Part shown: positions 1 through 64,000 of the stretch, piece by piece
Layout of the letters: every line of letters starts with the position of its first letter
How positions within the stretch are numbered: the stretch's first letter is position 1
Assembly (NCBI GenBank): GCA_947503925.1
Contig: CANNFQ010000004.1
Location: 186,001-250,000, forward strand
Length of the DNA: 64,000 nt
Origin: an uncultured Paracoccaceae bacterium
Lineage (GTDB): Bacteria; Pseudomonadota; Alphaproteobacteria; Rhodobacterales; Rhodobacteraceae
Reading direction: 5' to 3'
Notes under the pieces: generated by a model
Told to the model about the DNA's origin: nothing
Database searches by the model: none
The model's input: the letters and a program-made list of their open reading frames with translations, nothing else
Program-made: the position numbers and the translations under genes

Positions 1-460
1 CCGCCGTCGCCGCACCATCCAGTATGGCATCAGCATGGGCCAGTGACGCCACCGTTTCGCAGATGATCAGGTCGCAAGCGGGGGCAAGTAGTCCGGCGAT
101 TTCGGCATATAGCGGCACAGCCACATCATGATCAGGATGCAAATCGGGCCGGTAGGATGCGACCAGCGGCCCAATCGCGCCTGCCACCCGCTTAAACCCA
201 GACGCTTCCTGCAGCGCGCGCGCATACAGGGCCGCAAACTGGCCTTCCAACGGGGTGCCGGCAACGCGGTCATGGTGAATGGCATAGGTATTTGTGGTAT
301 GCACCGTCGCCCCCGCATCGCGGTAATCGGCATGCACAGCGGCGACCATCCCCGGACGATCGACCATGACTTGTGTCGACCAAAGTGGGGTTGGCCTGTC
401 GTCGGCACGATGGATCAATTCCTGCCCCATCCCGCCATCCAGCAGGGTGATATCGGTCAT
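1..460 (-). CDS. Homocysteine S-methyltransferase family protein (partial, runs off window start)
   Basis: Manual minus-strand translation from ATG at 460: MTDITLLDGGMGQELIHRADDRPTPLWSTQVMVDRPGMVAAVHADYRDAGATVHTTNTYAIH...; typical N-terminus of MmuM/BHMT family; ATGA overlap with upstream gene. Confidence 0.85.
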   Translation of the reverse strand, partial: MTDITLLDGGMGQELIHRADDRPTPLWSTQVMVDRPGMVAAVHADYRDAGATVHTTNTYAIHHDRVAGTPLEGQFAALYARALQEASGFKRVAGAIGPLVASYRPDLHPDHDVAVPLYAEIAGLLAPACDLIICETVASLAHADAILDGAATA

Positions 461-912
461 GGGTAAACCTCTGCAAATTTGGTTTTGTAAAGCGCGATCA
501 TTTCATCCTCTGTCACGCCATCATCATATGGCGGGGTCCAGATCATCTGGGCGCTGTTCAACCTGATCTCAACCAGACAGCTGATGCGACGAGCAAGGTC
601 ACCAAAGGCATTCAGCCATTGCGGACGATGCGCGGTAAACCAATCCGACCCTTTGGGATGCAAAACCGCAGATCCGGCCACGCGCACCGCGATACGGCGA
701 AACGGATCGATGAAATTCACCTCAACCACCGGGTTGGCCGTCAGGTTCCGGCGGGTGCCGGGCGACCGGATGTCGCTATAGGCAATGGTATGATCATCCA
801 GCACCAGAAACGTGCCCTTTGGCGATACCGCAGGCGCGCCATCCGGCGTGACCGTCGCCACGAACCCCAGGGGGAACGTGGCGATCAGGCCTTTCATCTC
901 GGCGCTCAGCAT
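457..912 (-). CDS. Pyridoxamine 5'-phosphate oxidase family protein
   Basis: MLSAEMKGLIATFPLGFVATVTPDGAPAVSPKGTFLVLDDHTIAYSDIRSPGTRRNL...; start chosen at 912, overlapping stop of upstream dehydrogenase gene. Confidence 0.8.
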   Translation of the reverse strand: MLSAEMKGLIATFPLGFVATVTPDGAPAVSPKGTFLVLDDHTIAYSDIRSPGTRRNLTANPVVEVNFIDPFRRIAVRVAGSAVLHPKGSDWFTAHRPQWLNAFGDLARRISCLVEIRLNSAQMIWTPPYDDGVTEDEMIALYKTKFAEVYP

Positions 913-3380
913 CAGGCGCGGATCCGGGCATTCTCCGGATCCCATAGGGGCTGATCTTCCTGCACCGTGGCCGCATAACGGGTGCCATAGATATCGATGG
1001 CAAGCTGGGTGCCGGGTCGCGCCAGATCGGCGCGTACCATGCCAAGGGCAATCGACTTGTTCACCCGATACCCCCAACCGCCAGAGGTGGTTTCGCCGAC
1101 AACATCGTCACCGGCCCAGATCGGGGACATGTAGGGCGCATCCGCATCACCCGGTGCATCCAGTGTCAGCGTGACAAAGCGTTTGGTCACACCCTGTTGC
1201 TTTTCAGACATGATGGCAGCCTTTCCCGGGAAATCCTGTGGCTTGTCGAGCTTGATGAAGCGGTCCAGCCCGCCTTGCAGCATAGAATAGTCGGTCGACA
1301 GATCGCCCTTCCAAGCGCGATACCCCTTTTCCAGCCGAAGCGAATTCAGCGCATACATACCAAATGGTTTCAGCCCATGCGGCGCACCGGCCTTCAGGAC
1401 GGTGTCGAACACCTTGGCCGTATCGGCGACCTGCGAATGAATTTCCCAACCCAGTTCGCCGGCAAAGGACACGCGAACCAACTGCACCCATGTGCCATCA
1501 ATTTGGGCGGATTGATGGGTCAGCCAGCCCTTTGTCAGGTCGGCATCGGAGCAATCGGCCAGAATGTCGCGGGATTTCGGGCCGGTCAGGATATGGCAGG
1601 AAAATGCGGTTGTGACATCTTCCAGTTCAAAGGCAGCATCGGCAGGCATATGATCGCGCAGCCATTCAAAATCATGCCATTGGGCGGTGGCAGCGGTGAT
1701 CAGAAAGAAAAAATCATCCTCCAACCGCATCGCCGACATTTCCGTCTGAACGCGGCCCCGATCATCGGCAAAATACAGCAGACCAATCCGGCCCACCTTG
1801 GGAATACCACCGGTACACAGACCGCGCAGGAATTCTGCCGCACCTTCGCCTTTCAACCGGTAACGCGAAAACCCAGGCAGATCGAGGATACCAGCGGCAT
1901 CGCGCACCGCCTCGCATTCCGCGCGGACGCACGGTTCCCACGGGCCGGAACGGTCCCAGGTTTCGGTCGCTTCAAGCGACGTATCATCACCATCTTGGGC
2001 ATACCAATTCGCGCGCTCCCAACCGTTATAGGCACCCATCTGGCCGCCCATCTCGCGGACTTTGGCATCGACCGGGGACAGTTTTTTGTCGCGTCCGGCG
2101 GGCCATTCGTGATGGGGGAAATGCATGGCATATTCATGGCCGTACACCTCAACTGCCTTGGCATGGCAATAATCGAAATCGGTGTAATCGGTGTAACGGC
2201 GGGGATCGACGGCCCACATATCCCATTCGGTTTTGCCATCGACGATCCATTCGGCGGCGACCTTACCTGCACCGCCGCCCTGTGTGATGCCAAAGGTAAA
2301 GACGCAAGCCTCATAGGCGTTCTTGACGCCGGGCATTGGGCCAACCAACGGCAGACCGTCTGGGGCATAGGGGATCGGACCATTGATCACACGACCCACA
2401 CCAGCCGTCCCGAGAATCGGGACACGGGCCATCGCGTCTTCGATATACCATTCCAGGCGTTCCAGATCATCGGGGTATAGTTGGAAGGAAAAATCGTCAG
2501 GCTGGGGGTCGTCCGGGGTCACCCAATGGGCCTTGCAGTTACGTTCATAGGGGCCAAGGTTCAGCCCGTTTTTGTCCTGCCGGAGGTAATAGGAGCTATC
2601 GACATCACGCAGCAGGGGAACCTTGTGACCGTTCGCCTCGGTCCAGGCTTTCAGTTCCGGGATTTCATCGGTCAGGAAATATTGGTGCGACATGGTAACC
2701 ATGGGCACCGTGCGGCCACCGTAGGGCTTGAACCATTCACCCACGCGCTGGGCGTAATAGCCGGCAGAATTGACCACCTTTTCGCAGGCGATATCGCCCT
2801 TTTCAGTGTGCACGATCCACGTGCCATTTGGCTGTTGGGTGACGCCCGTGGCGGAACAGAAGCGCTCGATCTTCGCACCCATCTGGCGGGCGCCCTTGGC
2901 CAGCGCCTGGGTCAGCTGCGCCGGGTCGATATCACCATCATCGGGATCATAAAGCGTGCCTTCCAAATCATGGGTTTCCAGAAACGGATACATCTCCTGC
3001 GCTTCATCAGGTGTCATCAGTTTCAGGTTCAGTCCCTGATAATTCGCCATGCCCATGGCGCGGGCAAATTCCTGCATCCGCTCCTTTGAATGGGCAAGTC
3101 GGATTGAACCGGTGACATGGTAGTTCATCGGATAATCAACCTCTTCGGCAAGGCCCTTATAGAGGCCCAGCGAATAACGCTGCATATTCATCACCGCCCA
3201 AGAGGTGCTGAACGACGGGCAGTTGCCAGCGGCATGCCATGTGGATCCGGCGGTCAGCTCGTTCTTTTCCAGCAGGACGCAATCAGTCCAGCCCTTCTTG
3301 GCAAGGTGATACAGGGTCGAGACCCCGACCACACCGCCGCCGATAATGACCACGCGGGCCGATGTTGGAAAGTCAGACAT
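912..3380 (-). CDS. FAD-dependent dimethylglycine/sarcosine dehydrogenase-like protein with C-terminal GcvT-type folate-binding domain
   Basis: 822 aa; N-terminal GGGVVGVSTLYHLAKKGWTDCVLLEKNELTAGSTWHAAG; C-terminal aminomethyltransferase-like half. Confidence 0.9.
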   Translation of the reverse strand: MSDFPTSARVVIIGGGVVGVSTLYHLAKKGWTDCVLLEKNELTAGSTWHAAGNCPSFSTSWAVMNMQRYSLGLYKGLAEEVDYPMNYHVTGSIRLAHSKERMQEFARAMGMANYQGLNLKLMTPDEAQEMYPFLETHDLEGTLYDPDDGDIDPAQLTQALAKGARQMGAKIERFCSATGVTQQPNGTWIVHTEKGDIACEKVVNSAGYYAQRVGEWFKPYGGRTVPMVTMSHQYFLTDEIPELKAWTEANGHKVPLLRDVDSSYYLRQDKNGLNLGPYERNCKAHWVTPDDPQPDDFSFQLYPDDLERLEWYIEDAMARVPILGTAGVGRVINGPIPYAPDGLPLVGPMPGVKNAYEACVFTFGITQGGGAGKVAAEWIVDGKTEWDMWAVDPRRYTDYTDFDYCHAKAVEVYGHEYAMHFPHHEWPAGRDKKLSPVDAKVREMGGQMGAYNGWERANWYAQDGDDTSLEATETWDRSGPWEPCVRAECEAVRDAAGILDLPGFSRYRLKGEGAAEFLRGLCTGGIPKVGRIGLLYFADDRGRVQTEMSAMRLEDDFFFLITAATAQWHDFEWLRDHMPADAAFELEDVTTAFSCHILTGPKSRDILADCSDADLTKGWLTHQSAQIDGTWVQLVRVSFAGELGWEIHSQVADTAKVFDTVLKAGAPHGLKPFGMYALNSLRLEKGYRAWKGDLSTDYSMLQGGLDRFIKLDKPQDFPGKAAIMSEKQQGVTKRFVTLTLDAPGDADAPYMSPIWAGDDVVGETTSGGWGYRVNKSIALGMVRADLARPGTQLAIDIYGTRYAATVQEDQPLWDPENARIRA

Positions 3381-3389
3381 GGATGCTCC

Positions 3390-3773
3390 CTAGTATTTGT
3401 CGGTATGCGGCGCATCAGCCGCGATTTCGTAATAAGTGCCTTTGTCGGCGCAAAAGATATGTTTGCCCGGGGTCAGGTCATGCGGGTCATCAATGCAACC
3501 TGCCGCAATCCCGATCCCATCTTCGTCATTCATCCGGTAGAACAGGCTTGATCCGCAGTTCTGACAAAACCCGCGCTTGGCAAAATCAGAGGAGGCATAC
3601 CAGTGCAGCCCGTCATCGCGGCTGAATGTGACATTGGTGAACGCAGCATGGGTTGATGCCCAGAAATGCCCGCTGGTGCGGCGACACTGGCTGCAATGGC
3701 AAAAGGTCACCGTGTCACGCAAACCCGTGACTTCAAACGTGACGGCACCACATTCACATCGGCCTGTCTGCAT
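3390..3773 (-). CDS. GFA (glutathione-dependent formaldehyde-activating-like) family protein
   Basis: MQTGRCECGAVTFEVTG...CHCSQCRRTSG...GFCQNCGSSLF Cys pattern. Confidence 0.88.
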   Translation of the reverse strand: MQTGRCECGAVTFEVTGLRDTVTFCHCSQCRRTSGHFWASTHAAFTNVTFSRDDGLHWYASSDFAKRGFCQNCGSSLFYRMNDEDGIGIAAGCIDDPHDLTPGKHIFCADKGTYYEIAADAPHTDKY

Positions 3774-3784
3774 TACGGTCCCTC

Positions 3785-4360
3785 CTAATAGACGGGCGGC
3801 GCGATCACCCAGATCGCCTCGCAGGGGGTGGAATAGGGGTTGGCCCAGCGATAGGGCTCCCCCTTGATGCGGAAACTGTCGCCGGGGCGCAGGTGATAAC
3901 AGGTGCCGCCAATCCACAGGTCCAACTGGCCTGACAGGATGTAGCCAACCTCCTGCGTGGGGCGTGTGATGGTGTCGGGCATCGCTGCCCCGGCCTCAAA
4001 CGTAGAATGGACCATCTCAAAATCGTCGGTCAGATCAGGGGAAAGTAACGCCTCGACCAGTCCGGCCTTGCGCGACCCCAGCGGGCGGCGGGCATCGCTG
4101 CGCACGATGCGGCCTTCTTCGCCCGCAGCAGCGGCCACGCGAAACAGGCTGGAGACCGAAACATTCAAAACCCCCGCCAGATCGCGCAGATCATCAATGC
4201 TGGGCGAGGAGATATCGCGCTCAATCTGGCTCAACCAACCAACCGACCGGCCCAGTGAAGCGGACAGATCGGCCAGCGTCAGACCACGCGCCTTGCGCAG
4301 CGCACGCACATCCGCGCCCAGCGTCCGCAACTCCTTTGGCATATCGTGCTGCATGGCCAC
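3785..4360 (-). CDS. XRE-family transcriptional regulator with C-terminal cupin domain
   Basis: HTH LGADVRALRKARGLTLADLSASLGRSVGWLSQIERDISSPSIDDL plus cupin EVGYILSGQLDLWIGGTCYHLRPGDSFRIKG. Confidence 0.92.
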   Translation of the reverse strand: MAMQHDMPKELRTLGADVRALRKARGLTLADLSASLGRSVGWLSQIERDISSPSIDDLRDLAGVLNVSVSSLFRVAAAAGEEGRIVRSDARRPLGSRKAGLVEALLSPDLTDDFEMVHSTFEAGAAMPDTITRPTQEVGYILSGQLDLWIGGTCYHLRPGDSFRIKGEPYRWANPYSTPCEAIWVIAPPVY

Positions 4361-4456
4361 CTGATGAAAAAATCACTCCCTTTTTCACAGAAAGCATGAT
4401 TCCGTGAAAATACAAAGCACTTTTTCACCGCCGGAGTTGCGGAGATGAAATTTGAT

Positions 4457-4912
4457 TTATCGCGCGAACACGGATTGCAGTATCCCGGCCAATCCAGCGG
4501 CATCCGCCTCATCAAATGCATCAGGTTGGTCGCTGTCGACATCCAACACAGCGATCAGGGCACCGGCCTTGTCCCAAACGGGCACGACGATCTCTGACCG
4601 GGTGGAGGAAGCGCAAGCTATATGGCCTTCAAATGCGTCTACATCGGCGACCAGCTGTACTTCTCCCGTCTGAGCGGCGGCGCCGCAAACGCCCCGGGAA
4701 AACGGAATAACCAGGCAGCCATGGCCACCCTGATAGGGTCCGATTTTCAATAGCTCTGGCGCAACCACCCGATAGAAACCCGTCCAGTCAAACCGGTCAT
4801 CGCTATGATGCAGTTCACAGGCCAGCGTGGCCATCAGGGCAACGGCATCATCCTCACCACCGGTCAGCGCAGCCACAGTTTTTGCCAGGGTGTCATAATC
4901 CACACGCGTCAT
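4457..4912 (-). CDS. GAF domain protein, probable free methionine-(R)-sulfoxide reductase
   Basis: DWTGFYRV...LKIGPYQGGHGCLVIPFSRGVCGAAAQTGEVQLVADVDAFEGHIACASSTRSEIVVPV; fRMsr signature Cys residues. Confidence 0.85.
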   Translation of the reverse strand: MTRVDYDTLAKTVAALTGGEDDAVALMATLACELHHSDDRFDWTGFYRVVAPELLKIGPYQGGHGCLVIPFSRGVCGAAAQTGEVQLVADVDAFEGHIACASSTRSEIVVPVWDKAGALIAVLDVDSDQPDAFDEADAAGLAGILQSVFAR

Positions 4913-4945
4913 GTCAGGCCTTTCGGTGCCAAGGAATGGGATCGG

Positions 4946-6037
4946 TCAACCAATCGGCTGATCAATATTGCGCAAGCTGACAAGATGATTGTCCCATTGC
5001 AAGCCGGGAGTTTTGCGTGTGTCGGTTGATGACCCCGCGATGCGCACCAATTGCCCCAGCCCCGTAGTGACCAAGGCCCCGCCGGTGGCCGACGCCGCCC
5101 CGCAAGCGTCTGCAAAAGCCCTCTCAAGATGCAGGGCACATGTCACAGCATCATAATGCTGGATCAGCCCGCCGCGTGGCGATGTCGCGATGATCTGGCG
5201 TTCATCCTGTGTAAACGCCACGCTGCCGACATAGCCCTGCATCGGGCGCAGGTCAGGCGCAGTCAGGGGCGTTATCTTCCGCCCCCGTTCATGCAAGGCG
5301 ACCAGTGCAGGCGGGTTGGCCTCACCCTGCCATTGCATCCCGATCGCCACGCGCCCATCATGTGCCACCGCCAGATGTCGGATCGAATTCTTGTACCATT
5401 CCGGCGCAAGTGCAGCGGTTTCAACCACCGTATCATCCGCCACATAGGCAAGGTTGGGGCGCATCGTGGGAATATTCAGCTTGGCGCGCCCGCTATCAGG
5501 ATGCGTATCAATGCCACCGTTGGCGATGACCAGCGTATCGGTCCCGGGCAGCCGTTTCAGATCATGCGGGCCAATGCCGCCGCTGCTGAACTCGGCGGCG
5601 CGGGTATAGCCATGCAATGCATCCCAAACGCCGATACGACCTTCACCATTTTCAAAGTCGTTTTCGGTGGTGAACAACCATGTGCCATCGCGGCCATATG
5701 TGCCATGGCCGTAAAAATGGCGACCCGCAGGGGCCTGCATCACCGTTTTCGGCTGACCCGTCACACAGTCAATGACCATCGCATATGCACCGGGGCGGCG
5801 GGCAAAGGCGACAGCCTCCGGGCGGTGTGGATGCGCTGCGGCGGCATGACCACGGCCGGGCAAAGGAATTTCAAACAGAATATCACGCTGGGCGCTGATG
5901 CCACAAAGAACGAAACCGCCGTCACTGCGCGCCGCTGCGGCCAGGAAGGCGGGGCCACCGGCCTCTGCCCAAGTGGCGGCTGGGGCTGCGCCCGCCGCCA
6001 ATAACCCTGCCAGAAATGCCCGACGGCTGGTCATCAA
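4946..6037 (-). CDS. DUF1513 domain-containing protein (imelysin/iron-cluster associated), putative Tat signal
   Basis: MMTSRRAFLAGLLAAGAAPAATWAEAGGP...; ATGA overlap with upstream imelysin. Confidence 0.8.
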   Translation of the reverse strand: MMTSRRAFLAGLLAAGAAPAATWAEAGGPAFLAAAARSDGGFVLCGISAQRDILFEIPLPGRGHAAAAHPHRPEAVAFARRPGAYAMVIDCVTGQPKTVMQAPAGRHFYGHGTYGRDGTWLFTTENDFENGEGRIGVWDALHGYTRAAEFSSGGIGPHDLKRLPGTDTLVIANGGIDTHPDSGRAKLNIPTMRPNLAYVADDTVVETAALAPEWYKNSIRHLAVAHDGRVAIGMQWQGEANPPALVALHERGRKITPLTAPDLRPMQGYVGSVAFTQDERQIIATSPRGGLIQHYDAVTCALHLERAFADACGAASATGGALVTTGLGQLVRIAGSSTDTRKTPGLQWDNHLVSLRNIDQPIG

Positions 6038-7017
6038 TCCCCGTCCAGCGCATTGAAACCGGCGGCAACACCTAGTTTGGGCCCCAGTTCTGTGGCGACC
6101 ACCGCGCGAATGTCATCAACGGCTTGCTGAACAACCTCGATACGCAGCCGTGATTGCGGGGCATCAACACCGGCAAAGGTCGGATCGTCCAGCGCCTCAA
6201 GCCGCGCCAGTGCGGTATCAAATTTTGCCGACAATTTTTGATCGTCCGCTAATAAAAGTCCTGCCAGTTCACGCAGCGATGTGAGCGAGATCAGCACATG
6301 CCGGGCTGATCGTTCAGATCGCCGTGCCTCTGCCCGCAAGGGGCGGGACTTGTCAAACGTGCCAAGCGGACGGCCAAGCCGGGTTTCCGACGTAAACTGC
6401 AACCCCGTGGTCAACGCCTTGAACAATTCCTGCAAGGCTTCCGCGTTAGTCCGATATGTATCAGATGGGGACAGCAGGCGGTCCGCATAAGCATCGTTCC
6501 AATCGGCATCGATGGCGGCGGTCAGGACGGCAATATCGGCGGCGACGGTCTGCACCAATTGGCAGCGATAGGCGTCACTGCCCATGGATGTGATCGCATC
6601 GTCATACAACAAAAATTCCATTGCATAGAAACCACGCGCAGCAATGGACATATTGGCATATGCCTCTGCACTCCGTGCGATCTCATCTTCATCCCGTATC
6701 AGCGCGGACAAGGCTTTGGGCGTTGCCCCCCGGATGTCTGGCCAAAAGGCAAGGGCGAAGGCGCGGTCATCAACCTCTGTCGGGCCAAAGCGCAGATGGC
6801 TGACCGCAACCCAAGCATCAAACGCATCATGATAGGCTGCGCGCAACGGGGGTGATGTAGGGTTGCAACCGGTCGCGGCGGTTTCAGCCAGCACCGCGCT
6901 GCGCTGGGCCAGACTGTCAAAACCCGGCAGAATATGCTGGGCCACGATATCCGCGGTCTGCGCCGCGCCGGTCAGCGGCAGGCAAGCAAAGGCAAGGGTG
7001 GCGATAAGCTGTTTCAT
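6034..7017 (-). CDS. Imelysin family protein (second copy), secreted
   Basis: Signal peptide MKQLIATLAFACLPLTGAAQ; GFYAMEFLLYDD matches the imelysin GxHxxE-type region; position in cluster. Confidence 0.8.
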   Translation of the reverse strand: MKQLIATLAFACLPLTGAAQTADIVAQHILPGFDSLAQRSAVLAETAATGCNPTSPPLRAAYHDAFDAWVAVSHLRFGPTEVDDRAFALAFWPDIRGATPKALSALIRDEDEIARSAEAYANMSIAARGFYAMEFLLYDDAITSMGSDAYRCQLVQTVAADIAVLTAAIDADWNDAYADRLLSPSDTYRTNAEALQELFKALTTGLQFTSETRLGRPLGTFDKSRPLRAEARRSERSARHVLISLTSLRELAGLLLADDQKLSAKFDTALARLEALDDPTFAGVDAPQSRLRIEVVQQAVDDIRAVVATELGPKLGVAAGFNALDGD

Positions 7018-8534
7018 AGGCTTTCCAGAAATCTGATCAGGGCGTCACGGTCGGCTTTGGGCATCTCAACCACAGCATCACGCTGTGCCTGCGCTTCACC
7101 ACCATGCCACAGGATCGCCTCCAACAAGGACCGGGCGCGCCCGTCATGCAGGAAATAGCTGTGCCCACTGACCTGTTCGGTCAGGCCGATGCCCCACAAA
7201 GGGGCGGTGCGCCACTCACGCCCTGTCGCCCGGGCCTCTGGGCGGTGATCAGCCAAGCCTTCGCCCATGTCATGCAGCAGCATATCGGTATAGGGCCAGA
7301 TCAGTTGAAAGCTTTGTTCCGGCTGATCCTTCAAGCGATGGGTGACAAAACTGGGTGTATGACAAGAGGTGCAGCCGGTGCTGTAAAACACCTCCTTGCC
7401 GCGCAGCACCTGGGCGTCATCAACATCGCGGCGGGCGGGAACAGCCAGGTTGCGACTATAAAAGGTGACAAGGTCAAGGATCTCGTCATCAATCTCGAAC
7501 ACCCGATCATCTCCATCGCCATGCAGGGCGTTCTGGCAGGCGGTCTGTGCCTGGGTGCATTCGCCAGCAGGGTTCGGGAACATGGGCGAGGCGATACCGA
7601 TATCCCCCGCAAATGCGCTTGCCGATTGCTGCCTGATCGTGGGGTTGCCCGCTTTATGGCCAAACCGGCCCAGCATCGGTTGATCAAACTCTGCGGACCA
7701 AACGATATTCGCACGACCCGAAATACCATCGCCATCAGCATCGTCGGGGTCGGTTGCGGCCAAAATATCGGCGGCAGGAACGGCTTCCAGCAGGCCAAGG
7801 CCAATCATCTGGTTGGCGATGCGGGGGCTGAGCATGGCATCAGGATGTAACGGACCATAGCCGAGGTTTTCGGCGGTATATGCCGGATGACGCAGGCTGG
7901 CGGTTTCATCCCCGGACAAGGCAATCTCTTCCTCGGTATAGGTGATGTCCAGCTGGTACTCGGCGGCATGGCCCTGCACCGAAAAATCCTGCAACTGGTT
8001 GCCATAGGTCGGGTCGGGCAGGGTGGCGATGTAGTCCTCGATCTCTTTGATACCATCCTCGTAATTGCCGGGGATCGACACACGCAGGAACATCGAAATG
8101 GCATTGTCATCATCAGGGGCAGGCGGGTGGCCACGACCATCCTTGATATGGCAGCGCTGACAGGATCGGGCATTGAAAAGCGGGCCAAGCCCGTCCGAGG
8201 CGAGGGTCGAGGAAGGTGACGACACCCATAATTTGCGGAACAGGCCATTACCAACCTTAAAGGTCAGTTCATCCTCAAACGCGATATTGCCCGAGGGTTG
8301 CGAAAACGCATCGGCATTGTTACGGGCGCGGACGGTTGCGGCGCCGGCCTGCCGTTCTTCGAACTTGTGGGCTTGGGTGAAATCGGTTGTGGGGGCAGTG
8401 ACATCGGCAATGCGGGTGGCCTCAGCGTCAGTGCGCGGGATGACATCCAAATGGGGATCATCCAATGTGTCCGCCGACAACTCAGCCGCGATGCAAATGA
8501 CCACGATTGCGACAAATTTTGACGGTCTGCTCAC
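7014..8534 (-). CDS. DUF1111 di-haem c-type cytochrome ('thiol oxidoreductase')
   Basis: Two CxxCH motifs (CQRCHIKDGRGHPP, CTSCHTPSF), signal peptide, 506 aa. Confidence 0.88.
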   Translation of the reverse strand: MSRPSKFVAIVVICIAAELSADTLDDPHLDVIPRTDAEATRIADVTAPTTDFTQAHKFEERQAGAATVRARNNADAFSQPSGNIAFEDELTFKVGNGLFRKLWVSSPSSTLASDGLGPLFNARSCQRCHIKDGRGHPPAPDDDNAISMFLRVSIPGNYEDGIKEIEDYIATLPDPTYGNQLQDFSVQGHAAEYQLDITYTEEEIALSGDETASLRHPAYTAENLGYGPLHPDAMLSPRIANQMIGLGLLEAVPAADILAATDPDDADGDGISGRANIVWSAEFDQPMLGRFGHKAGNPTIRQQSASAFAGDIGIASPMFPNPAGECTQAQTACQNALHGDGDDRVFEIDDEILDLVTFYSRNLAVPARRDVDDAQVLRGKEVFYSTGCTSCHTPSFVTHRLKDQPEQSFQLIWPYTDMLLHDMGEGLADHRPEARATGREWRTAPLWGIGLTEQVSGHSYFLHDGRARSLLEAILWHGGEAQAQRDAVVEMPKADRDALIRFLESL

Positions 8535-8630
8535 GTTCTACCTTTCATTCTTTCCTAATTCTTATAATTATAGTCAGGAAAAGAAAATAGCGCAGATTCG
8601 ATCACCACAACATTTGATGAAAGATACGAT

Positions 8631-9068
8631 ATGGCGTCACCGGCTGCCCGACATAAGGCATTTGTCAGCCCATCCAGCCGCCCATCTGTGGATCACATCC
8701 CGGCGGAATGGCGGGGCTGCCTGAACCGGCTGCGGATGATCGCGCTGCAATGCCGCAGCGCTGCATATACCGACCTATTCAATGCTTGTGCGCTGCTATC
8801 CAACAAACAAGACATGGCAAGGGATGCCCATGCGCGCGCGCTGCTGAAATGCCTGCGTCAGGCGGTCAGCGAACACCCTGTGTTCTACCGGCCTGGTGTG
8901 ACCCAAATATCGTTTGATGAAGCATGGCTGATGCGGGCGATCATGGCTATTGCCAGCGGTGATCAGGACAGTTTTTCCTTTCTCATCCGGTCGCGGGTGC
9001 CGAAGCTGCACCAACGCAATATCGCATTCCTGATCAAAGGTATTTCTGAGCAGTTTCGCAACACTTAG
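8631..9068 (+). CDS. Conserved hypothetical protein, apparently paralogous to 11293..11772
   Basis: 145 aa with plausible composition; by-eye similarity to the 159-aa protein at 11293..11772. Confidence 0.6.
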   Translation: MASPAARHKAFVSPSSRPSVDHIPAEWRGCLNRLRMIALQCRSAAYTDLFNACALLSNKQDMARDAHARALLKCLRQAVSEHPVFYRPGVTQISFDEAWLMRAIMAIASGDQDSFSFLIRSRVPKLHQRNIAFLIKGISEQFRNT

Positions 9069-9079
9069 AATAATTCTAA
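9065..9079. promoter_or_regulatory. Perfect palindrome TTAGAA-TAA-TTCTAA, candidate Irr box (ICE) upstream of dps
   Basis: Read directly; matches the TTAGAA-N3-TTCTAA core recalled for the rhizobial/rhodobacterial Irr motif. Confidence 0.65.
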
Positions 9080-9178
9080 AAAATACTTGCCTGGCGCGCT
9101 TAGTGGGTTATCTAACGATGAGCGAGCCAGCCCGACGCCAGCCAGCCAGTGAGAATTTGAACAAACCGGAGAGTTGGA

Positions 9179-9649
9179 ATGACCCAGACAGCCATGTCTT
9201 TGAACACAGATGCGAAAACCGTAATTGCCGAGGCGCTGAACCAATCCGTGGCCGAAACAGCGGTCACAACGATGCTCGCGCAGAATTTTCATTGGAACGT
9301 GAAAGGTATGGCATTCGGCCCGCTGCACGATCTGTTCCAGAAAATCTACGAAGATCACTTTGTCGCGCAGGATGATCTGGCCGAACGTATTCGGGCCATC
9401 GACGCACATGCCGAAGGCACGCTTGCCGGGATGATCAAGCGTTCCAAAGTGTCCGAACATGACGGCCACGCGACGGATAAAGAGATGATCAAGGTGATGC
9501 AGGACGCACAGGAAACGCTGGCGGCGACACTCGCAGGCTGCGGTGAGCTGGCGGCAGAACATGGCGACACCCTGACCGAGGATCTGTGCATCGCGCGCGG
9601 TCAAGAGCACGAGAAATTCGCCTGGTTCCTGCGGGCGCATCTTGGCTGA
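9179..9649 (+). CDS. dps: Dps family ferritin-like DNA-binding protein
   Basis: AQNFHWNVKGMAFGPLHDLFQKIYEDHFVAQDDLAERIRAI ferroxidase region. Confidence 0.93.
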   Translation: MTQTAMSLNTDAKTVIAEALNQSVAETAVTTMLAQNFHWNVKGMAFGPLHDLFQKIYEDHFVAQDDLAERIRAIDAHAEGTLAGMIKRSKVSEHDGHATDKEMIKVMQDAQETLAATLAGCGELAAEHGDTLTEDLCIARGQEHEKFAWFLRAHLG

Positions 9650-9674
9650 TCGTGTCACAAGGCAAACGTAAACA

Positions 9675-9696
9675 CCCCGGCTTCGCCGGGGTTTTT
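9675..9696 (+). terminator. Rho-independent terminator downstream of dps
   Basis: CCCCGGC-TTC-GCCGGGG followed by TTTTT. Confidence 0.88.
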
Positions 9697-9700
9697 CGTT

Positions 9701-9952
9701 TCAGGGCGACAGATCGAAAGGCAGCACAGCACCTTTCTTTTTCAGTTTCTTGGCATAGGCAGATCGCCAGCCACCGAACTTTCCCATTTGGGCCTGTTGC
9801 GCGATCAGCATTTCGATGAACCCTTCGCGATGGCTGTTCTTTTTCAACTGTTTGAAAAGCGACTTCTGCGCCTTGGTCATCGAACAACCGATGCAATGTC
9901 CTTGGCGTTTGTATTTACAAACATCAATACAAGGGCTGGGGATCTTGGGCAT
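9701..9952 (-). CDS. DUF1289 domain-containing protein
   Basis: MPKIPSPCIDVCKYKRQGHCIGCSMTKAQKSLF Cys pattern. Confidence 0.85.
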   Translation of the reverse strand: MPKIPSPCIDVCKYKRQGHCIGCSMTKAQKSLFKQLKKNSHREGFIEMLIAQQAQMGKFGGWRSAYAKKLKKKGAVLPFDLSP

Positions 9953-10014
9953 CAGGTCTCCATGGAAAAGGCAGCCCCGTGGGGCCGCCTTTTATATCTA
10001 GGATTTGCAGTGGG

Positions 10015-11277
10015 TTATTGAAAGACGGCCTCTGGATCATCCAAACTGTCGGATCCTTCAAAGGCGATTTGATCAACGCCAAGAGCCGTAACAACGCGTT
10101 CAATGGATTTGGTCTGGTCAACCAGCCCGTTGACGCCACCCATGACCAACGCTTCACCGGCCTCATTGCCACGCTCCAGCATCTGATCATAGCTGAACCC
10201 GGCTTCGGCGGCGGTCTTGATCCGCCCCAAGGCCATCATTGTGGTCGACAGCTTGATCTGCATTTCCGCGTCCAGTGCGGGGCTCGCCTCTACAACTATG
10301 TCCGACAGGGAGGGGCCGGAAACCAGGCTGCCATCAACCCGGACATATTCACCCACATAGACGTTCTGGACACCCAGACCATCATAGTAATGGCTGTTAT
10401 GGGTGTTGTCGGAAAAGCAATCATGCTCTTCCTCGGGATCATTCAGCATCAGACCAAGGCGCATGCGCTCTCCGGCCTGTTCGCCATATGAAAGCGACCC
10501 CATACCGGTCAGGATGGCGGCGATCCCGGCGTCAGCATCTGACATCAGCTCGGCACGGGCGGCACCACCGTCAACCCATTGGGCGGCCATCCATTCCAGA
10601 TCAGACACCAGCAGATCGGTGGCGGCGATCAGATATTCCGCCCGACGGTCACAATTGCCACCGGTACATGCATCGCCAGATGCAAAATCGGTCCATGGAC
10701 GATTGCCAGCACCATCGCCATGACCGTTCAGATCCTGACCCCACAGCAGAAATTCAATCGCGTGATAACCGGTGGCGACATTCGATTCGATGCCATCAGC
10801 CTCGTGCAGCGTTTCGGCCAACAGGGTTGGGGTGATTGATGCGGCGTCGATGTCCGCGCCTGACAGCTTAAAGCTGGGGTTGGCCACGACATTCAACGCA
10901 GCAAAGGCATTCTCATCCGTGGCACCGCCATAGGATGGATCAACATAGTCAATCAAACCTTCATCCAGTGGCCAGGCATTCACCTTGCCTTCCCAATCAT
11001 CGACGATGGCATTGCCGAAACGGTACACTTCGGTCTGCTGATACGGCACGCGGGCAGCCAGCCATGCCTCTTTCGCAGCTTGCAGGTTTTCCGCCGACGG
11101 GGCGGCGACAAGGGCATTCACCGCCGCTTGCAATGTCTGGGCCGTCGTCAGGCTATCGGCATATTTCGCCGCTGCGATATTGGCATAATTGTCCAGAACA
11201 TCTGTCTTTTCCAATGCAAAGCTGGGCGTCGCAAGTGCCAGGCAGAGTGCTGTTGACGCAAGAAATTTCAGTTTCAT
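10015..11277 (-). CDS. Imelysin family protein (IrpA-like), secreted
   Basis: Signal peptide MKLKFLASTALCLALATPSFA; GYHAIEFLLWGQDLNG imelysin motif. Confidence 0.9.
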   Translation of the reverse strand: MKLKFLASTALCLALATPSFALEKTDVLDNYANIAAAKYADSLTTAQTLQAAVNALVAAPSAENLQAAKEAWLAARVPYQQTEVYRFGNAIVDDWEGKVNAWPLDEGLIDYVDPSYGGATDENAFAALNVVANPSFKLSGADIDAASITPTLLAETLHEADGIESNVATGYHAIEFLLWGQDLNGHGDGAGNRPWTDFASGDACTGGNCDRRAEYLIAATDLLVSDLEWMAAQWVDGGAARAELMSDADAGIAAILTGMGSLSYGEQAGERMRLGLMLNDPEEEHDCFSDNTHNSHYYDGLGVQNVYVGEYVRVDGSLVSGPSLSDIVVEASPALDAEMQIKLSTTMMALGRIKTAAEAGFSYDQMLERGNEAGEALVMGGVNGLVDQTKSIERVVTALGVDQIAFEGSDSLDDPEAVFQ

Positions 11278-11292
11278 AAGGTTTGGTTCCTG

Positions 11293-11772
11293 TTAGTGAA
11301 GTGTCGTATGGTTGGGGTGTTGCAATGCCACCTCGCGCGGTGCGGCAAGGTTCATCTGTTTCAAGGCCAGGCCAAAATCGGTGGCCAATGACGCGATGAT
11401 CGGGGCGACATCAGCACGGACCAGCAATGTGGCGATCAGCATAGCGTCGTCGCGTTCACCATCTGCGGCGGTGGCAATGAAATTGGCGAAACAGGCCTCA
11501 TCGGCACCGATGCATTTGCACTGGACCGCATGGCGCATCAGGGGGCGGCGACCATGGCGGGCGCATAACCCGCAAAGGTCTTCGAATGTCTCAAGCGCCT
11601 TGCGGCCGCGTTGCGATCCCAGCGCATTGGCCAGATCATTCCAGACATCAACCTGCGTCTCCGGGCCGTTGCACCACATGCGTAGATATATGACGGACGC
11701 GGCGGCAACACTGTCCAGATCGGTCAGCATAGCCACCGGTGCGCCGCCGCGTTTTTGCCGGGTATCGTTCAT
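11293..11772 (-). CDS. Conserved hypothetical protein, apparently paralogous to 8631..9068
   Basis: 159 aa; directly upstream of imelysin in the same direction. Confidence 0.65.
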   Translation of the reverse strand: MNDTRQKRGGAPVAMLTDLDSVAAASVIYLRMWCNGPETQVDVWNDLANALGSQRGRKALETFEDLCGLCARHGRRPLMRHAVQCKCIGADEACFANFIATAADGERDDAMLIATLLVRADVAPIIASLATDFGLALKQMNLAAPREVALQHPNHTTLH

Positions 11773-11936
11773 TTTGTCAGGATCAGTTTGCCAGCGCGGG
11801 TGATGCGCAACACGTAGGTCTGATCGCCCAGAATGATATGGGCCTGATCGCCATTGCCGGTCAGGTCCCGCGCGTCGTAGGCGGGCAGTTTCGGGACGGC
11901 GGACTTGACATGTTCAGGCATCATCTGAACTACCAT
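11769..11936 (-). CDS. hemP: Hemin uptake protein HemP family
   Basis: C-terminal YDARDLTGNGDQAHIILGDQTYVLRITRAGKLILTK; start taken as ATG at 11936 (11924 or 11921 also possible). Confidence 0.82.
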   Translation of the reverse strand: MVVQMMPEHVKSAVPKLPAYDARDLTGNGDQAHIILGDQTYVLRITRAGKLILTK

Positions 11937-12100
11937 TTGCCTTCTCCCTGTCTGATACCGCAGCGGTCCAGCACCCACTCCAACTGCAAACCAGCTCGCC
12001 CCTGATCGCTTTGCAGCGCGGCGAGTATCTCGGATTTGCTTGGGACGACGGGTGCATGATCGTTCTGAGTAGTCTTGGATTCTTTTGAAGGCTGTCGCAT
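11930..12100 (-). CDS. Small ORF (56 aa) whose stop overlaps the hemP start; not in the supplied track
   Basis: Manual translation MRQPSKESKTTQNDHAPVVPSKSEILAALQSDQGRAGLQLEWVLDRCGIRQGEGKW*; ATGGTAG overlap. Confidence 0.45.
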   Translation of the reverse strand: MRQPSKESKTTQNDHAPVVPSKSEILAALQSDQGRAGLQLEWVLDRCGIRQGEGKW

Positions 12101-12175
12101 CGGGAAGTCCTTTCAATCTGGCGATGTTCGGGCTTCCCCATCGGTTTCGAGGGGTGGCTAGAGGCTTTCCCTATA

Positions 12176-12271
12176 CCTGAGTGAAATAATAAACTATGTC
12201 AATCCGACAATTTTTATCAGGAACCTAGACAAGCCGAAAAAAGACGTTAGAAGGTTTTCCTGAGTGAAATA
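12176..12271. promoter_or_regulatory. Intergenic region with two exact copies of CCTGAGTGAAATA (12176..12188 and 12259..12271), candidate iron-responsive operator region
   Basis: Exact 13-nt direct repeat between divergent hemP-side genes and futA. Confidence 0.5.
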
Positions 12272-12292
12272 CTCGAAATAAGGGATTGGACT

Positions 12293-13318
12293 ATGCTGAA
12301 CACCACAAAAACCCGGATGATCCTGGCTGCGACCATTGCTGCCGTAGCGACGGGTGCCATCGCAGAGGGCGAACTGAACCTCTATTCTTCACGCCATTAC
12401 GATACGGATGAACGGCTTTACTCCGACTTCACCGACATGACGGGAATCACCATCAACCGGATCGAAGGAAAAGCTGATGAGCTGATCGCGCGGATGCAAG
12501 CCGAAGGTGCAAATTCGCCCGCCGATATCCTTCTGACGGTCGATACATCCCGGCTGGAACGGGCCAAGGACGCCGGCGTTCTGCAATCAATCGACAGCGA
12601 CATTCTGGAATCCCGCGTGCCAAGCGCCCTGCAGGATACCGATAACCAATGGTTCGGCTTTAGTCAGCGCGCCCGGATCATCTTTTACGACAAAACCGAT
12701 GTGACGAACCCACCCTTGGATTATGTATCACTCGCCGATCCGGCCTATCAGGGGCAGGTCTGCCACCGGTCGTCATCCAACGTCTATTCCCAGACATTGC
12801 TGTCAGCCGTAATCGAAAACCACGGTGTTGACGCGGCGAAAGGTTGGGCGCAGGGCGTTGTCGATAACTTCGCACGCGCACCTCAGGGCGGTGACACCGA
12901 TCAGCTGCGCGGCTTGGTCTCTGGCGAATGCGATATCTCAATCTCCAACACCTATTACTTCGCTCGTGCGCTGCGCAAGGATGTCGACGGTCTGGACAAG
13001 GGCGCGATGGAAAACATCGGTTGGATCTTCCCCGCACAGAACGCGGAGGGTGCGCATATGAACCTGTCCGGGGGCGGCGTTGCAGCCAATGCGCCGAACA
13101 AGGGAAACGCTATCAAATTTCTGGAATACCTCGCCTCTGATCAGGCGCAACAATATTTCAGTGCAGGTAATGACGAATACCCAGCGGTTCCCGGCGTTGG
13201 TCTGTCACCTTCTGTTGCCGCATTGGGCCTTTTCCGCCCCGACGCGGTGGACCTGAGCAAAGTGGCCAAGAACGTGCCGACCGCACAGGCCATCTTTAAC
13301 GAGGTAGGTTGGGAATAA
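12293..13318 (+). CDS. Fe3+ ABC transporter substrate-binding protein (FutA/FbpA family)
   Basis: Signal peptide; EGELNLYSSRHYDTDERLYSDFTDMTGITINRIEGKADELIARM; Tyr-rich C-terminal region ISISNTYYFARAL. Confidence 0.92.
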   Translation: MLNTTKTRMILAATIAAVATGAIAEGELNLYSSRHYDTDERLYSDFTDMTGITINRIEGKADELIARMQAEGANSPADILLTVDTSRLERAKDAGVLQSIDSDILESRVPSALQDTDNQWFGFSQRARIIFYDKTDVTNPPLDYVSLADPAYQGQVCHRSSSNVYSQTLLSAVIENHGVDAAKGWAQGVVDNFARAPQGGDTDQLRGLVSGECDISISNTYYFARALRKDVDGLDKGAMENIGWIFPAQNAEGAHMNLSGGGVAANAPNKGNAIKFLEYLASDQAQQYFSAGNDEYPAVPGVGLSPSVAALGLFRPDAVDLSKVAKNVPTAQAIFNEVGWE

Positions 13319-13423
13319 CCGCCCCCAAACGGCTCTCAAACTATCTCGATGAAAAGGGGCAGACCTTGTGATTCTGCCCCTTTTCTATGACCACGTCACG
13401 ATTGAAACGCTACGTTCGTCCCG

Positions 13424-14614
13424 CTAACCCCGGCGCAGCCCTGCAACGACACCACGAATTTCGGCAAGCCCCTTCAGGCGCCCCACAGCTGGATATCCGG
13501 GATGCAAGTCAGCCGCGATATCCGACAGGATTTCCTGTCCATGGTCCGGGCGCATCGGGATCTGGTCATCTTGTCGACCTTCGCGCTTGCGTCTGGCCTC
13601 TTCACCTAGAATCACATCAATCACCCCGACCATATCCACCTGTCCGCCAAGATGTTCATCCTCGAAAAAGGAACAGGGGTTGGTTTCGGCATCACGCCTG
13701 ATGTTGCGCAGATGTAGGAAATGTATCTTCGGCGCAAAGCGGCGCGCGATGGCCACGCAATCATTATGCGGGCTGGCACCCAATGACCCGGTGCAAAGCG
13801 TCATACCAACGCTTTGACAATCCACCGTATCCAATAGGAAATTGTAGTCGTCTTCCGATGACATGACGCGTGGCAGCCCCAGCAACGAAAACGGTGGATC
13901 GTCAGGGTGACAACACAAGCGCAGGCCATGCTCTTTTGCCGTGGGCAGGATTTCGGAAAGAAAATCGACATGGTTCTGCCGCAGCTGATCGCGGTCGATA
14001 TCGGCATAGCTGGCAAGCGCGTCGCGCAACTCCGCCAATGTCCACGACTCCATAGCCCCCGGCAACCCCGCGATGATAGCGCTCATCAATGCTGATTTGT
14101 CTGCATCGGCCATCATGGAAAAATGACGTTTTGCATGCTCCAGCGTTACCTTGTCATAATCCTCAGTCGCCCCGCCACGGTTGAGGATAAAACAATCAAA
14201 GACGGCAAATAGCGTCAGGTCGAACCGCATGGCCCGCCCGCCATTGGGCAGCGACCAGCGTAAGTCGGTGCGTGTCCAGTCCAGAACCGGCATGAAGTTA
14301 TAACAAACCGTTGGGATGCCCGCCGCAGCCAATGCAACCAGCGATGCCTTATAGGCTTCGATATGCGCGTGATAACCCCGTCCTTTGGTTTTGATCACCT
14401 CGGAAACCGGCAGGCTTTCTGTTACCGCCCATGTCAAGGCCCCCCCCGATTTGACATTGATGTCGTCCTGTCGGGTCCGGATTTCTTCGATCGTCCAGGC
14501 ATCGCCCGGCGGGATATGGTGCAAAGCTGTCACAATACCACTGGCGCCGGCCTGCTGCGCGCTCGACAGGCTCACGCGGTCATCCGGTCCAAACCATCGC
14601 CAAACCTGTCTCAA
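13424..14614 (-). CDS. uxuA: Mannonate dehydratase
   Basis: LRQVWRWFGPDDRVSLSSAQQAGASGIVTALHHIPPG aligns with the UxuA N-terminus; probable TTG start at 14614 gives 396 aa. Confidence 0.92.
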   Translation of the reverse strand: MRQVWRWFGPDDRVSLSSAQQAGASGIVTALHHIPPGDAWTIEEIRTRQDDINVKSGGALTWAVTESLPVSEVIKTKGRGYHAHIEAYKASLVALAAAGIPTVCYNFMPVLDWTRTDLRWSLPNGGRAMRFDLTLFAVFDCFILNRGGATEDYDKVTLEHAKRHFSMMADADKSALMSAIIAGLPGAMESWTLAELRDALASYADIDRDQLRQNHVDFLSEILPTAKEHGLRLCCHPDDPPFSLLGLPRVMSSEDDYNFLLDTVDCQSVGMTLCTGSLGASPHNDCVAIARRFAPKIHFLHLRNIRRDAETNPCSFFEDEHLGGQVDMVGVIDVILGEEARRKREGRQDDQIPMRPDHGQEILSDIAADLHPGYPAVGRLKGLAEIRGVVAGLRRG

Positions 14615-14649
14615 AACAGCCGTTTCCCAATATTGACATAAGGTTACGA

Positions 14650-14668
14650 ACTGGTATGCCAGTATACT
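14650..14668. promoter_or_regulatory. Palindrome ACTGG-TATG-CCAGT plus adjacent AGTATACT, candidate GntR-type hexuronate operator
   Basis: Located in the divergent uxuA/uxaC intergenic region. Confidence 0.5.
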
Positions 14669-14744
14669 ACGGCTGTCAATTGGATGACCGGGTACACAAA
14701 AACCGTGGCGCCAGTGATGCACGAAAATCGAATTGGAGCTTCCA

Positions 14745-16148
14745 ATGGCGCTTGATCCGGATCGGTTATTTCCCATTGAACCCAGCGCCAGACAACTTGC
14801 CCGGGAACTGTTCACCACGGTCTGCGATCTTGCGATCATCAGCCCGCATGGGCACACCGACCCGCGCTGGTTTGCCGAAAACGGGCATTTCCCCGACCCA
14901 GCCCAGCTATTCGTCACCCCCGATCACTATGTTTTTCGGATGCTGCATTCACAGGGCATCCCGCTGGAAAATCTCGGTGTCCCGCGTGTTGATGGCGGTC
15001 CCACAGAACAGGACGGGCGCAAGATTTGGCAGATTTTTGCGGAAAACTACCACCTCTTTCGGGCAACTCCGTCCAGGATGTGGATTGACCACAGCTTCGC
15101 GCATGTTTTCGGGCTAGATGGCGATTTGTGCTCCGACACAGCTGATATCTTCTACGACCACATCGCCGCATGCCTTGAACAGGATGAGTTTCGGCCACGT
15201 CAGCTTTTTGACCGGATGGGGATCGAGGTACTCAGCACGACAGAAAGCGCGATCGACCCGCTGAACTGGCACCAGATCGCGCAACAATCGGATTGGAACG
15301 GGCGTGTCATCACTGCCTATCGTCCCGACAACGTGATCGATCCGGACTATGAAGGGTTTGCCGAGAATGTGGCCACTTTTGGCGAGTTGACAGACGAGGA
15401 CACAACAACATGGCAAGGATATCTGGCTGCGCATCGCAAACGGCGGGCGTTTTTCAAGACATGCGGGGCCACATCATCCGATCATGGCCACCCCACCGCG
15501 CGCACTGAATGCCTGCAACAGGATCAGGCGGCGGGACTTCTGGCGAAAGCCTTGAAAGGCACCTGTTCGGCAGAGGAGGCTGACGCCTTCCGGGGGCATA
15601 TGCTTAACGAAATGGCGCGGATGAGCCTAGATGACGGGCTGGTCCTGCAAATCCATCCGGGATCGCTGCGCAATCACGCCGGCGTCATGATGGCGCGCTT
15701 TGGTCGCGATATCGGGTTTGATATCCCGACGCGGACGGATTTCGTGCGTGCCCTGCGTCCCTTGCTGGATGCGGTGGGAACCGACCCGCGGCTGACCATC
15801 ATCGTCTTTGCATTGGATGAAACAACATTGTCGCGGGAACTTGCACCGTTGGCGGGGGTTTACCCGGCCTTGAAGCTCGGCCCGCCATGGTGGTTCTTCG
15901 ACAGCCCGCACGGGATGATGCGCTTCCGTGAACTGACAACCGAAACCGCCGGGTTTTACAACACAGTCGGCTTTAATGATGACACGCGCGCCTTCTGTTC
16001 GATCCCAGCAAGGCATGACATGGCGCGGCGGGTCGATTGTGCCTATCTGGCCAAGCTGGTTCGCTCGGGCCGGTTGCAGGAAAATGACGCGTTCGAGCTA
16101 GCTCATGATCTGGCCTACGGTCTTGCCAAGAAAGCCTACCGGCTGTGA
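14745..16148 (+). CDS. uxaC: Glucuronate isomerase
   Basis: LARELFTTVCDLAIISPHGHTDPRWFAEN; ORF opens at 14733, MALDPDRLFP at 14745 preferred. Confidence 0.93.
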   Translation: MALDPDRLFPIEPSARQLARELFTTVCDLAIISPHGHTDPRWFAENGHFPDPAQLFVTPDHYVFRMLHSQGIPLENLGVPRVDGGPTEQDGRKIWQIFAENYHLFRATPSRMWIDHSFAHVFGLDGDLCSDTADIFYDHIAACLEQDEFRPRQLFDRMGIEVLSTTESAIDPLNWHQIAQQSDWNGRVITAYRPDNVIDPDYEGFAENVATFGELTDEDTTTWQGYLAAHRKRRAFFKTCGATSSDHGHPTARTECLQQDQAAGLLAKALKGTCSAEEADAFRGHMLNEMARMSLDDGLVLQIHPGSLRNHAGVMMARFGRDIGFDIPTRTDFVRALRPLLDAVGTDPRLTIIVFALDETTLSRELAPLAGVYPALKLGPPWWFFDSPHGMMRFRELTTETAGFYNTVGFNDDTRAFCSIPARHDMARRVDCAYLAKLVRSGRLQENDAFELAHDLAYGLAKKAYRL

Positions 16149-17590
16149 CCGCCAATCCGCCCTTGTTGTCACGTCAACATGCCGCTCCCGATCTTGGGAT
16201 CGTGCATATCGGTCTGGGTGCGTTCTTCCGATCCTTCGGGGTCATTATGATCGAAGAGGCGATGACCCATGCTGGCGGCGATTGGGGGATCACTGGCGTT
16301 AGCCTACGCTCGCCCGATATCCGTGATCGCCTGGCACCGCAGGGTAACGTCTACACAGCCGTGGAACGCGGTCCCGACGGGGCGAGCCCCCGGATCATTG
16401 GCGCGCTTCGCGACGTGATCTTCGCCCCCGAGAACCCCGGCGCGTTGCTCAAGCAGCTGGCGGAGCCGCGCGTCAGGATCGTGTCACTCACCGTGACCGA
16501 GAAAGGTTATTGCCATGTGCCCAGCACCGGGGCACTGAACATGGGCCATCCCGATATTCAGCACGATATCGATCATCCGCAGCCACGCAGCGCCATCGGC
16601 TATCTTGTCCGGGCGCTAGATGCGCGCAGGCGGGCAGGCCACAGACCGTTCACTGTTCTCAGCTGCGACAACCTGCCAGATAACGGGCGTATCACGGAAA
16701 ATGCGGTAATCGGCCTGGCCGAGGCGATCAACCCCGAACTGGCCCGCTGGCTCATCAGCGAAGGGCGCTTTCCCGCAACAATGGTCGACCGGATCGTTCC
16801 GGCCACCACCGCCGCAGATATCGACCAGCTGGCTGTGCAAACCGGCTACAGGGATCATGCCGCAGTATTTCACGAACCTTTCCGCCAATGGGTGATCGAG
16901 GATCGATTTGTCGACAACGCCCGCCCGGATTTCACCCATGTGGCGGGCGTGCAACTGGTAACGGAAGTGGCCCCGTTTGAGCTGATGAAAGTCCGGATGC
17001 TCAACGGCACACATTCCGCGCTGGCCTATCTGGGCTATTTGGCGGGTCACACAACCATTGCTGAAACGGTGTATGATCCCGTGTTCCGGCACTACCTGCA
17101 ACAGCTGTGGGACCATGAAATCATCCCGACCTTGTCGCCACCCGAAGGCGTCGATCTGCATCACTACGCCAATACCTTGCTGGATCGCTACGCCAACGCC
17201 GCCATCCGGCACAAGACCGCTCAGATCGCCATGGATGGCAGTCAGAAACTGCCGCAGCGGCTGCTGGGAACGATTGCCGATAACATCAGGGCAGGGCGGG
17301 TTTGCGACGGCCTGATGCTCGCTGTGGCCGCTTGGATGCGCTATGTCGGGGGCATTGATGAGGCGGGTCAACCCATAGACGTCAGCGACCCGCTTGCGGC
17401 GCATCTGCGCAATCTGTCAGACAGCAGCGATACGGCACGGGGCAAGGTCAATGCGCTTCTTTCCGTCGAACAGGTTTTCGGGGGTGACCCGGACGAACGG
17501 ATGACAAAAGGCATCGGACAGGCCTATGAAACACTCGTCCAAATGGGCGCATGGCGAAGCTGCAAAAACCTGCCGGAAAATACAACCTAG
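16145..17590 (+). CDS. uxuB: Mannitol dehydrogenase family protein, probable fructuronate reductase
   Basis: LGIVHIGLGAFFRSFG; KVRMLNGTHSALAYLGYLAGH motif; 4-nt overlap with uxaC. Confidence 0.9.
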   Translation: MTANPPLLSRQHAAPDLGIVHIGLGAFFRSFGVIMIEEAMTHAGGDWGITGVSLRSPDIRDRLAPQGNVYTAVERGPDGASPRIIGALRDVIFAPENPGALLKQLAEPRVRIVSLTVTEKGYCHVPSTGALNMGHPDIQHDIDHPQPRSAIGYLVRALDARRRAGHRPFTVLSCDNLPDNGRITENAVIGLAEAINPELARWLISEGRFPATMVDRIVPATTAADIDQLAVQTGYRDHAAVFHEPFRQWVIEDRFVDNARPDFTHVAGVQLVTEVAPFELMKVRMLNGTHSALAYLGYLAGHTTIAETVYDPVFRHYLQQLWDHEIIPTLSPPEGVDLHHYANTLLDRYANAAIRHKTAQIAMDGSQKLPQRLLGTIADNIRAGRVCDGLMLAVAAWMRYVGGIDEAGQPIDVSDPLAAHLRNLSDSSDTARGKVNALLSVEQVFGGDPDERMTKGIGQAYETLVQMGAWRSCKNLPENTT

Positions 17591-19245
17591 GCCACGCCGC
17601 GCCGCATGCGACGGCAAAGCAGAATCACGGGCAGCAAACCGACAACGGCAATCACCAGGCTGGGCACGGCTGCGCCATCCAGCCGTTCATCCGATGCCAA
17701 CCGGTAGGCCTGCACGGCCAATGTGTCATAGTTGAACGGGCGCATGATCAATGTCGCAGGCAATTCCTTCATCACATCGACAAAAACAATCAAACCGGCC
17801 GTCAGCAAACTGGCGCTGACGATCGGCATATGTACGCGGCGGACAAGGCCGGGAATGTCGGCGCCCAACGTGCGCGCAGCAGCATCAATATTTGTCCCGA
17901 CCGATGACATGCCACCCTCATAAGCGCCAATCGCAGCCGCCAGAAACCGGATCATATAGGCAGCGATCAGCAGCCAGATCGACCCGGTGAACAAAAGCCC
18001 GGTTGATATACCCATATTGGCGCGCATCCACGCATCAAGGCTGTTGTCAAAGACAGCAAAAGGAACCAGCAGACCAACGGCAATCACCCCACCAGGGACG
18101 GCATAACCCAACCGACCCAGATAAAGCGATATGGCGGTACCCCGGCTGCGGCGCACCCGGTTCAGCGTGCCCAGCAAAACGGCAGCAAACACGGTGACGA
18201 CCGCCGCGATGGTCGCAAGAGTGATAGAGTTCTTGATAAAACCGACATAGCGGCTGCTTAGCAGATCCTGTTCCGATCCAACCGCCATCGTGGTTAGCGC
18301 GACCACGGGGATCGCGACCCCCAGAACAATCGGGACCAGACAACCTATCATCGCTGCCATGCTGGCAAAGGAATCCAGCCTGATCCGCTGCATCGGCGGT
18401 TTGCGCTGTGCGTCGATATAGGCGGCATTGCCCCGGCTATACCGCTCCATGGATGCCAGAAGCAGGGCAAACACCAACAGGCCAAGCGATAGCTGCGCGG
18501 CGGCCGCCCTGTCAGCCATGGAAAACCAGCTTGTGTAAATCCCCACCGAAAATGTCTGCACACCGAAATAGGCAACCGTGCCGAAATCGGCGATGGTTTC
18601 CATCGCAACCAGCAACACGCCTGCCGCAATCGCAGGGCGTGCCATTGGCAGGGATACCAGCACGCAGGCCTGAAAGGGGGATTTGCCCAGCACCCGGGCG
18701 GCCAGAAAGGCCGAGCCGCTTTGAGTCGAAAACGCAGCCCGGGCCAACAGATAGACGTAAGGATAAAGCACCAGGATCAGCATCACAGCCGCACCCCCGA
18801 TCGAACGGACCTCGGGAAACCAGTAGTCGCGTGGGCCCCAGCCGGTGATGTCGCGCAATGTGGTCTGGACGATGCCGGGATGATCCAAAAGATGGGTATA
18901 GGCATAGGCCAGCACATATGCAGGAAAGGCCAGCGGCAGGGCCAGTGCGATCTCCATCCAGCGGCGACCGGGGAATTCGGTCATCGTGACCAGCCAGGCC
19001 GCGCCGGTTCCCAGAAACGCGCTGCCGGTCGTGACAAGGGCGACCAGAACAACCGTGTCGCGCGAATAACGCCATAGGACCGTATCAGCGAGATGGCTCA
19101 ACGTATCCGTTGAACCGGTGATTGCGGCAGCCAGAACCGCCAGATAGGGCAACGCGCAGAAAAACACGACGATGCACAGGGCCACGCCCAGAATGAACTG
19201 AACGGCCTTACGAACCGGATGGGCTTTCATCGGCATGATTTGCAT
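17587..19245 (-). CDS. Fe3+ ABC transporter permease (FutB/FbpB type, two fused permease units)
   Basis: 552 aa; many TM segments; ALALPLAFPAYVLAYAYTHLLDHPG and GAVPGGVIAVGLL-type motifs. Confidence 0.9.
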   Translation of the reverse strand: MQIMPMKAHPVRKAVQFILGVALCIVVFFCALPYLAVLAAAITGSTDTLSHLADTVLWRYSRDTVVLVALVTTGSAFLGTGAAWLVTMTEFPGRRWMEIALALPLAFPAYVLAYAYTHLLDHPGIVQTTLRDITGWGPRDYWFPEVRSIGGAAVMLILVLYPYVYLLARAAFSTQSGSAFLAARVLGKSPFQACVLVSLPMARPAIAAGVLLVAMETIADFGTVAYFGVQTFSVGIYTSWFSMADRAAAAQLSLGLLVFALLLASMERYSRGNAAYIDAQRKPPMQRIRLDSFASMAAMIGCLVPIVLGVAIPVVALTTMAVGSEQDLLSSRYVGFIKNSITLATIAAVVTVFAAVLLGTLNRVRRSRGTAISLYLGRLGYAVPGGVIAVGLLVPFAVFDNSLDAWMRANMGISTGLLFTGSIWLLIAAYMIRFLAAAIGAYEGGMSSVGTNIDAAARTLGADIPGLVRRVHMPIVSASLLTAGLIVFVDVMKELPATLIMRPFNYDTLAVQAYRLASDERLDGAAVPSLVIAVVGLLPVILLCRRMRRGVA

Positions 19246-19344
19246 GCGCCCTAGCTAGTCAAAGCGGGGCAGCATGACAATGCATCGCGGCGGTGGTTAA
19301 TGCGGCGTCCTGAAAATCGGAAGCGATACATGGCAAATCCTCCG

Positions 19345-19412
19345 CCCGGTGGGCACCACCGGGCAACGCCCGACCGCCCCCCTTGGCGGGCGCTTTCAGC
19401 GCGACGCCCGCC
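19345..19412. repeat. REP-like cluster of GC-rich palindromes
   Basis: CCCGGTGGGCACCACCGGG (19345..19363) and GGCGGGCG...CGCCCGCC (19385..19412). Confidence 0.6.
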
Positions 19413-19466
19413 GTCAGGCACCGCCCTCAGTTCTGAATACAGGCTGCAGAATCTTTGAGCCCCGCC

Positions 19467-20618
19467 TTAAACCCGCTCAATCGCAATCGCCGTCCCTTCG
19501 CCGCCGCCGATGCAAATCGCCGCCACGCCACGGCGCAAACCGCGTGTCTCCAACGCGTTCAACAGCGTGACGATGATCCGTGTGCCCGACGCACCAATCG
19601 GATGGCCCAAGGCGCAGGCTCCGCCATTCACATTCACCTTGTCACGGGCCACGCCCATTTCATGCATGAAGGCCATGGGCACCACCGCAAAGGCCTCGTT
19701 GATTTCCCACAGATCAACATCCTCGACCGACCAGCCGATCTTGGCCAGTAGCTTCTGCGCGGCAGGGACCGGGGCGGTCGTGAACCAGCCGGGGGCCTGG
19801 GCATGGCTGGCATGGCCCAGAATGCGGGCACGGGCGGGGCCACTGGCGGCCAGCACCAGAGCAGCCGCACCGTCGGAAATGCTGGACGCGTTTGCCGCCG
19901 TCACCGTGCCATCCTTGCGGAACGCCGGTTTCAGGGTGGGGATCTTCTCGGGGCGGGCCTTGCCCGGTTGTTCATCGCGGGTCATGACCTCTTCGCCAGT
20001 GCGGGCATGTACGGTGACCGGGGTGATTTCTGCGTCAAAGGCGCCGGATCGCTCGGCCTCCAACGCGTTGGACAGGGATGCAAGCGCATAATGATCCTGC
20101 GCCTCGCGGGTAAACTGAAACTTTTCGGCACAATCCTCGGCAAACGTGCCCATCAGGCGGCCCTTGTCATAGGCATCCTCCAACCCGTCCAGGAACATCG
20201 AATCCTGTACCGTCTGGTGACCAATCCTTGCACCGGCCCGCATCTTGGGCATCAGGTAAGGGGCGTTTGTCATGCTCTCCATGCCGCCTGCAATCATCAC
20301 ATCCGCCCCGCCAAGGGCAATCTGATCGAATGCCATCATGGTGGTTTTCATGCCCGATCCGCACATCTTGTTCAGTGTGGTCGCCGGCACATCCTCGCCT
20401 AACCCAGCCAGAAACCCGGCCTGCCGCGCAGGGGCCTGGCCCTGACCCGCTGGCAAGACGCAGCCCATCAACAATTCATCCGCCGTCGTGACCGCGGCAC
20501 CTTCCATCGCGGCACGGATCGCAGCGGCGCCCAGCGCCGGGGCATCGACGTCGGCAAAGATACCCTGGAACCCGCCCATCGGCGTGCGTGCTGCACCGGT
20601 GATCACAACATCTCGCAT
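19467..20618 (-). CDS. Acetyl-CoA C-acyltransferase (thiolase)
   Basis: MRDVVITGAARTPMGGFQGIF; NKMCGSGMKTTM; GGACALGHPIGASGTRI; start set at 20618. Confidence 0.93.
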   Translation of the reverse strand: MRDVVITGAARTPMGGFQGIFADVDAPALGAAAIRAAMEGAAVTTADELLMGCVLPAGQGQAPARQAGFLAGLGEDVPATTLNKMCGSGMKTTMMAFDQIALGGADVMIAGGMESMTNAPYLMPKMRAGARIGHQTVQDSMFLDGLEDAYDKGRLMGTFAEDCAEKFQFTREAQDHYALASLSNALEAERSGAFDAEITPVTVHARTGEEVMTRDEQPGKARPEKIPTLKPAFRKDGTVTAANASSISDGAAALVLAASGPARARILGHASHAQAPGWFTTAPVPAAQKLLAKIGWSVEDVDLWEINEAFAVVPMAFMHEMGVARDKVNVNGGACALGHPIGASGTRIIVTLLNALETRGLRRGVAAICIGGGEGTAIAIERV

Positions 20619-20878
20619 TTCGGCTCTCCCCTTTTGGTTCCGCCCCGACGTTATGGCCACAATCATCGAAGGGAAAGCCCTCAAACCGCCCAAATCCGAT
20701 CACGCTAGCGCCCTGATCACACGGCATTCCTATCTGCATAGCCAAATGGCTTGCCCCGATGTCGTCTGATTACAGCCCCCACCCATGATGGCGGCATCGG
20801 GGCACCTTTCCCAATATTCCTGATTGCGCCCGGCCCAGATCGGTCTACCTTCCTCTCGTCAAAAGGAAAGGGATCACC

Positions 20879-22453
20879 ATGCGCAATTTCCATCAACCGG
20901 GTCGGTCAGCTGTCTACGCCACGAATGGAATCTGCGCGACGTCCCATCCGCTGGCCGCAAAGGTTGGCATGCAAATGCTGGAGGCCGGGGGCAATGCGAT
21001 GGATGCGGCTATCGCGGGTGCAGTCCTTTTGGGGATATGCGAACCGCAAATGACCGGGATTGGCGGTGATTGCTTTGTGCTGCTGACACCGCCGGGCGAA
21101 GGCAGGGTTGTGGCACTGAACGGGTCAGGGCGGTCACCTGCGGGGATCGACGGGGGCGGATTGCGGGCCAAGGGGGATGTGATCGCGCCCTATAGCGCGG
21201 ATGCAGTGACGATCCCCGGTGCGGTCGATGCGTTTTGCCGATTGTCAAAAGACTGGGGCAAACTGGGGCTGAAAGCCGCACTGGCCCCCGCGATCCACTA
21301 TGCGGAAGCCGGGGTGCCTGTGCATGAACGGGTGGCTGCCGATTGGGCGCAAGCAACAGATAACCTGTCCGGGGTGGCGCGGGACCTGTTCCTGTTGAAC
21401 GGCAAGGCGCCACAACCGGGGCAGATTTTCCGCGCGCCCAAACAGGCGGACGTGCTGCGGCGCATCGGTATGGACGGGCGCGCAGGGTTCTATGAAGGCG
21501 AAGTTGCCGAAGACATGGTCGCCAGCCTGCAAGCGCTGGGCGGCAGCCACACGCTGGATGATTTCGCGAACACAGCCTGCGACTATACCAACCCGATCAC
21601 CGGCGATTATGGCGGGCTCGACTTGTTTGAGCATCCGCCAAACGGACAAGGGGCGACGGCGATCCTCATCCTCAACATGCTCAAACATTTCGACATTGCG
21701 GGGATGGACCCGTGGGGAGGCGAACGGGCACATATTGAGGCCGAGGCGACCAAGCTTGCCTATGACGCGCGCAACCGGTTTCTGGCCGATCCGGACCACA
21801 TGACGCGGCTGGACCACATGACATCACTCGAAACGGCCGAAAAACTCGCCGCGCTGATCGACCCGGGCAAAGCCATGCCCGGCAACGTGCCGGGGGCAGA
21901 GGCGGTGCACAAGGACACGATTTACATCACCGTGGTCGACAAGGACCGGATGTGCGTGTCGCTGATCTACTCTGTCTTCCATTCCTTCGGGTCGGGGATC
22001 GCCTCCGATAAATTCGGGATCCTGTTCCAGAACCGTGGCGCTGGCTTCACCCTGGATCAGGGACACCCCAACGAAGTTGGCCCCGGCAAACGCCCCATGC
22101 ACACGATCATCCCGGCGATGCTGCAAAAAAATGGCAAGGCGCTGATGCCTTTCGGCGTGATGGGCGGGCAATACCAATCCACCGGGCACGCACGGTTTGT
22201 GACCAACATCACCGATTTCGGGCTGAACCCGCAGGCGGCCATCGACGGGCCACGCTGTTTTGCAGAAGGGGACGTGCTGAACGTGGAAAGCAGCTATGGG
22301 GACGACGTAAGGGCCAAGCTCAGCGATCTGGGACATATCGTGCAAACACCCCAAACCGCCATCGGCGGGGCGCAAGCGATCATGATCCATGATGACGGGG
22401 TGCTTGAGGCGGGCAGCGACCCGCGCAAGGATGGATGCGCGATCGGATATTAA
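20879..22453 (+). CDS. Gamma-glutamyltransferase family protein
   Basis: ATSHPLAAKVGMQMLEAGGNAMDAAIAG; CVSLIYSVFHSFGSGI cleavage-site region. Confidence 0.92.
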   Translation: MRNFHQPGRSAVYATNGICATSHPLAAKVGMQMLEAGGNAMDAAIAGAVLLGICEPQMTGIGGDCFVLLTPPGEGRVVALNGSGRSPAGIDGGGLRAKGDVIAPYSADAVTIPGAVDAFCRLSKDWGKLGLKAALAPAIHYAEAGVPVHERVAADWAQATDNLSGVARDLFLLNGKAPQPGQIFRAPKQADVLRRIGMDGRAGFYEGEVAEDMVASLQALGGSHTLDDFANTACDYTNPITGDYGGLDLFEHPPNGQGATAILILNMLKHFDIAGMDPWGGERAHIEAEATKLAYDARNRFLADPDHMTRLDHMTSLETAEKLAALIDPGKAMPGNVPGAEAVHKDTIYITVVDKDRMCVSLIYSVFHSFGSGIASDKFGILFQNRGAGFTLDQGHPNEVGPGKRPMHTIIPAMLQKNGKALMPFGVMGGQYQSTGHARFVTNITDFGLNPQAAIDGPRCFAEGDVLNVESSYGDDVRAKLSDLGHIVQTPQTAIGGAQAIMIHDDGVLEAGSDPRKDGCAIGY

Positions 22454-22730
22454 GGCGCTGACATTGCCGATGGGCGACGGTATCTCGGCTGCATAGGGTA
22501 AATAATCTGCCGTGACGACAGGGCGGATCAGCCGGGGTTCGGCAGCAGTAACGATAAAATCGAGCGCATTCGGTCCCGATTTCGGTACAATTGCCCATTC
22601 TTACAGCAAAAGAGCTTGAATTAAGCCACTACTCCTGCGCTCATTTTCGTAGAACTTCGCAAGTTTCACCGAAAACAGGCGGCATCAGCCGAATGCAGAC
22701 GCCGCCTGGCACAACAGGAAGGGAGTCGTC

Positions 22731-23165
22731 ATGCAAAATAAATATCTCGTCGCTGTGGAAGGAAGCGAGGGCAGTCGGCGCGCCGTTGCACATGCTATCG
22801 AGCGTGCAAAAGCGTCGCATGCGGAACTGCTTTTGGTTCATGTCATCGATTGGTCACCTTACAGTTTTCATACGGCCGATGAACTGTCCGCGCGGCACAA
22901 GCGGCGGGAGGAAGAGCTGACACGGGCTAGGGATGTTGTTCTGGCACCGATCACGAAGATGGTCGAGGAGGCCGGGGTGCAATCCACCGCCGAGGTTCGC
23001 CATGGCAAGGGGGCCGAAACACTGGCCGCGCTGGCCAAAGAACAAGACGTTGCGCAGATTATCGCCGGGCGCAGCGGAGAAAGCGGTGTCTCGACCATGT
23101 TATTTGGTTCGACCTCATCGAAACTTGTGCAGATTAGCTCCGTTCCGGTCCTGATCGTACCTTAA
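22731..23165 (+). CDS. Universal stress protein (UspA family)
   Basis: YLVAVEGSEGSRRAVAHAI...IIAGRSGESGVSTMLFGSTSSKLVQISSVPVLIV. Confidence 0.92.
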   Translation: MQNKYLVAVEGSEGSRRAVAHAIERAKASHAELLLVHVIDWSPYSFHTADELSARHKRREEELTRARDVVLAPITKMVEEAGVQSTAEVRHGKGAETLAALAKEQDVAQIIAGRSGESGVSTMLFGSTSSKLVQISSVPVLIVP

Positions 23166-23201
23166 GAAAACAATAATTCGACAACACGAAGGAGGGACAT
23201 C

Positions 23202-24704
23202 ATGTTATTCAGACGACTTCTTGCGACCTTCGCGGTCTTTGCCGCGCTGGCGTCCCCGGCTTTTGCCGGGATCGACGATACCATCAACTCCATCACTGCG
23301 CCGATCGCGGCGCTGGTTGGGCAAATCGTATTTTTCAAAGTACCGGTTTTTGGGGCGCAACTGCCTCTTGTTGTTTTGTGGCTTGTTGTCGGGGCAGTGT
23401 TTTTCACGCTTTATCTGGGCTTTGTCAGTATTCGCGGCTTCAAACACGCGATTGAACTGGTGCGTGGGGACTATTCAAACCCCAATGATGCGGGCGAGGT
23501 TTCGCATTTCCAGGCGTTGGCAACCGCCGTGTCCGGCACGGTCGGGATCGGTAACATCGGTGGCGTCGCCGTCGCTGTGACGGTCGGCGGCCCGGGGGCA
23601 ACCTTCTGGATGATCCTCGCGGGTTTCCTCGGCATGTCCACGAAATTCGTGGAATGTACCTTGGGTGTGAAGTACCGACAGGAAAACCCGGACGGGTCTG
23701 TGTCTGGTGGCCCGATGTATTTCATGCGTGACGGGCTTGCCGCACAGGGCCGCGTTGGTCTGGGCAAGTTCATGGGAACCTTCTATGCCATCGGTATCTT
23801 CATCGGTGCGCTTGGCATCGGTAACATGTTCCAGTCCAATCAGGCCTATGTGCAGCTGAACACCGTCGCAGGCGGGGCGCTGGATGGCTATGGTTGGTTG
23901 GTCGGCCTGATCCTTGCCGGTGTGGTGTTTTCCGTCATTATTGGCGGGATCAAATCCATCGCCGCCGTGACCGAAAAGATCGTGCCATTGATGGCCGTGC
24001 TCTACTGTACCTTCGCAATCATCGTCATCCTGATGAACGCGGCATACATCCCTGCGGCAATTGGCAACATCTTCGCTGGTGCGTTCACCGCCGATGGTGT
24101 GGCAGGTGGTGCCTTGGGGGCCTTGATCATCGGTTTCCAGCGGGCCGTCTTCTCGAACGAGGCGGGGATCGGTTCCGCCTCTATCGCACACTCAGCCGTG
24201 CGGACAAATGAACCGATCACCGAAGGCTACGTGTCACTGCTAGAGCCGTTTATCGACACGATCGTGATCTGTACAATCACCGCCCTGGTCATCGGGACCA
24301 CGCAGGTGGCTGCGCCGGGTTTTGCGGGCGATGCGACCGGGGTTGCGATGACATCGGCAGCGTTTGAACGGCAGATCAGCTGGTTCCCCTATGTGCTGGC
24401 GATTGCGGCACTGCTCTTTGCCTTCTCGACCATGATATCATGGTCCTACTACGGGCTGAAAGGCTGGACCTATCTGTTCGGTGAAGGCACGCAGACAATC
24501 TACAAGCTGATTTTCTGCGCCTTCGTGGCACTGGGCTGCATGGTTCAGCTTGGGCCGATCCTTGATATCTCGGATGCGCTGGTCTTCCTGATCTGTGTTC
24601 CGAACATTCTGGCCCTGTACTTCCTCGCCCCTACCGTGAAGCGCGAGATGAAGAGCTATCTTGATCGCATCAAAAGTGGTGAGATCAAGAAATACGGCGC
24701 CTGA
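23202..24704 (+). CDS. Alanine/glycine:cation symporter (AGCS) family protein
   Basis: FQALATAVSGTVGIGNIGGVAVAVTVGGPGATFWMILAGFLGMSTKFVECTLGVKYR; FSNEAGIGSASIAHSAVRTNEP. Confidence 0.94.
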   Translation: MLFRRLLATFAVFAALASPAFAGIDDTINSITAPIAALVGQIVFFKVPVFGAQLPLVVLWLVVGAVFFTLYLGFVSIRGFKHAIELVRGDYSNPNDAGEVSHFQALATAVSGTVGIGNIGGVAVAVTVGGPGATFWMILAGFLGMSTKFVECTLGVKYRQENPDGSVSGGPMYFMRDGLAAQGRVGLGKFMGTFYAIGIFIGALGIGNMFQSNQAYVQLNTVAGGALDGYGWLVGLILAGVVFSVIIGGIKSIAAVTEKIVPLMAVLYCTFAIIVILMNAAYIPAAIGNIFAGAFTADGVAGGALGALIIGFQRAVFSNEAGIGSASIAHSAVRTNEPITEGYVSLLEPFIDTIVICTITALVIGTTQVAAPGFAGDATGVAMTSAAFERQISWFPYVLAIAALLFAFSTMISWSYYGLKGWTYLFGEGTQTIYKLIFCAFVALGCMVQLGPILDISDALVFLICVPNILALYFLAPTVKREMKSYLDRIKSGEIKKYGA

Positions 24705-24995
24705 AACACCTTGGCAGCGCCGAACGCGGCGCTGCCAACCCTTTGCCCGCGTTGATCAGTCAACGCGATCTCTGTCGGACGAACGCGCCGCTGCGAAGGC
24801 CAAGTCTTAACGCTGCATTCACGTCTCCACCGTGCGCACGCTTAAACCCGCAATTCCGGTCTCAGGGGTCCGACGTTTTGCCGACGTCGCGCCGACGCAT
24901 TGCCGATTGGTGATTTTCCAGCAAAAGAAGGCGTTAACCTATGATTCGGCGAAAACAGGCGGGCAGCACCGTACGCATCCCCACCGAACGTTGCT

Positions 24996-25817
24996 TCAGC
25001 CCAGCGGCATATGCCGGTTGACGTCCTTATATAGCAGGTAACGAAACGGCCCCGGCCCGCCCGCATAACAGGCCTGCGGACAAAAGGCGCGCAGCCACAT
25101 GAAATCGCCCGCCTCAACCTCCACCCAATCCTGATTGAGCCGATAAACCGCTTTCCCTTCAAGGACATAAAGCCCGTGTTCCATCACATGGGTTTCCGCA
25201 AAAGGGATGACCGCGCCTGGCTGAAACGTGACGATATTCACATGCATATCGTGGCGCATATCATCAGGATCGACAAAGCGGGTTGTCTGCCATTTATCAT
25301 CCGTCCCGGGCATGGAAATGGTGGTTGCCGCGCCTTCGTCAGAGACAAAGGCCACGGGTTTATCAATGCCGCTAACATATTGATATCGTTTGCGAACCCA
25401 ATGGAAGCGCGCGATGTCATCACCGTCATTCTGCATCTGCCAATCGCATTCCGGCGGCAGATAGGCATAGCCACCCGGGGCCAATCGATGAACGGTGCCT
25501 GCGATGGTCAGGGTGATGCCCCCACCCACCATGAAAATGACGCCCTCTGCACCCGGGTCTGTCTCTGGCCGCGCACTGTCGCCACCGGGGCTGACTTCCA
25601 TGATGTATTGGCTGAATGTCTCGGCAAAACCTGACAAGGGCCGGGCCAGAACCCAGGCCCGTGTGTCGTTCCAGAAGGGCAGTTTACTGGTGACGATATC
25701 GGTCATCGTCCCTTTGGGAATAACCGCGTAAGCTGTTGTAAACATAGCCCGATCTGTCAGCAGCTGGGTCTGCGGCGGCAGCCCGCCGGTGGGGGCGTAA
25801 TAGGGGGATTTGGGCAT
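24996..25817 (-). CDS. allE: (S)-ureidoglycine aminohydrolase (bicupin)
   Basis: YYAPTGGLPPQTQLLTDRAMFTTAYAVIPKGTMTDIVTS...MEHGLYVLEGKAVYRLNQDWVEVEAGDFMWLRAFCPQACYAGGPGPFRYLLYKDVNRH. Confidence 0.88.
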   Translation of the reverse strand: MPKSPYYAPTGGLPPQTQLLTDRAMFTTAYAVIPKGTMTDIVTSKLPFWNDTRAWVLARPLSGFAETFSQYIMEVSPGGDSARPETDPGAEGVIFMVGGGITLTIAGTVHRLAPGGYAYLPPECDWQMQNDGDDIARFHWVRKRYQYVSGIDKPVAFVSDEGAATTISMPGTDDKWQTTRFVDPDDMRHDMHVNIVTFQPGAVIPFAETHVMEHGLYVLEGKAVYRLNQDWVEVEAGDFMWLRAFCPQACYAGGPGPFRYLLYKDVNRHMPLG

Positions 25818-25920
25818 GGTATGCTCCGGTTTATCTGAATCCATTAGAGCCTAGCGCGGGGCCCATGGAAAGCACCAACCACCCCCTTGCAGGAGCCTTC
25901 GGAGATTTTTGAAGATGCTG

Positions 25921-26679
25921 CTAAAGCGGGGCAAGCACGACCCCTGCCTCGGTCAGATGCGCGCGTACTGCCTGTGCCATCGCCACTGCCGCGGGGGTAT
26001 CACCATGCAGGCAGATCGTATCGATCCGGCAGGGAATTTGCTTGCCGCTTTCGGCAATGATCGCCTCGGCCTCCAGCATGCGCAAGATGCGCGCTGCGGC
26101 CTCTTTGGGGTCATGCAAAACCGCGCCGGGTTTGCTCCGGTCCACCAGCGTCGCATCATCCTCATAGGCGCGGTCGGCAAAGATTTCACCGGCATAGTTG
26201 CACCCTAGTTCATGCACCGCTTTTTCCTGGGCGGTAGCGGCCAGAACCATGATGACGATCTCTGGATCCACCTCCAGCGCGGCGCGATAGCAAGCCATGG
26301 CCAGAGCATGATTCTCGGATGCCATATTGGCCAGCGCCCCGTGCAGTTTCAGGTGGCGCACATGCCCGCCGGCCCGGCGTGCCATCGCCTGTGCTGCACC
26401 CAGTTGATAGGCGACCGCATTGGCCAGTTCATCATGCGGGATCGGCAAGCGCCTGCGCCCAAATCCTTTCAAATCGGCAAAGCCCGGATGCGCCCCGATG
26501 CCGACGCCGTTCTCCACTGCAATAGCCATCGTCCGGGCCATCACGTCCGGATCACCCGCATGAAAACCGCATGCGATATTGGCCGATGTTACGACGTCCA
26601 AAAGGGCGGCGTCATCGCCCATTTTCCATGGGCCGAAACCTTCGCCCATATCAGAATTGAGATCGACATTCCGTTTCAT
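25921..26679 (-). CDS. pxpA: 5-oxoprolinase subunit PxpA (LamB/YcsF family)
   Basis: VDLNSDMGEGFGPWKMGDDAALLDVVTSANIACGFHAGDP. Confidence 0.93.
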   Translation of the reverse strand: MKRNVDLNSDMGEGFGPWKMGDDAALLDVVTSANIACGFHAGDPDVMARTMAIAVENGVGIGAHPGFADLKGFGRRRLPIPHDELANAVAYQLGAAQAMARRAGGHVRHLKLHGALANMASENHALAMACYRAALEVDPEIVIMVLAATAQEKAVHELGCNYAGEIFADRAYEDDATLVDRSKPGAVLHDPKEAAARILRMLEAEAIIAESGKQIPCRIDTICLHGDTPAAVAMAQAVRAHLTEAGVVLAPL

Positions 26680-26680
26680 A

Positions 26681-27697
26681 TCAGGACCTTTCAAGATCAT
26701 CGCCGCGGGTCATACCGCTGATCAGTTGATAGCTTAGCAGATCGGCAACCTCATGCGGATCGCGGCGCATGGCCGTGCAGGCGCGTCGCAGCTTTTGCAA
26801 TGTGGCGGGTTCCGGTTCGAACGTTGCATCAGCATCAGGGATATCCAGCCAGGCAAATCGCAACGGGGCGCCCGGCATCGCCTGCGCGATTTTCGGCAGG
26901 TCAGCCGGGATGACGGTCCCGATCCGAGGATAACCCCCAATGGTCTGGCATTCGGCCAGTAAGACATAAGGCACCCCGTCACCAGTCATTTGCAGATCAC
27001 CGGGCAACACAAGATCGGAGGCGATATTGATCGCCCCCGCCATCATAAATCCCGGCCCATCACAATCCAGCCTGGCCCCTTGCCTGTTCCCCCGCGGGCT
27101 GCGCAGAAATGCTGTTTCGGCGAACCGGGCAAGAGTGTCGGGCGCAAAGTAGTCGGTCTGAGGGCCGGGCATCACGCGGATGGTGCCGCCACCCAACCGG
27201 TCATCGCTGGGCAAGGTGACCGGCCCGGCCAATGGGTCAGGATCGATGCGCAGGGCGATGTTGTCGCCGGATTGTACCAGCCCGCCAATCCCAGCCGTCA
27301 GATGCGCGGCACGGCTGCCCATGATCGATGGCGTCTGAATGCCACCGGCAAAAGCCAGATAGCCATAGACACCCTGCCGGGCCCCGCCGATGGTCAGCCG
27401 TTGACCAGCGCGCAGGAGCTGGCTGGTGTTATGGGCCACGGGCATACCATCAATATTGGCTTGCATCACAGCGCCTGTCAGGGCGATCCGCGTGTCGTGA
27501 TCTGAGCTGAAGCTGCCACCAAACCCCATCAATTCAAGGACGGCCTGTGCCGGATCAGCGCCCAAAAGGGCCGCCGCCTCAAACAGTGCCAACCGGTCTA
27601 CTGCGCCGCCTTGTGACAAGCCGCGTGCGGTCCAGCCGGGGCGACCAAGGTCTTGGATTGTGACACTGGGGCCAGCATCATGCACCGTCAGCATCAT
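26681..27697 (-). CDS. pxpC: 5-oxoprolinase subunit PxpC (biotin-dependent carboxyltransferase family)
   Basis: VTIQDLGRPGWTARGLSQGGAVDRLALFEAAALLG. Confidence 0.92.
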   Translation of the reverse strand: MMLTVHDAGPSVTIQDLGRPGWTARGLSQGGAVDRLALFEAAALLGADPAQAVLELMGFGGSFSSDHDTRIALTGAVMQANIDGMPVAHNTSQLLRAGQRLTIGGARQGVYGYLAFAGGIQTPSIMGSRAAHLTAGIGGLVQSGDNIALRIDPDPLAGPVTLPSDDRLGGGTIRVMPGPQTDYFAPDTLARFAETAFLRSPRGNRQGARLDCDGPGFMMAGAINIASDLVLPGDLQMTGDGVPYVLLAECQTIGGYPRIGTVIPADLPKIAQAMPGAPLRFAWLDIPDADATFEPEPATLQKLRRACTAMRRDPHEVADLLSYQLISGMTRGDDLERS

Positions 27698-28428
27698 TGC
27701 AGAACCGCGCATCTGGCCCCGCCATCAGCGCCCGAATTGGCCAGCAGGTCAGCCATCTCTGTATCAGGCACATGCACAAACCGGACTTCATCGCCGGGGA
27801 TGAAGGCAAAGGGTTGGTCGCTATCCGGGCGATACACGTCAAAGGCCGTCTGGCCGATATGGCGCCATCCTGTTGGTGCTTCGGCGGCCCAGATGATCAA
27901 CTGGCGTACGGCGGTAATGAGCGCGCCACGCGGGAGCCGTTCTGTCAGGCTGGATTGCCGGGGGATATCCCAATGGGCGGGCAACATGCCCAGATATGGC
28001 TGGCCGGGGGCAAAGCCAATCGCGATGACCCGCACGGTCTGATTGGTCAGTTCGGCAATGGCCTGTGCCTCGGACACGCCAGCGTGTGCTGCGGCCTCGG
28101 CCAATTGCGGCGCGTGGTTTGGACCAAAGGCCGTCGGGATGCACCAAAGCCGTTTTGCGGTTGGTGTGTCCGTGGCGGGACCGTTGAGAAGTTGTTGCAA
28201 CCGAGCCTGCACTGCGTCCCTGTTGGTCATCGCGGGGTCAAATGCAACGCGGACGGATGTCAGGGATGATGCGACCTCTGTCACGCCGTCAGGCTTTTGG
28301 TTTTGAATGGCATCGCGAAAGGCAAGGGCAGCCGCATTGGCCCGCTCTGTCAGGATCTTGGAAAACCGGACGAGGATACCGTCCACCCCAAGGGGTCGGA
28401 AGGCGGGTTCAATAGCTTGATCTGTCAT
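27694..28428 (-). CDS. pxpB: 5-oxoprolinase subunit PxpB (KipI family)
   Basis: IAIGFAPGQPYLGMLPAHWDIPRQSSLTERLPRGALITAV; PTGWRHIGQT. Confidence 0.92.
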   Translation of the reverse strand: MTDQAIEPAFRPLGVDGILVRFSKILTERANAAALAFRDAIQNQKPDGVTEVASSLTSVRVAFDPAMTNRDAVQARLQQLLNGPATDTPTAKRLWCIPTAFGPNHAPQLAEAAAHAGVSEAQAIAELTNQTVRVIAIGFAPGQPYLGMLPAHWDIPRQSSLTERLPRGALITAVRQLIIWAAEAPTGWRHIGQTAFDVYRPDSDQPFAFIPGDEVRFVHVPDTEMADLLANSGADGGARCAVLQ

Positions 28429-28467
28429 TTCAATGGCTTACTGCGCCCATAGGCCTGACTCAACCGT

Positions 28468-29568
28468 CTAGTTCATCCCATTGCGCTGGTTTAGCCGTTC
28501 AAGATTGACGATTGTGGACAGCATTAGCCGGTCCTGCGACCAGTCGCCGGAACGCTGGATGGAAACAGCGCCCAAGGTCATCATCAGGGCAAGTGGCAGC
28601 AGCACAATCGGGAGCATCCAGCCGGGGTTCGCCGCGTGGCGGGCATGGGCGATTTCAGTGACCCGCTGGCGCAGAAAACGTTCGGATGTGCCACCGGCCT
28701 TAACCTGTAGCAATGCGACGGTTGGCAAGGCGATTTGACGGGTCGGGTCCTTTTGCAGCGCGTTGCGGCAGACCCGCAAAAGGCAAGTGCCGTAATCCAG
28801 CGGGCTGAGTCCGGAACGTTGCAGCAATTGCTGATCGCAGGCCAGTTCGCGCAATCGTTCGACCTCGCGTTTGAACATGGACATAGCGGGGTTAAAGACA
28901 AACAAGGGGCGCATGATTTCCAGCAGCAATTCCCAATGCAGGTCGCCCTGACGGATATGTTGCAATTCATGAGCCAGCGCGATTTTCAGATCAGCGGGCT
29001 GTGAGAGCATTGCAGATGGGATGATGATATAGCGGCGGCGCAGGCCAATTGTTGAAAACGGCACCACCGTCGCGTCCGTCAGCCGGATATGCAGATTGCC
29101 CGACCGCCGCCAGGCAAAGCTGTTTTTGATCAATTGGCGCAGTCTGAATGCACTAACCGCCAGCCGCAACAAAGCGCTGCCAATCCCGGCAATCAGCAAG
29201 GCGGCAATGATCTGGCCTGTTGAGGTGCGCAGCATCACCACATCATTGACCAACATATCGCGGGTCATCAGCAGTTGTTCGAACTGTGTCGGCGCCATGA
29301 CAAACCGGCCATCCAGATATTGCGCAACGGCGAAATCCGACAGGTTGACGGCAACCGGGTTCCCGATCATTGCGATCCCCGCGATCAAAAGCGGGGTACA
29401 TCCGATGACGATCAGCAAACCATAGACAAGCCGTAATTCGACTGAAAAGGCGGTGCGCAGCGACGTGCGGGCCAATGTGGCCCGGGTCACAAGCCAGAGC
29501 AACGCAGCAAGTGCCAGAATGATATTGGCGTCGATATAGGCGTTCAGAAGGGCATCAAGGGGAATCAT
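28468..29568 (-). CDS. M56 family (BlaR1/MecR1-like) membrane metallopeptidase
   Basis: IALAHELQHIRQGDLHWELLLEIMRPLFVFNPAMSMFKREVERLRELACDQ; N-terminal TM segments. Confidence 0.88.
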   Translation of the reverse strand: MIPLDALLNAYIDANIILALAALLWLVTRATLARTSLRTAFSVELRLVYGLLIVIGCTPLLIAGIAMIGNPVAVNLSDFAVAQYLDGRFVMAPTQFEQLLMTRDMLVNDVVMLRTSTGQIIAALLIAGIGSALLRLAVSAFRLRQLIKNSFAWRRSGNLHIRLTDATVVPFSTIGLRRRYIIIPSAMLSQPADLKIALAHELQHIRQGDLHWELLLEIMRPLFVFNPAMSMFKREVERLRELACDQQLLQRSGLSPLDYGTCLLRVCRNALQKDPTRQIALPTVALLQVKAGGTSERFLRQRVTEIAHARHAANPGWMLPIVLLPLALMMTLGAVSIQRSGDWSQDRLMLSTIVNLERLNQRNGMN

Positions 29569-29950
29569 CGGTCAATCTCCGCTCCAACAATGCCTGTATT
29601 TCTTTGAGGGCCTCTTCGGATATGCCGTCATCATCGACAAGGCGCGCCACCAGCGATGCCGGCGTGCCATCGAACAGCTTGTCAGACAAATCGCGTAAGG
29701 TGCGCGACTGATAGGTGTCTTTTTCCAGAACCGGCGAATAGATAAATGTCTTGCCTTGTTTGGTGCTGGTGACAAACCCTTTCTGTTCCATGATCCGCAG
29801 GATGGTCGCAGCAGAGGTATACGCCAGATTGCGGTCCGGGCTTAGCCGGGCAAGCACATCGCGCACACTGCCCTGTCCCATCGCCCAAAGCTCTGTCATG
29901 AACTCCAGTTCGACTTCCGTCAAAAACTCGCTACGCTTTTTCTGCCGCAT
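29555..29950 (-). CDS. BlaI/MecI/CopY family transcriptional regulator
   Basis: LTEVELEFMTELWAMGQGSVRDVLARLSPDRNLAYTSAATILRIMEQKGFVTSTKQGKTFIYSPV. Confidence 0.9.
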   Translation of the reverse strand: MRQKKRSEFLTEVELEFMTELWAMGQGSVRDVLARLSPDRNLAYTSAATILRIMEQKGFVTSTKQGKTFIYSPVLEKDTYQSRTLRDLSDKLFDGTPASLVARLVDDDGISEEALKEIQALLERRLTDDSP

Positions 29951-30000
29951 TTACCGTCCCGTCAGGTGTTGGTCTGCTCGTCCCCCCACAGGGGCAGTAA

Positions 30001-30018
30001 ATACGAAAGTTTTCGTAT
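30001..30018. promoter_or_regulatory. Palindrome ATACGAAA-GT-TTTCGTAT, candidate BlaI-family operator
   Basis: 8-bp perfect arms ~50 nt upstream of the blaI-like start. Confidence 0.6.
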
Positions 30019-30029
30019 GTCCAAGCATT

Positions 30030-30431
30030 TCATACTTTCCAAAAGCAGAAGATCAGCCAACAGATGGCCAATCCAAGCGGCGCCCAAAGTGGCATCCCGA
30101 ACAGACCAAGCCATGCCAGAAAGATGTAGGTGGACCCCAAAAGCGAGATGAACAGCCGGTCGCCCAGCGTGGTTGTCAGCCCCAGCACCCCCTTGCGTTC
30201 CAACCCATCGGGATAGCGGAAGCCTTCAAGCAATCCGATCACGGCAATGGCCCCGAAGATCCCGCAGAAAAGCGCCAATGTGGCTGGGGTCCAGGCCATC
30301 CAGAATTCGGGCCAGAGCGTGGCCGTCCATGAAAAGGGCTTGTCATCCTGTGCCGCATCCACGCTTTCCCAGCCTTGCGCCAGCGCGGCACCGGGCAACA
30401 GTGCGAGAAGGGTCAGTATTGATCGCTTCAT
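30030..30431 (-). CDS. DUF2160 family membrane protein (glycerol transporter operon associated)
   Basis: Signal peptide plus 3 TM segments; downstream end of glp ABC operon. Confidence 0.75.
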   Translation of the reverse strand: MKRSILTLLALLPGAALAQGWESVDAAQDDKPFSWTATLWPEFWMAWTPATLALFCGIFGAIAVIGLLEGFRYPDGLERKGVLGLTTTLGDRLFISLLGSTYIFLAWLGLFGMPLWAPLGLAICWLIFCFWKV

Positions 30432-30443
30432 TCCCTTAACTCC

Positions 30444-31241
30444 TTAGACCCGACCCAGGGCAAAGCCCTTGGCGATGTAGTTGCGCACAAAATAGATCAC
30501 GATCGCCCCGGGGATGATCGTCAATGTCCCCGCCGCCGCGAGCAACCCCAATTCGTAACCCGCCGATGACGCAGTTTTTGTCATGGTGGCGGCAATCGGT
30601 TTGGCCTCGACCGCCGTCAGCGTCTTGGCCAAGAGCAGTTCCACCCATGAGAACATGAAGCAGAAGAAGGCTGCGACCCCGACCCCGGCCTTGATTGCAG
30701 GCAGGAAGATCGTGACGAAAAACCGAGGGAATGAATAACCATCCACATAGGCTGTTTCGTCCAGCTCCTTTGGCACCCCGCTCATGAATCCTTCCAAAAT
30801 CCAGACCGCCAGCGGGATGTTAAAGAGGCAATGCGCCAGCGCGACGGCGATATGCGTATCGAAGAGCCCGACCGAGGAATAAAGCTGAAAGAAGGGCAGG
30901 GCAAAAACTGCCGCAGGCGCCATCCGGTTGGTCAGCAGCCAGAAGAAAAGCTGCTTGTCACCCAGAAACCGGTAGCGCGAAAAGGCATAGGCCGCAGGCA
31001 AAGCCACGCTGACCGAGATCACCGTGTTGATCGAGACATAAAGGATCGAGTTGATATAGCCCCAGTACCAGTCCGGTGTGGTGAATATGGTCCGGTAGTT
31101 GTCCAGTGTGAATGTCTGCGGGAAAAGCGAGAAGCCCCCCAGGATTTCGTTCGTGGTCTTGAAGCTCATCGCGATGAGCCAATAGATCGGCAGCATCAGA
31201 AAAAGGATGTAAAGGATCGGGATCAGGCTGCGTTTTTTCAT
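30444..31241 (-). CDS. Carbohydrate/glycerol ABC transporter permease (GlpQ-like)
   Basis: MalG-type permease: LPLAVWILEGFMSGVPKELDETAYVDGYSFPRFFVTIFLPAIKAGVG. Confidence 0.9.
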   Translation of the reverse strand: MKKRSLIPILYILFLMLPIYWLIAMSFKTTNEILGGFSLFPQTFTLDNYRTIFTTPDWYWGYINSILYVSINTVISVSVALPAAYAFSRYRFLGDKQLFFWLLTNRMAPAAVFALPFFQLYSSVGLFDTHIAVALAHCLFNIPLAVWILEGFMSGVPKELDETAYVDGYSFPRFFVTIFLPAIKAGVGVAAFFCFMFSWVELLLAKTLTAVEAKPIAATMTKTASSAGYELGLLAAAGTLTIIPGAIVIYFVRNYIAKGFALGRV

Positions 31242-32101
31242 TTACCGTCATCCTTTGTCATCAGCGTATAGAAGAGCCATGAGACCAGCAGTGTGATCGC
31301 GAAATAGATCAGGCTCATCGCCGCCGCAGGGCCAAGGTCAAACTGCCCCAGCGCGATCTTCACCAGATCAATCGACAGGAAGGTCGTGGAATTGCCGGGG
31401 CCCCCGCCGGTCAGCACGAAGGGCTCAGTGTAGATGTTGAAACTGTCCATGAACCGCAGAAGGATGGCGATGGTCAGAACCTGTTTCATTTTGGGCAGCT
31501 GGATATAGCGGAACACGGACCAGTTGGATGCGCCATCGATTTTGGCCGCCTGATAATAGGCATCCGGGATCGACACGAGGCCCGCATAGCACAGCAGAAC
31601 AACAAGCGACGTCCAGTGCCAGACATCCATCGTGACAATGGTCACCCAGGCCGCCACGGGATCCTGTGTCATGTCATAATTGATGCCCAGCGTGTGGTTC
31701 ATCAGATAACCCAGCAACCCGATATCGGGCAGGGTAAAGATGTTCCACATCGCACCAACCACATTCCACGGGATCAGCATGGGCAGGGCCATCAGGACCA
31801 GGCAAACCGGCACCCAAATGCCCTGACGCGGCATGGCAAGGGCGATGATGATACCCAATGGGATTTCGATGGCCAGGATGATCCCGGTAAACAGGAACTG
31901 GCGGCCAAGGGCGGCATGAAACCGGTCAGAATTCAGCAATTGTTCGAACCAGCGCAGACCTTCCCAAAAAAAGACGTTGTTTCCGAATGTTTCCTGCACC
32001 GAATAGTTGACGACCGTCATCATCGGGATCAGCGCGTTGAAGGCCACCAGCAGTAAAACGGGCAGCACAAAGAACCAGGCGCGTTGATTTTGGGTTTTCA
32101 T
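31238..32101 (-). CDS. Carbohydrate/glycerol ABC transporter permease (GlpP-like)
   Basis: MalF-type: LVSIPDAYYQAAKIDGASNWSVFRYIQLPKMKQVLTIA; start MKTQNQRAWFF at 32101. Confidence 0.9.
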   Translation of the reverse strand: MKTQNQRAWFFVLPVLLLVAFNALIPMMTVVNYSVQETFGNNVFFWEGLRWFEQLLNSDRFHAALGRQFLFTGIILAIEIPLGIIIALAMPRQGIWVPVCLVLMALPMLIPWNVVGAMWNIFTLPDIGLLGYLMNHTLGINYDMTQDPVAAWVTIVTMDVWHWTSLVVLLCYAGLVSIPDAYYQAAKIDGASNWSVFRYIQLPKMKQVLTIAILLRFMDSFNIYTEPFVLTGGGPGNSTTFLSIDLVKIALGQFDLGPAAAMSLIYFAITLLVSWLFYTLMTKDDGK

Positions 32102-32118
32102 CGTGTTGTCCCCCGCAG

Positions 32119-32142
32119 GATGGGTGCCTGCACCCATCTTAC
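32119..32142. repeat. Palindromic repeat GATGGGTG-CCTG-CACCCATC + TTAC
   Basis: 8-bp arms; close variant found at 50623..50645. Confidence 0.6.
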
Positions 32143-32156
32143 TTTTCCGAGTTGCG

Positions 32157-33230
32157 TCATGTGCCAGCCCTCGTTGCGATCCAGCCGTCGCGATAAAGCC
32201 GGGTTTTCGTGGGATCGAATGAAAGATGCGTGGTCGTCCCCTGAGCCGGGACGTCGCCTTCGACGACGGCCTTGACGGAGGTGTTGCCGACCTTGGCCTC
32301 AACCACGGCATGGCGGCCAACATCGGACACTTTGTGCACGACAGCAGGCAGGCCGGCATCGCCAAGCGTCACAAATTCAGGTCGCACGCCGATTTCCGCC
32401 GCGCCACTGCCTTGTTCAATCGCGCCTTCCAGCGTGATCAGCTTTTCGCCAAAAAACGCCCCGCCATCGCGCACCTCGCAAGGCAGCACGTTCATACCGG
32501 GGGAGCCGATGAAATGGCCGACAAAGGTATGTGCGGGCCGTTCAAACAGTTCCACCGGGGTACCGATTTGCACGATCTCGCCGTCTTGCATGACGACGAC
32601 CTGATCGGCGAAGGTCAGCGCCTCTGTCTGGTCGTGGGTGACGTAGATCATCGTCGCCCGCACCTTTTGGTGCAGTTCCTTCAGCTTTGACCGCAGTTTC
32701 CATTTCAGATGGGGGTCTATGACGGTCAGCGGTTCGTCAAACATCACGACATTCACGTCGTCACGGACCAAACCGCGCCCCATGGAGATTTTTTGTTTGT
32801 TATCCGGCGAAAGCCCGGCGGCCTTTTGGCCAATCATGTCGGTGACTTCCAGCATCTCGGCAATTGCCATAACGCGGGTGTTCACGGCCGTCTCATCGAC
32901 CCTGCGATTGCGCAGGGGGAAGGCCAGATTGTCGTAAACACTCATCGTGTCATAGATCACTGGAAACTGGAAAACCTGCGCGATGTTGCGTTGGTTCGGG
33001 GCCAGATCGGTCACATCCTTATCATCAAACAGGATACGCCCATTCGATGGGGTCAGCAGGCCCGAAATGATGTTGAGCAATGTGGATTTCCCGCAGCCCG
33101 ATGGCCCCAGCAAGGCGTAGGCCCCGCCATCGGACCATTCCAGATCAATTTCCTTGAGCGCGTAGTCCTCTGGACCCGTCGGGTTCGGGTAGTAGCTATG
33201 CTTGAGGTCGGAAAGCGTGATTTTCGCCAT
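32157..33230 (-). CDS. ABC transporter ATP-binding protein (GlpT-like)
   Basis: Walker A GPSGCGKSTLLN; VVMFDEPLTVIDPHLKWKLRSKLKEL; C-terminal TOBE-like region. Confidence 0.9.
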   Translation of the reverse strand: MAKITLSDLKHSYYPNPTGPEDYALKEIDLEWSDGGAYALLGPSGCGKSTLLNIISGLLTPSNGRILFDDKDVTDLAPNQRNIAQVFQFPVIYDTMSVYDNLAFPLRNRRVDETAVNTRVMAIAEMLEVTDMIGQKAAGLSPDNKQKISMGRGLVRDDVNVVMFDEPLTVIDPHLKWKLRSKLKELHQKVRATMIYVTHDQTEALTFADQVVVMQDGEIVQIGTPVELFERPAHTFVGHFIGSPGMNVLPCEVRDGGAFFGEKLITLEGAIEQGSGAAEIGVRPEFVTLGDAGLPAVVHKVSDVGRHAVVEAKVGNTSVKAVVEGDVPAQGTTTHLSFDPTKTRLYRDGWIATRAGT

Positions 33231-34303
33231 TATGCGGCACCTCCGGCGATGATATGGCCATCCTCGGAAAAAAGCAGGCAGGCAGAAGGATCAAGGTAGA
33301 ACGGATGATCCTCGCCGACCTCGTAAGGGTGGACACCATGCGCCAGTGACACCCAATCGGCGTCGGGCATTGCAAAATGTGCGCTGCTTTCTGAACCGCT
33401 GAGTTCGGTCACCAGCACGCGCCCCTTCAGGGCGACGGTGTTCGCGGGTGTCGGCATTGGGGTGACGTGATGGGGCCGCACGGCGATGTGATAGGTGCCG
33501 TCAGGGGCGTCCTTCATCTTGGCTGCATCCCAGCTGGCACTTTGTCCCATGGTCAGGGTGCTGCCCTGTTTGGTGACCTTTGCCACATTGATCGGCGGGT
33601 CCGAGAAAACCTTGGCCGCCATCAGCGTTTGTGGTTTGCGATAAATCTCGGCCGTGGGTCCGAATTGCACGACATTGCCGTCATCCATCAGGGCAGTGGC
33701 ACCGCCAAGTAGCAGCGCTTCTTCAGGCTCTGACGTGGCATAGACCACGACGGCCCCACGTCCTGCGAAAAGCTCGGGAAGCTGTTCGCGCAACTCTTCG
33801 CGCAATTTGTAATCGAGGTTCGCCAGCGGTTCATCGAGGAACACAGCCCGGCTTTCCTTGGCAATCGCGCGGGCCAGTGCCGTGCGCTGCTGCTGCCCGC
33901 CCGACAGTTCATGCGGGCGGCGATGCAGCATGGGGCGCAGTTGCAGAATGTCTGCCGCTTCTTCCACGCGGCCTTGAATTTCGGACTTCACCATGCCTGC
34001 AACCTTTAAGGGGGAGGCGATGTTATCGAAGACTGTCATATGGGGGTAGTTGACGAAAAACTGGTGGACCAAGCTGATATTGCGCTTTTGCGTGGTAAGC
34101 TTGGTGACGTCTTGTCCGTCAATCTCGATCGTGCCGGTGGCCATCGGATCAAGGCCTGCCATCAGTTTGATCAGGGATGTTTTGCCAGCGCCGGTTTCGC
34201 CAAGCAAGACATTGAAATGGCCGGTTTCAAACACGACCGATGTCGGTTTGATATGGGTCTGGCCTGCGACCACTTTGGAAATGTTATGAAGTGCGATGGT
34301 CAT
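33230..34303 (-). CDS. ABC transporter ATP-binding protein (GlpS-like)
   Basis: Walker A GETGAGKTSLIKL; signature LSGGQQQRTALARA; start MTIALHNISKV at 34303. Confidence 0.9.
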   Translation of the reverse strand: MTIALHNISKVVAGQTHIKPTSVVFETGHFNVLLGETGAGKTSLIKLMAGLDPMATGTIEIDGQDVTKLTTQKRNISLVHQFFVNYPHMTVFDNIASPLKVAGMVKSEIQGRVEEAADILQLRPMLHRRPHELSGGQQQRTALARAIAKESRAVFLDEPLANLDYKLREELREQLPELFAGRGAVVVYATSEPEEALLLGGATALMDDGNVVQFGPTAEIYRKPQTLMAAKVFSDPPINVAKVTKQGSTLTMGQSASWDAAKMKDAPDGTYHIAVRPHHVTPMPTPANTVALKGRVLVTELSGSESSAHFAMPDADWVSLAHGVHPYEVGEDHPFYLDPSACLLFSEDGHIIAGGAA

Positions 34304-34350
34304 CTGCTGCCCTGCGTGACGCTTGTTCTTGAGGTGGCCGGGGCGACAGG

Positions 34351-34425
34351 CGCCCCGACCGAGTGTCGGCACGGCCCGAAAGCCGCCCCGACCGAGTGTC
34401 GGCACGGCCCGAAAGCCGCCCCGAC
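34351..34425. repeat. 33-bp tandem repeat, ~2.3 copies, with internal hairpin CCGAC-CGAGT-GTCGG
   Basis: Unit CGCCCCGACCGAGTGTCGGCACGGCCCGAAAGC at 34351..34383 and 34384..34416, then partial CGCCCCGAC. Confidence 0.9.
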
Positions 34426-34435
34426 AGGGAGAACC

Positions 34436-36172
34436 TTACTCAGAGGCCCAGCGGGCAACGAGTTCGTCATAGTTGACGGTCTCGCCCTGTGGTTTCTCAT
34501 TCTCCAGCGGTGGCTTGGCACCACCATTGGCGAACCAGTATTCCGCGTCCTGTTCTTCGTTCAGACGTGGACCACAACCGCCATAGACATTGGCAGCTTC
34601 ATCAGCCTGCTGCATCCGGCCCATGGTGATGTCCATTTCTTCGGCCAGACGATCCATGGCTTCCTGCGGCGTAAACGCGCCAGAGTTCACGTCACCAATC
34701 TGCTGCCACCAGATCTGCGCCAGCTTTGGGTAGTCAGGCACGTTGATACCGGTTGGCGACCATGCCACCCGATCAGGTGAGCGGTAGAATTCCACCAGAC
34801 CACCCAATTGCGGTGCGCGTTCACTGAACGATTCATGGTTCACGGTGCTGTCGCGGATGAAGGTCAGCCCAACATGTGATTTTTTGACATCCACGGTCTT
34901 GGAAACCACGAATTGTGCATAAAGCCATGCAGCCTGCGCCCGATCAGCCGGTGTGGAGTTCAGGAATGTCCAGGACCCGACGTCCTGATAGCCAACCTTC
35001 TGACCTTCTTCCCAATATGGACCATGCGGGGATGGGGCCATCCGCCACAAGGGTGTGCCTTCTTCGTCCACGGTGTTGTTGCCTGCGGATTGCGGGGCAA
35101 CCATGTCGGCGGTGAAGGCCGTGTACCAGAAGATCTGCTGTGCGACGTTACCTTGGGCAAGTGCTGGCAGTGACTGATAGAAGTCATATGACGCCGCACC
35201 AGGAGGCGCGTATTTGCGCAGCCATTCGTCCCATTTGCGAATCGCATAAACTGCCGCTGGGCCGTTTGCAGCACCGCCGCGGGTGACAGAGGCACCAACT
35301 GGGTTACATGTGCCCGCTTCCATGCGGATACCCCATTCGTCGATAGGGATGCCGTTCGGCTCGCCCACGGAACCGGCACCAGCCATTGAAAGCCACGCAT
35401 CAGTCATCCGCCAGCCAAGGTCAGGGGCACGCTTGCCGTAGTCCATGTGACCGTAGATTTCGACGCCATCAATCTCTTTGACGTCCTCGCTGAAGAATTC
35501 CGCGATGTCCTCATAAGCGGACCAGTTTACTGGCACACCAAGGTCATAGCCGTATTTTTCCTTGAAGGCTGCTTGCAGGTCTTCGCGGTCAAACCAGTCT
35601 TTGCGGAACCAGTAGAGGTTTGCGAATTGCTGGTCTGGCAGCTGATAGAGGTTGCCATCGGGACCCGTCGTGAACTGGATGCCCATGAAGTCCTGCAAAT
35701 CAAGCGTTGGCGACGTGGTTGCGGCCCAGTCACCGGCCATCTGCTCTGTCAGGTTATAGGCCTGTTGCAGCCGCGAGTGCGTGCCGATCAGGTCACTGTC
35801 GTTGACATAGCCGTCATAGAGGTTCCGGTTGGTCTGCATCTGGGTTTGCACCGCTTGCACGACCTCGCCTTCGCCAAGAATCTGGTGGTTCACCTTGATG
35901 CCGGTGATTTCCTCGAAGGCTTTTGTCAGCACTTCGGATTCGTATGAATGGGTTGGAATGCCCTCGGACAGGACGTTGATTTCCATGCCGGAATAAGGCT
36001 CGGCAGCGCTGATGAACCATTGCATTTCGGCCAGCTGTTCGTCTTTCGACAACGTTGATGGCTGGAATTCCTGATCAATCCACCGCTGTGCCGCAGCTTC
36101 ATCGGCCAAAGCGGTATTGGACCCCGCAAGCAGCGCTGTCATGGCTGCCGCGGAGAGCAGATACTTACGCAT
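34436..36172 (-). CDS. ABC transporter substrate-binding protein, probable glycerol-binding (GlpV-like)
   Basis: Signal peptide; FDRMQQ..-type large (578 aa) SBP with NLYWFRKDWFDREDLQAAFKEKYGYDLGVPVNWSAYEDIAEFF; operon context. Confidence 0.85.
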   Translation of the reverse strand: MRKYLLSAAAMTALLAGSNTALADEAAAQRWIDQEFQPSTLSKDEQLAEMQWFISAAEPYSGMEINVLSEGIPTHSYESEVLTKAFEEITGIKVNHQILGEGEVVQAVQTQMQTNRNLYDGYVNDSDLIGTHSRLQQAYNLTEQMAGDWAATTSPTLDLQDFMGIQFTTGPDGNLYQLPDQQFANLYWFRKDWFDREDLQAAFKEKYGYDLGVPVNWSAYEDIAEFFSEDVKEIDGVEIYGHMDYGKRAPDLGWRMTDAWLSMAGAGSVGEPNGIPIDEWGIRMEAGTCNPVGASVTRGGAANGPAAVYAIRKWDEWLRKYAPPGAASYDFYQSLPALAQGNVAQQIFWYTAFTADMVAPQSAGNNTVDEEGTPLWRMAPSPHGPYWEEGQKVGYQDVGSWTFLNSTPADRAQAAWLYAQFVVSKTVDVKKSHVGLTFIRDSTVNHESFSERAPQLGGLVEFYRSPDRVAWSPTGINVPDYPKLAQIWWQQIGDVNSGAFTPQEAMDRLAEEMDITMGRMQQADEAANVYGGCGPRLNEEQDAEYWFANGGAKPPLENEKPQGETVNYDELVARWASE

Positions 36173-36433
36173 CTTGTCTCCTCCCTTGAGATTATATGAG
36201 CCGGATTTCGCCGACTGCCTTAACTTGGTTCGAACTGTATGAATTTGTCAAACTAAAATCTTAGTATTAATAAATTAGTTTTCAGAATATTGAATCTATT
36301 AGGAAATTTTTGACCCAAAAAGCCTTGTCGGCATCCCGTCTGCGATGCGTCGGCAAAACGTCGGACCCTTTCGCACGCTTGGTTCCCGCCCTGTTAACCC
36401 GGCACTGGCAAGGTGATGCCAAAGGAGACCACA

Positions 36434-36829
36434 ATGCCCCGGATGACCAAGGCCGAACGGATTGCCCGCCAGGGCATGATCCGGTTCCTGAACGAAGAAA
36501 TGCTGCGCGATGGTGATGTATCATTACAGATGCGCGAGAAGGTCCCAGCGGCTTGGCATACGCTGGAACATGATCTGGATGTGCTGGAGCCGAAGACGAA
36601 GATCACGCTGCGGCTGGATGATAGCGTGGCTAAGTTTTACCGCGCCATGGGGCCTGGATATCAGGCGCGGATCAGCCGCATTCTGGCGCTTTGGGCCAAT
36701 ATGAAAATCGGCGACGCACTTCGCAGCGAAGAGATGCTGTATGCCCAGATGAAGAAACTGAACGAAGAGGATGACGCGCGCATGGCGCTGGGAGAGGCGC
36801 CGCTTGGCTTTGGCGCCGATGTCGGTTGA
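36434..36829 (+). CDS. BrnA/DUF4415-like antitoxin-family protein (orphan)
   Basis: KITLRLDDSVAKFYRAMGPGYQARISRILALWANMKI matches BrnA C-terminal motif; ORF opens at 36413. Confidence 0.7.
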   Translation: MPRMTKAERIARQGMIRFLNEEMLRDGDVSLQMREKVPAAWHTLEHDLDVLEPKTKITLRLDDSVAKFYRAMGPGYQARISRILALWANMKIGDALRSEEMLYAQMKKLNEEDDARMALGEAPLGFGADVG

Positions 36830-36905
36830 CATCTGCCGGTGCGCAGGGGGTTGGGTGTGGTGTACAGCGCCACCGGCAGAATGTCAGATACGATCTAGTG
36901 AGATG

Positions 36906-37088
36906 TTAAATCGTGTTTGTGGTTCGGACAGAGACGCGGGACCAGGCGAATGCCGTGAGACACACGGCACCAACAACTGCAAAATACAGCATCGTCGCTT
37001 GCCCGGCGTTCATGCCCGTCAAGGCATAAGAGAGCACGGACGCGAGTAGTGCGACGATACTTCCGATCAGCAGGGGAATTGCGGCCAT
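36906..37088 (-). CDS. Small membrane protein (60 aa)
   Basis: MAAIPLLIGSIVALLASVLSYALTGMNAGQATMLYFAVVGAVCLTAFAWSRVSVRTTNTI; two TM segments. Confidence 0.5.
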   Translation of the reverse strand: MAAIPLLIGSIVALLASVLSYALTGMNAGQATMLYFAVVGAVCLTAFAWSRVSVRTTNTI

Positions 37089-37297
37089 TGGTCTATCTTT
37101 CGTTTATCCTGATTCAAGATTAACCGTCTAAACTGGGCAGAATTGTGGGGAGTTTGCGTAGATTCTGCGTAGTTTTCTTTAACAGTTGTTAATCTTTCGC
37201 TGTGTCACCGCTTATTGGACCCATTGTTTTTCGGCTCGCATCAGTCCAATTGCACCTTTCTGCACCGTCACTGGACGTCACGATGTTTGTCGCCTGT

Positions 37298-37903
37298 TCA
37301 GAACTTGTAGGACGCCCGGATCGAGAAACTGTTGACTGTGCCGTCCACATCCCGAAGGTTTGCCACAGAAGGTGGCGTGAAATCGAAACTTCGCGATACC
37401 AGTTCTGCACTTATGCGAAACTGCTCGTTTATCGCGAAATTAACCCCTGCGCCAACAAGAAGCCCAGCCTCGAATTTTTCAAATTCGCGGCGCAGCGCGG
37501 TTGTGGGTGATACTGGGTCGAGGGAATCGACGGTGAAGTGTCCGTAAGAAAGACCAAATAGACCGTAAGGCATGAACCGTCCGGCATCGTAGCCAGCCTT
37601 GGCTTTGATATCGATCAATGTGTTGTATTCGTAGCGATCTTCGAAATCTTCTTCGAACACATCCCCTGCGGAGATCGCAAATTCACCCCCAAGAACGAGG
37701 TTGCTGACGGACCGGTGATACCCAACAAACCCACCGAACATTCTGCCCGATAGGTCGTAATCCTCGATTGGATCGTAGTCGTAGGAGTTCTGTCCAGAGA
37801 ATTGCGAGAATGCCAGCCCAACGTAGGGTCCATCCCATGCGGATTGCGCGGATGCCGCCCCTGCACTGGCGATCACGATTACTGTTAGCAAATATTGTTT
37901 CAT
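37298..37903 (-). CDS. Outer membrane beta-barrel protein
   Basis: Signal peptide MKQYLLTVIVIASAGAASAQ; WDGPYVGLAFS; C-terminal SFSIRASYKF ending in Phe. Confidence 0.82.
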   Translation of the reverse strand: MKQYLLTVIVIASAGAASAQSAWDGPYVGLAFSQFSGQNSYDYDPIEDYDLSGRMFGGFVGYHRSVSNLVLGGEFAISAGDVFEEDFEDRYEYNTLIDIKAKAGYDAGRFMPYGLFGLSYGHFTVDSLDPVSPTTALRREFEKFEAGLLVGAGVNFAINEQFRISAELVSRSFDFTPPSVANLRDVDGTVNSFSIRASYKF

Positions 37904-38116
37904 CACGTCGCAGCCCCTCAAAACACCGACTCGTCAAAATGGGATGGCTGCATGGATGATTGCTGCCCCCCAACAGCACGTCATGTGTAACGCACGCCGC
38001 CTTTGCTGCAAGCGGCTGTAAGGTTGAGGTTGTAAAGGATGGCAGTTGTTGCCGAATTGCCCCGTTGATCAACAACCATGCGGTGTGCGTACCCCGCATG
38101 GTTGTGTTCGCATGTT

Positions 38117-39772
38117 TCAGCGCACGAATTTCTTGTGCTTCATCCGCTTGGGTTCCAACGCGTCAGCACCGAGTCGCCGCTTTTTATCTTCTTCATAATC
38201 AGTAAACGCGCCTTGGAACCATTCCACATGGGCGTCGCCTTCGAAGGCCAGGATATGCGTGCAGATCCGGTCGAGGAAGAAGCGGTCGTGGCTGATGACC
38301 ACGGCGCAGCCTGCAAAGCTGACCAGTGCGTCTTCCAAGGCCCGCAAGGTTTCAACGTCAAGGTCGTTGGTCGGTTCGTCAAGCAGGAGGACGTTGCCGC
38401 CGGATTTCAGCAACTTCGCCATATGGACCCGGTTGCGTTCACCGCCAGACAGAAGCCCAACTTTCTTTTGCTGGTCCCCGCCTTTGAAATTGAAGGCAGA
38501 GCAGTAAGCGCGGGAGTTCATCGACGCATCACCCAATTCGATGATCTCGGCCCCGCCGCTGATTTCTTCCCAGACGGTACTGTCTGCACTCAGCGCGTCG
38601 CGTGACTGGTCCACGTAAGACAGTTTGACGGTGTCGCCATATTCCACAGACCCTTCGTCTGGCTCGGCCTGCCCGGTCAGCATGGAGAACAGCGTGGATT
38701 TACCCGCACCGTTCGGCCCGATCACCCCAACGATACCGCCCGGGGGCAAGTCGAATGACAGACCTTCGATCAGGAGCTTATCACCCATCGCCTTTTTGAG
38801 GCTTTCAACCTCGATCACCTTGGACCCAAGCCGTGGCCCGTTTGGAATGATGATCTGTGCGCGCCCGACCTTTTCCTTTTCTGACTGGTTTGCCAGTTCG
38901 TTATATGAGGCGATCCGGGCCTTGGATTTGGCTTGCCGTGCTTTCGCACCCTGCTGCATCCATTCCAATTCACGGGCGAGGGTCCGCTGCTTGGACTTGT
39001 CTTCCTTGGCTTCTTTTTCCAGACGTTTGGCCTTGGCCTCCAGCCAGCTGGAATAGTTGCCTTCGTGCGGGATGCCCGACCCGCGGTCGAGTTCCAGAAT
39101 CCATCCGGTGATCGCATCAAGGAAATACCGGTCGTGAGTGACGATCAGGATCGTGCCTTTGTAGTCGATCAGGTGCTGTTGCAGCCATGCGATGGTTTCG
39201 GCGTCGAGGTGGTTCGTCGGTTCATCAAGCAGCAGCATGTCGGGTGCGTCGAGCAGCAGTTGACACAAAGCCACGCGGCGTTTTTCGCCACCCGAGAGGG
39301 TCGTCACATCGGCATCGTCAGGGGGGCAGCGCAGCGCCTCCATGCTGATGTCGATCTGCGCGTCGAGATCCCACAGGTTCGCGGCGTCGATCTGGTCTTG
39401 CAAGGCAGCCATCTCATCTGCGGTTTCTTCGGAATAGTTCATGGCGACTTCGTTATAGCGGTCAAGGATCGCCTTTTTATCGGCTACGCCCAGCATGACG
39501 TTTTCGCGCACGGTCAGGTTCGGGTCGAGGTCCGGTTCCTGCGGCAGGTAGCCCACGCGTGCGCCTTCGGCCGCCCAGGCCTCGCCCTGGAATTCCTTGT
39601 CTTGCCCCGCCATGATCCGCATGAGCGTGGATTTACCGGTGCCATTGACCCCGACCACGCCGATCTTCACCCCTGGCAGGAAGTTCAGCCGGATGTTTTC
39701 GAACACCTTTTTCCCGCCGGGATAGGTTTTGGACACGCCGTCCATGAAATAGACGAATTGATTGCTGGCCAT
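38117..39772 (-). CDS. ettA: Energy-dependent translational throttle protein EttA (ABC-F)
   Basis: Two ABC domains, Walker A GVNGTGKSTLMRI and GPNGAGKSTLFSM; strong EttA-like sequence. Confidence 0.94.
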   Translation of the reverse strand: MASNQFVYFMDGVSKTYPGGKKVFENIRLNFLPGVKIGVVGVNGTGKSTLMRIMAGQDKEFQGEAWAAEGARVGYLPQEPDLDPNLTVRENVMLGVADKKAILDRYNEVAMNYSEETADEMAALQDQIDAANLWDLDAQIDISMEALRCPPDDADVTTLSGGEKRRVALCQLLLDAPDMLLLDEPTNHLDAETIAWLQQHLIDYKGTILIVTHDRYFLDAITGWILELDRGSGIPHEGNYSSWLEAKAKRLEKEAKEDKSKQRTLARELEWMQQGAKARQAKSKARIASYNELANQSEKEKVGRAQIIIPNGPRLGSKVIEVESLKKAMGDKLLIEGLSFDLPPGGIVGVIGPNGAGKSTLFSMLTGQAEPDEGSVEYGDTVKLSYVDQSRDALSADSTVWEEISGGAEIIELGDASMNSRAYCSAFNFKGGDQQKKVGLLSGGERNRVHMAKLLKSGGNVLLLDEPTNDLDVETLRALEDALVSFAGCAVVISHDRFFLDRICTHILAFEGDAHVEWFQGAFTDYEEDKKRRLGADALEPKRMKHKKFVR

Positions 39773-39847
39773 GGGCGCTGCTCCGCACTGCTAAGAATTC
39801 GCCCTTCGTTAGCGGAACGTGGCAGCGGGGGCAATCACTGTGGTGTT

Positions 39848-41440
39848 TTAGCCGTTGGCGGCCTGCACCCAGATTTCGACCCGTCGGTTGATCGCCCGGC
39901 CGGTTTCGGTGGTGTTGCAGGCAGATGGGGCGATTTCACCATAGCCCGCGGTTTGGAAATCGACCCCTGACAACCGGTCACCGGCAAAGTCCTGAAGCGT
40001 GGTCAGCACCTGCTGCGCCCGCCCGACGGACAAGGCACGGTTGCTTTCGAATGCGCCCACATCATCGGTGAAGCCGACCATCAATACTTTTGTACCCGCT
40101 GGCGCGCTTTCCAGATAATCCGCCAGACGGGCGAGGTTCAAAAGGCCCCGCCTGTCCAATGTGGATGACCCTGTCCGGAAGCGGAATGTCGATGACAGCC
40201 TGTCATAGGCGCCCATCTGCGCGAGCATGTCGCGGATCACCCCCGCCTCAAACGGGTCGACATCGGCGTCGTTCAGCTGCTGCGCGCGTGTGCTGTCGGC
40301 GGTCTGTGGTTGCCGGGCGATGCCAAGGTCGATGAAGCCGGCCTTGCTGATCACGGAATCCGCTGCGTCAGAGGTTACATAATCCACGAAATCGGCCGCT
40401 TTTTCATCAAGCGTATCTGCCCGGTTATAAAGGTAGAGAAACCGTTGCAGCGCGTATTCTTCGGTTCGTGCTGAAAAGGTGTCGGGCGTCATACGCAGCC
40501 CGCATTCGTTGATCAGGGTCAGGGGCTTGGCCCCCCGCTGGAAGGCGTACCCGACAAAACCTATCCCGTTGGGATCGGCATTCACCGAAGCGGCCATTTC
40601 AGTGCTGGTGGCTGTGATGGTCATGTTTGGTGGTGCGGTGGGGACATCCGCCCCATAGAGCCGTTCTTCAAAGGTGCTGCGCGTACCGGTGTCATCTGCC
40701 CGGCCATAAACCACGATGGGTGCATCAGCGCCGCCGATCTCTGACCAGTTGGTGATTTTTCCGCTATAAATCCCACGCAATTCGTCGGTGGTAATCTGGT
40801 CGATTGTGTTGTTGGGATGGGTGATTACCACAAGCGAATCGACGGCAAAGATATGTTCGTTTTCCGGGGCAACCATATTGCCTGCGCCATCGTCGCGCAG
40901 CGCCCGCGCCTCTGCCGGGCGGATCCGCCGCGATGACATACCGATCTGCGCGGATCGGTCCAGCAGCCCCCGAAACGCATCGATGGATCCTGTCGAACTG
41001 ACCAGATAGGAACCGAGCGGATCGCCAAAGCCTTCTTCGCCGACTATTTCGGCAAATATTTCGTTTTCGTCTGGTGTGTCGCTGACGGTGACGTCGGCCC
41101 CCAGAAAGGCCCCATAGCCCGAAAGCAGCAGGGGCATCACGCCTACACCAACGGATTGCGAGCCTGCGATAGTGACATCGGCCTCTGTCGCGGCTGTGCT
41201 GGGGCAAGGCTCGCCTTCGCAGCGTACCCGCGTTGCGGAAATGCGCAGATCACCCAGATCGGTTCGGATCACATAGTTGTTGTCCTTGAATTCGATAAAC
41301 TCGCCAACGAGGTTTACCGTGCCGTCCGCAGATTTCAGCACCACCTCTTGCGCGAGGGTCGCCACAGGAGAAATCAGTGCAGTGCAAAGCGCGATGGCGG
41401 ACACTAGATTTCGGTTCCCCCCAGTGATTGCAGTTGCCAT
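39848..41440 (-). CDS. PstS-like periplasmic substrate-binding domain fused to C-terminal OmpA peptidoglycan-binding domain
   Basis: IPNE..-type PBP region (GIYSGKITNWSEIGGADAPIVVYGRADDTGTRSTFEERL) and OmpA region LMVGFTDDVGAFESNRALSVGRAQQV...INRRVEIWV. Confidence 0.88.
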   Translation of the reverse strand: MATAITGGNRNLVSAIALCTALISPVATLAQEVVLKSADGTVNLVGEFIEFKDNNYVIRTDLGDLRISATRVRCEGEPCPSTAATEADVTIAGSQSVGVGVMPLLLSGYGAFLGADVTVSDTPDENEIFAEIVGEEGFGDPLGSYLVSSTGSIDAFRGLLDRSAQIGMSSRRIRPAEARALRDDGAGNMVAPENEHIFAVDSLVVITHPNNTIDQITTDELRGIYSGKITNWSEIGGADAPIVVYGRADDTGTRSTFEERLYGADVPTAPPNMTITATSTEMAASVNADPNGIGFVGYAFQRGAKPLTLINECGLRMTPDTFSARTEEYALQRFLYLYNRADTLDEKAADFVDYVTSDAADSVISKAGFIDLGIARQPQTADSTRAQQLNDADVDPFEAGVIRDMLAQMGAYDRLSSTFRFRTGSSTLDRRGLLNLARLADYLESAPAGTKVLMVGFTDDVGAFESNRALSVGRAQQVLTTLQDFAGDRLSGVDFQTAGYGEIAPSACNTTETGRAINRRVEIWVQAANG

Positions 41441-41995
41441 ACGTATTCTCCATCCATTTACTCGTAATGTTTGCAGAATACTTAACTAATTGATTTTGCA
41501 AACAATAATTTATTAAACATCAACTTCGACGCCGTTACCGTCACCGCCGACCCTGCCAATGATTTGTGCATAAAGTAAGGCGGTTGGAAACTGCTATGTT
41601 CTAATTAGTCGATATCGCGTTGCCAGACGATAGTTTCTTTGGCTTAGCATCTCTGAAATGGGCATTTTTTCACGCGTAGGTTGTGGTTTTTGATGGAGCT
41701 GACACAGCGGACTGCGTGGAGCGATTGTATTTTACAATAAGTATTTAATAACAAAAGCTTATCCTTACTCGAGCTCGGCGTAATGGCCCTGTCACCTGTG
41801 CCCCTGGACTTTGGTTTATACCACTGCCGCGACCTGTGTCGCGCGTGGGGGATGCGGCAAAATGCCGTCTCATCGGCTGCGCGGGGTTCGCCGGTGGCGG
41901 GGGCTTTATCGCATGACGTCGAATCGGACTATCAAACGCCGGCATTCGCCACTTAGGATCATGGCCCTAAGCTCTACCTTGGATCCAGTCATTGA

Positions 41996-42095
41996 AGCGC
42001 TATGCGAAATACCCGCAATCACATAACGCTGCCTGAAACCCGCGATTTCAACGCATTATGTGATACGTGATGTTTCAGGTATTTCGTCAAACGCT
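41996..42095. repeat. Imperfect inverted repeat bounding the left side of the TetR module; right arm (42056..42095) is directly repeated at 43553..43592
   Basis: 41996..42029 resembles reverse complement of 42056..42095 with an internal deletion. Confidence 0.7.
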
Positions 42096-42103
42096 ATGGA
42101 TCG

Positions 42104-42868
42104 TTAGGCAAGCTGATACAGGATCGGAATGGCGGCAGTGTTGTTTTGCTCAAAATTGTCCAACACGAATGGTTTGAATGTCCTGTTGAACAGTAATGCC
42201 GGTAAGATGTCGCGCAGACTGTCCCAGCGGCAGTGGTTGATGATTGTGTAGGGGATTGTCGTCGCGTCCTGAGGCAACAGAACAGTGGAATTGTCGAGGC
42301 CGGTTTGGTCCTGAAACCATCCTGCGGTGTAACTCCAGACCTGCAAGTTGATATCCAAACTGTCAGCGTAGAAATAGTTGAACAAGAAAACACCGTCGAC
42401 TGTGTGATCGACTGGGCCGATCCGGCGTGTGTTTGACGCGGCGATGCTCATTACATTATGAGACACTTTTTTGGTGTCCGCCAGAAGTGTGGCCCACTCG
42501 CGCGTGGCTTTGTAGATGTTCGCAGCTTCAGTGCTTTTGAATTCCAACAGCATGACAACATCAAATCGTGCGATCCGAACGTCGGGGCGCCTTTTCAGGA
42601 ACGCGCCACGACCTGGGGGGATGATTAGTGCCTTGAAAACTGTGGCGTCCAGAACGTCTTGGTCCGCCGCCAATGTCTGTGCAAGGGTTTTTAGCCTGCT
42701 CAGCAACTGTATCTTTGGCCTGCTCGGCATGAAAAAACCGATCGGTGGGCGATGATCCACCTCGGCTGCGAGCATGAGGTAGCCAGATTGGGTTGGTTCC
42801 ATCAGTGATACTTCAGGGAACATGTTCTTTGGCCCGACGATCTGCAGAGATTGCATTTGCGCGGTCAT
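42104..42868 (-). CDS. Hypothetical protein cotranscribed with TetR-type regulator
   Basis: 254 aa; ATG overlaps the regulator's stop; no family recognised. Confidence 0.65.
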   Translation of the reverse strand: MTAQMQSLQIVGPKNMFPEVSLMEPTQSGYLMLAAEVDHRPPIGFFMPSRPKIQLLSRLKTLAQTLAADQDVLDATVFKALIIPPGRGAFLKRRPDVRIARFDVVMLLEFKSTEAANIYKATREWATLLADTKKVSHNVMSIAASNTRRIGPVDHTVDGVFLFNYFYADSLDINLQVWSYTAGWFQDQTGLDNSTVLLPQDATTIPYTIINHCRWDSLRDILPALLFNRTFKPFVLDNFEQNNTAAIPILYQLA

Positions 42869-43500
42869 TTTGTGTTCCTCGACTGGCTGAGGGTGGTCGC
42901 GATGAGCTCTAGATGGGCTTCGGCCAGCATGGTGGCATGCGCTATGTCAGCTTTGGAGGCGCTGCTGTGCAAATAGGCGATACGTAATCCGGCAAGTGGC
43001 CCGATAACCTGCCATATGGCGACTTCAACCGGAATGTCGTCTCGTAATTCTCCCCGTTCTTGCCAGGCACTGAAAACCGGTCGTAATTGCTGAGAAACGT
43101 TTTGCAGCGTGTCGCCGAGCCCGTCGGGTCCCATCCGTAGGACGAGTGAAGCAAATGCTCTGGCGCGTGGCGTCGACCACGTCGCAACGATGCTCTTGAA
43201 TATTTTCGGGATCGCGATTTCCGCCGGGGTCGTTTCAGACGGCAGATCAACGCCACTGCTTGCGAGCAAATCCGGACCTGCCTGTTTCAAGAGGGTTTCG
43301 AAAATTTCTTGTTTGCTCTTGAAATGGGCATAGAGAGCGGGATCGCTGACGCCGACTTTTGCTGCGATCTGACGCACCGTCGCGCCATCGAAACCACGCT
43401 CGGAGAACACCTCCAGCGCAGCGTCCAAAATGCGGTCTCGCGTTTCTCGCCGATCAGACAGCGGCGGACGACCGCGTCTTGGTTCAGGAAATTCCGTCAT
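42865..43500 (-). CDS. TetR/AcrR family transcriptional regulator
   Basis: RDRILDAALEVFSERGFDGATVRQIAAKVGVSDPALYAHFKSKQEIFETLL. Confidence 0.94.
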   Translation of the reverse strand: MTEFPEPRRGRPPLSDRRETRDRILDAALEVFSERGFDGATVRQIAAKVGVSDPALYAHFKSKQEIFETLLKQAGPDLLASSGVDLPSETTPAEIAIPKIFKSIVATWSTPRARAFASLVLRMGPDGLGDTLQNVSQQLRPVFSAWQERGELRDDIPVEVAIWQVIGPLAGLRIAYLHSSASKADIAHATMLAEAHLELIATTLSQSRNTK

Positions 43501-43529
43501 TTTATTAAATTAGCGCTTATTAATAAAAT
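43499..43529. promoter_or_regulatory. 31-bp palindrome ATTTTATTAA-N11-TTAATAAAAT abutting tetR start, candidate autoregulatory operator
   Basis: 10-bp perfect arms read directly. Confidence 0.65.
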
Positions 43530-43552
43530 CCGCAAGCCGGTTGCCAAGAGCG

Positions 43553-43592
43553 TTATGTGATACGCGATGTTTCAGGTACTTCATCAAACGCT
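43553..43592. repeat. Direct repeat copy of 42056..42095 (37/40 identical)
   Basis: ttatgtgatacgcgatgtttcaggtacttcatcaaacgct vs ttatgtgatacgtgatgtttcaggtatttcgtcaaacgct. Confidence 0.9.
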
Positions 43593-43742
43593 TTAGCAAC
43601 CCGATACTTAGACAACTACACACGATGATTCCGCGGAGCGCATTAGCTGATCAGTTGGCAATGAAGCATTAAAAAAGACGACCTTCATGCAGCCTGCAGC
43701 ATTGGTCGACATGGGCGCGGTGTTGATATCCGTCCACATGAG

Positions 43743-43768
43743 AAAGGCCCCGCGTACGCGAGGCCTTT
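43743..43768 (-). terminator. Hairpin terminator downstream of the BMP/xdh gene run
   Basis: AAAGGCC-C-CGCG-TA-CGCG-A-GGCCTTT. Confidence 0.75.
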
Positions 43769-43787
43769 GTCGTGTTTGATCTCGCGC

Positions 43788-44867
43788 TTATTGCGGGATG
43801 TCGCCGCTGATCCCTTCGACATAGAAGTTCATGCCAGCGAGCGTGCCGTCATCTGCAACTTCCCCGTCAGCCAGCCAGGCTGATCCGTCCTGTTTGTTCA
43901 CCGGTCCGGTGAAGGGATGGTATTCGCCTGCTTCCATCGATGCGATCAATGCTTCGGCGCTTGCTTTTACATCAGCTGGTACGGCGTCGGTGATATCACC
44001 GATTTCGACCATGCCGGGCGCGATCCCGTCCCAGGTGTTGGTGCTTTCCCATGTTCCGTCGATCACGGCTTGGGTCCGTGCGATGTAGTAGGGTGACCAG
44101 TTATCGATGATGGAGGAAACCCGTGGGAATGGCCCGAATTCCGCCATGTCAGAGGCTTGCCCGAAGGTCACAACGTTTCCGGCTGTCTGCGCGGCCGCCT
44201 GTGGTGCTGTGGAATCCGTATGTTGCAGGATCACGTCTGCCCCCTGTTCGATCAGAACGGTTGCGGCTTCAGCCTCTTTCGCGGGGTCGAACCAAGTGTA
44301 GGCCCAGACGATCTTGAATTCGACATCGGGGTTCACTTCTTTGGCGTGCAGATAGGCCGAGTTGATGCCCCGGATCACTTCCGGGATCGGAAATGACGCG
44401 ATGTAGCCGATCACGTTGCTTTCGGTCATGTGCCCGGCGATGTGCCCCTGTACGGCGCGCCCTTCGTAAAAGCGTGCGGAGTAGACAGAGACGTTATCGG
44501 CCTGTTTGTAGCCGGTCGCATGTTCGAATTTCACGTCGGGAAATTTGCCAGCCACGTTGATGGTCTGGTCCATATACCCAAAGGATGTGGTGAAGATCAG
44601 GTCGGCCCCTTGCAGCGCCATTTGCGTCATCACACGTTCGGCGTCTGGCCCTTCTGGCACGCTCTCCACGAAGACCGTTTCGACCGCATCGCCGAAATGT
44701 TCCTCGACGGCCAGTCGCCCCTGGTTGTGTTCATAGGTCCAGCCACCGTCGCCCACGGGCCCGACATAGACAAAGCCGACCTTTGTCTTTTCGTGCCCAT
44801 CGGCAAAAGCGCCCGTCGCCAGCCCAAGGGCGAGTGTTGCCCCGGTAAGTAGTTTGTTGATTTTCAT
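43788..44867 (-). CDS. BMP family ABC transporter substrate-binding lipoprotein-type protein (nucleoside/purine)
   Basis: MKINKLLTGATLALGLATGAFADGHEKTKVGFVYVGPVGDGGWTYEHNQGRLAVEEHFGD; start set at 44867. Confidence 0.92.
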   Translation of the reverse strand: MKINKLLTGATLALGLATGAFADGHEKTKVGFVYVGPVGDGGWTYEHNQGRLAVEEHFGDAVETVFVESVPEGPDAERVMTQMALQGADLIFTTSFGYMDQTINVAGKFPDVKFEHATGYKQADNVSVYSARFYEGRAVQGHIAGHMTESNVIGYIASFPIPEVIRGINSAYLHAKEVNPDVEFKIVWAYTWFDPAKEAEAATVLIEQGADVILQHTDSTAPQAAAQTAGNVVTFGQASDMAEFGPFPRVSSIIDNWSPYYIARTQAVIDGTWESTNTWDGIAPGMVEIGDITDAVPADVKASAEALIASMEAGEYHPFTGPVNKQDGSAWLADGEVADDGTLAGMNFYVEGISGDIPQ

Positions 44868-44898
44868 TTTCGTCCCCTTGTTGGTCGTAGATGTGCCC

Positions 44899-45813
44899 CT
44901 AGCGTGAGGCATGGAATGATTGGCCCAGTGAGCCGGGCGCCCGTCCAGCGCGCATAATAACCAGAACCGCGATGGTGGCCAGATATGGCGCCATGGAAAG
45001 ATACTCGACAGCGATGGCGGCCCCGGCTGCCTGCAGATTGAGCTGAAGGACGGTGACCCCGCCGAACAGATAGGCACCCAGCAAAAGCCGCCCGGGTCGC
45101 CAGCTGGCGAAAACCACGATGGCAAGCGCGATCCAGCCTGCGCCTGCGGTCATCCCTTCGGTCCATTGCGGCACCCGCACCAGCGACAGATACGCCCCGC
45201 CGAGTCCTGCGCAGGCCCCGCCGAACATGATCGCCAGCATCCGCACCCGCATGACGTGATACCCAAGCGCGTGCGCCGCTTCGTGGTTTTCCCCCACTGC
45301 ACGCAGGATCAGCCCTGCGCGTGAATATTTCAGGAAGGCCCATGTTGCGGCAATGATGAGTAGCCCCAGATAGACCATCGGGTCATGTTGAAAAATGATT
45401 GGCCCGATGACCGGGATGTCCCCCAGAAGTGGGATGTGCCAATCGGGAAAGCTGGGTGCCTTGATCCCGATATAGCCTTGCCCCATGAGCGCAGAAAGCC
45501 CCAACCCAAAAAGTGTCAGCGCCAGCCCCGTCGCCACCTGATTGGATAGCAGGAATTGCGTCAGTACCCCGAAGATCACCGACAAAAGTGCCCCGCCGAT
45601 GGCCGCCCCGATGAACCCAAGCCATGGTGACCCGGTATTGACCGCCACGATGAACCCGCAGACGGCCCCGGTGATCATCATGCCTTCGACCCCGAGGTTC
45701 AGCACACCGGCCCGTTCGACGACGAGTTCACCGATGGCGGCCAGAAGGATTGGCGTTGCTGCCACCATAAGTGAGGCGAGCAGGAGGATTGGATTGATTG
45801 CTGAGAGGTCCAT
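44899..45813 (-). CDS. ABC transporter permease (nucleoside type)
   Basis: LVVERAGVLNLGVEGMMITGAVCGFIVAVNTGSPWLGF; start set at 45813. Confidence 0.92.
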   Translation of the reverse strand: MDLSAINPILLLASLMVAATPILLAAIGELVVERAGVLNLGVEGMMITGAVCGFIVAVNTGSPWLGFIGAAIGGALLSVIFGVLTQFLLSNQVATGLALTLFGLGLSALMGQGYIGIKAPSFPDWHIPLLGDIPVIGPIIFQHDPMVYLGLLIIAATWAFLKYSRAGLILRAVGENHEAAHALGYHVMRVRMLAIMFGGACAGLGGAYLSLVRVPQWTEGMTAGAGWIALAIVVFASWRPGRLLLGAYLFGGVTVLQLNLQAAGAAIAVEYLSMAPYLATIAVLVIMRAGRAPGSLGQSFHASR

Positions 45814-46118
45814 TAACCGACACCATGGATTGCGAAATGTATCGTTCCAGCCGACCCGGCGGCCCCCGCGAACATCCACCCCAGATGCCAAAAGGACGGG
45901 CGGTGCATCTTGTCAATCATATGTCGCAGCCGCGGCGATAGTCGTGCCGCAAAGATGCTGGCCCCCAAAAGCAAAGTGATTATCACGACATGTGCGCCGA
46001 CAAATACCAGCAGCGCGGGCGTCGATGTCGTATTTTCTGCCAGTTGCCCATGCAACATCCAGAGCATCATCAGCCCCATTAGGCCGCCCATGGCCAATGG
46101 TTTAGCCTGTATTGTCAT
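45813..46118 (-). CDS. Small membrane protein (101 aa) embedded between two ABC permease genes
   Basis: Hydrophobic segments; start overlaps upstream permease stop and stop overlaps downstream permease start. Confidence 0.75.
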   Translation of the reverse strand: MTIQAKPLAMGGLMGLMMLWMLHGQLAENTTSTPALLVFVGAHVVIITLLLGASIFAARLSPRLRHMIDKMHRPSFWHLGWMFAGAAGSAGTIHFAIHGVG

Positions 46119-47197
46119 GCCACCTGCCTCCGTCCAAAACGCACCGCGTAGTTCGTCAACACATCCACCGCGAGTAGGAAGAAGAGCAGCATCCCTTGCA
46201 TCAGCTGGATCGCCGCCAGTGGCAGCCCCAGATTGGATTGTGCGATTTCGCCGCCGATATAGGTCAGCGCCATCAGCCCGCCTGCCAGCAGGATCCCCAC
46301 AGGGTGCAGCCGTCCGAGGAAGGCCACGATGATAGCGGTGAACCCGTAGCCCACGTTGAAATCAATGCTGACCTGTCCTGCGGGGCCTGCGACCTCGAAC
46401 AGCCCTGCCGCCCCGGCCAGCCCGCCGGATAGCCCCATGCAGATCAGGATCATCGCCGCCGGGTTGACCCCGGCGAATTTCGCCGCCCGCGGGCTTTGCC
46501 CTGCCAGCCGCACGTTGAACCCGAAGATATGTCGTGACAGGGCGATATAGGCGAGGATCACGGCGATCAGTGCGGTGACCACCCCCCAATGCATCCCGGA
46601 GCCTGCGATGATTTCAAGGTTTGCCGCAGATGGGTATTGTGACAGGTTCCGGCTGCCCGGAAAGCCCATCCCGTCAGGGTTGCGCAGTGCGCCCAGCGCC
46701 ATGGATGCCATCAGCTGTTCAGCCACATAGACAAGCATGAGTGACACAAGAATTTCATTGGTGCCGAATTTGACCCTGAGGATGCCGGGGATCATCGCCC
46801 AAAGCGTGCCCCCCAATATCCCGGCGATGATCATCAGGGGGAAGATGATGAAGGATTCAGTGGGGTAGAACGCGAGGCCCACTGCCGCCCCGCAGATCGC
46901 GCCGACTATGTATTGTCCCTCTGCCCCGATATTCCAGATCCCCGCCCGGAACCCGAATGACAGCCCGATGGCGATCAGCACCAGTGGCGCCCCTTTGATC
47001 AGCAGTTGTGGCCGGTAGAACCACGCAAATTCGGAAAACAGCGGATCGAGGAAGATCGTGCGGATCGTCTCGAACGGGTTTTTGCCCAAGGCAGCGAAAA
47101 GCAATCCGCCGCAGATCATGGTCAGCAGGACGGCGAGAAGCGGGGTTGCGAGGCTCCAGGCGCGGGAGGGTTGGGGGCGTTTTTCGAGCGTGATCAT
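46115..47197 (-). CDS. ABC transporter permease (nucleoside type)
   Basis: IGLSFGFRAGIWNIGAEGQYIVGAICGAAVGL. Confidence 0.92.
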   Translation of the reverse strand: MITLEKRPQPSRAWSLATPLLAVLLTMICGGLLFAALGKNPFETIRTIFLDPLFSEFAWFYRPQLLIKGAPLVLIAIGLSFGFRAGIWNIGAEGQYIVGAICGAAVGLAFYPTESFIIFPLMIIAGILGGTLWAMIPGILRVKFGTNEILVSLMLVYVAEQLMASMALGALRNPDGMGFPGSRNLSQYPSAANLEIIAGSGMHWGVVTALIAVILAYIALSRHIFGFNVRLAGQSPRAAKFAGVNPAAMILICMGLSGGLAGAAGLFEVAGPAGQVSIDFNVGYGFTAIIVAFLGRLHPVGILLAGGLMALTYIGGEIAQSNLGLPLAAIQLMQGMLLFFLLAVDVLTNYAVRFGRRQVA

Positions 47198-47230
47198 GCG
47201 CCGTACCGCCCGGCGCTGCCCCGTGTTCCT

Positions 47231-48754
47231 TTAAGCATCAACATGCGCCACCTCCATATCGTGGGCGCCGCCCAGCATCAGTCCGATTTCCTCGACCGTC
47301 AGCCCCTGCGCGGGGCGGGGGGCTGAAAGCCGACCTTCGTTCAGGGCGGCAAAGCGGTCAGAGATTTCCATGAGTTCATCCAGATCCTGACTGATACAGA
47401 TCACGGCAGCCCCTTTGGCCGCCAGATCAAGCAGCGCCTGCCGGATCGCGGCGGCGGCTGAGGCATCGACCCCCCATGTCGGCTGGTTCACGACCAGCAC
47501 ATCGGGGGCTTGCAGGATCTCGCGCCCGATGACGAATTTTTGCAGGTTGCCACCCGAGAGTGACCGGGCCGCGTTCGCGGGGCCGGGGGTGCGCACGTCG
47601 AAATCCTTGATCACCCCTTCGGCAAAGCGCTTGGCCTTGGCCCAATGCAGGAAGCCTTTGGTTGTCAGGTTTTCGCGGGTCATGGCCGTCATAATCGCGT
47701 TTTCGGTCAATGACATATCGGGTGCTGCGGCGTGGCCCATCCGTTCTTCGGGTGCGGCCAGCAGACCGATCTTGCGCCGCGCATTGGGAGGCAGTTGCCC
47801 GATGGGTTGCCCTTGAAACTGCACCATGTCGGGTGCAACCCGCATTTCGCCTGACAGGGCAGCGACCAGTTCATCCTGCCCGTTGCCTGCGACGCCGCCG
47901 ATGCCCAGCACCTCGCCCTTGCTGATGTCAATCGTGATATCCCTGAGCGCTGTGCCAAATTGATGTGGCGCGGGCGCGCTGAGGGCTTGCAGCGCCAACA
48001 CGGTTTCACCGGCCGGTTTTGCGGCCTTTTCTGGGACGTGAAGTTTGGTCCCGACCATCAGTTCGGCCATTTCGCGGGCCGAGGTGGCCTTGGGGTCGCA
48101 TTCGCCCACAACTTCGCCCAGGCGCAGCACGGTGGCGTTGTCGCAAAGGGTCCGGATTTCTTCGAGCTTGTGCGAGATATAGAGGATCGCTGTGCCCTCA
48201 CCGCTGAGTTGTTTGAGCGTTTCAAATAGGATCGCCACCTCTTGCGGGGTCAGCACCGATGTCGGTTCATCCATGATCAAGAGCTTGGGGTCTTGCAGCA
48301 GGCAGCGGATAATCTCGACCCGCTGCCGTTCACCTGCCGAGAGTTCGCCAACGATCCGGTCAGGGTCGAGCGGTAGCCCGTATTGATCAGAGACCTTGCG
48401 CACCTGTGCGGCGATTTCGCGCTGCGGTGGCGGGTTTTCCATGCCAAGGGCGATGTTTTCGGCGACGTTCATGGCGTCAAAGAGCGAGAAATGCTGGAAC
48501 ACCATGGCCACTCCGGCAGCGCGCGCCGCCCGTGGTTCGGCGGGGGTGAAGGTGGTGCCTTCCAATGTCATTGTCCCGCTGTCAGGCTTCACCAGCCCGT
48601 AGATTGTTTTCACCAGCGTTGATTTTCCCGCACCGTTTTCGCCGAGCAGCGCGTGAACCTCGCCCGGTTGGATCTCAAAGGAGACATCCTTATTGGCGAC
48701 GACACCGGGGTAGGCTTTGGTCAGCCCTGTAAGGCGCAGTAATGGTTCTGTCAT
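47231..48754 (-). CDS. ABC transporter ATP-binding protein (two ABC domains, nucleoside type)
   Basis: LLGENGAGKSTLVKTIYGL; LSAGERQRVEIIRCLLQDPKLLIMDEPTSVLTP; LSGGNLQKFVIGREI; start 48754. Confidence 0.93.
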   Translation of the reverse strand: MTEPLLRLTGLTKAYPGVVANKDVSFEIQPGEVHALLGENGAGKSTLVKTIYGLVKPDSGTMTLEGTTFTPAEPRAARAAGVAMVFQHFSLFDAMNVAENIALGMENPPPQREIAAQVRKVSDQYGLPLDPDRIVGELSAGERQRVEIIRCLLQDPKLLIMDEPTSVLTPQEVAILFETLKQLSGEGTAILYISHKLEEIRTLCDNATVLRLGEVVGECDPKATSAREMAELMVGTKLHVPEKAAKPAGETVLALQALSAPAPHQFGTALRDITIDISKGEVLGIGGVAGNGQDELVAALSGEMRVAPDMVQFQGQPIGQLPPNARRKIGLLAAPEERMGHAAAPDMSLTENAIMTAMTRENLTTKGFLHWAKAKRFAEGVIKDFDVRTPGPANAARSLSGGNLQKFVIGREILQAPDVLVVNQPTWGVDASAAAAIRQALLDLAAKGAAVICISQDLDELMEISDRFAALNEGRLSAPRPAQGLTVEEIGLMLGGAHDMEVAHVDA

Positions 48755-49491
48755 CCGGCGTGGTCCTTGATGGCGCGATTTTGCGGGCTGATCATGGCGG
48801 TCGCGACGCCCAATGCAATGGCCGCCGGATGCTTTCCAAGGCCCGGATCCCCGATTGGACACGCGATGCGCGATATGCTGGCGGGGCTATGCCCCAATGC
48901 GGCGAGCCGCGACTTGAACCGCGCCCATTTGGTGGCCGATCCGATCAATCCCGCGCTTGCGAAGCGCCGCGACAGGATGGCGTGGCAAAGGGTCAGGTCG
49001 ATGTCATGACTATAGGTCAGGATCAGATGTTCGGCATTGTCCGGCGCGTGTTTGACGGCTGTAACCGGGTCCTTTGCCACAAGCGTTGTTGTTTCGGTTT
49101 CGGGAAACCGGCTTGCGTCCGTGTCGACCCAGGTGATGTCGAAATCCGGCAGCGGGGCCGTGGCATGCACGATGGCCCGCCCCACATGGCCCGCGCCGTA
49201 GATCCAAAGCGGACGCTTGTTTGGTTCGGTCAGGCTCTCCGCCTTTTCCCATGTCAAGGTCACCGACCCGCCGCAGCATTGGCCCAGCGCAGGGCCAAGC
49301 GGGATTGTCCGGCTGAACCGGTCGCGGCCCTCGGTGAGCATCCTACGCGCTTCGGTCATGGCGTCCCATTCCAGCGTGCCGCCGCCGATTGTTCCCTCGG
49401 TCCGGTCGGCCCAGACCAGCATTTGCGTGCCAGCCTCTCGCGGGACTGAGCCAGCGGTTTTGCTGACAGTGATGCGGATGCAATTGGTCAT
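48751..49491 (-). CDS. xdhC: Xanthine dehydrogenase accessory protein XdhC
   Basis: VSKTAGSVPREAGTQMLVWADRTEGTIGGGTLEWDAM; GAGHVGRAIVHATAPLPDFDITWVDTD. Confidence 0.9.
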   Translation of the reverse strand: MTNCIRITVSKTAGSVPREAGTQMLVWADRTEGTIGGGTLEWDAMTEARRMLTEGRDRFSRTIPLGPALGQCCGGSVTLTWEKAESLTEPNKRPLWIYGAGHVGRAIVHATAPLPDFDITWVDTDASRFPETETTTLVAKDPVTAVKHAPDNAEHLILTYSHDIDLTLCHAILSRRFASAGLIGSATKWARFKSRLAALGHSPASISRIACPIGDPGLGKHPAAIALGVATAMISPQNRAIKDHAG

Positions 49492-51794
49492 CCGCGCGCC
49501 CTTTGCACGGCGTTCAACACTTCCTCGGCCGTGGCGGGGGCCTGCAGGTCGGGGTAGTTTGGACCGCTGGCGCTGACTGCATCAGACAGGGCCAGGAAAG
49601 CCGAGATGCCCAGCATGAACGGCGGTTCGCCCACGGCTTTGGATCGGTAGATCGTCTGTGCCGGGTTGGGTTCGTCCCAGAGGGCGACATTGAAAATGTC
49701 GGGCCGGTCCGAGCAGGCCGGGATCTTATAGGTGGCGGGGGCGTGTGTGCGCAGCCGTCCTTTGTCATCCCAGACCAGTTCTTCGGTAGTGAGCCAGCCA
49801 GCCCCTTGCACATAGCCGCCTTCGATTTGCCCGATATCAAGGGCCGGGTTCAGCGAGGCCCCGGCATCATGCAGGATATCGGTGCGCAGGATGCGGTTTT
49901 CGCCGGTTAGCGTGTCGATCACAACTTCGGTGATGGCGGCCCCTTGGGCGAAATAGAAAAACGGCGTGCCTTCCCCCTTGATCCGGTCCCAGTTCAGCCC
50001 GGGTGTCTTGTAGAACCCTGTGGCAGAGAGGCTGACCCGGTTGAGATAGGCAGTTTGTGCTGCTTTGGCGAAGCTGATCCGTTCATCGCCGATTTGCACC
50101 ATCCCGTCCTTGAACTGGATGTTTTCCGTGGCGGTCTGGTGCAGTTCCGCCAGGCAGGCCGCGATCCTGTCGCGGATGATGTCGCAGGCATTGGCCACCG
50201 CCATGCCGTTCAGGTCGGAGCCCGAGGAGGCGGCGGTGGCGGAGGTGTTGGGGACCTTGCCGGTGTCGGTGGCGGTGATCTTGACCTGTGCGGTGTCGAT
50301 CCCGAACCGATGGGCCGCGACCTGAGCGACCTTTTGGAACAGCCCTTGCCCCATTTCGGTCCCGCCATGGTTCATATGCACCGACCCGTCCTGGTAAACA
50401 TGTACCAGCGCCCCCGCCTGATTGAGGTGGGATAGGGTGAAGGAGATGCCGAATTTCACCGGGCTGAAGGCGATCCCTTTCTTCAGGATCGATTGGCGGG
50501 CGTTCCAATCCGCGATGGCGGCACGCCGGTTGTGATAGTCGGCAGTTTCCAGCAGCTTTTCCGTCATCCCGTGCAGGATGAAATCGCTGACGGGCATATG
50601 GTAGGGCGTTGTTTGTAGGGGGGATGGGTCAAGACCCATCTTACGTTGTGGCATCGCCTGATAGTAGTTTTGCTGCCGGACCTCTGCCGGGTCGAGATTC
50701 AGTTCTGCGGCGATGTGATCCATCACCCGTTCGATCCCCAGCACCCCTTGCGGCCCGCCGAACCCCCGATAGGCCGTGGCCGATTGTGTGTTGGTTTTCA
50801 GCCGATGCGAGGTGATCCGTGCATTGGGCAGATGATAGGCGTTATCGGCATGCAGCATCGCCCGATCCGCCACCGGCAGCGACAGATCCAGCGCCCAGCC
50901 GCAGCGTGTGGCCTGGGTGAAATCGACCGCCAGAAGTTGCCCGTCATCGTTGAAACCGGCCACGTAATCGATCCGGAAATCATGCCGCTTGCCGGTGATC
51001 ATCATGTCATCATCGCGGTCATAGCGCATTTTGCAGGGCTTGCCGGTTTGGCGCGCTGCAACTGCACAGGCGACAGCGAGCGCATTGCCCTGGCTTTCCT
51101 TGCCGCCGAAACCGCCGCCCATCCGCCGCACTTCGCAGCGGACCGCATGCATCGGCACGCCCAATGCATCGGCCACCTTGTGCTGGATCTCGGTCGGGTG
51201 CTGGGTGGAGCTATGTACCAGCATATCGCCGCCTTCCTGCGGCAGGGCCAGCGCGGCTTGCCCTTCGAGGTAGAAATGTTCCTGGCCGCCCATATTGATA
51301 CTGCCTTGCAGCTGATGCGGTGCCTCTGACAGTGCCTGATCAACGTGGCCTTTGGTCCAGATGCGTGGCCCGTCTTCGAACCGGCAATCGGCGGCAAGTG
51401 CCTCATCGATTGTCAGGATCGGCGTTTCTTCAGCATAGCTGAGTTGCCCCATCCGGGCCGCCTTGCGGGCGTTCAAATGGCTATCGGCCACCACCAGAAA
51501 GAGGGGCTGGCCAATGTAGTGAACGGTCCCGTCCGACAGGAGCGGTTCGTCGTGGATTGACGGTGACACGTCATTGGCAAAGGGCAGGTCATCCGCCGTC
51601 AGGACTGCAATAACGCCGGTCGCTTGCCGGACCCCAGACAGGTCCATTCCCGTGATCTGGCCCTTGGCGATATCTGACAGGCCAAAGGCCAGATGCAAGG
51701 TGCCCGCAGGTGTCGGGATATCGTCGATATAGCGCGCGGTTCCGCTGACATGCAGGGCGGCGGCATCATGGGGGAGCGGTTTTGCGACGCTCAT
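49488..51794 (-). CDS. xdhB: Xanthine dehydrogenase molybdopterin-binding subunit XdhB
   Basis: 768 aa; [69 protein letters not shown]. Confidence 0.94.
50623..50645. repeat. Palindromic repeat GATGGGT-CAAG-ACCCATC + TTACG inside xdhB
   Basis: Close variant of intergenic element at 32119..32142. Confidence 0.6.
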
Positions 51795-53146
51795 GCCTGC
51801 ACCTCCAACACGGATGTGGGTTGGCCATTGAGATCTGCATAGTAGCGGTGCAGCAGGTTTTCCGCGATTTGTAACCGATAGCTGGCGGAGGCGCGCATAT
51901 CGGTCATCGGAGTGTAGTCGTCACCGAATTTCGGCGCAGCGGCCGCAATGGTTGCCGTGGTCCAGGATTGCCCGATCAACGCCTGTTCAACCGCATTGGC
52001 CCGGTGCGGTGTGCCCGCCATACCGCCAAAGGCGATCCGCGCGTCGTTGATGGTGCCATCCGCGATGGTCAGGTTGAAGCAGCCACAGATGGCGGAGATA
52101 TCCTGATCAAAGCGTTTGGAAATCTTGTAGCAACGCAAACCGGGTGCTGATTGGGGCAAAGTGACCCCCGTGACCAGCTCGCCCGGCGCGCGGTCTTGTT
52201 TGCCATAAGTGAGAAAAAAATCTTCAATCGGCATATCGCGGGTCTTGTCGCCGTGGCGCAGATGCAGCGCGGCCCCAAGCGCGATCAGGGCAGGGGGGTT
52301 GTCGCCAATGGGCGATCCATTGGCGATATTACCACCGACTGTGGCGGCATTGCGTACCTGTTCGGACCCGTAACGCCGGATCATTTCGGCGTAGGATGGG
52401 TGATATTCACCCATCACCGACAGAACCTCGGTCATGGTGACTGCAGCGCCGAATGTGATGGTGCCGGCGTCGATGGATGTCTCGCGTAGTTCCGCACAGC
52501 GGTTCAGAAAGGCGATATCGTTCAGGTCGCGCAGCTGTTTGGTGACCCAAAGCCCCACATCCGTGGCCCCGGCGACCAATGTCGCATCGGGGTTGGCTGC
52601 ATACCAAGTGGCCAGATCGTCCAAGGTTTCGGGGGCGTAGCGTTGTGCGGTCACATCTGGTGCTGCGTCGTTCATCCATGTTGGCACAGGTGCCGCTTCG
52701 GCGGCTTTTGCCGCCCGGATGATTGGGGCATAGCCGGTACAACGGCAAAGGTTTCCCGCCAGAACATTATCATGATCCGTGCGGCCCAGTTTGTGACCCG
52801 CCGCCATAGAAGCGATGAAGCCCGGGGTGCAGAACCCGCATTGTGATCCGTGATGATCCACCATGGCCTGCTGGACCGGGTGCAGCGCGCCGTCGGGCCC
52901 TTTGATCCCCTCGACCGTGCGTACGGCCTTGCCATGCAGCTGCGGCAGAAACAGGATGCAGGCGTTTAGCGCCTTGGTGCCATTTTCATCGCTGACAACC
53001 ACGGTACAGGCCCCGCAATCGCCCTCATTGCAGCCTTCCTTTGTCCCGCAAAGCCCTTCGTCTTCGCGCAGCCAATCCAGCAATGTGCGCGTTGGCGCGG
53101 CATCGACCTGGACGGTTTCCCCGTTTAGAAGAAACGTGACATTCAT
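51791..53146 (-). CDS. xdhA: Xanthine dehydrogenase small (2Fe-2S/FAD) subunit XdhA
   Basis: [57 protein letters not shown] domain C-terminal. Confidence 0.94.
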
Positions 53147-53343
53147 GTGTTAACCTGCCGCGGTACCAGTTGTTTCGGCGTCGGTGACCCTATGTCGATG
53201 CGGCGTAGACATCGGGTTTTGATCTGTCGGTTAGCAAACCCAGACCGACTTTGAAAAGCAAGGAGTTTTTGCCTTGTGCGAAGGTCCTTCAAAAAAAGAC
53301 CAAGAATGCGGCAGGCCCGAACGTCTGCTGCAAGCCATCTGAT

Positions 53344-53985
53344 CTAAGGATTGATTTCCTGGGCCACGACCTCGCCCTTGTGCAAGAGCGCGTCGACCCA
53401 GCGGGCATTGTCGGCGAAGCTTTCGTAGATGGTGACGAAGCTGGTTGTTTTGGATAGCCGGTCAATCCGTCGTCCACAGGGTTCTGTCCGCCCGGCCCGG
53501 CAGAAGGAGGCCTTGATCACCTCGTAAGCTTCGTCCGTGATCGTATAGGGTTGATCGATCCCGACATCGGCATAGCGCACCAGTTCATGTGTGCCGACAT
53601 CGCCAAAAATGATCAGTGCGCCTGACAACTGGCGGGCGCAGCCATCCCGAAATCCGTCAATAAAGAATGTATGCAGGCCGGTTGCGCCCGGTTTGGTGTC
53701 GTAGATGTCATAACCCGAGACGCTGTCGATCTTGGTGCCCATGTCGCGTTTGCGCACGGTGCAATTGCGCGCCAATTGACCAAATGGGACCTTGTCATCG
53801 GCGGTTACATCGTTGCTGCCCGTTGCATCGGACGTGCCGATAAATCCGATGCCGCGTTCCGATTGGCCATCAACATTGCTCATCAAATCGATCTGCGCCA
53901 GCGGGTCGGCGCAGCCGGTCAGCACGGTCATTGTGACCGCAAGCAGAGTGATGCGTGAAGGTGCCAAATCCAGATCCCGTCCCAA
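53344..53985 (-). CDS. Putative lipoprotein, hypothetical
   Basis: Lipobox TVLTGCADP; Cys-containing secreted-type protein. Confidence 0.65.
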   Translation of the reverse strand: MGRDLDLAPSRITLLAVTMTVLTGCADPLAQIDLMSNVDGQSERGIGFIGTSDATGSNDVTADDKVPFGQLARNCTVRKRDMGTKIDSVSGYDIYDTKPGATGLHTFFIDGFRDGCARQLSGALIIFGDVGTHELVRYADVGIDQPYTITDEAYEVIKASFCRAGRTEPCGRRIDRLSKTTSFVTIYESFADNARWVDALLHKGEVVAQEINP

Positions 53986-54045
53986 GGAAGATTGGCGCGT
54001 CTTAACGAAAACTTCATAATTCGTCTAGTGAGGGTGAGTTTGACG

Positions 54046-57000
54046 TTACGCGTCTTCGACCTCGATCACCCCGCCAAGGCTGCGCAATGCGCCCTTGATC
54101 TGCGGGTTTACGGGGAAATCATCGCCCAGATCGAGCTCAACCTCGCCCGGCAGGTCATCGCCCATCAGACAGAAATAGATCGGCCCTTTGCCGGCGCGCA
54201 CCCCGTCCCTTTTCGCGTTTTGGAGGATTGACGCGACCGCGTTGATGGCATCAGGCCCGTCGATGAAAACCCGCAACCCGGCCCCGCCCGCATCCGCCAC
54301 CACATTGTCGATCGGCGCCACGGAGCGCCCGAGTAATTTGAGTTGATCCGCTTCCATCGTTGCCTCACAGGTCAAGACGATCTGCGCCCCAGTTTCGAGG
54401 AACTCCCGGGCCGTTTCCAGCGTATCAGAGAACATGGTGACTTCGTATTGACCCGTCGGATCGGAGAGCTGGACAAAGGCAAACCGGTTGCCCCGCGCTG
54501 ATTTGCGTTCCTGCCGGCCGGAGACAGTGCCCGCCATCTTGACGATGGCCGCCCCTTTTTCTGCGCGGGCGGTCACCTCATCGAGCGTCATGATCTGTTT
54601 GCGTTTCAGTGGTCCCATATAGTCATCGAGCGGGTGGCCGGAGAGGTAGAAACCGATCGCCTTGAACTCCTCGGCCAGTCGTTCGGCGGGCAGCCAGTCG
54701 TCGCCGCCCATCAGGCGCGGTTCGGGCAGATCCTCGCCCGCGTCCCCGAAAAGCGAGACCTGATCGGATGATTTCTGATCATGGATCGCTGCTGAATAGG
54801 CGGTCAGCGCGTCGAGGCTGCCCATAACCCGTCGTCGGTTGGGGTCAAGCATGTCGAAGGCCCCTGCACGCGCGAGCATTTCCAAGGGCCGTTTGCCAAT
54901 CCGTTTCAGATCGCAGCGCCGGGCGAAATCGAAGAGATTGACGAAAGGTTTGGAAGACCCGCCCCGGACTTGATCCGGGGCCTCCTGGTTGAAGTCCCGG
55001 GTCGGGCCCGGGACGGTGTCACCTGCGCCATCCCGCGCGTCGACGATCAGTTTCATTGCTTCCACACCGACGTTTTTCAGCGCGCCAAGCCCGTAGACCA
55101 GTTTGCCCTCGTGCACGTCGAAGGTCGCCATGGATCGGTTCACGCAAGGCGGGATGTAGTCGAGCCCCAGCCCTTTTTTGACCTCCTGGAAATAGACGCC
55201 CAGCTTGTCCGTCAGGTGGATATCGCAATTCATCACCCCGGCCATGAATTCCACTGGGTGGTTCGCCTTGAGCCATGCGGTTTGATAGCTGACCACCGCA
55301 TAGGCGGCGGCGTGCGATTTGTTGAATCCGTAATTGGCGAATTTTTCCAGCAGGTCGAAAACCTCGGTCGCCTTTTTCTTGTCGACCCCGTTTTCCATCG
55401 CCCCTTTTTCGAATTTCGGGCGTTCCTTGGCCATTTCCTCGGCGATTTTCTTGCCCATGGCGCGGCGCAAGAGGTCGGCGCCGCCAAGCGAGTAGCCCGC
55501 CATGACCTGCGCAATCTGCATCACCTGTTCCTGATAGACGATGATGCCTTGGGTTTCTTCGAGGATGTAGTCGATGGACGGGTGGATCGACTCAAGGTCC
55601 TTCTGCCCGTTCTTCACCTCGCAATAGGTCGGGATGTTTTCCATCGGGCCGGGACGATAAAGTGCCACCAGTGCCACGATATCCTCGATACAGGTGGGTT
55701 TCATCCGCTTGAGCGCGTCCATCATGCCGCTGGATTCCACCTGGAACACGGCGATGGTTTTGGCAGAGGAATAAAGCGCGTAGGATTTTTCGTCATCCAG
55801 GGGGATCGCCCCGATGTCGTATTCAAACCCTTCGGGTGCTTCGTAAAGCTGGGTACCATCGGCACTGACGTTCAGTGGTCGCCCGGCCGCCCGGATCAGT
55901 TTGACCGCGTTTTCGATCACAGTCAGGGTTTTGAGCCCCAGAAAGTCGAATTTGACCAGCCCGGCCTGTTCTACCCATTTCATGTTGAACTGGGTGGCGG
56001 GCATGTCGGAACGCGGGTCCTGATAGAGGGGTACAAGTTCGTCGAGCGGTCTGTCCCCGATCACGACACCGGCGGCGTGGGTGGAGGCGTTGCGCAGCAA
56101 TCCTTCGACCTGTTGGGCGTAGGTCAGCAGACGGTCCACGACCTCTTCGGCGTTTGCCTCTTCGCGCAGGCGCGGTTCATCGGCGAGCGCCTTTTCGATG
56201 CTGACGGGTTTGACCCCTTCGACTGGGATCATCTTCGAGAGCCGGTCCACCTGGCCGTAAGGCATTTGCAACACCCGGCCCACGTCGCGCACTGCGGCCT
56301 TCGACAGTAGTGCACCGAAGGTGATGATCTGCCCCACCTTGTCGCGCCCGTATTTTTTCTGCACGTAACGGATGACCTCTTCGCGCCGGTCCATGCAGAA
56401 ATCGATGTCGAAATCGGGCATGGAGACCCGCTCGGGGTTCAGGAACCGCTCAAACAGCAGACTGTATCGCAGCGGATCAAGGTCGGTAATCAGCAACGCA
56501 TAGGCCACCAATGACCCGGCACCGGACCCCCGGCCCGGTCCCACCGGGATGTTGTTATCTTTGGCCCATTTGATGAAGTCGGCGACGATCAGGAAGTAGC
56601 CGGGAAAGCCCATACCTTCGATGATCCCAAGTTCGAATTCGAGCCTGTCTTCGTATTCCTCGACCTCTGCGGCGTGGGGGATGACGGCAAGCCGTGCTTT
56701 CAGCCCTTCTTCGGCCTGACGGCGCAGTTCGGCCACCTCATCATCCGCGAATTTTGGTAGGATGGGATCGCGTTTATAGGCCTTGAAGGCGCAGCGTTTG
56801 GCGATTTCGACGGTGTTTTCTATCGCTTCAGGTAGATCGGCGAAAAGCGTCGCCATTTCCTGCGGGGATTTGAGGTAATGCTGTGGTGTCAGCCTGCGCC
56901 GTGTTTCTTGCTGATCAACATAAGCGCCTTCTGCGATGCAGATCAGGGCGTCGTGGGCTTCGAAGAGTTCGGTCTTTGGGAAGTAGACATCGTTGGTTGC

Positions 57001-57618
57001 GACCAGTGGCAGGTTCTTGGCATAGGCCATTTCGATATGGCCGCGTTCGGATAAGCGCTCTGCCTCTGGCAGTCCGTCGCCGGGGTGGCGTTGCAGTTCC
57101 ACATAAAGCCGGTCGGGATAGATTGTGGCCAGCCGGTCCATCAACGCCTCTGCCTTGGGGCGCTGTCCGTGGCGCAGCAGCCTGCCGATGGGTCCGTCCG
57201 GCCCGCCGGACAGGCAGATCAGCCCTTCGTGATATTGCGCCAGTACATCCACACTGACCTGCGGCAACTGTCCATCGGCATCAAGATAGGCGCAGGAGTT
57301 CAGTTTCATCAGGTTAATGTAGCCTGTTTCGTTCTGGGCCAGCAGAACGATGGGCGCGGGGTCCTCGGGCGGTTTGCCCCGCTCGGTCGCTGCGTAACCC
57401 ACATCTATCTGACAGCCGATGATCGGCTGCACCCCCGCCTTGGCGGCCCCTTCGGAAAATTCCAGCGCGCAGAACATGTTGTTGGTATCCGTCACGGCGA
57501 CGGCGGGCATATCCATATCTGCGGCAAGGCCCGGCAATTTTTTCACTGGAATCGCCCCTTCAAGAAGGGAGTATTCTGTGTGGAGGCGCAGGTGAATGAA
57601 TCGGGTTTGGTTGGTCAT
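54046..57618 (-). CDS. dnaE: DNA polymerase III subunit alpha
   Basis: FIHLRLHTEYSLLEGAIPVKKLPGLAADMDMPAVAVTDTNNMFCALEF; PDFDIDFCMDRREEVI; start MTNQTRF at 57618. Confidence 0.96.
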   Translation of the reverse strand: MTNQTRFIHLRLHTEYSLLEGAIPVKKLPGLAADMDMPAVAVTDTNNMFCALEFSEGAAKAGVQPIIGCQIDVGYAATERGKPPEDPAPIVLLAQNETGYINLMKLNSCAYLDADGQLPQVSVDVLAQYHEGLICLSGGPDGPIGRLLRHGQRPKAEALMDRLATIYPDRLYVELQRHPGDGLPEAERLSERGHIEMAYAKNLPLVATNDVYFPKTELFEAHDALICIAEGAYVDQQETRRRLTPQHYLKSPQEMATLFADLPEAIENTVEIAKRCAFKAYKRDPILPKFADDEVAELRRQAEEGLKARLAVIPHAAEVEEYEDRLEFELGIIEGMGFPGYFLIVADFIKWAKDNNIPVGPGRGSGAGSLVAYALLITDLDPLRYSLLFERFLNPERVSMPDFDIDFCMDRREEVIRYVQKKYGRDKVGQIITFGALLSKAAVRDVGRVLQMPYGQVDRLSKMIPVEGVKPVSIEKALADEPRLREEANAEEVVDRLLTYAQQVEGLLRNASTHAAGVVIGDRPLDELVPLYQDPRSDMPATQFNMKWVEQAGLVKFDFLGLKTLTVIENAVKLIRAAGRPLNVSADGTQLYEAPEGFEYDIGAIPLDDEKSYALYSSAKTIAVFQVESSGMMDALKRMKPTCIEDIVALVALYRPGPMENIPTYCEVKNGQKDLESIHPSIDYILEETQGIIVYQEQVMQIAQVMAGYSLGGADLLRRAMGKKIAEEMAKERPKFEKGAMENGVDKKKATEVFDLLEKFANYGFNKSHAAAYAVVSYQTAWLKANHPVEFMAGVMNCDIHLTDKLGVYFQEVKKGLGLDYIPPCVNRSMATFDVHEGKLVYGLGALKNVGVEAMKLIVDARDGAGDTVPGPTRDFNQEAPDQVRGGSSKPFVNLFDFARRCDLKRIGKRPLEMLARAGAFDMLDPNRRRVMGSLDALTAYSAAIHDQKSSDQVSLFGDAGEDLPEPRLMGGDDWLPAERLAEEFKAIGFYLSGHPLDDYMGPLKRKQIMTLDEVTARAEKGAAIVKMAGTVSGRQERKSARGNRFAFVQLSDPTGQYEVTMFSDTLETAREFLETGAQIVLTCEATMEADQLKLLGRSVAPIDNVVADAGGAGLRVFIDGPDAINAVASILQNAKRDGVRAGKGPIYFCLMGDDLPGEVELDLGDDFPVNPQIKGALRSLGGVIEVEDA
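54962..55014. repeat. Two palindromes inside dnaE (CCCCGGACTTGATCCGGGG; GTCCCGGGTCGGGCCCGGGAC)
   Basis: 54962..54980 and 54994..55014; in frame within dnaE. Confidence 0.8.
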
Positions 57619-57653
57619 AGGCGGACCGTAGCCGATGTTGATCTGGGTACAAG

Positions 57654-58622
57654 ATGACAAAACAGAAAGCTGTGTTTACCGTGCCACTTATGCGTGCATT
57701 TTTCCTGTGCTGTCTTGCTGGCCCTGTCTGGGCTGATGCCTTCCCGGTGGCGCGCTGCGTCAACCTTGATCAGGCATTGGAAGCACCGCAAGAAGGCGAT
57801 TGGGGTTATGTGATTGCCCGTGAGGATATCGAATGGATCGCGGATCAGCAGTTTGACACGGTCCGCTTGCCGGTACGTTTCAGTGCCCATTGGGATGGCC
57901 TTATCGATCCTGCGTTTCTGGCCCGGGTTGATGAGGTAATTGGCTGGGCCGATGCAGAGGGTTTGAACGTGATACTGGATTTGCATCATTTTGAAGAGCT
58001 GATGGCCGATCCGTCCACTTATGCCGCACAATTTGCCAGTATCTGGGCAGAGTTGTCGGCGCATTATGCAGGTGCCGATGATAGTCTGATCTTTGAGTTG
58101 CTGAATGAACCGACAGAGGCGTTGGATACGGCCGGAGCGGTTAAGTTGTTTCGGGATGTGCTGCCGGTGATCCGTGCCGATCATCCTGACCGTTGGATCA
58201 TTATTGAGGGTGGCGGATGGGCCAGTGTCGCGGCGCTTTCTGATTTGCCGGTGCTGGATGATCGCATTGTTCTGTCGTTTCACTATTACGTTCCGTGGAA
58301 ATTCACCCATCAGCAAGCCCCGTGGATGGCAGACCCGCCCCTTGCGACGGGGTGGGGTGACAAGGACGATCGCGCCGCAATGCGCGCCGATTTTGCATTG
58401 GCGGGTGAGGTATCCGCACCGCTGTTTTTGGGTGAGTTTGGCGTCACCGCCCTGACTGACCCCGTGCAGCGCGCTATTTGGACCCGTGCCGTCCGTGATG
58501 AAGCAGAGGCGCAGAAAATTGGCTGGTGTCACTGGGGTTTAAGTGGCAATTTCGCGATTCTTGATCCGCAGAACGGCGTTTGGAGGCCGGGCATGAGAGA
58601 GGCTTTGTTTGCTGATGAATAG
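57654..58622 (+). CDS. Glycoside hydrolase family 5 (cellulase-like), secreted
   Basis: FDTVRLPVRFSAHW; NVILDLHHFEELM; LIFELLNEPTEALDTAG; VSAPLFLGEFGV; start may be 57690. Confidence 0.9.
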   Translation: MTKQKAVFTVPLMRAFFLCCLAGPVWADAFPVARCVNLDQALEAPQEGDWGYVIAREDIEWIADQQFDTVRLPVRFSAHWDGLIDPAFLARVDEVIGWADAEGLNVILDLHHFEELMADPSTYAAQFASIWAELSAHYAGADDSLIFELLNEPTEALDTAGAVKLFRDVLPVIRADHPDRWIIIEGGGWASVAALSDLPVLDDRIVLSFHYYVPWKFTHQQAPWMADPPLATGWGDKDDRAAMRADFALAGEVSAPLFLGEFGVTALTDPVQRAIWTRAVRDEAEAQKIGWCHWGLSGNFAILDPQNGVWRPGMREALFADE

Positions 58623-58663
58623 CTGTTTGACTCGTCTTGATCCACAGCCGATGCGTCAGCCGC

Positions 58664-58969
58664 ATGACTGACAAGCTGGATTTCTTTTTTGGTGCCATGT
58701 CTGACCCGACCCGTCGGGCGGTGATCGAGCATCTGGCCCATGGTCCTGCCACTGTGACCACGCTTCATGGTCCCCACAAGATGGCCTTGCCCACCTTCAT
58801 GCGCCACCTTGGTGTGCTTGAAAAAGCCGGCATTATCCGGTCGATCAAGCGCGGTCGTGTCCGCACCTGTTATCTGGAGCCGTCCCCCTTGGTCGAGGTG
58901 CAAGGCTGGCTGGCCTGGCAACGCGAGATCTGGGAACACAGGGATGCAGGCGATACACCAAAGGACTGA
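58664..58969 (+). CDS. ArsR family transcriptional regulator
   Basis: DFFFGAMSDPTRRAVIEHLAHGPATVTTLHGPHKMALPTFMRHLGVLEKAGIIRSIKRGRVRTCYLEPSPL. Confidence 0.9.
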   Translation: MTDKLDFFFGAMSDPTRRAVIEHLAHGPATVTTLHGPHKMALPTFMRHLGVLEKAGIIRSIKRGRVRTCYLEPSPLVEVQGWLAWQREIWEHRDAGDTPKD

Positions 58970-59267
58970 CCGTGACACCGGGTTTTGGGCGAGTGCTGTT
59001 TACACCGATACCCCTGACCTTGCCGCTATGCAGGCCTTGATCGCCCGCGATGTGGTCGGGGATCTCTGGGTGCCTGATATCATGCGCTTGGCTTCACCCC
59101 GCTTTTTCTGGATGAGGCGGATGTCCGGTGCGCCAAGGATGTGCAGGACAATCGTCTGTGGGACATCCGGCATATCAAGAGGCGGGCAGGGTGACCTGAT
59201 CCGACTTGACCCTGCCGCGCCAGCGCCTAGTTTGCCGATCTCTCACATCAGGAAAACAGGTGCCCCC

Positions 59268-60503
59268 ATGTCAGATCACATCGACCCCGCAAAGCTGGAC
59301 CGTTTGGCCGAGGTGGCCGTGCGTATTGGTGTAAACCTGCAACCGGGGCAGGATTTGGTGATTACCGCCCCAACAGACGCGATGGAACTGGTCCGCCGGA
59401 TCACGGTGCATGCCTATAAGGCGGGCGCGGGCGCGGTTGTTCCGTTTCTCTCTGATGATGCAATGATACTGGCCCGGTTCGAACATGGCCGGGATGAAAG
59501 TTTTGATTATGCCCCGGCATGGCTTTACGGCGCGATGGCAGAGGCATTCAAGGGCGGCGCGGCGCGGATGGCGATCAAGGGTGACGATCCGATGTTGCTG
59601 GCAGATCAGGACCCTGAAAAGGTTGCCCGCGTCAGCAAAGCCACGTCGATTGCCGCAAAACCGGCGATGGATCCGATTGTGGGTTTTGAGGTGAACTGGA
59701 ACATCGTGGCCTATCCCGGTGCGGGCTGGGCGAAGGCCGTTTTCCCCGCTCTGCCGGTTGAAGAGGCGCAGGGCCGGCTGATGGATGCGATCTATGACGC
59801 CTCGCGGCTGGACGGCGATGATCTTGTGGCCAATTGGGAGGCCCATACCAAGACCCTGAAAGAGCGGGTGAACTGGCTGAACGACCAGAGTTTCGCCGCC
59901 CTGCACTATACCGGACCGGGTACCGACCTGCATCTGGGCCTTGCGGATGGGCATATCTGGAAAGGCGGTGCATCGCCCGCATTGAACGGTGTCGTCTGCC
60001 AGCCAAACATCCCCACTGAAGAGGTGTTTACCTGCCCACATGCCTATAAGGTGGAAGGGACGGTTGCAGCCACAAAACCACTCGCCCATCAGGGCAGCGT
60101 GATCGAGGATATCGCCGTGCGTTTTGAGGCAGGGCGCATTGTGGAGGCGACTGCCAGCAAGGGCGAGGATGTGCTAAAGGCCCTGCTGAAAACCGATGAT
60201 GGTGCCAGCCGGATCGGTGAGGTGGCACTTGTCCCCCATTCCAGCCCGATCAGCCAGTCGGGGACACTGTTTTACAATACCCTGTTCGATGAAAATGCGT
60301 CCTGCCATATCGCGCTTGGCCAATGCTATGCAGACACGATTGAAGGCGGGTCCGAATTGTCGCCGGAAGAGTTGAAGCAAAAGGGCGGCAATCAAAGCAT
60401 TATCCATGTGGATTGGATGATGGGGTCGGACGCAGTGGATATTGACGGGATCACCAAGACGGGTGATCGGGTGCCGGTGATGCGCGGGGGTGAATGGGCC
60501 TGA
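59268..60503 (+). CDS. M29 family aminopeptidase (AmpS/PepS-like)
   Basis: MSDHIDPAKLDRLAEVAVRIGVNLQPGQDLVITAP...NIPTEEVFTCPHAYKVEGTV; start ATG 59268, longer ORF rejected. Confidence 0.93.
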   Translation: MSDHIDPAKLDRLAEVAVRIGVNLQPGQDLVITAPTDAMELVRRITVHAYKAGAGAVVPFLSDDAMILARFEHGRDESFDYAPAWLYGAMAEAFKGGAARMAIKGDDPMLLADQDPEKVARVSKATSIAAKPAMDPIVGFEVNWNIVAYPGAGWAKAVFPALPVEEAQGRLMDAIYDASRLDGDDLVANWEAHTKTLKERVNWLNDQSFAALHYTGPGTDLHLGLADGHIWKGGASPALNGVVCQPNIPTEEVFTCPHAYKVEGTVAATKPLAHQGSVIEDIAVRFEAGRIVEATASKGEDVLKALLKTDDGASRIGEVALVPHSSPISQSGTLFYNTLFDENASCHIALGQCYADTIEGGSELSPEELKQKGGNQSIIHVDWMMGSDAVDIDGITKTGDRVPVMRGGEWA

Positions 60504-60571
60504 ACCGTGAATAGCAAGCTTGCGAAATCGTAACCTTTTGCACATATAGAGGCATGTAATCGGAGATCATG

Positions 60572-60883
60572 ATGCGCGCACGAATCTATAAGCCAGCCAA
60601 GACAGCCATGTCGTCGGGCACGGCCAAGACAAAGCATTGGGTTTTGGAACATGTGGCCGAGACCGCGCGCGAGGTTGATCCGCTGATGGGCTGGACATCA
60701 TCGGCTGACACGCAGGCACAGGTGAAGCTGGAATTCGACAGCAAGGAAAAGGCCATTGAATATGCGCGCGAAAATAGCATCGACTTCGTGATCCAAGAGC
60801 CAAAAACCCGTAAGGCGAATATTCGGCCCGGCGGTTATGGCGAGAACTTTGCCACCAACCGGCGCGGGGCATGGACCCACTAG
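60572..60883 (+). CDS. ETC complex I subunit (NDUFS4-like) family protein
   Basis: [68 protein letters not shown]...RRGAWTH. Confidence 0.9.
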
Positions 60884-60923
60884 GCCCTGTCCTAACCTCA
60901 TATTCTGTGAGTTTATCCTGACA

Positions 60924-61688
60924 ATGCGCGCTCGCACAGCTGCATTCATTGAAAGCCGCCCAGTGGGTGGTCTGATCATTGGCGTGATCATCTTCAATGC
61001 GATTATCCTTGGGTTGGAGACATCGCCCGCAGTGATGAAACAGGCGGGTGCTTTGATCCACGCGTTGGACAGGGCCTGCCTTGTCTTCTTTGTTGTGGAA
61101 CTCTTGCTGAAGCTGTTTTCTTATGGCTTTCGCTTTTTCCGTAGTGGCTGGAATCTGTTTGATCTGGCGATTGTTGGTATCGCGCTGGTTCCCGCATCGA
61201 CGGGCATGTCCGTTTTGCGCGCCTTGCGTATTTTGCGTGTGCTGCGCCTCGTCTCTGTCGCCCCGCGCCTGCGCCGGGTGGTTGAGGGGTTTGTGACCGC
61301 GTTGCCCGGGATGGGATCGGTCTTTGTCCTGATGGCCATCATCTTTTACATCGGGGCGGTGATGGCGACGAAACTTTTCGGGACCTCCTTTCCTGAATGG
61401 TTCGGCAGCCTCGGCCAATCGGCCTATACTCTGTTCCAGATCATGACGCTGGAAAGCTGGTCGATGGGGATCGTGCGCCCGGTCATGGAAACTTACCCTT
61501 ATGCTTGGGCGTTTTTCGTACCGTTTATCATGGTCACGACCTTCGCGGTGGTGAACCTCCTGGTGGGTCTGATCGTGAATTCGATGCAGGATGCCCATGC
61601 CGAGGAAAGCAACGCCGCCACAGACGAATACCGTAGTGAAATCATCGCCCGGCTGGAAGCGATCGAACGGGCCGTGCAGAAGAAATAA
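60924..61688 (+). CDS. NaChBac-type voltage-gated sodium channel (ion transporter family)
   Basis: Arg-rich S4 SVLRALRILRVLRLVSVAPRLRRVV; selectivity filter TLESWSM; C-terminal coiled-coil-like tail; start at 60924. Confidence 0.92.
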   Translation: MRARTAAFIESRPVGGLIIGVIIFNAIILGLETSPAVMKQAGALIHALDRACLVFFVVELLLKLFSYGFRFFRSGWNLFDLAIVGIALVPASTGMSVLRALRILRVLRLVSVAPRLRRVVEGFVTALPGMGSVFVLMAIIFYIGAVMATKLFGTSFPEWFGSLGQSAYTLFQIMTLESWSMGIVRPVMETYPYAWAFFVPFIMVTTFAVVNLLVGLIVNSMQDAHAEESNAATDEYRSEIIARLEAIERAVQKK

Positions 61689-61735
61689 TCGGGCTTGCCA
61701 AAGGCGGGCAGACCGCGCCATACCTCCGCCTGCGC

Positions 61736-61812
61736 GGTCCGGTAGCTCAACTGGATAGAGCAGCTGACTTCTAATCAGCAGGTTGAGGGTTCGAGTCCTT
61801 CCCGGATCGCCA
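61736..61812 (+). tRNA. tRNA-Arg (anticodon TCT)
   Basis: Acceptor GGTCCGG/CCGGATC, anticodon arm gctga-cttctaa-tcagc, T-arm gaggg-ttcgagt-ccttc, encoded GCCA 3' end. Confidence 0.95.
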
Positions 61813-61919
61813 AATTCTTATGTGTACTGTGGGTGACCGTCGTACCCACCACATATGCCAGCCCTGTCGTGTTGCCGCCAAAAACCGGATTTGCGTCTCT
61901 GGCGACAATGTTCGTTACA

Positions 61920-62894
61920 TCAGTTATCGGCGATTAAGTCGTAGCCCATTTGCAATAGCAGATGCGGCACGTCCACGAAGACCCAGTTTTCGACCAGAAG
62001 CTCCCCCTCGCGTCGCCACCAGTCGCAGACCCGCATGAACACACGTTCGCCAGTTGGCCCCTGACCAAGGAAAGGTCTGACGTTGATGCCTGTCACGGAT
62101 GGCCAGCCGCCTGAACAGCAATAGTTTCCTTCACCAAAGCGGGTGAAATGCTTGGTCAACCCTTTGCTTTTGGTCCCTCCTGCCCAGCCTTCAAACTGGG
62201 ATTCGAACGGAACCTGGAATGATGCAAATTTTTCCATTCCGATGAACGACCCGAAGGCGCCCGGCCCGTACCACATCATATTGTCGTGCCAGTAGGGGCG
62301 CCATGCTTCGTCGGCAGTGGCAAGTTGCCCCAACATATCCGTCACGATTTGATAGCTTTTCCGTCCTTCTGCCGGGTCGGATTTTTCCGTGATAATCCCG
62401 TCATGGGTCGCTGGCCCTGCTATCATGCCGGTGTAGCCGCGCGACAGCCCCGGTCCGATTGCAATCGGCCACTGGCAGCAGGCGATCATCAATTCGGGTA
62501 TGTCAAAGAAAACGTAGCTCTCTACCACTTGGCCATTTTCGAAGCGATGAAATTCACCGAACCGCAGATAGCAGAGTTCCTGCGTTGCGCGGATGCCAAG
62601 CCAGTTTTGGCAGAACCGTCCTGCGTAATACCCGGTTGCGCTGATCCATGACTGATCATCATATCGACCAGCCATAACGATGTCATCGCGACGATAAAGG
62701 CCATCGAAGGCCTGTTGGAGCGATGCGAGGACATCGCGTTGGAATGCCGCAGCCCCCTGGACCGAGTTATAGGGATGCACCACGTTGATGGTGCTTTCCG
62801 GGTGATAGAATGCTGTGGTCGCTTTGGAAAAGTCGCCGGGGTGTCGTTGTGCGTTTGAATATGCGAGATAGCGCGCACGATCGTGTGCAGACAT
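61920..62894 (-). CDS. SnoaL/NTF2-like polyketide cyclase family protein, apparent tandem domains
   Basis: Two SnoaL-like halves: ...HRFENGQVVESYVFFDIPELM and ...WRREGELLVENWVFVDVPHLLLQMG. Confidence 0.75.
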   Translation of the reverse strand: MSAHDRARYLAYSNAQRHPGDFSKATTAFYHPESTINVVHPYNSVQGAAAFQRDVLASLQQAFDGLYRRDDIVMAGRYDDQSWISATGYYAGRFCQNWLGIRATQELCYLRFGEFHRFENGQVVESYVFFDIPELMIACCQWPIAIGPGLSRGYTGMIAGPATHDGIITEKSDPAEGRKSYQIVTDMLGQLATADEAWRPYWHDNMMWYGPGAFGSFIGMEKFASFQVPFESQFEGWAGGTKSKGLTKHFTRFGEGNYCCSGGWPSVTGINVRPFLGQGPTGERVFMRVCDWWRREGELLVENWVFVDVPHLLLQMGYDLIADN

Positions 62895-63259
62895 GTTTAT
62901 TCCTTCTCATATTGCTTGGGTCGTTTGATGTAGTCAGCAGTATGAGAACGAAGGACCTGCGCGCATTCTGGCAAATGGTATCCGTCCGGGCCGTTTTGCC
63001 CGAACGGCCGTCAGGTTGAGAACAGCCTTACAACATTTGGCTCGCATGGATTGCGCGCGTGCGGAACACATATCATGTTTCTACTATGCTACCGCAGGAT
63101 TAGAAAGCGATGATGGGGCCTTTGGTGTGCTGCTGGGTTCCAAAGGCTGCAAGGTTCGGGCGGCTTCGAATATCAATACGCAGCCCCAAGTTCACCAAGA
63201 ATTAAGGCTTGTCTCGTTCACTGCGCCTATCTGCACAGTGCCGCGACAAGGGCGATATC

Positions 63260-63547
63260 ATGCATAACTATGTCACTTTGGTTTTTTTGGTATGTGCTGG
63301 CACATCTGTTGCGGCGCAGGATACCGCTGATCTGATTGCTGTTGCGGAGGGGCAGGGCGCCTGTGGCCCGTTTGGCGTTGCAACGGCGGTTCTGGGTGCG
63401 GATGGTGCGTTGCGCGTTACTTGCAATGACGATGCGACCGCTTTCGTGCCCCTGTTGGGCGGGCTTGCGCCGGTGCTGGGCCTTGGTGCTGCGGCGACGG
63501 TTGCGGCGGCCCTTGCAGGCGGTAATGCCACACCCGATACGCGGTAG
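63260..63547 (+). CDS. Small secreted hypothetical protein
   Basis: MHNYVTLVFLVCAGTSVAAQDTADLIAVAEGQGACGPFGVATAVLG...; signal peptide and Ala/Gly-rich tail. Confidence 0.6.
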   Translation: MHNYVTLVFLVCAGTSVAAQDTADLIAVAEGQGACGPFGVATAVLGADGALRVTCNDDATAFVPLLGGLAPVLGLGAAATVAAALAGGNATPDTR

Positions 63548-63550
63548 CCC

Positions 63551-63994
63551 TTAGCAGGTCTGATACCCCATGGCGATCAACTGGGCGCCGCTGATACGTT
63601 TGTAGCCCGAAATAATGTGCCGTGCGTCACGCAGGAACCAGTCCTTGAGCGCGGCATTATAGTGATTGGCCATGACATTTGACCAGTGATCGAATTCTGA
63701 GGGGGGCAATGCCCGGCCATGTCGGCTGGGCCCATGAAACCCGAAAGATGTATTTGGGCTGACGCATACATCATCCACCCCAAGGTACATTGTGCAAGAT
63801 GAGTAACAGATGCGACCCCGCAGCTCGATCCGGGTGCTTTTTGCGTTTATTGCCGCAATTTCGACAGCGCGCGCGCCGATAAAGCCGCCCCGATCATTCT
63901 GGATCACCCGGATTGCGGGCGTGTCTGCCACCGTCTGCACCGCACAAATCGTCAGCATGACGGCCGTCAGCAACGCATGGCCGTGCGGGATCAC
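63551..63994 (-). CDS. Secreted ClpP/crotonase-fold-like hypothetical protein (COG3904-like)
   Basis: Signal peptide; IELRGRICYSSCTMYLGVDDVCVSPNTSFGFHGPSRHG. Confidence 0.6.
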   Translation of the reverse strand: MIPHGHALLTAVMLTICAVQTVADTPAIRVIQNDRGGFIGARAVEIAAINAKSTRIELRGRICYSSCTMYLGVDDVCVSPNTSFGFHGPSRHGRALPPSEFDHWSNVMANHYNAALKDWFLRDARHIISGYKRISGAQLIAMGYQTC

Positions 63995-64000
63995 CCGGCA

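Follow-up and report, generated by a model that had tools for sequence, protein, structure and literature searches.

In the 64-kb stretch of DNA analysed here (the window), a leftward hemP-imelysin gene set diverges from a rightward gene for a solute-binding protein, and a DHOR-imelysin-DUF1513 set also runs leftward. The hemP frame (11769-12116, minus strand) matches Pfam hemP (2.2e-15) in its last 36 residues, and the true start of the gene probably lies near position 11940. The imelysin gene of this set (10015-11277, minus strand; Pfam Peptidase_M75) is of the irpA type. The solute-binding protein gene (12293-13318, plus strand; Pfam SBP_bac_8 / SBP_bac_6) is of the futA/afuA type and is putatively named futA below. 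The DHOR di-haem oxidoreductase gene (7014-8534, minus strand; Pfam DHOR, 2e-99) is overlapped at its end by a second imelysin gene (6034-7017, minus strand; Peptidase_M75). Several small frames have no Pfam match: two of 145 and 159 residues lie among the iron genes (8631-9068, plus strand, and 11293-11772, minus strand), and one of 56 residues is found 5' of hemP (11930-12100, minus strand). In several relatives, hemP is likewise preceded by small frames of this kind, which contain a (G)L.LEWV.DR stretch.

A 19-bp palindrome at iron promoters

An earlier note on this DNA had reported CCTGAGTGAAATA at positions 12176 and 12259, and CCTGACTATAATTATAAGAATTAGG as the reverse complement of 8554-8578. 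Both readings are correct, and all three sites are indeed located in promoter regions of iron-type genes, namely those of hemP, the solute-binding protein and DHOR. The motif had been framed as a 25-nt sequence of the form CCTGAST-N15-AGG, for which we found six matches with at most one mismatch when 4.2 are expected, a number not above chance. Its AGG does not mark the end of the motif, as it occurs at positions 23-25 in none of the 29 hemP boxes of relatives. At futA, these letters fall inside a conserved Shine-Dalgarno sequence (AAGGGA, 12280-12285, plus strand), whose distance to the ATG is conserved, and in the DHOR promoters of the nearest relatives they are replaced by AGA or other letters.

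We compiled promoter sets from 80 futA loci (with titles nearly all naming Rhodobacteraceae genera), 29 hemP loci outside the own genome and 21 DHOR loci, and searched them with a palindromic EM procedure that excluded the own genome and used block-shuffled sequences as controls. The palindrome and its width of 19 were imposed from the published description of the Iron-Rhodo-box, a 19-bp palindrome in Rhodobacter sphaeroides (Rodionov 2006, as cited in Remes 2015, PMC4618611); the gain over shuffled controls was not imposed. The hemP, futA and DHOR sets converged de novo on one palindrome of the GACT-N5-AGTC type, with the learned consensus sequences TCTGACTAAaTTAGTCAGA, TCTGAcTAAaTTAgTCAGA and TCCGACtATaATaGTCGGA, respectively, each above its block-shuffled controls. 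The 19-bp palindromic signal of the Iron-Rhodo-box is hence recovered by palindromic models in three gene sets. The futA-trained model detects a box in 29 of 29 hemP promoters at a threshold of at least 16 bits (shuffles, 0.1%), and the hemP-trained model, with a threshold of at least 13 bits, does so in 84% of the futA promoters (shuffles, 0.1%). Across cross-trained models, 84-89% of the 80 futA promoters score, compared with 0.1-2% of shuffles, percentages to be read as descriptive, since the relatives share ancestry and are not independent samples. The hemP and futA models each place a box in about half of the 21 DHOR promoters, and about half of the relatives' DHOR promoters are without one. 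De novo discovery in the promoters of relatives, the check suggested by the earlier note, thus finds the 19-bp palindrome enriched and conserved at iron promoters. We preferred the hemP-only and futA-only PWMs to a pooled PWM, which includes some mis-oriented hemP sequences.

Four boxes are found in the window, three in the divergent hemP/futA gap and one before the di-haem gene. The strongest is the central box (TCCGACAATTTTTATCAGG, 12203-12221) between the hemP and futA promoters, which is conserved and ranks first in the 64 kb with 22.8 bits (hemP PWM) and 24.0 bits (futA PWM). The earlier note had missed this copy, so that its three sites stand within a total of four. The futA-proximal box (CCTGAGTGAAATACTCGAA, 12259-12277) ends 15 nt 5' of the start codon and ranks third (13.5 and 17.9 bits by the hemP and futA PWMs); it is conserved, and relatives show a better right half. 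The hemP-proximal box (CCTGAGTGAAATAATAAAC, 12176-12194), 27 bp from the central box, has a weak right half and scores 3.2 (hemP PWM), 13.2 (futA PWM) and 16.3 bits (pooled PWM), and its position is conserved. The box 5' of the DHOR gene (CCTGACTATAATTATAAGA in minus-strand reading, 8560-8578) ranks second (19.3 and 21.9 bits by the hemP and futA PWMs), and the same box is present in DHOR promoters of relatives. An alignment of close relatives confirms the conservation of the boxes in the hemP/futA gap. A further candidate at 17776 reaches 14-16 bits by two PWMs and 2.5 bits by the hemP PWM; it lies inside a permease gene and was taken as chance. Overall, the motif described in the earlier note is real and conserved, but its length was wrong and its copy number incomplete.

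The 25-nt pattern as first framed is no commoner than in shuffles, which would be in line with chance resemblance. The 19-bp palindrome, however, shows conservation over dozens of species and gives the top scores in the window, and no score as high as those of three of its sites arose when the window was shuffled 60 times. The cross-trained enrichment refutes an origin by chance, to which we assign a practically negligible probability.

At the level of the genome, our evidence comes from gene families and from searches with degenerate patterns. With one mismatch allowed, a 17-nt pattern of this kind returned 16 distinct sites, compared with 7 for a reversed control. Among the 15 of these sites examined, three score above 18 bits, upstream of hemP/futA, of DHOR and of a Peripla_BP_2 protein gene, and the weaker ones are mostly located inside reading frames. 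Boxes of 19.3 and 15.6 bits lie upstream of the only TonB receptor gene found in the genome. In all, boxes precede the hemP, futA, DHOR, Peripla_BP_2 protein and TonB receptor genes. The TonB receptor locus, on contig C5, adjoins an ExbB/ExbD-like pair and a hemS-like frame (assigned by eye), with the two boxes in between; another ExbD-family locus has no box (best score 7.0 bits). The string CCTGAGTGAAATACTC has a further occurrence at C10:101640, which is inside an open frame and was taken as chance.

IscR as the predicted regulator

Six Rrf2 proteins score over the cut-off in this genome. One of them is a single-cysteine IscR of the Rhodobacteraceae type with a PCPAV stretch (...ELAPCPAVPALFEV). 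It has its one cysteine in PCPAV and is followed downstream by a cysteine-desulfurase-like (iscS-like) frame, named by eye, the two features that mark this type. In R. sphaeroides IscR, which also carries the PCPAV stretch, a single cysteine holds the cluster (PMC4618611). Our protein falls short of the NCBIfam cut-off for IscR, as a protein of the single-cysteine type might. An IscR orthologue is present in 57 of the 57 genomes searched, the own genome included. In the iscR promoters of 30 genomes, again with the own genome, 80% have a box of at least 10 bits (shuffles, 0.2%); the own iscR has a weaker box of 11 bits. The P3 site GACTATTTCTGTCGG is bound by R. sphaeroides IscR in gel shift (PMC6956336), and it obtains 18.1 of 24.2 bits by our hemP model, a score reached by none of 100,000 random 15-mers. 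It is thus very likely that our sites are Iron-Rhodo-boxes, 19-bp palindromic predicted operators of a Rhodobacteraceae-type single-cysteine IscR.

The boxes could alternatively be operators of a RirA-like Rrf2 protein with three cysteines (L004; C1:174925-175386 of the own genome) or of another Rrf2 paralogue. RirA is the best NCBIfam match of L004, though below cut-off, the Iron-Rhodo-box resembles the RirA box according to Remes 2015 (PMC4618611), and in Dinoroseobacter shibae the deletion of a RirA is described as affecting many proteins. Close orthologues of L004, however, are limited to about 13 of 57 genomes, whereas the box is present at 29 of 29 hemP promoters. If the boxes were RirA operators (IRO boxes), a RirA-like protein should accompany them everywhere, which is not the case here, and the region upstream of L004 itself has no box (best 4.2 bits). 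In addition, the hemP box is kept in a genome whose one Rrf2 match is iscR (G016) and in three genomes with one Rrf2 protein over the cut-off, each at the iscR position (G002, G018, G023). As IscR is the sole Rrf2 protein in several box-bearing relatives, it is a more plausible candidate than a RirA-like paralogue, which we consider improbable. Across the group, these relatives make a clean case for IscR, rather than RirA, as the protein that reads the box.

A Fur-family protein (Fur/Mur or Irr) might also be envisaged, as Irr boxes lie nearby, before a dps gene and before iscR, and the pooled model assigns 14.5 bits to the dps Irr box. Yet none of the four sites matches TTAGAA-NN-ATTCTAA, even when two mismatches are allowed, and the GACT-N5-AGTC-type palindrome fits the verified IscR site. 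The TTAGAA-N3-TTCTAA-type palindrome of an Irr box (ICE) is likewise absent from the sites reported by the earlier note, its only match in the window being at 9065-9079. We regard a Fur-family regulator as highly improbable. The earlier note had named RirA and Fur as alternatives to an IscR-type Iron-Rhodo-box, and neither is favoured. Its IscR suggestion is supported by a palindrome that is enriched and conserved at iron promoters and fits the gel-shifted R. sphaeroides site, by the single-cysteine Rhodobacteraceae IscR encoded in the genome, and by a box that is kept where IscR is the sole Rrf2 protein.

The window match just mentioned (TTAGAATAATTCTAA) forms a perfect palindrome of the Irr type and lies ahead of a Dps/ferritin-like gene (9179-9649), and a similar palindrome precedes dps in all eight relatives' loci where dps was seen. 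In each of the 30 iscR promoters, the weak Iron-Rhodo-box is followed at a distance of 23 nt by an Irr-type palindrome. At the iscR locus of the own genome (L002:3088) we found TTAGAAATATTCTAGA, which is identical in sequence to the P3 Irr site of R. sphaeroides.

Promoter geometry and proposed mechanism

A candidate hemP -35 element (TTGACA, 12197-12202, minus strand) lies between the central box and its hemP-proximal neighbour. TTGAC directly follows the best box in 23 of 29 hemP promoters. A candidate futA -35 element (TAGACA, 12226-12231, plus strand) is conserved in the alignment of relatives. A consensus promoter scan found no promoter, futA included.

In 15 of 30 hemP promoters, our own included, a second box is positioned exactly 27 bp downstream of the best box, and in one more it lies 27 bp upstream. 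Two or three boxes are present in 77 of the 80 futA promoters, commonly 46-49 bp apart; the futA boxes of the own genome are separated by 56 bp. We found no description of such spacing in the Iron-Rhodo-box literature after 2006 that we consulted, and it is possibly a minor, undescribed detail. It is possible, though less likely than not, that the operators function in pairs with a fixed geometry, at hemP with 27 bp and the -35 element in between, at futA mostly with 46-49 bp (here 56 bp), and with the central box common to the two divergent promoters. If true, this would imply cooperative or graded occupancy by IscR instead of one site per promoter, and the paired spacing offers a testable detail.

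IscR most probably switches off iron-uptake genes at these boxes, as judged by analogy. Our evidence consists of the sites, their conservation, the genes around them and a regulator encoded in the genome, from which we infer binding and the iron response. By extension from R. sphaeroides, IscR bearing an Fe-S cluster would occupy the boxes when iron is sufficient and repress the hemP-irpA, futA and DHOR-imelysin genes. In the hemP/futA gap, the strong central box would serve both promoters, with one further box at each. The boxes would abut or fall inside the promoters, and holo-IscR would block both. When iron is short, IscR would lose its cluster, repression would be relieved and the genes expressed.

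Comparison with known systems

Rhizobiales RirA is similarly an Rrf2-family, Fe-S-sensing repressor of iron uptake, and its operator, the IRO box, is said to resemble the Iron-Rhodo-box. It differs in having three cysteines and a [4Fe-4S] cluster (PMC5863699), and a RirA-like protein is patchy among the relatives of our genome. The IscR proteins of E. coli and Caulobacter belong to an orthologous regulator family tied to isc-suf genes, but have a (Cys)3(His)1 cluster, and the Caulobacter motifs differ (PMC11475020).

The closest parallel is R. sphaeroides, where Iron-Rhodo-boxes precede hemP-irpA-bfd-bfr, the RSP_1545 (DHOR-type) set, afuA, iscR and others, and where IscR binds the hemP and iscR promoters and represses with iron present (PMC4618611). 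Our locus differs in that hemP and futA are divergent and have one common gap with three boxes, and in that bfd was not found (Fer2_BFD has no match in the genome). Both systems have a 19-bp palindrome, a single-cysteine IscR with PCPAV and sites at or next to promoter elements, which in our genome are candidates, and they have hemP-irpA, the DHOR set, an afuA-type binding protein and iscR as common targets, predicted ones in our genome. Our analysis corrects the motif and places the hemP-irpA, futA and DHOR genes of this genome in the known IscR iron regulon, of which they are a further, ordinary example.
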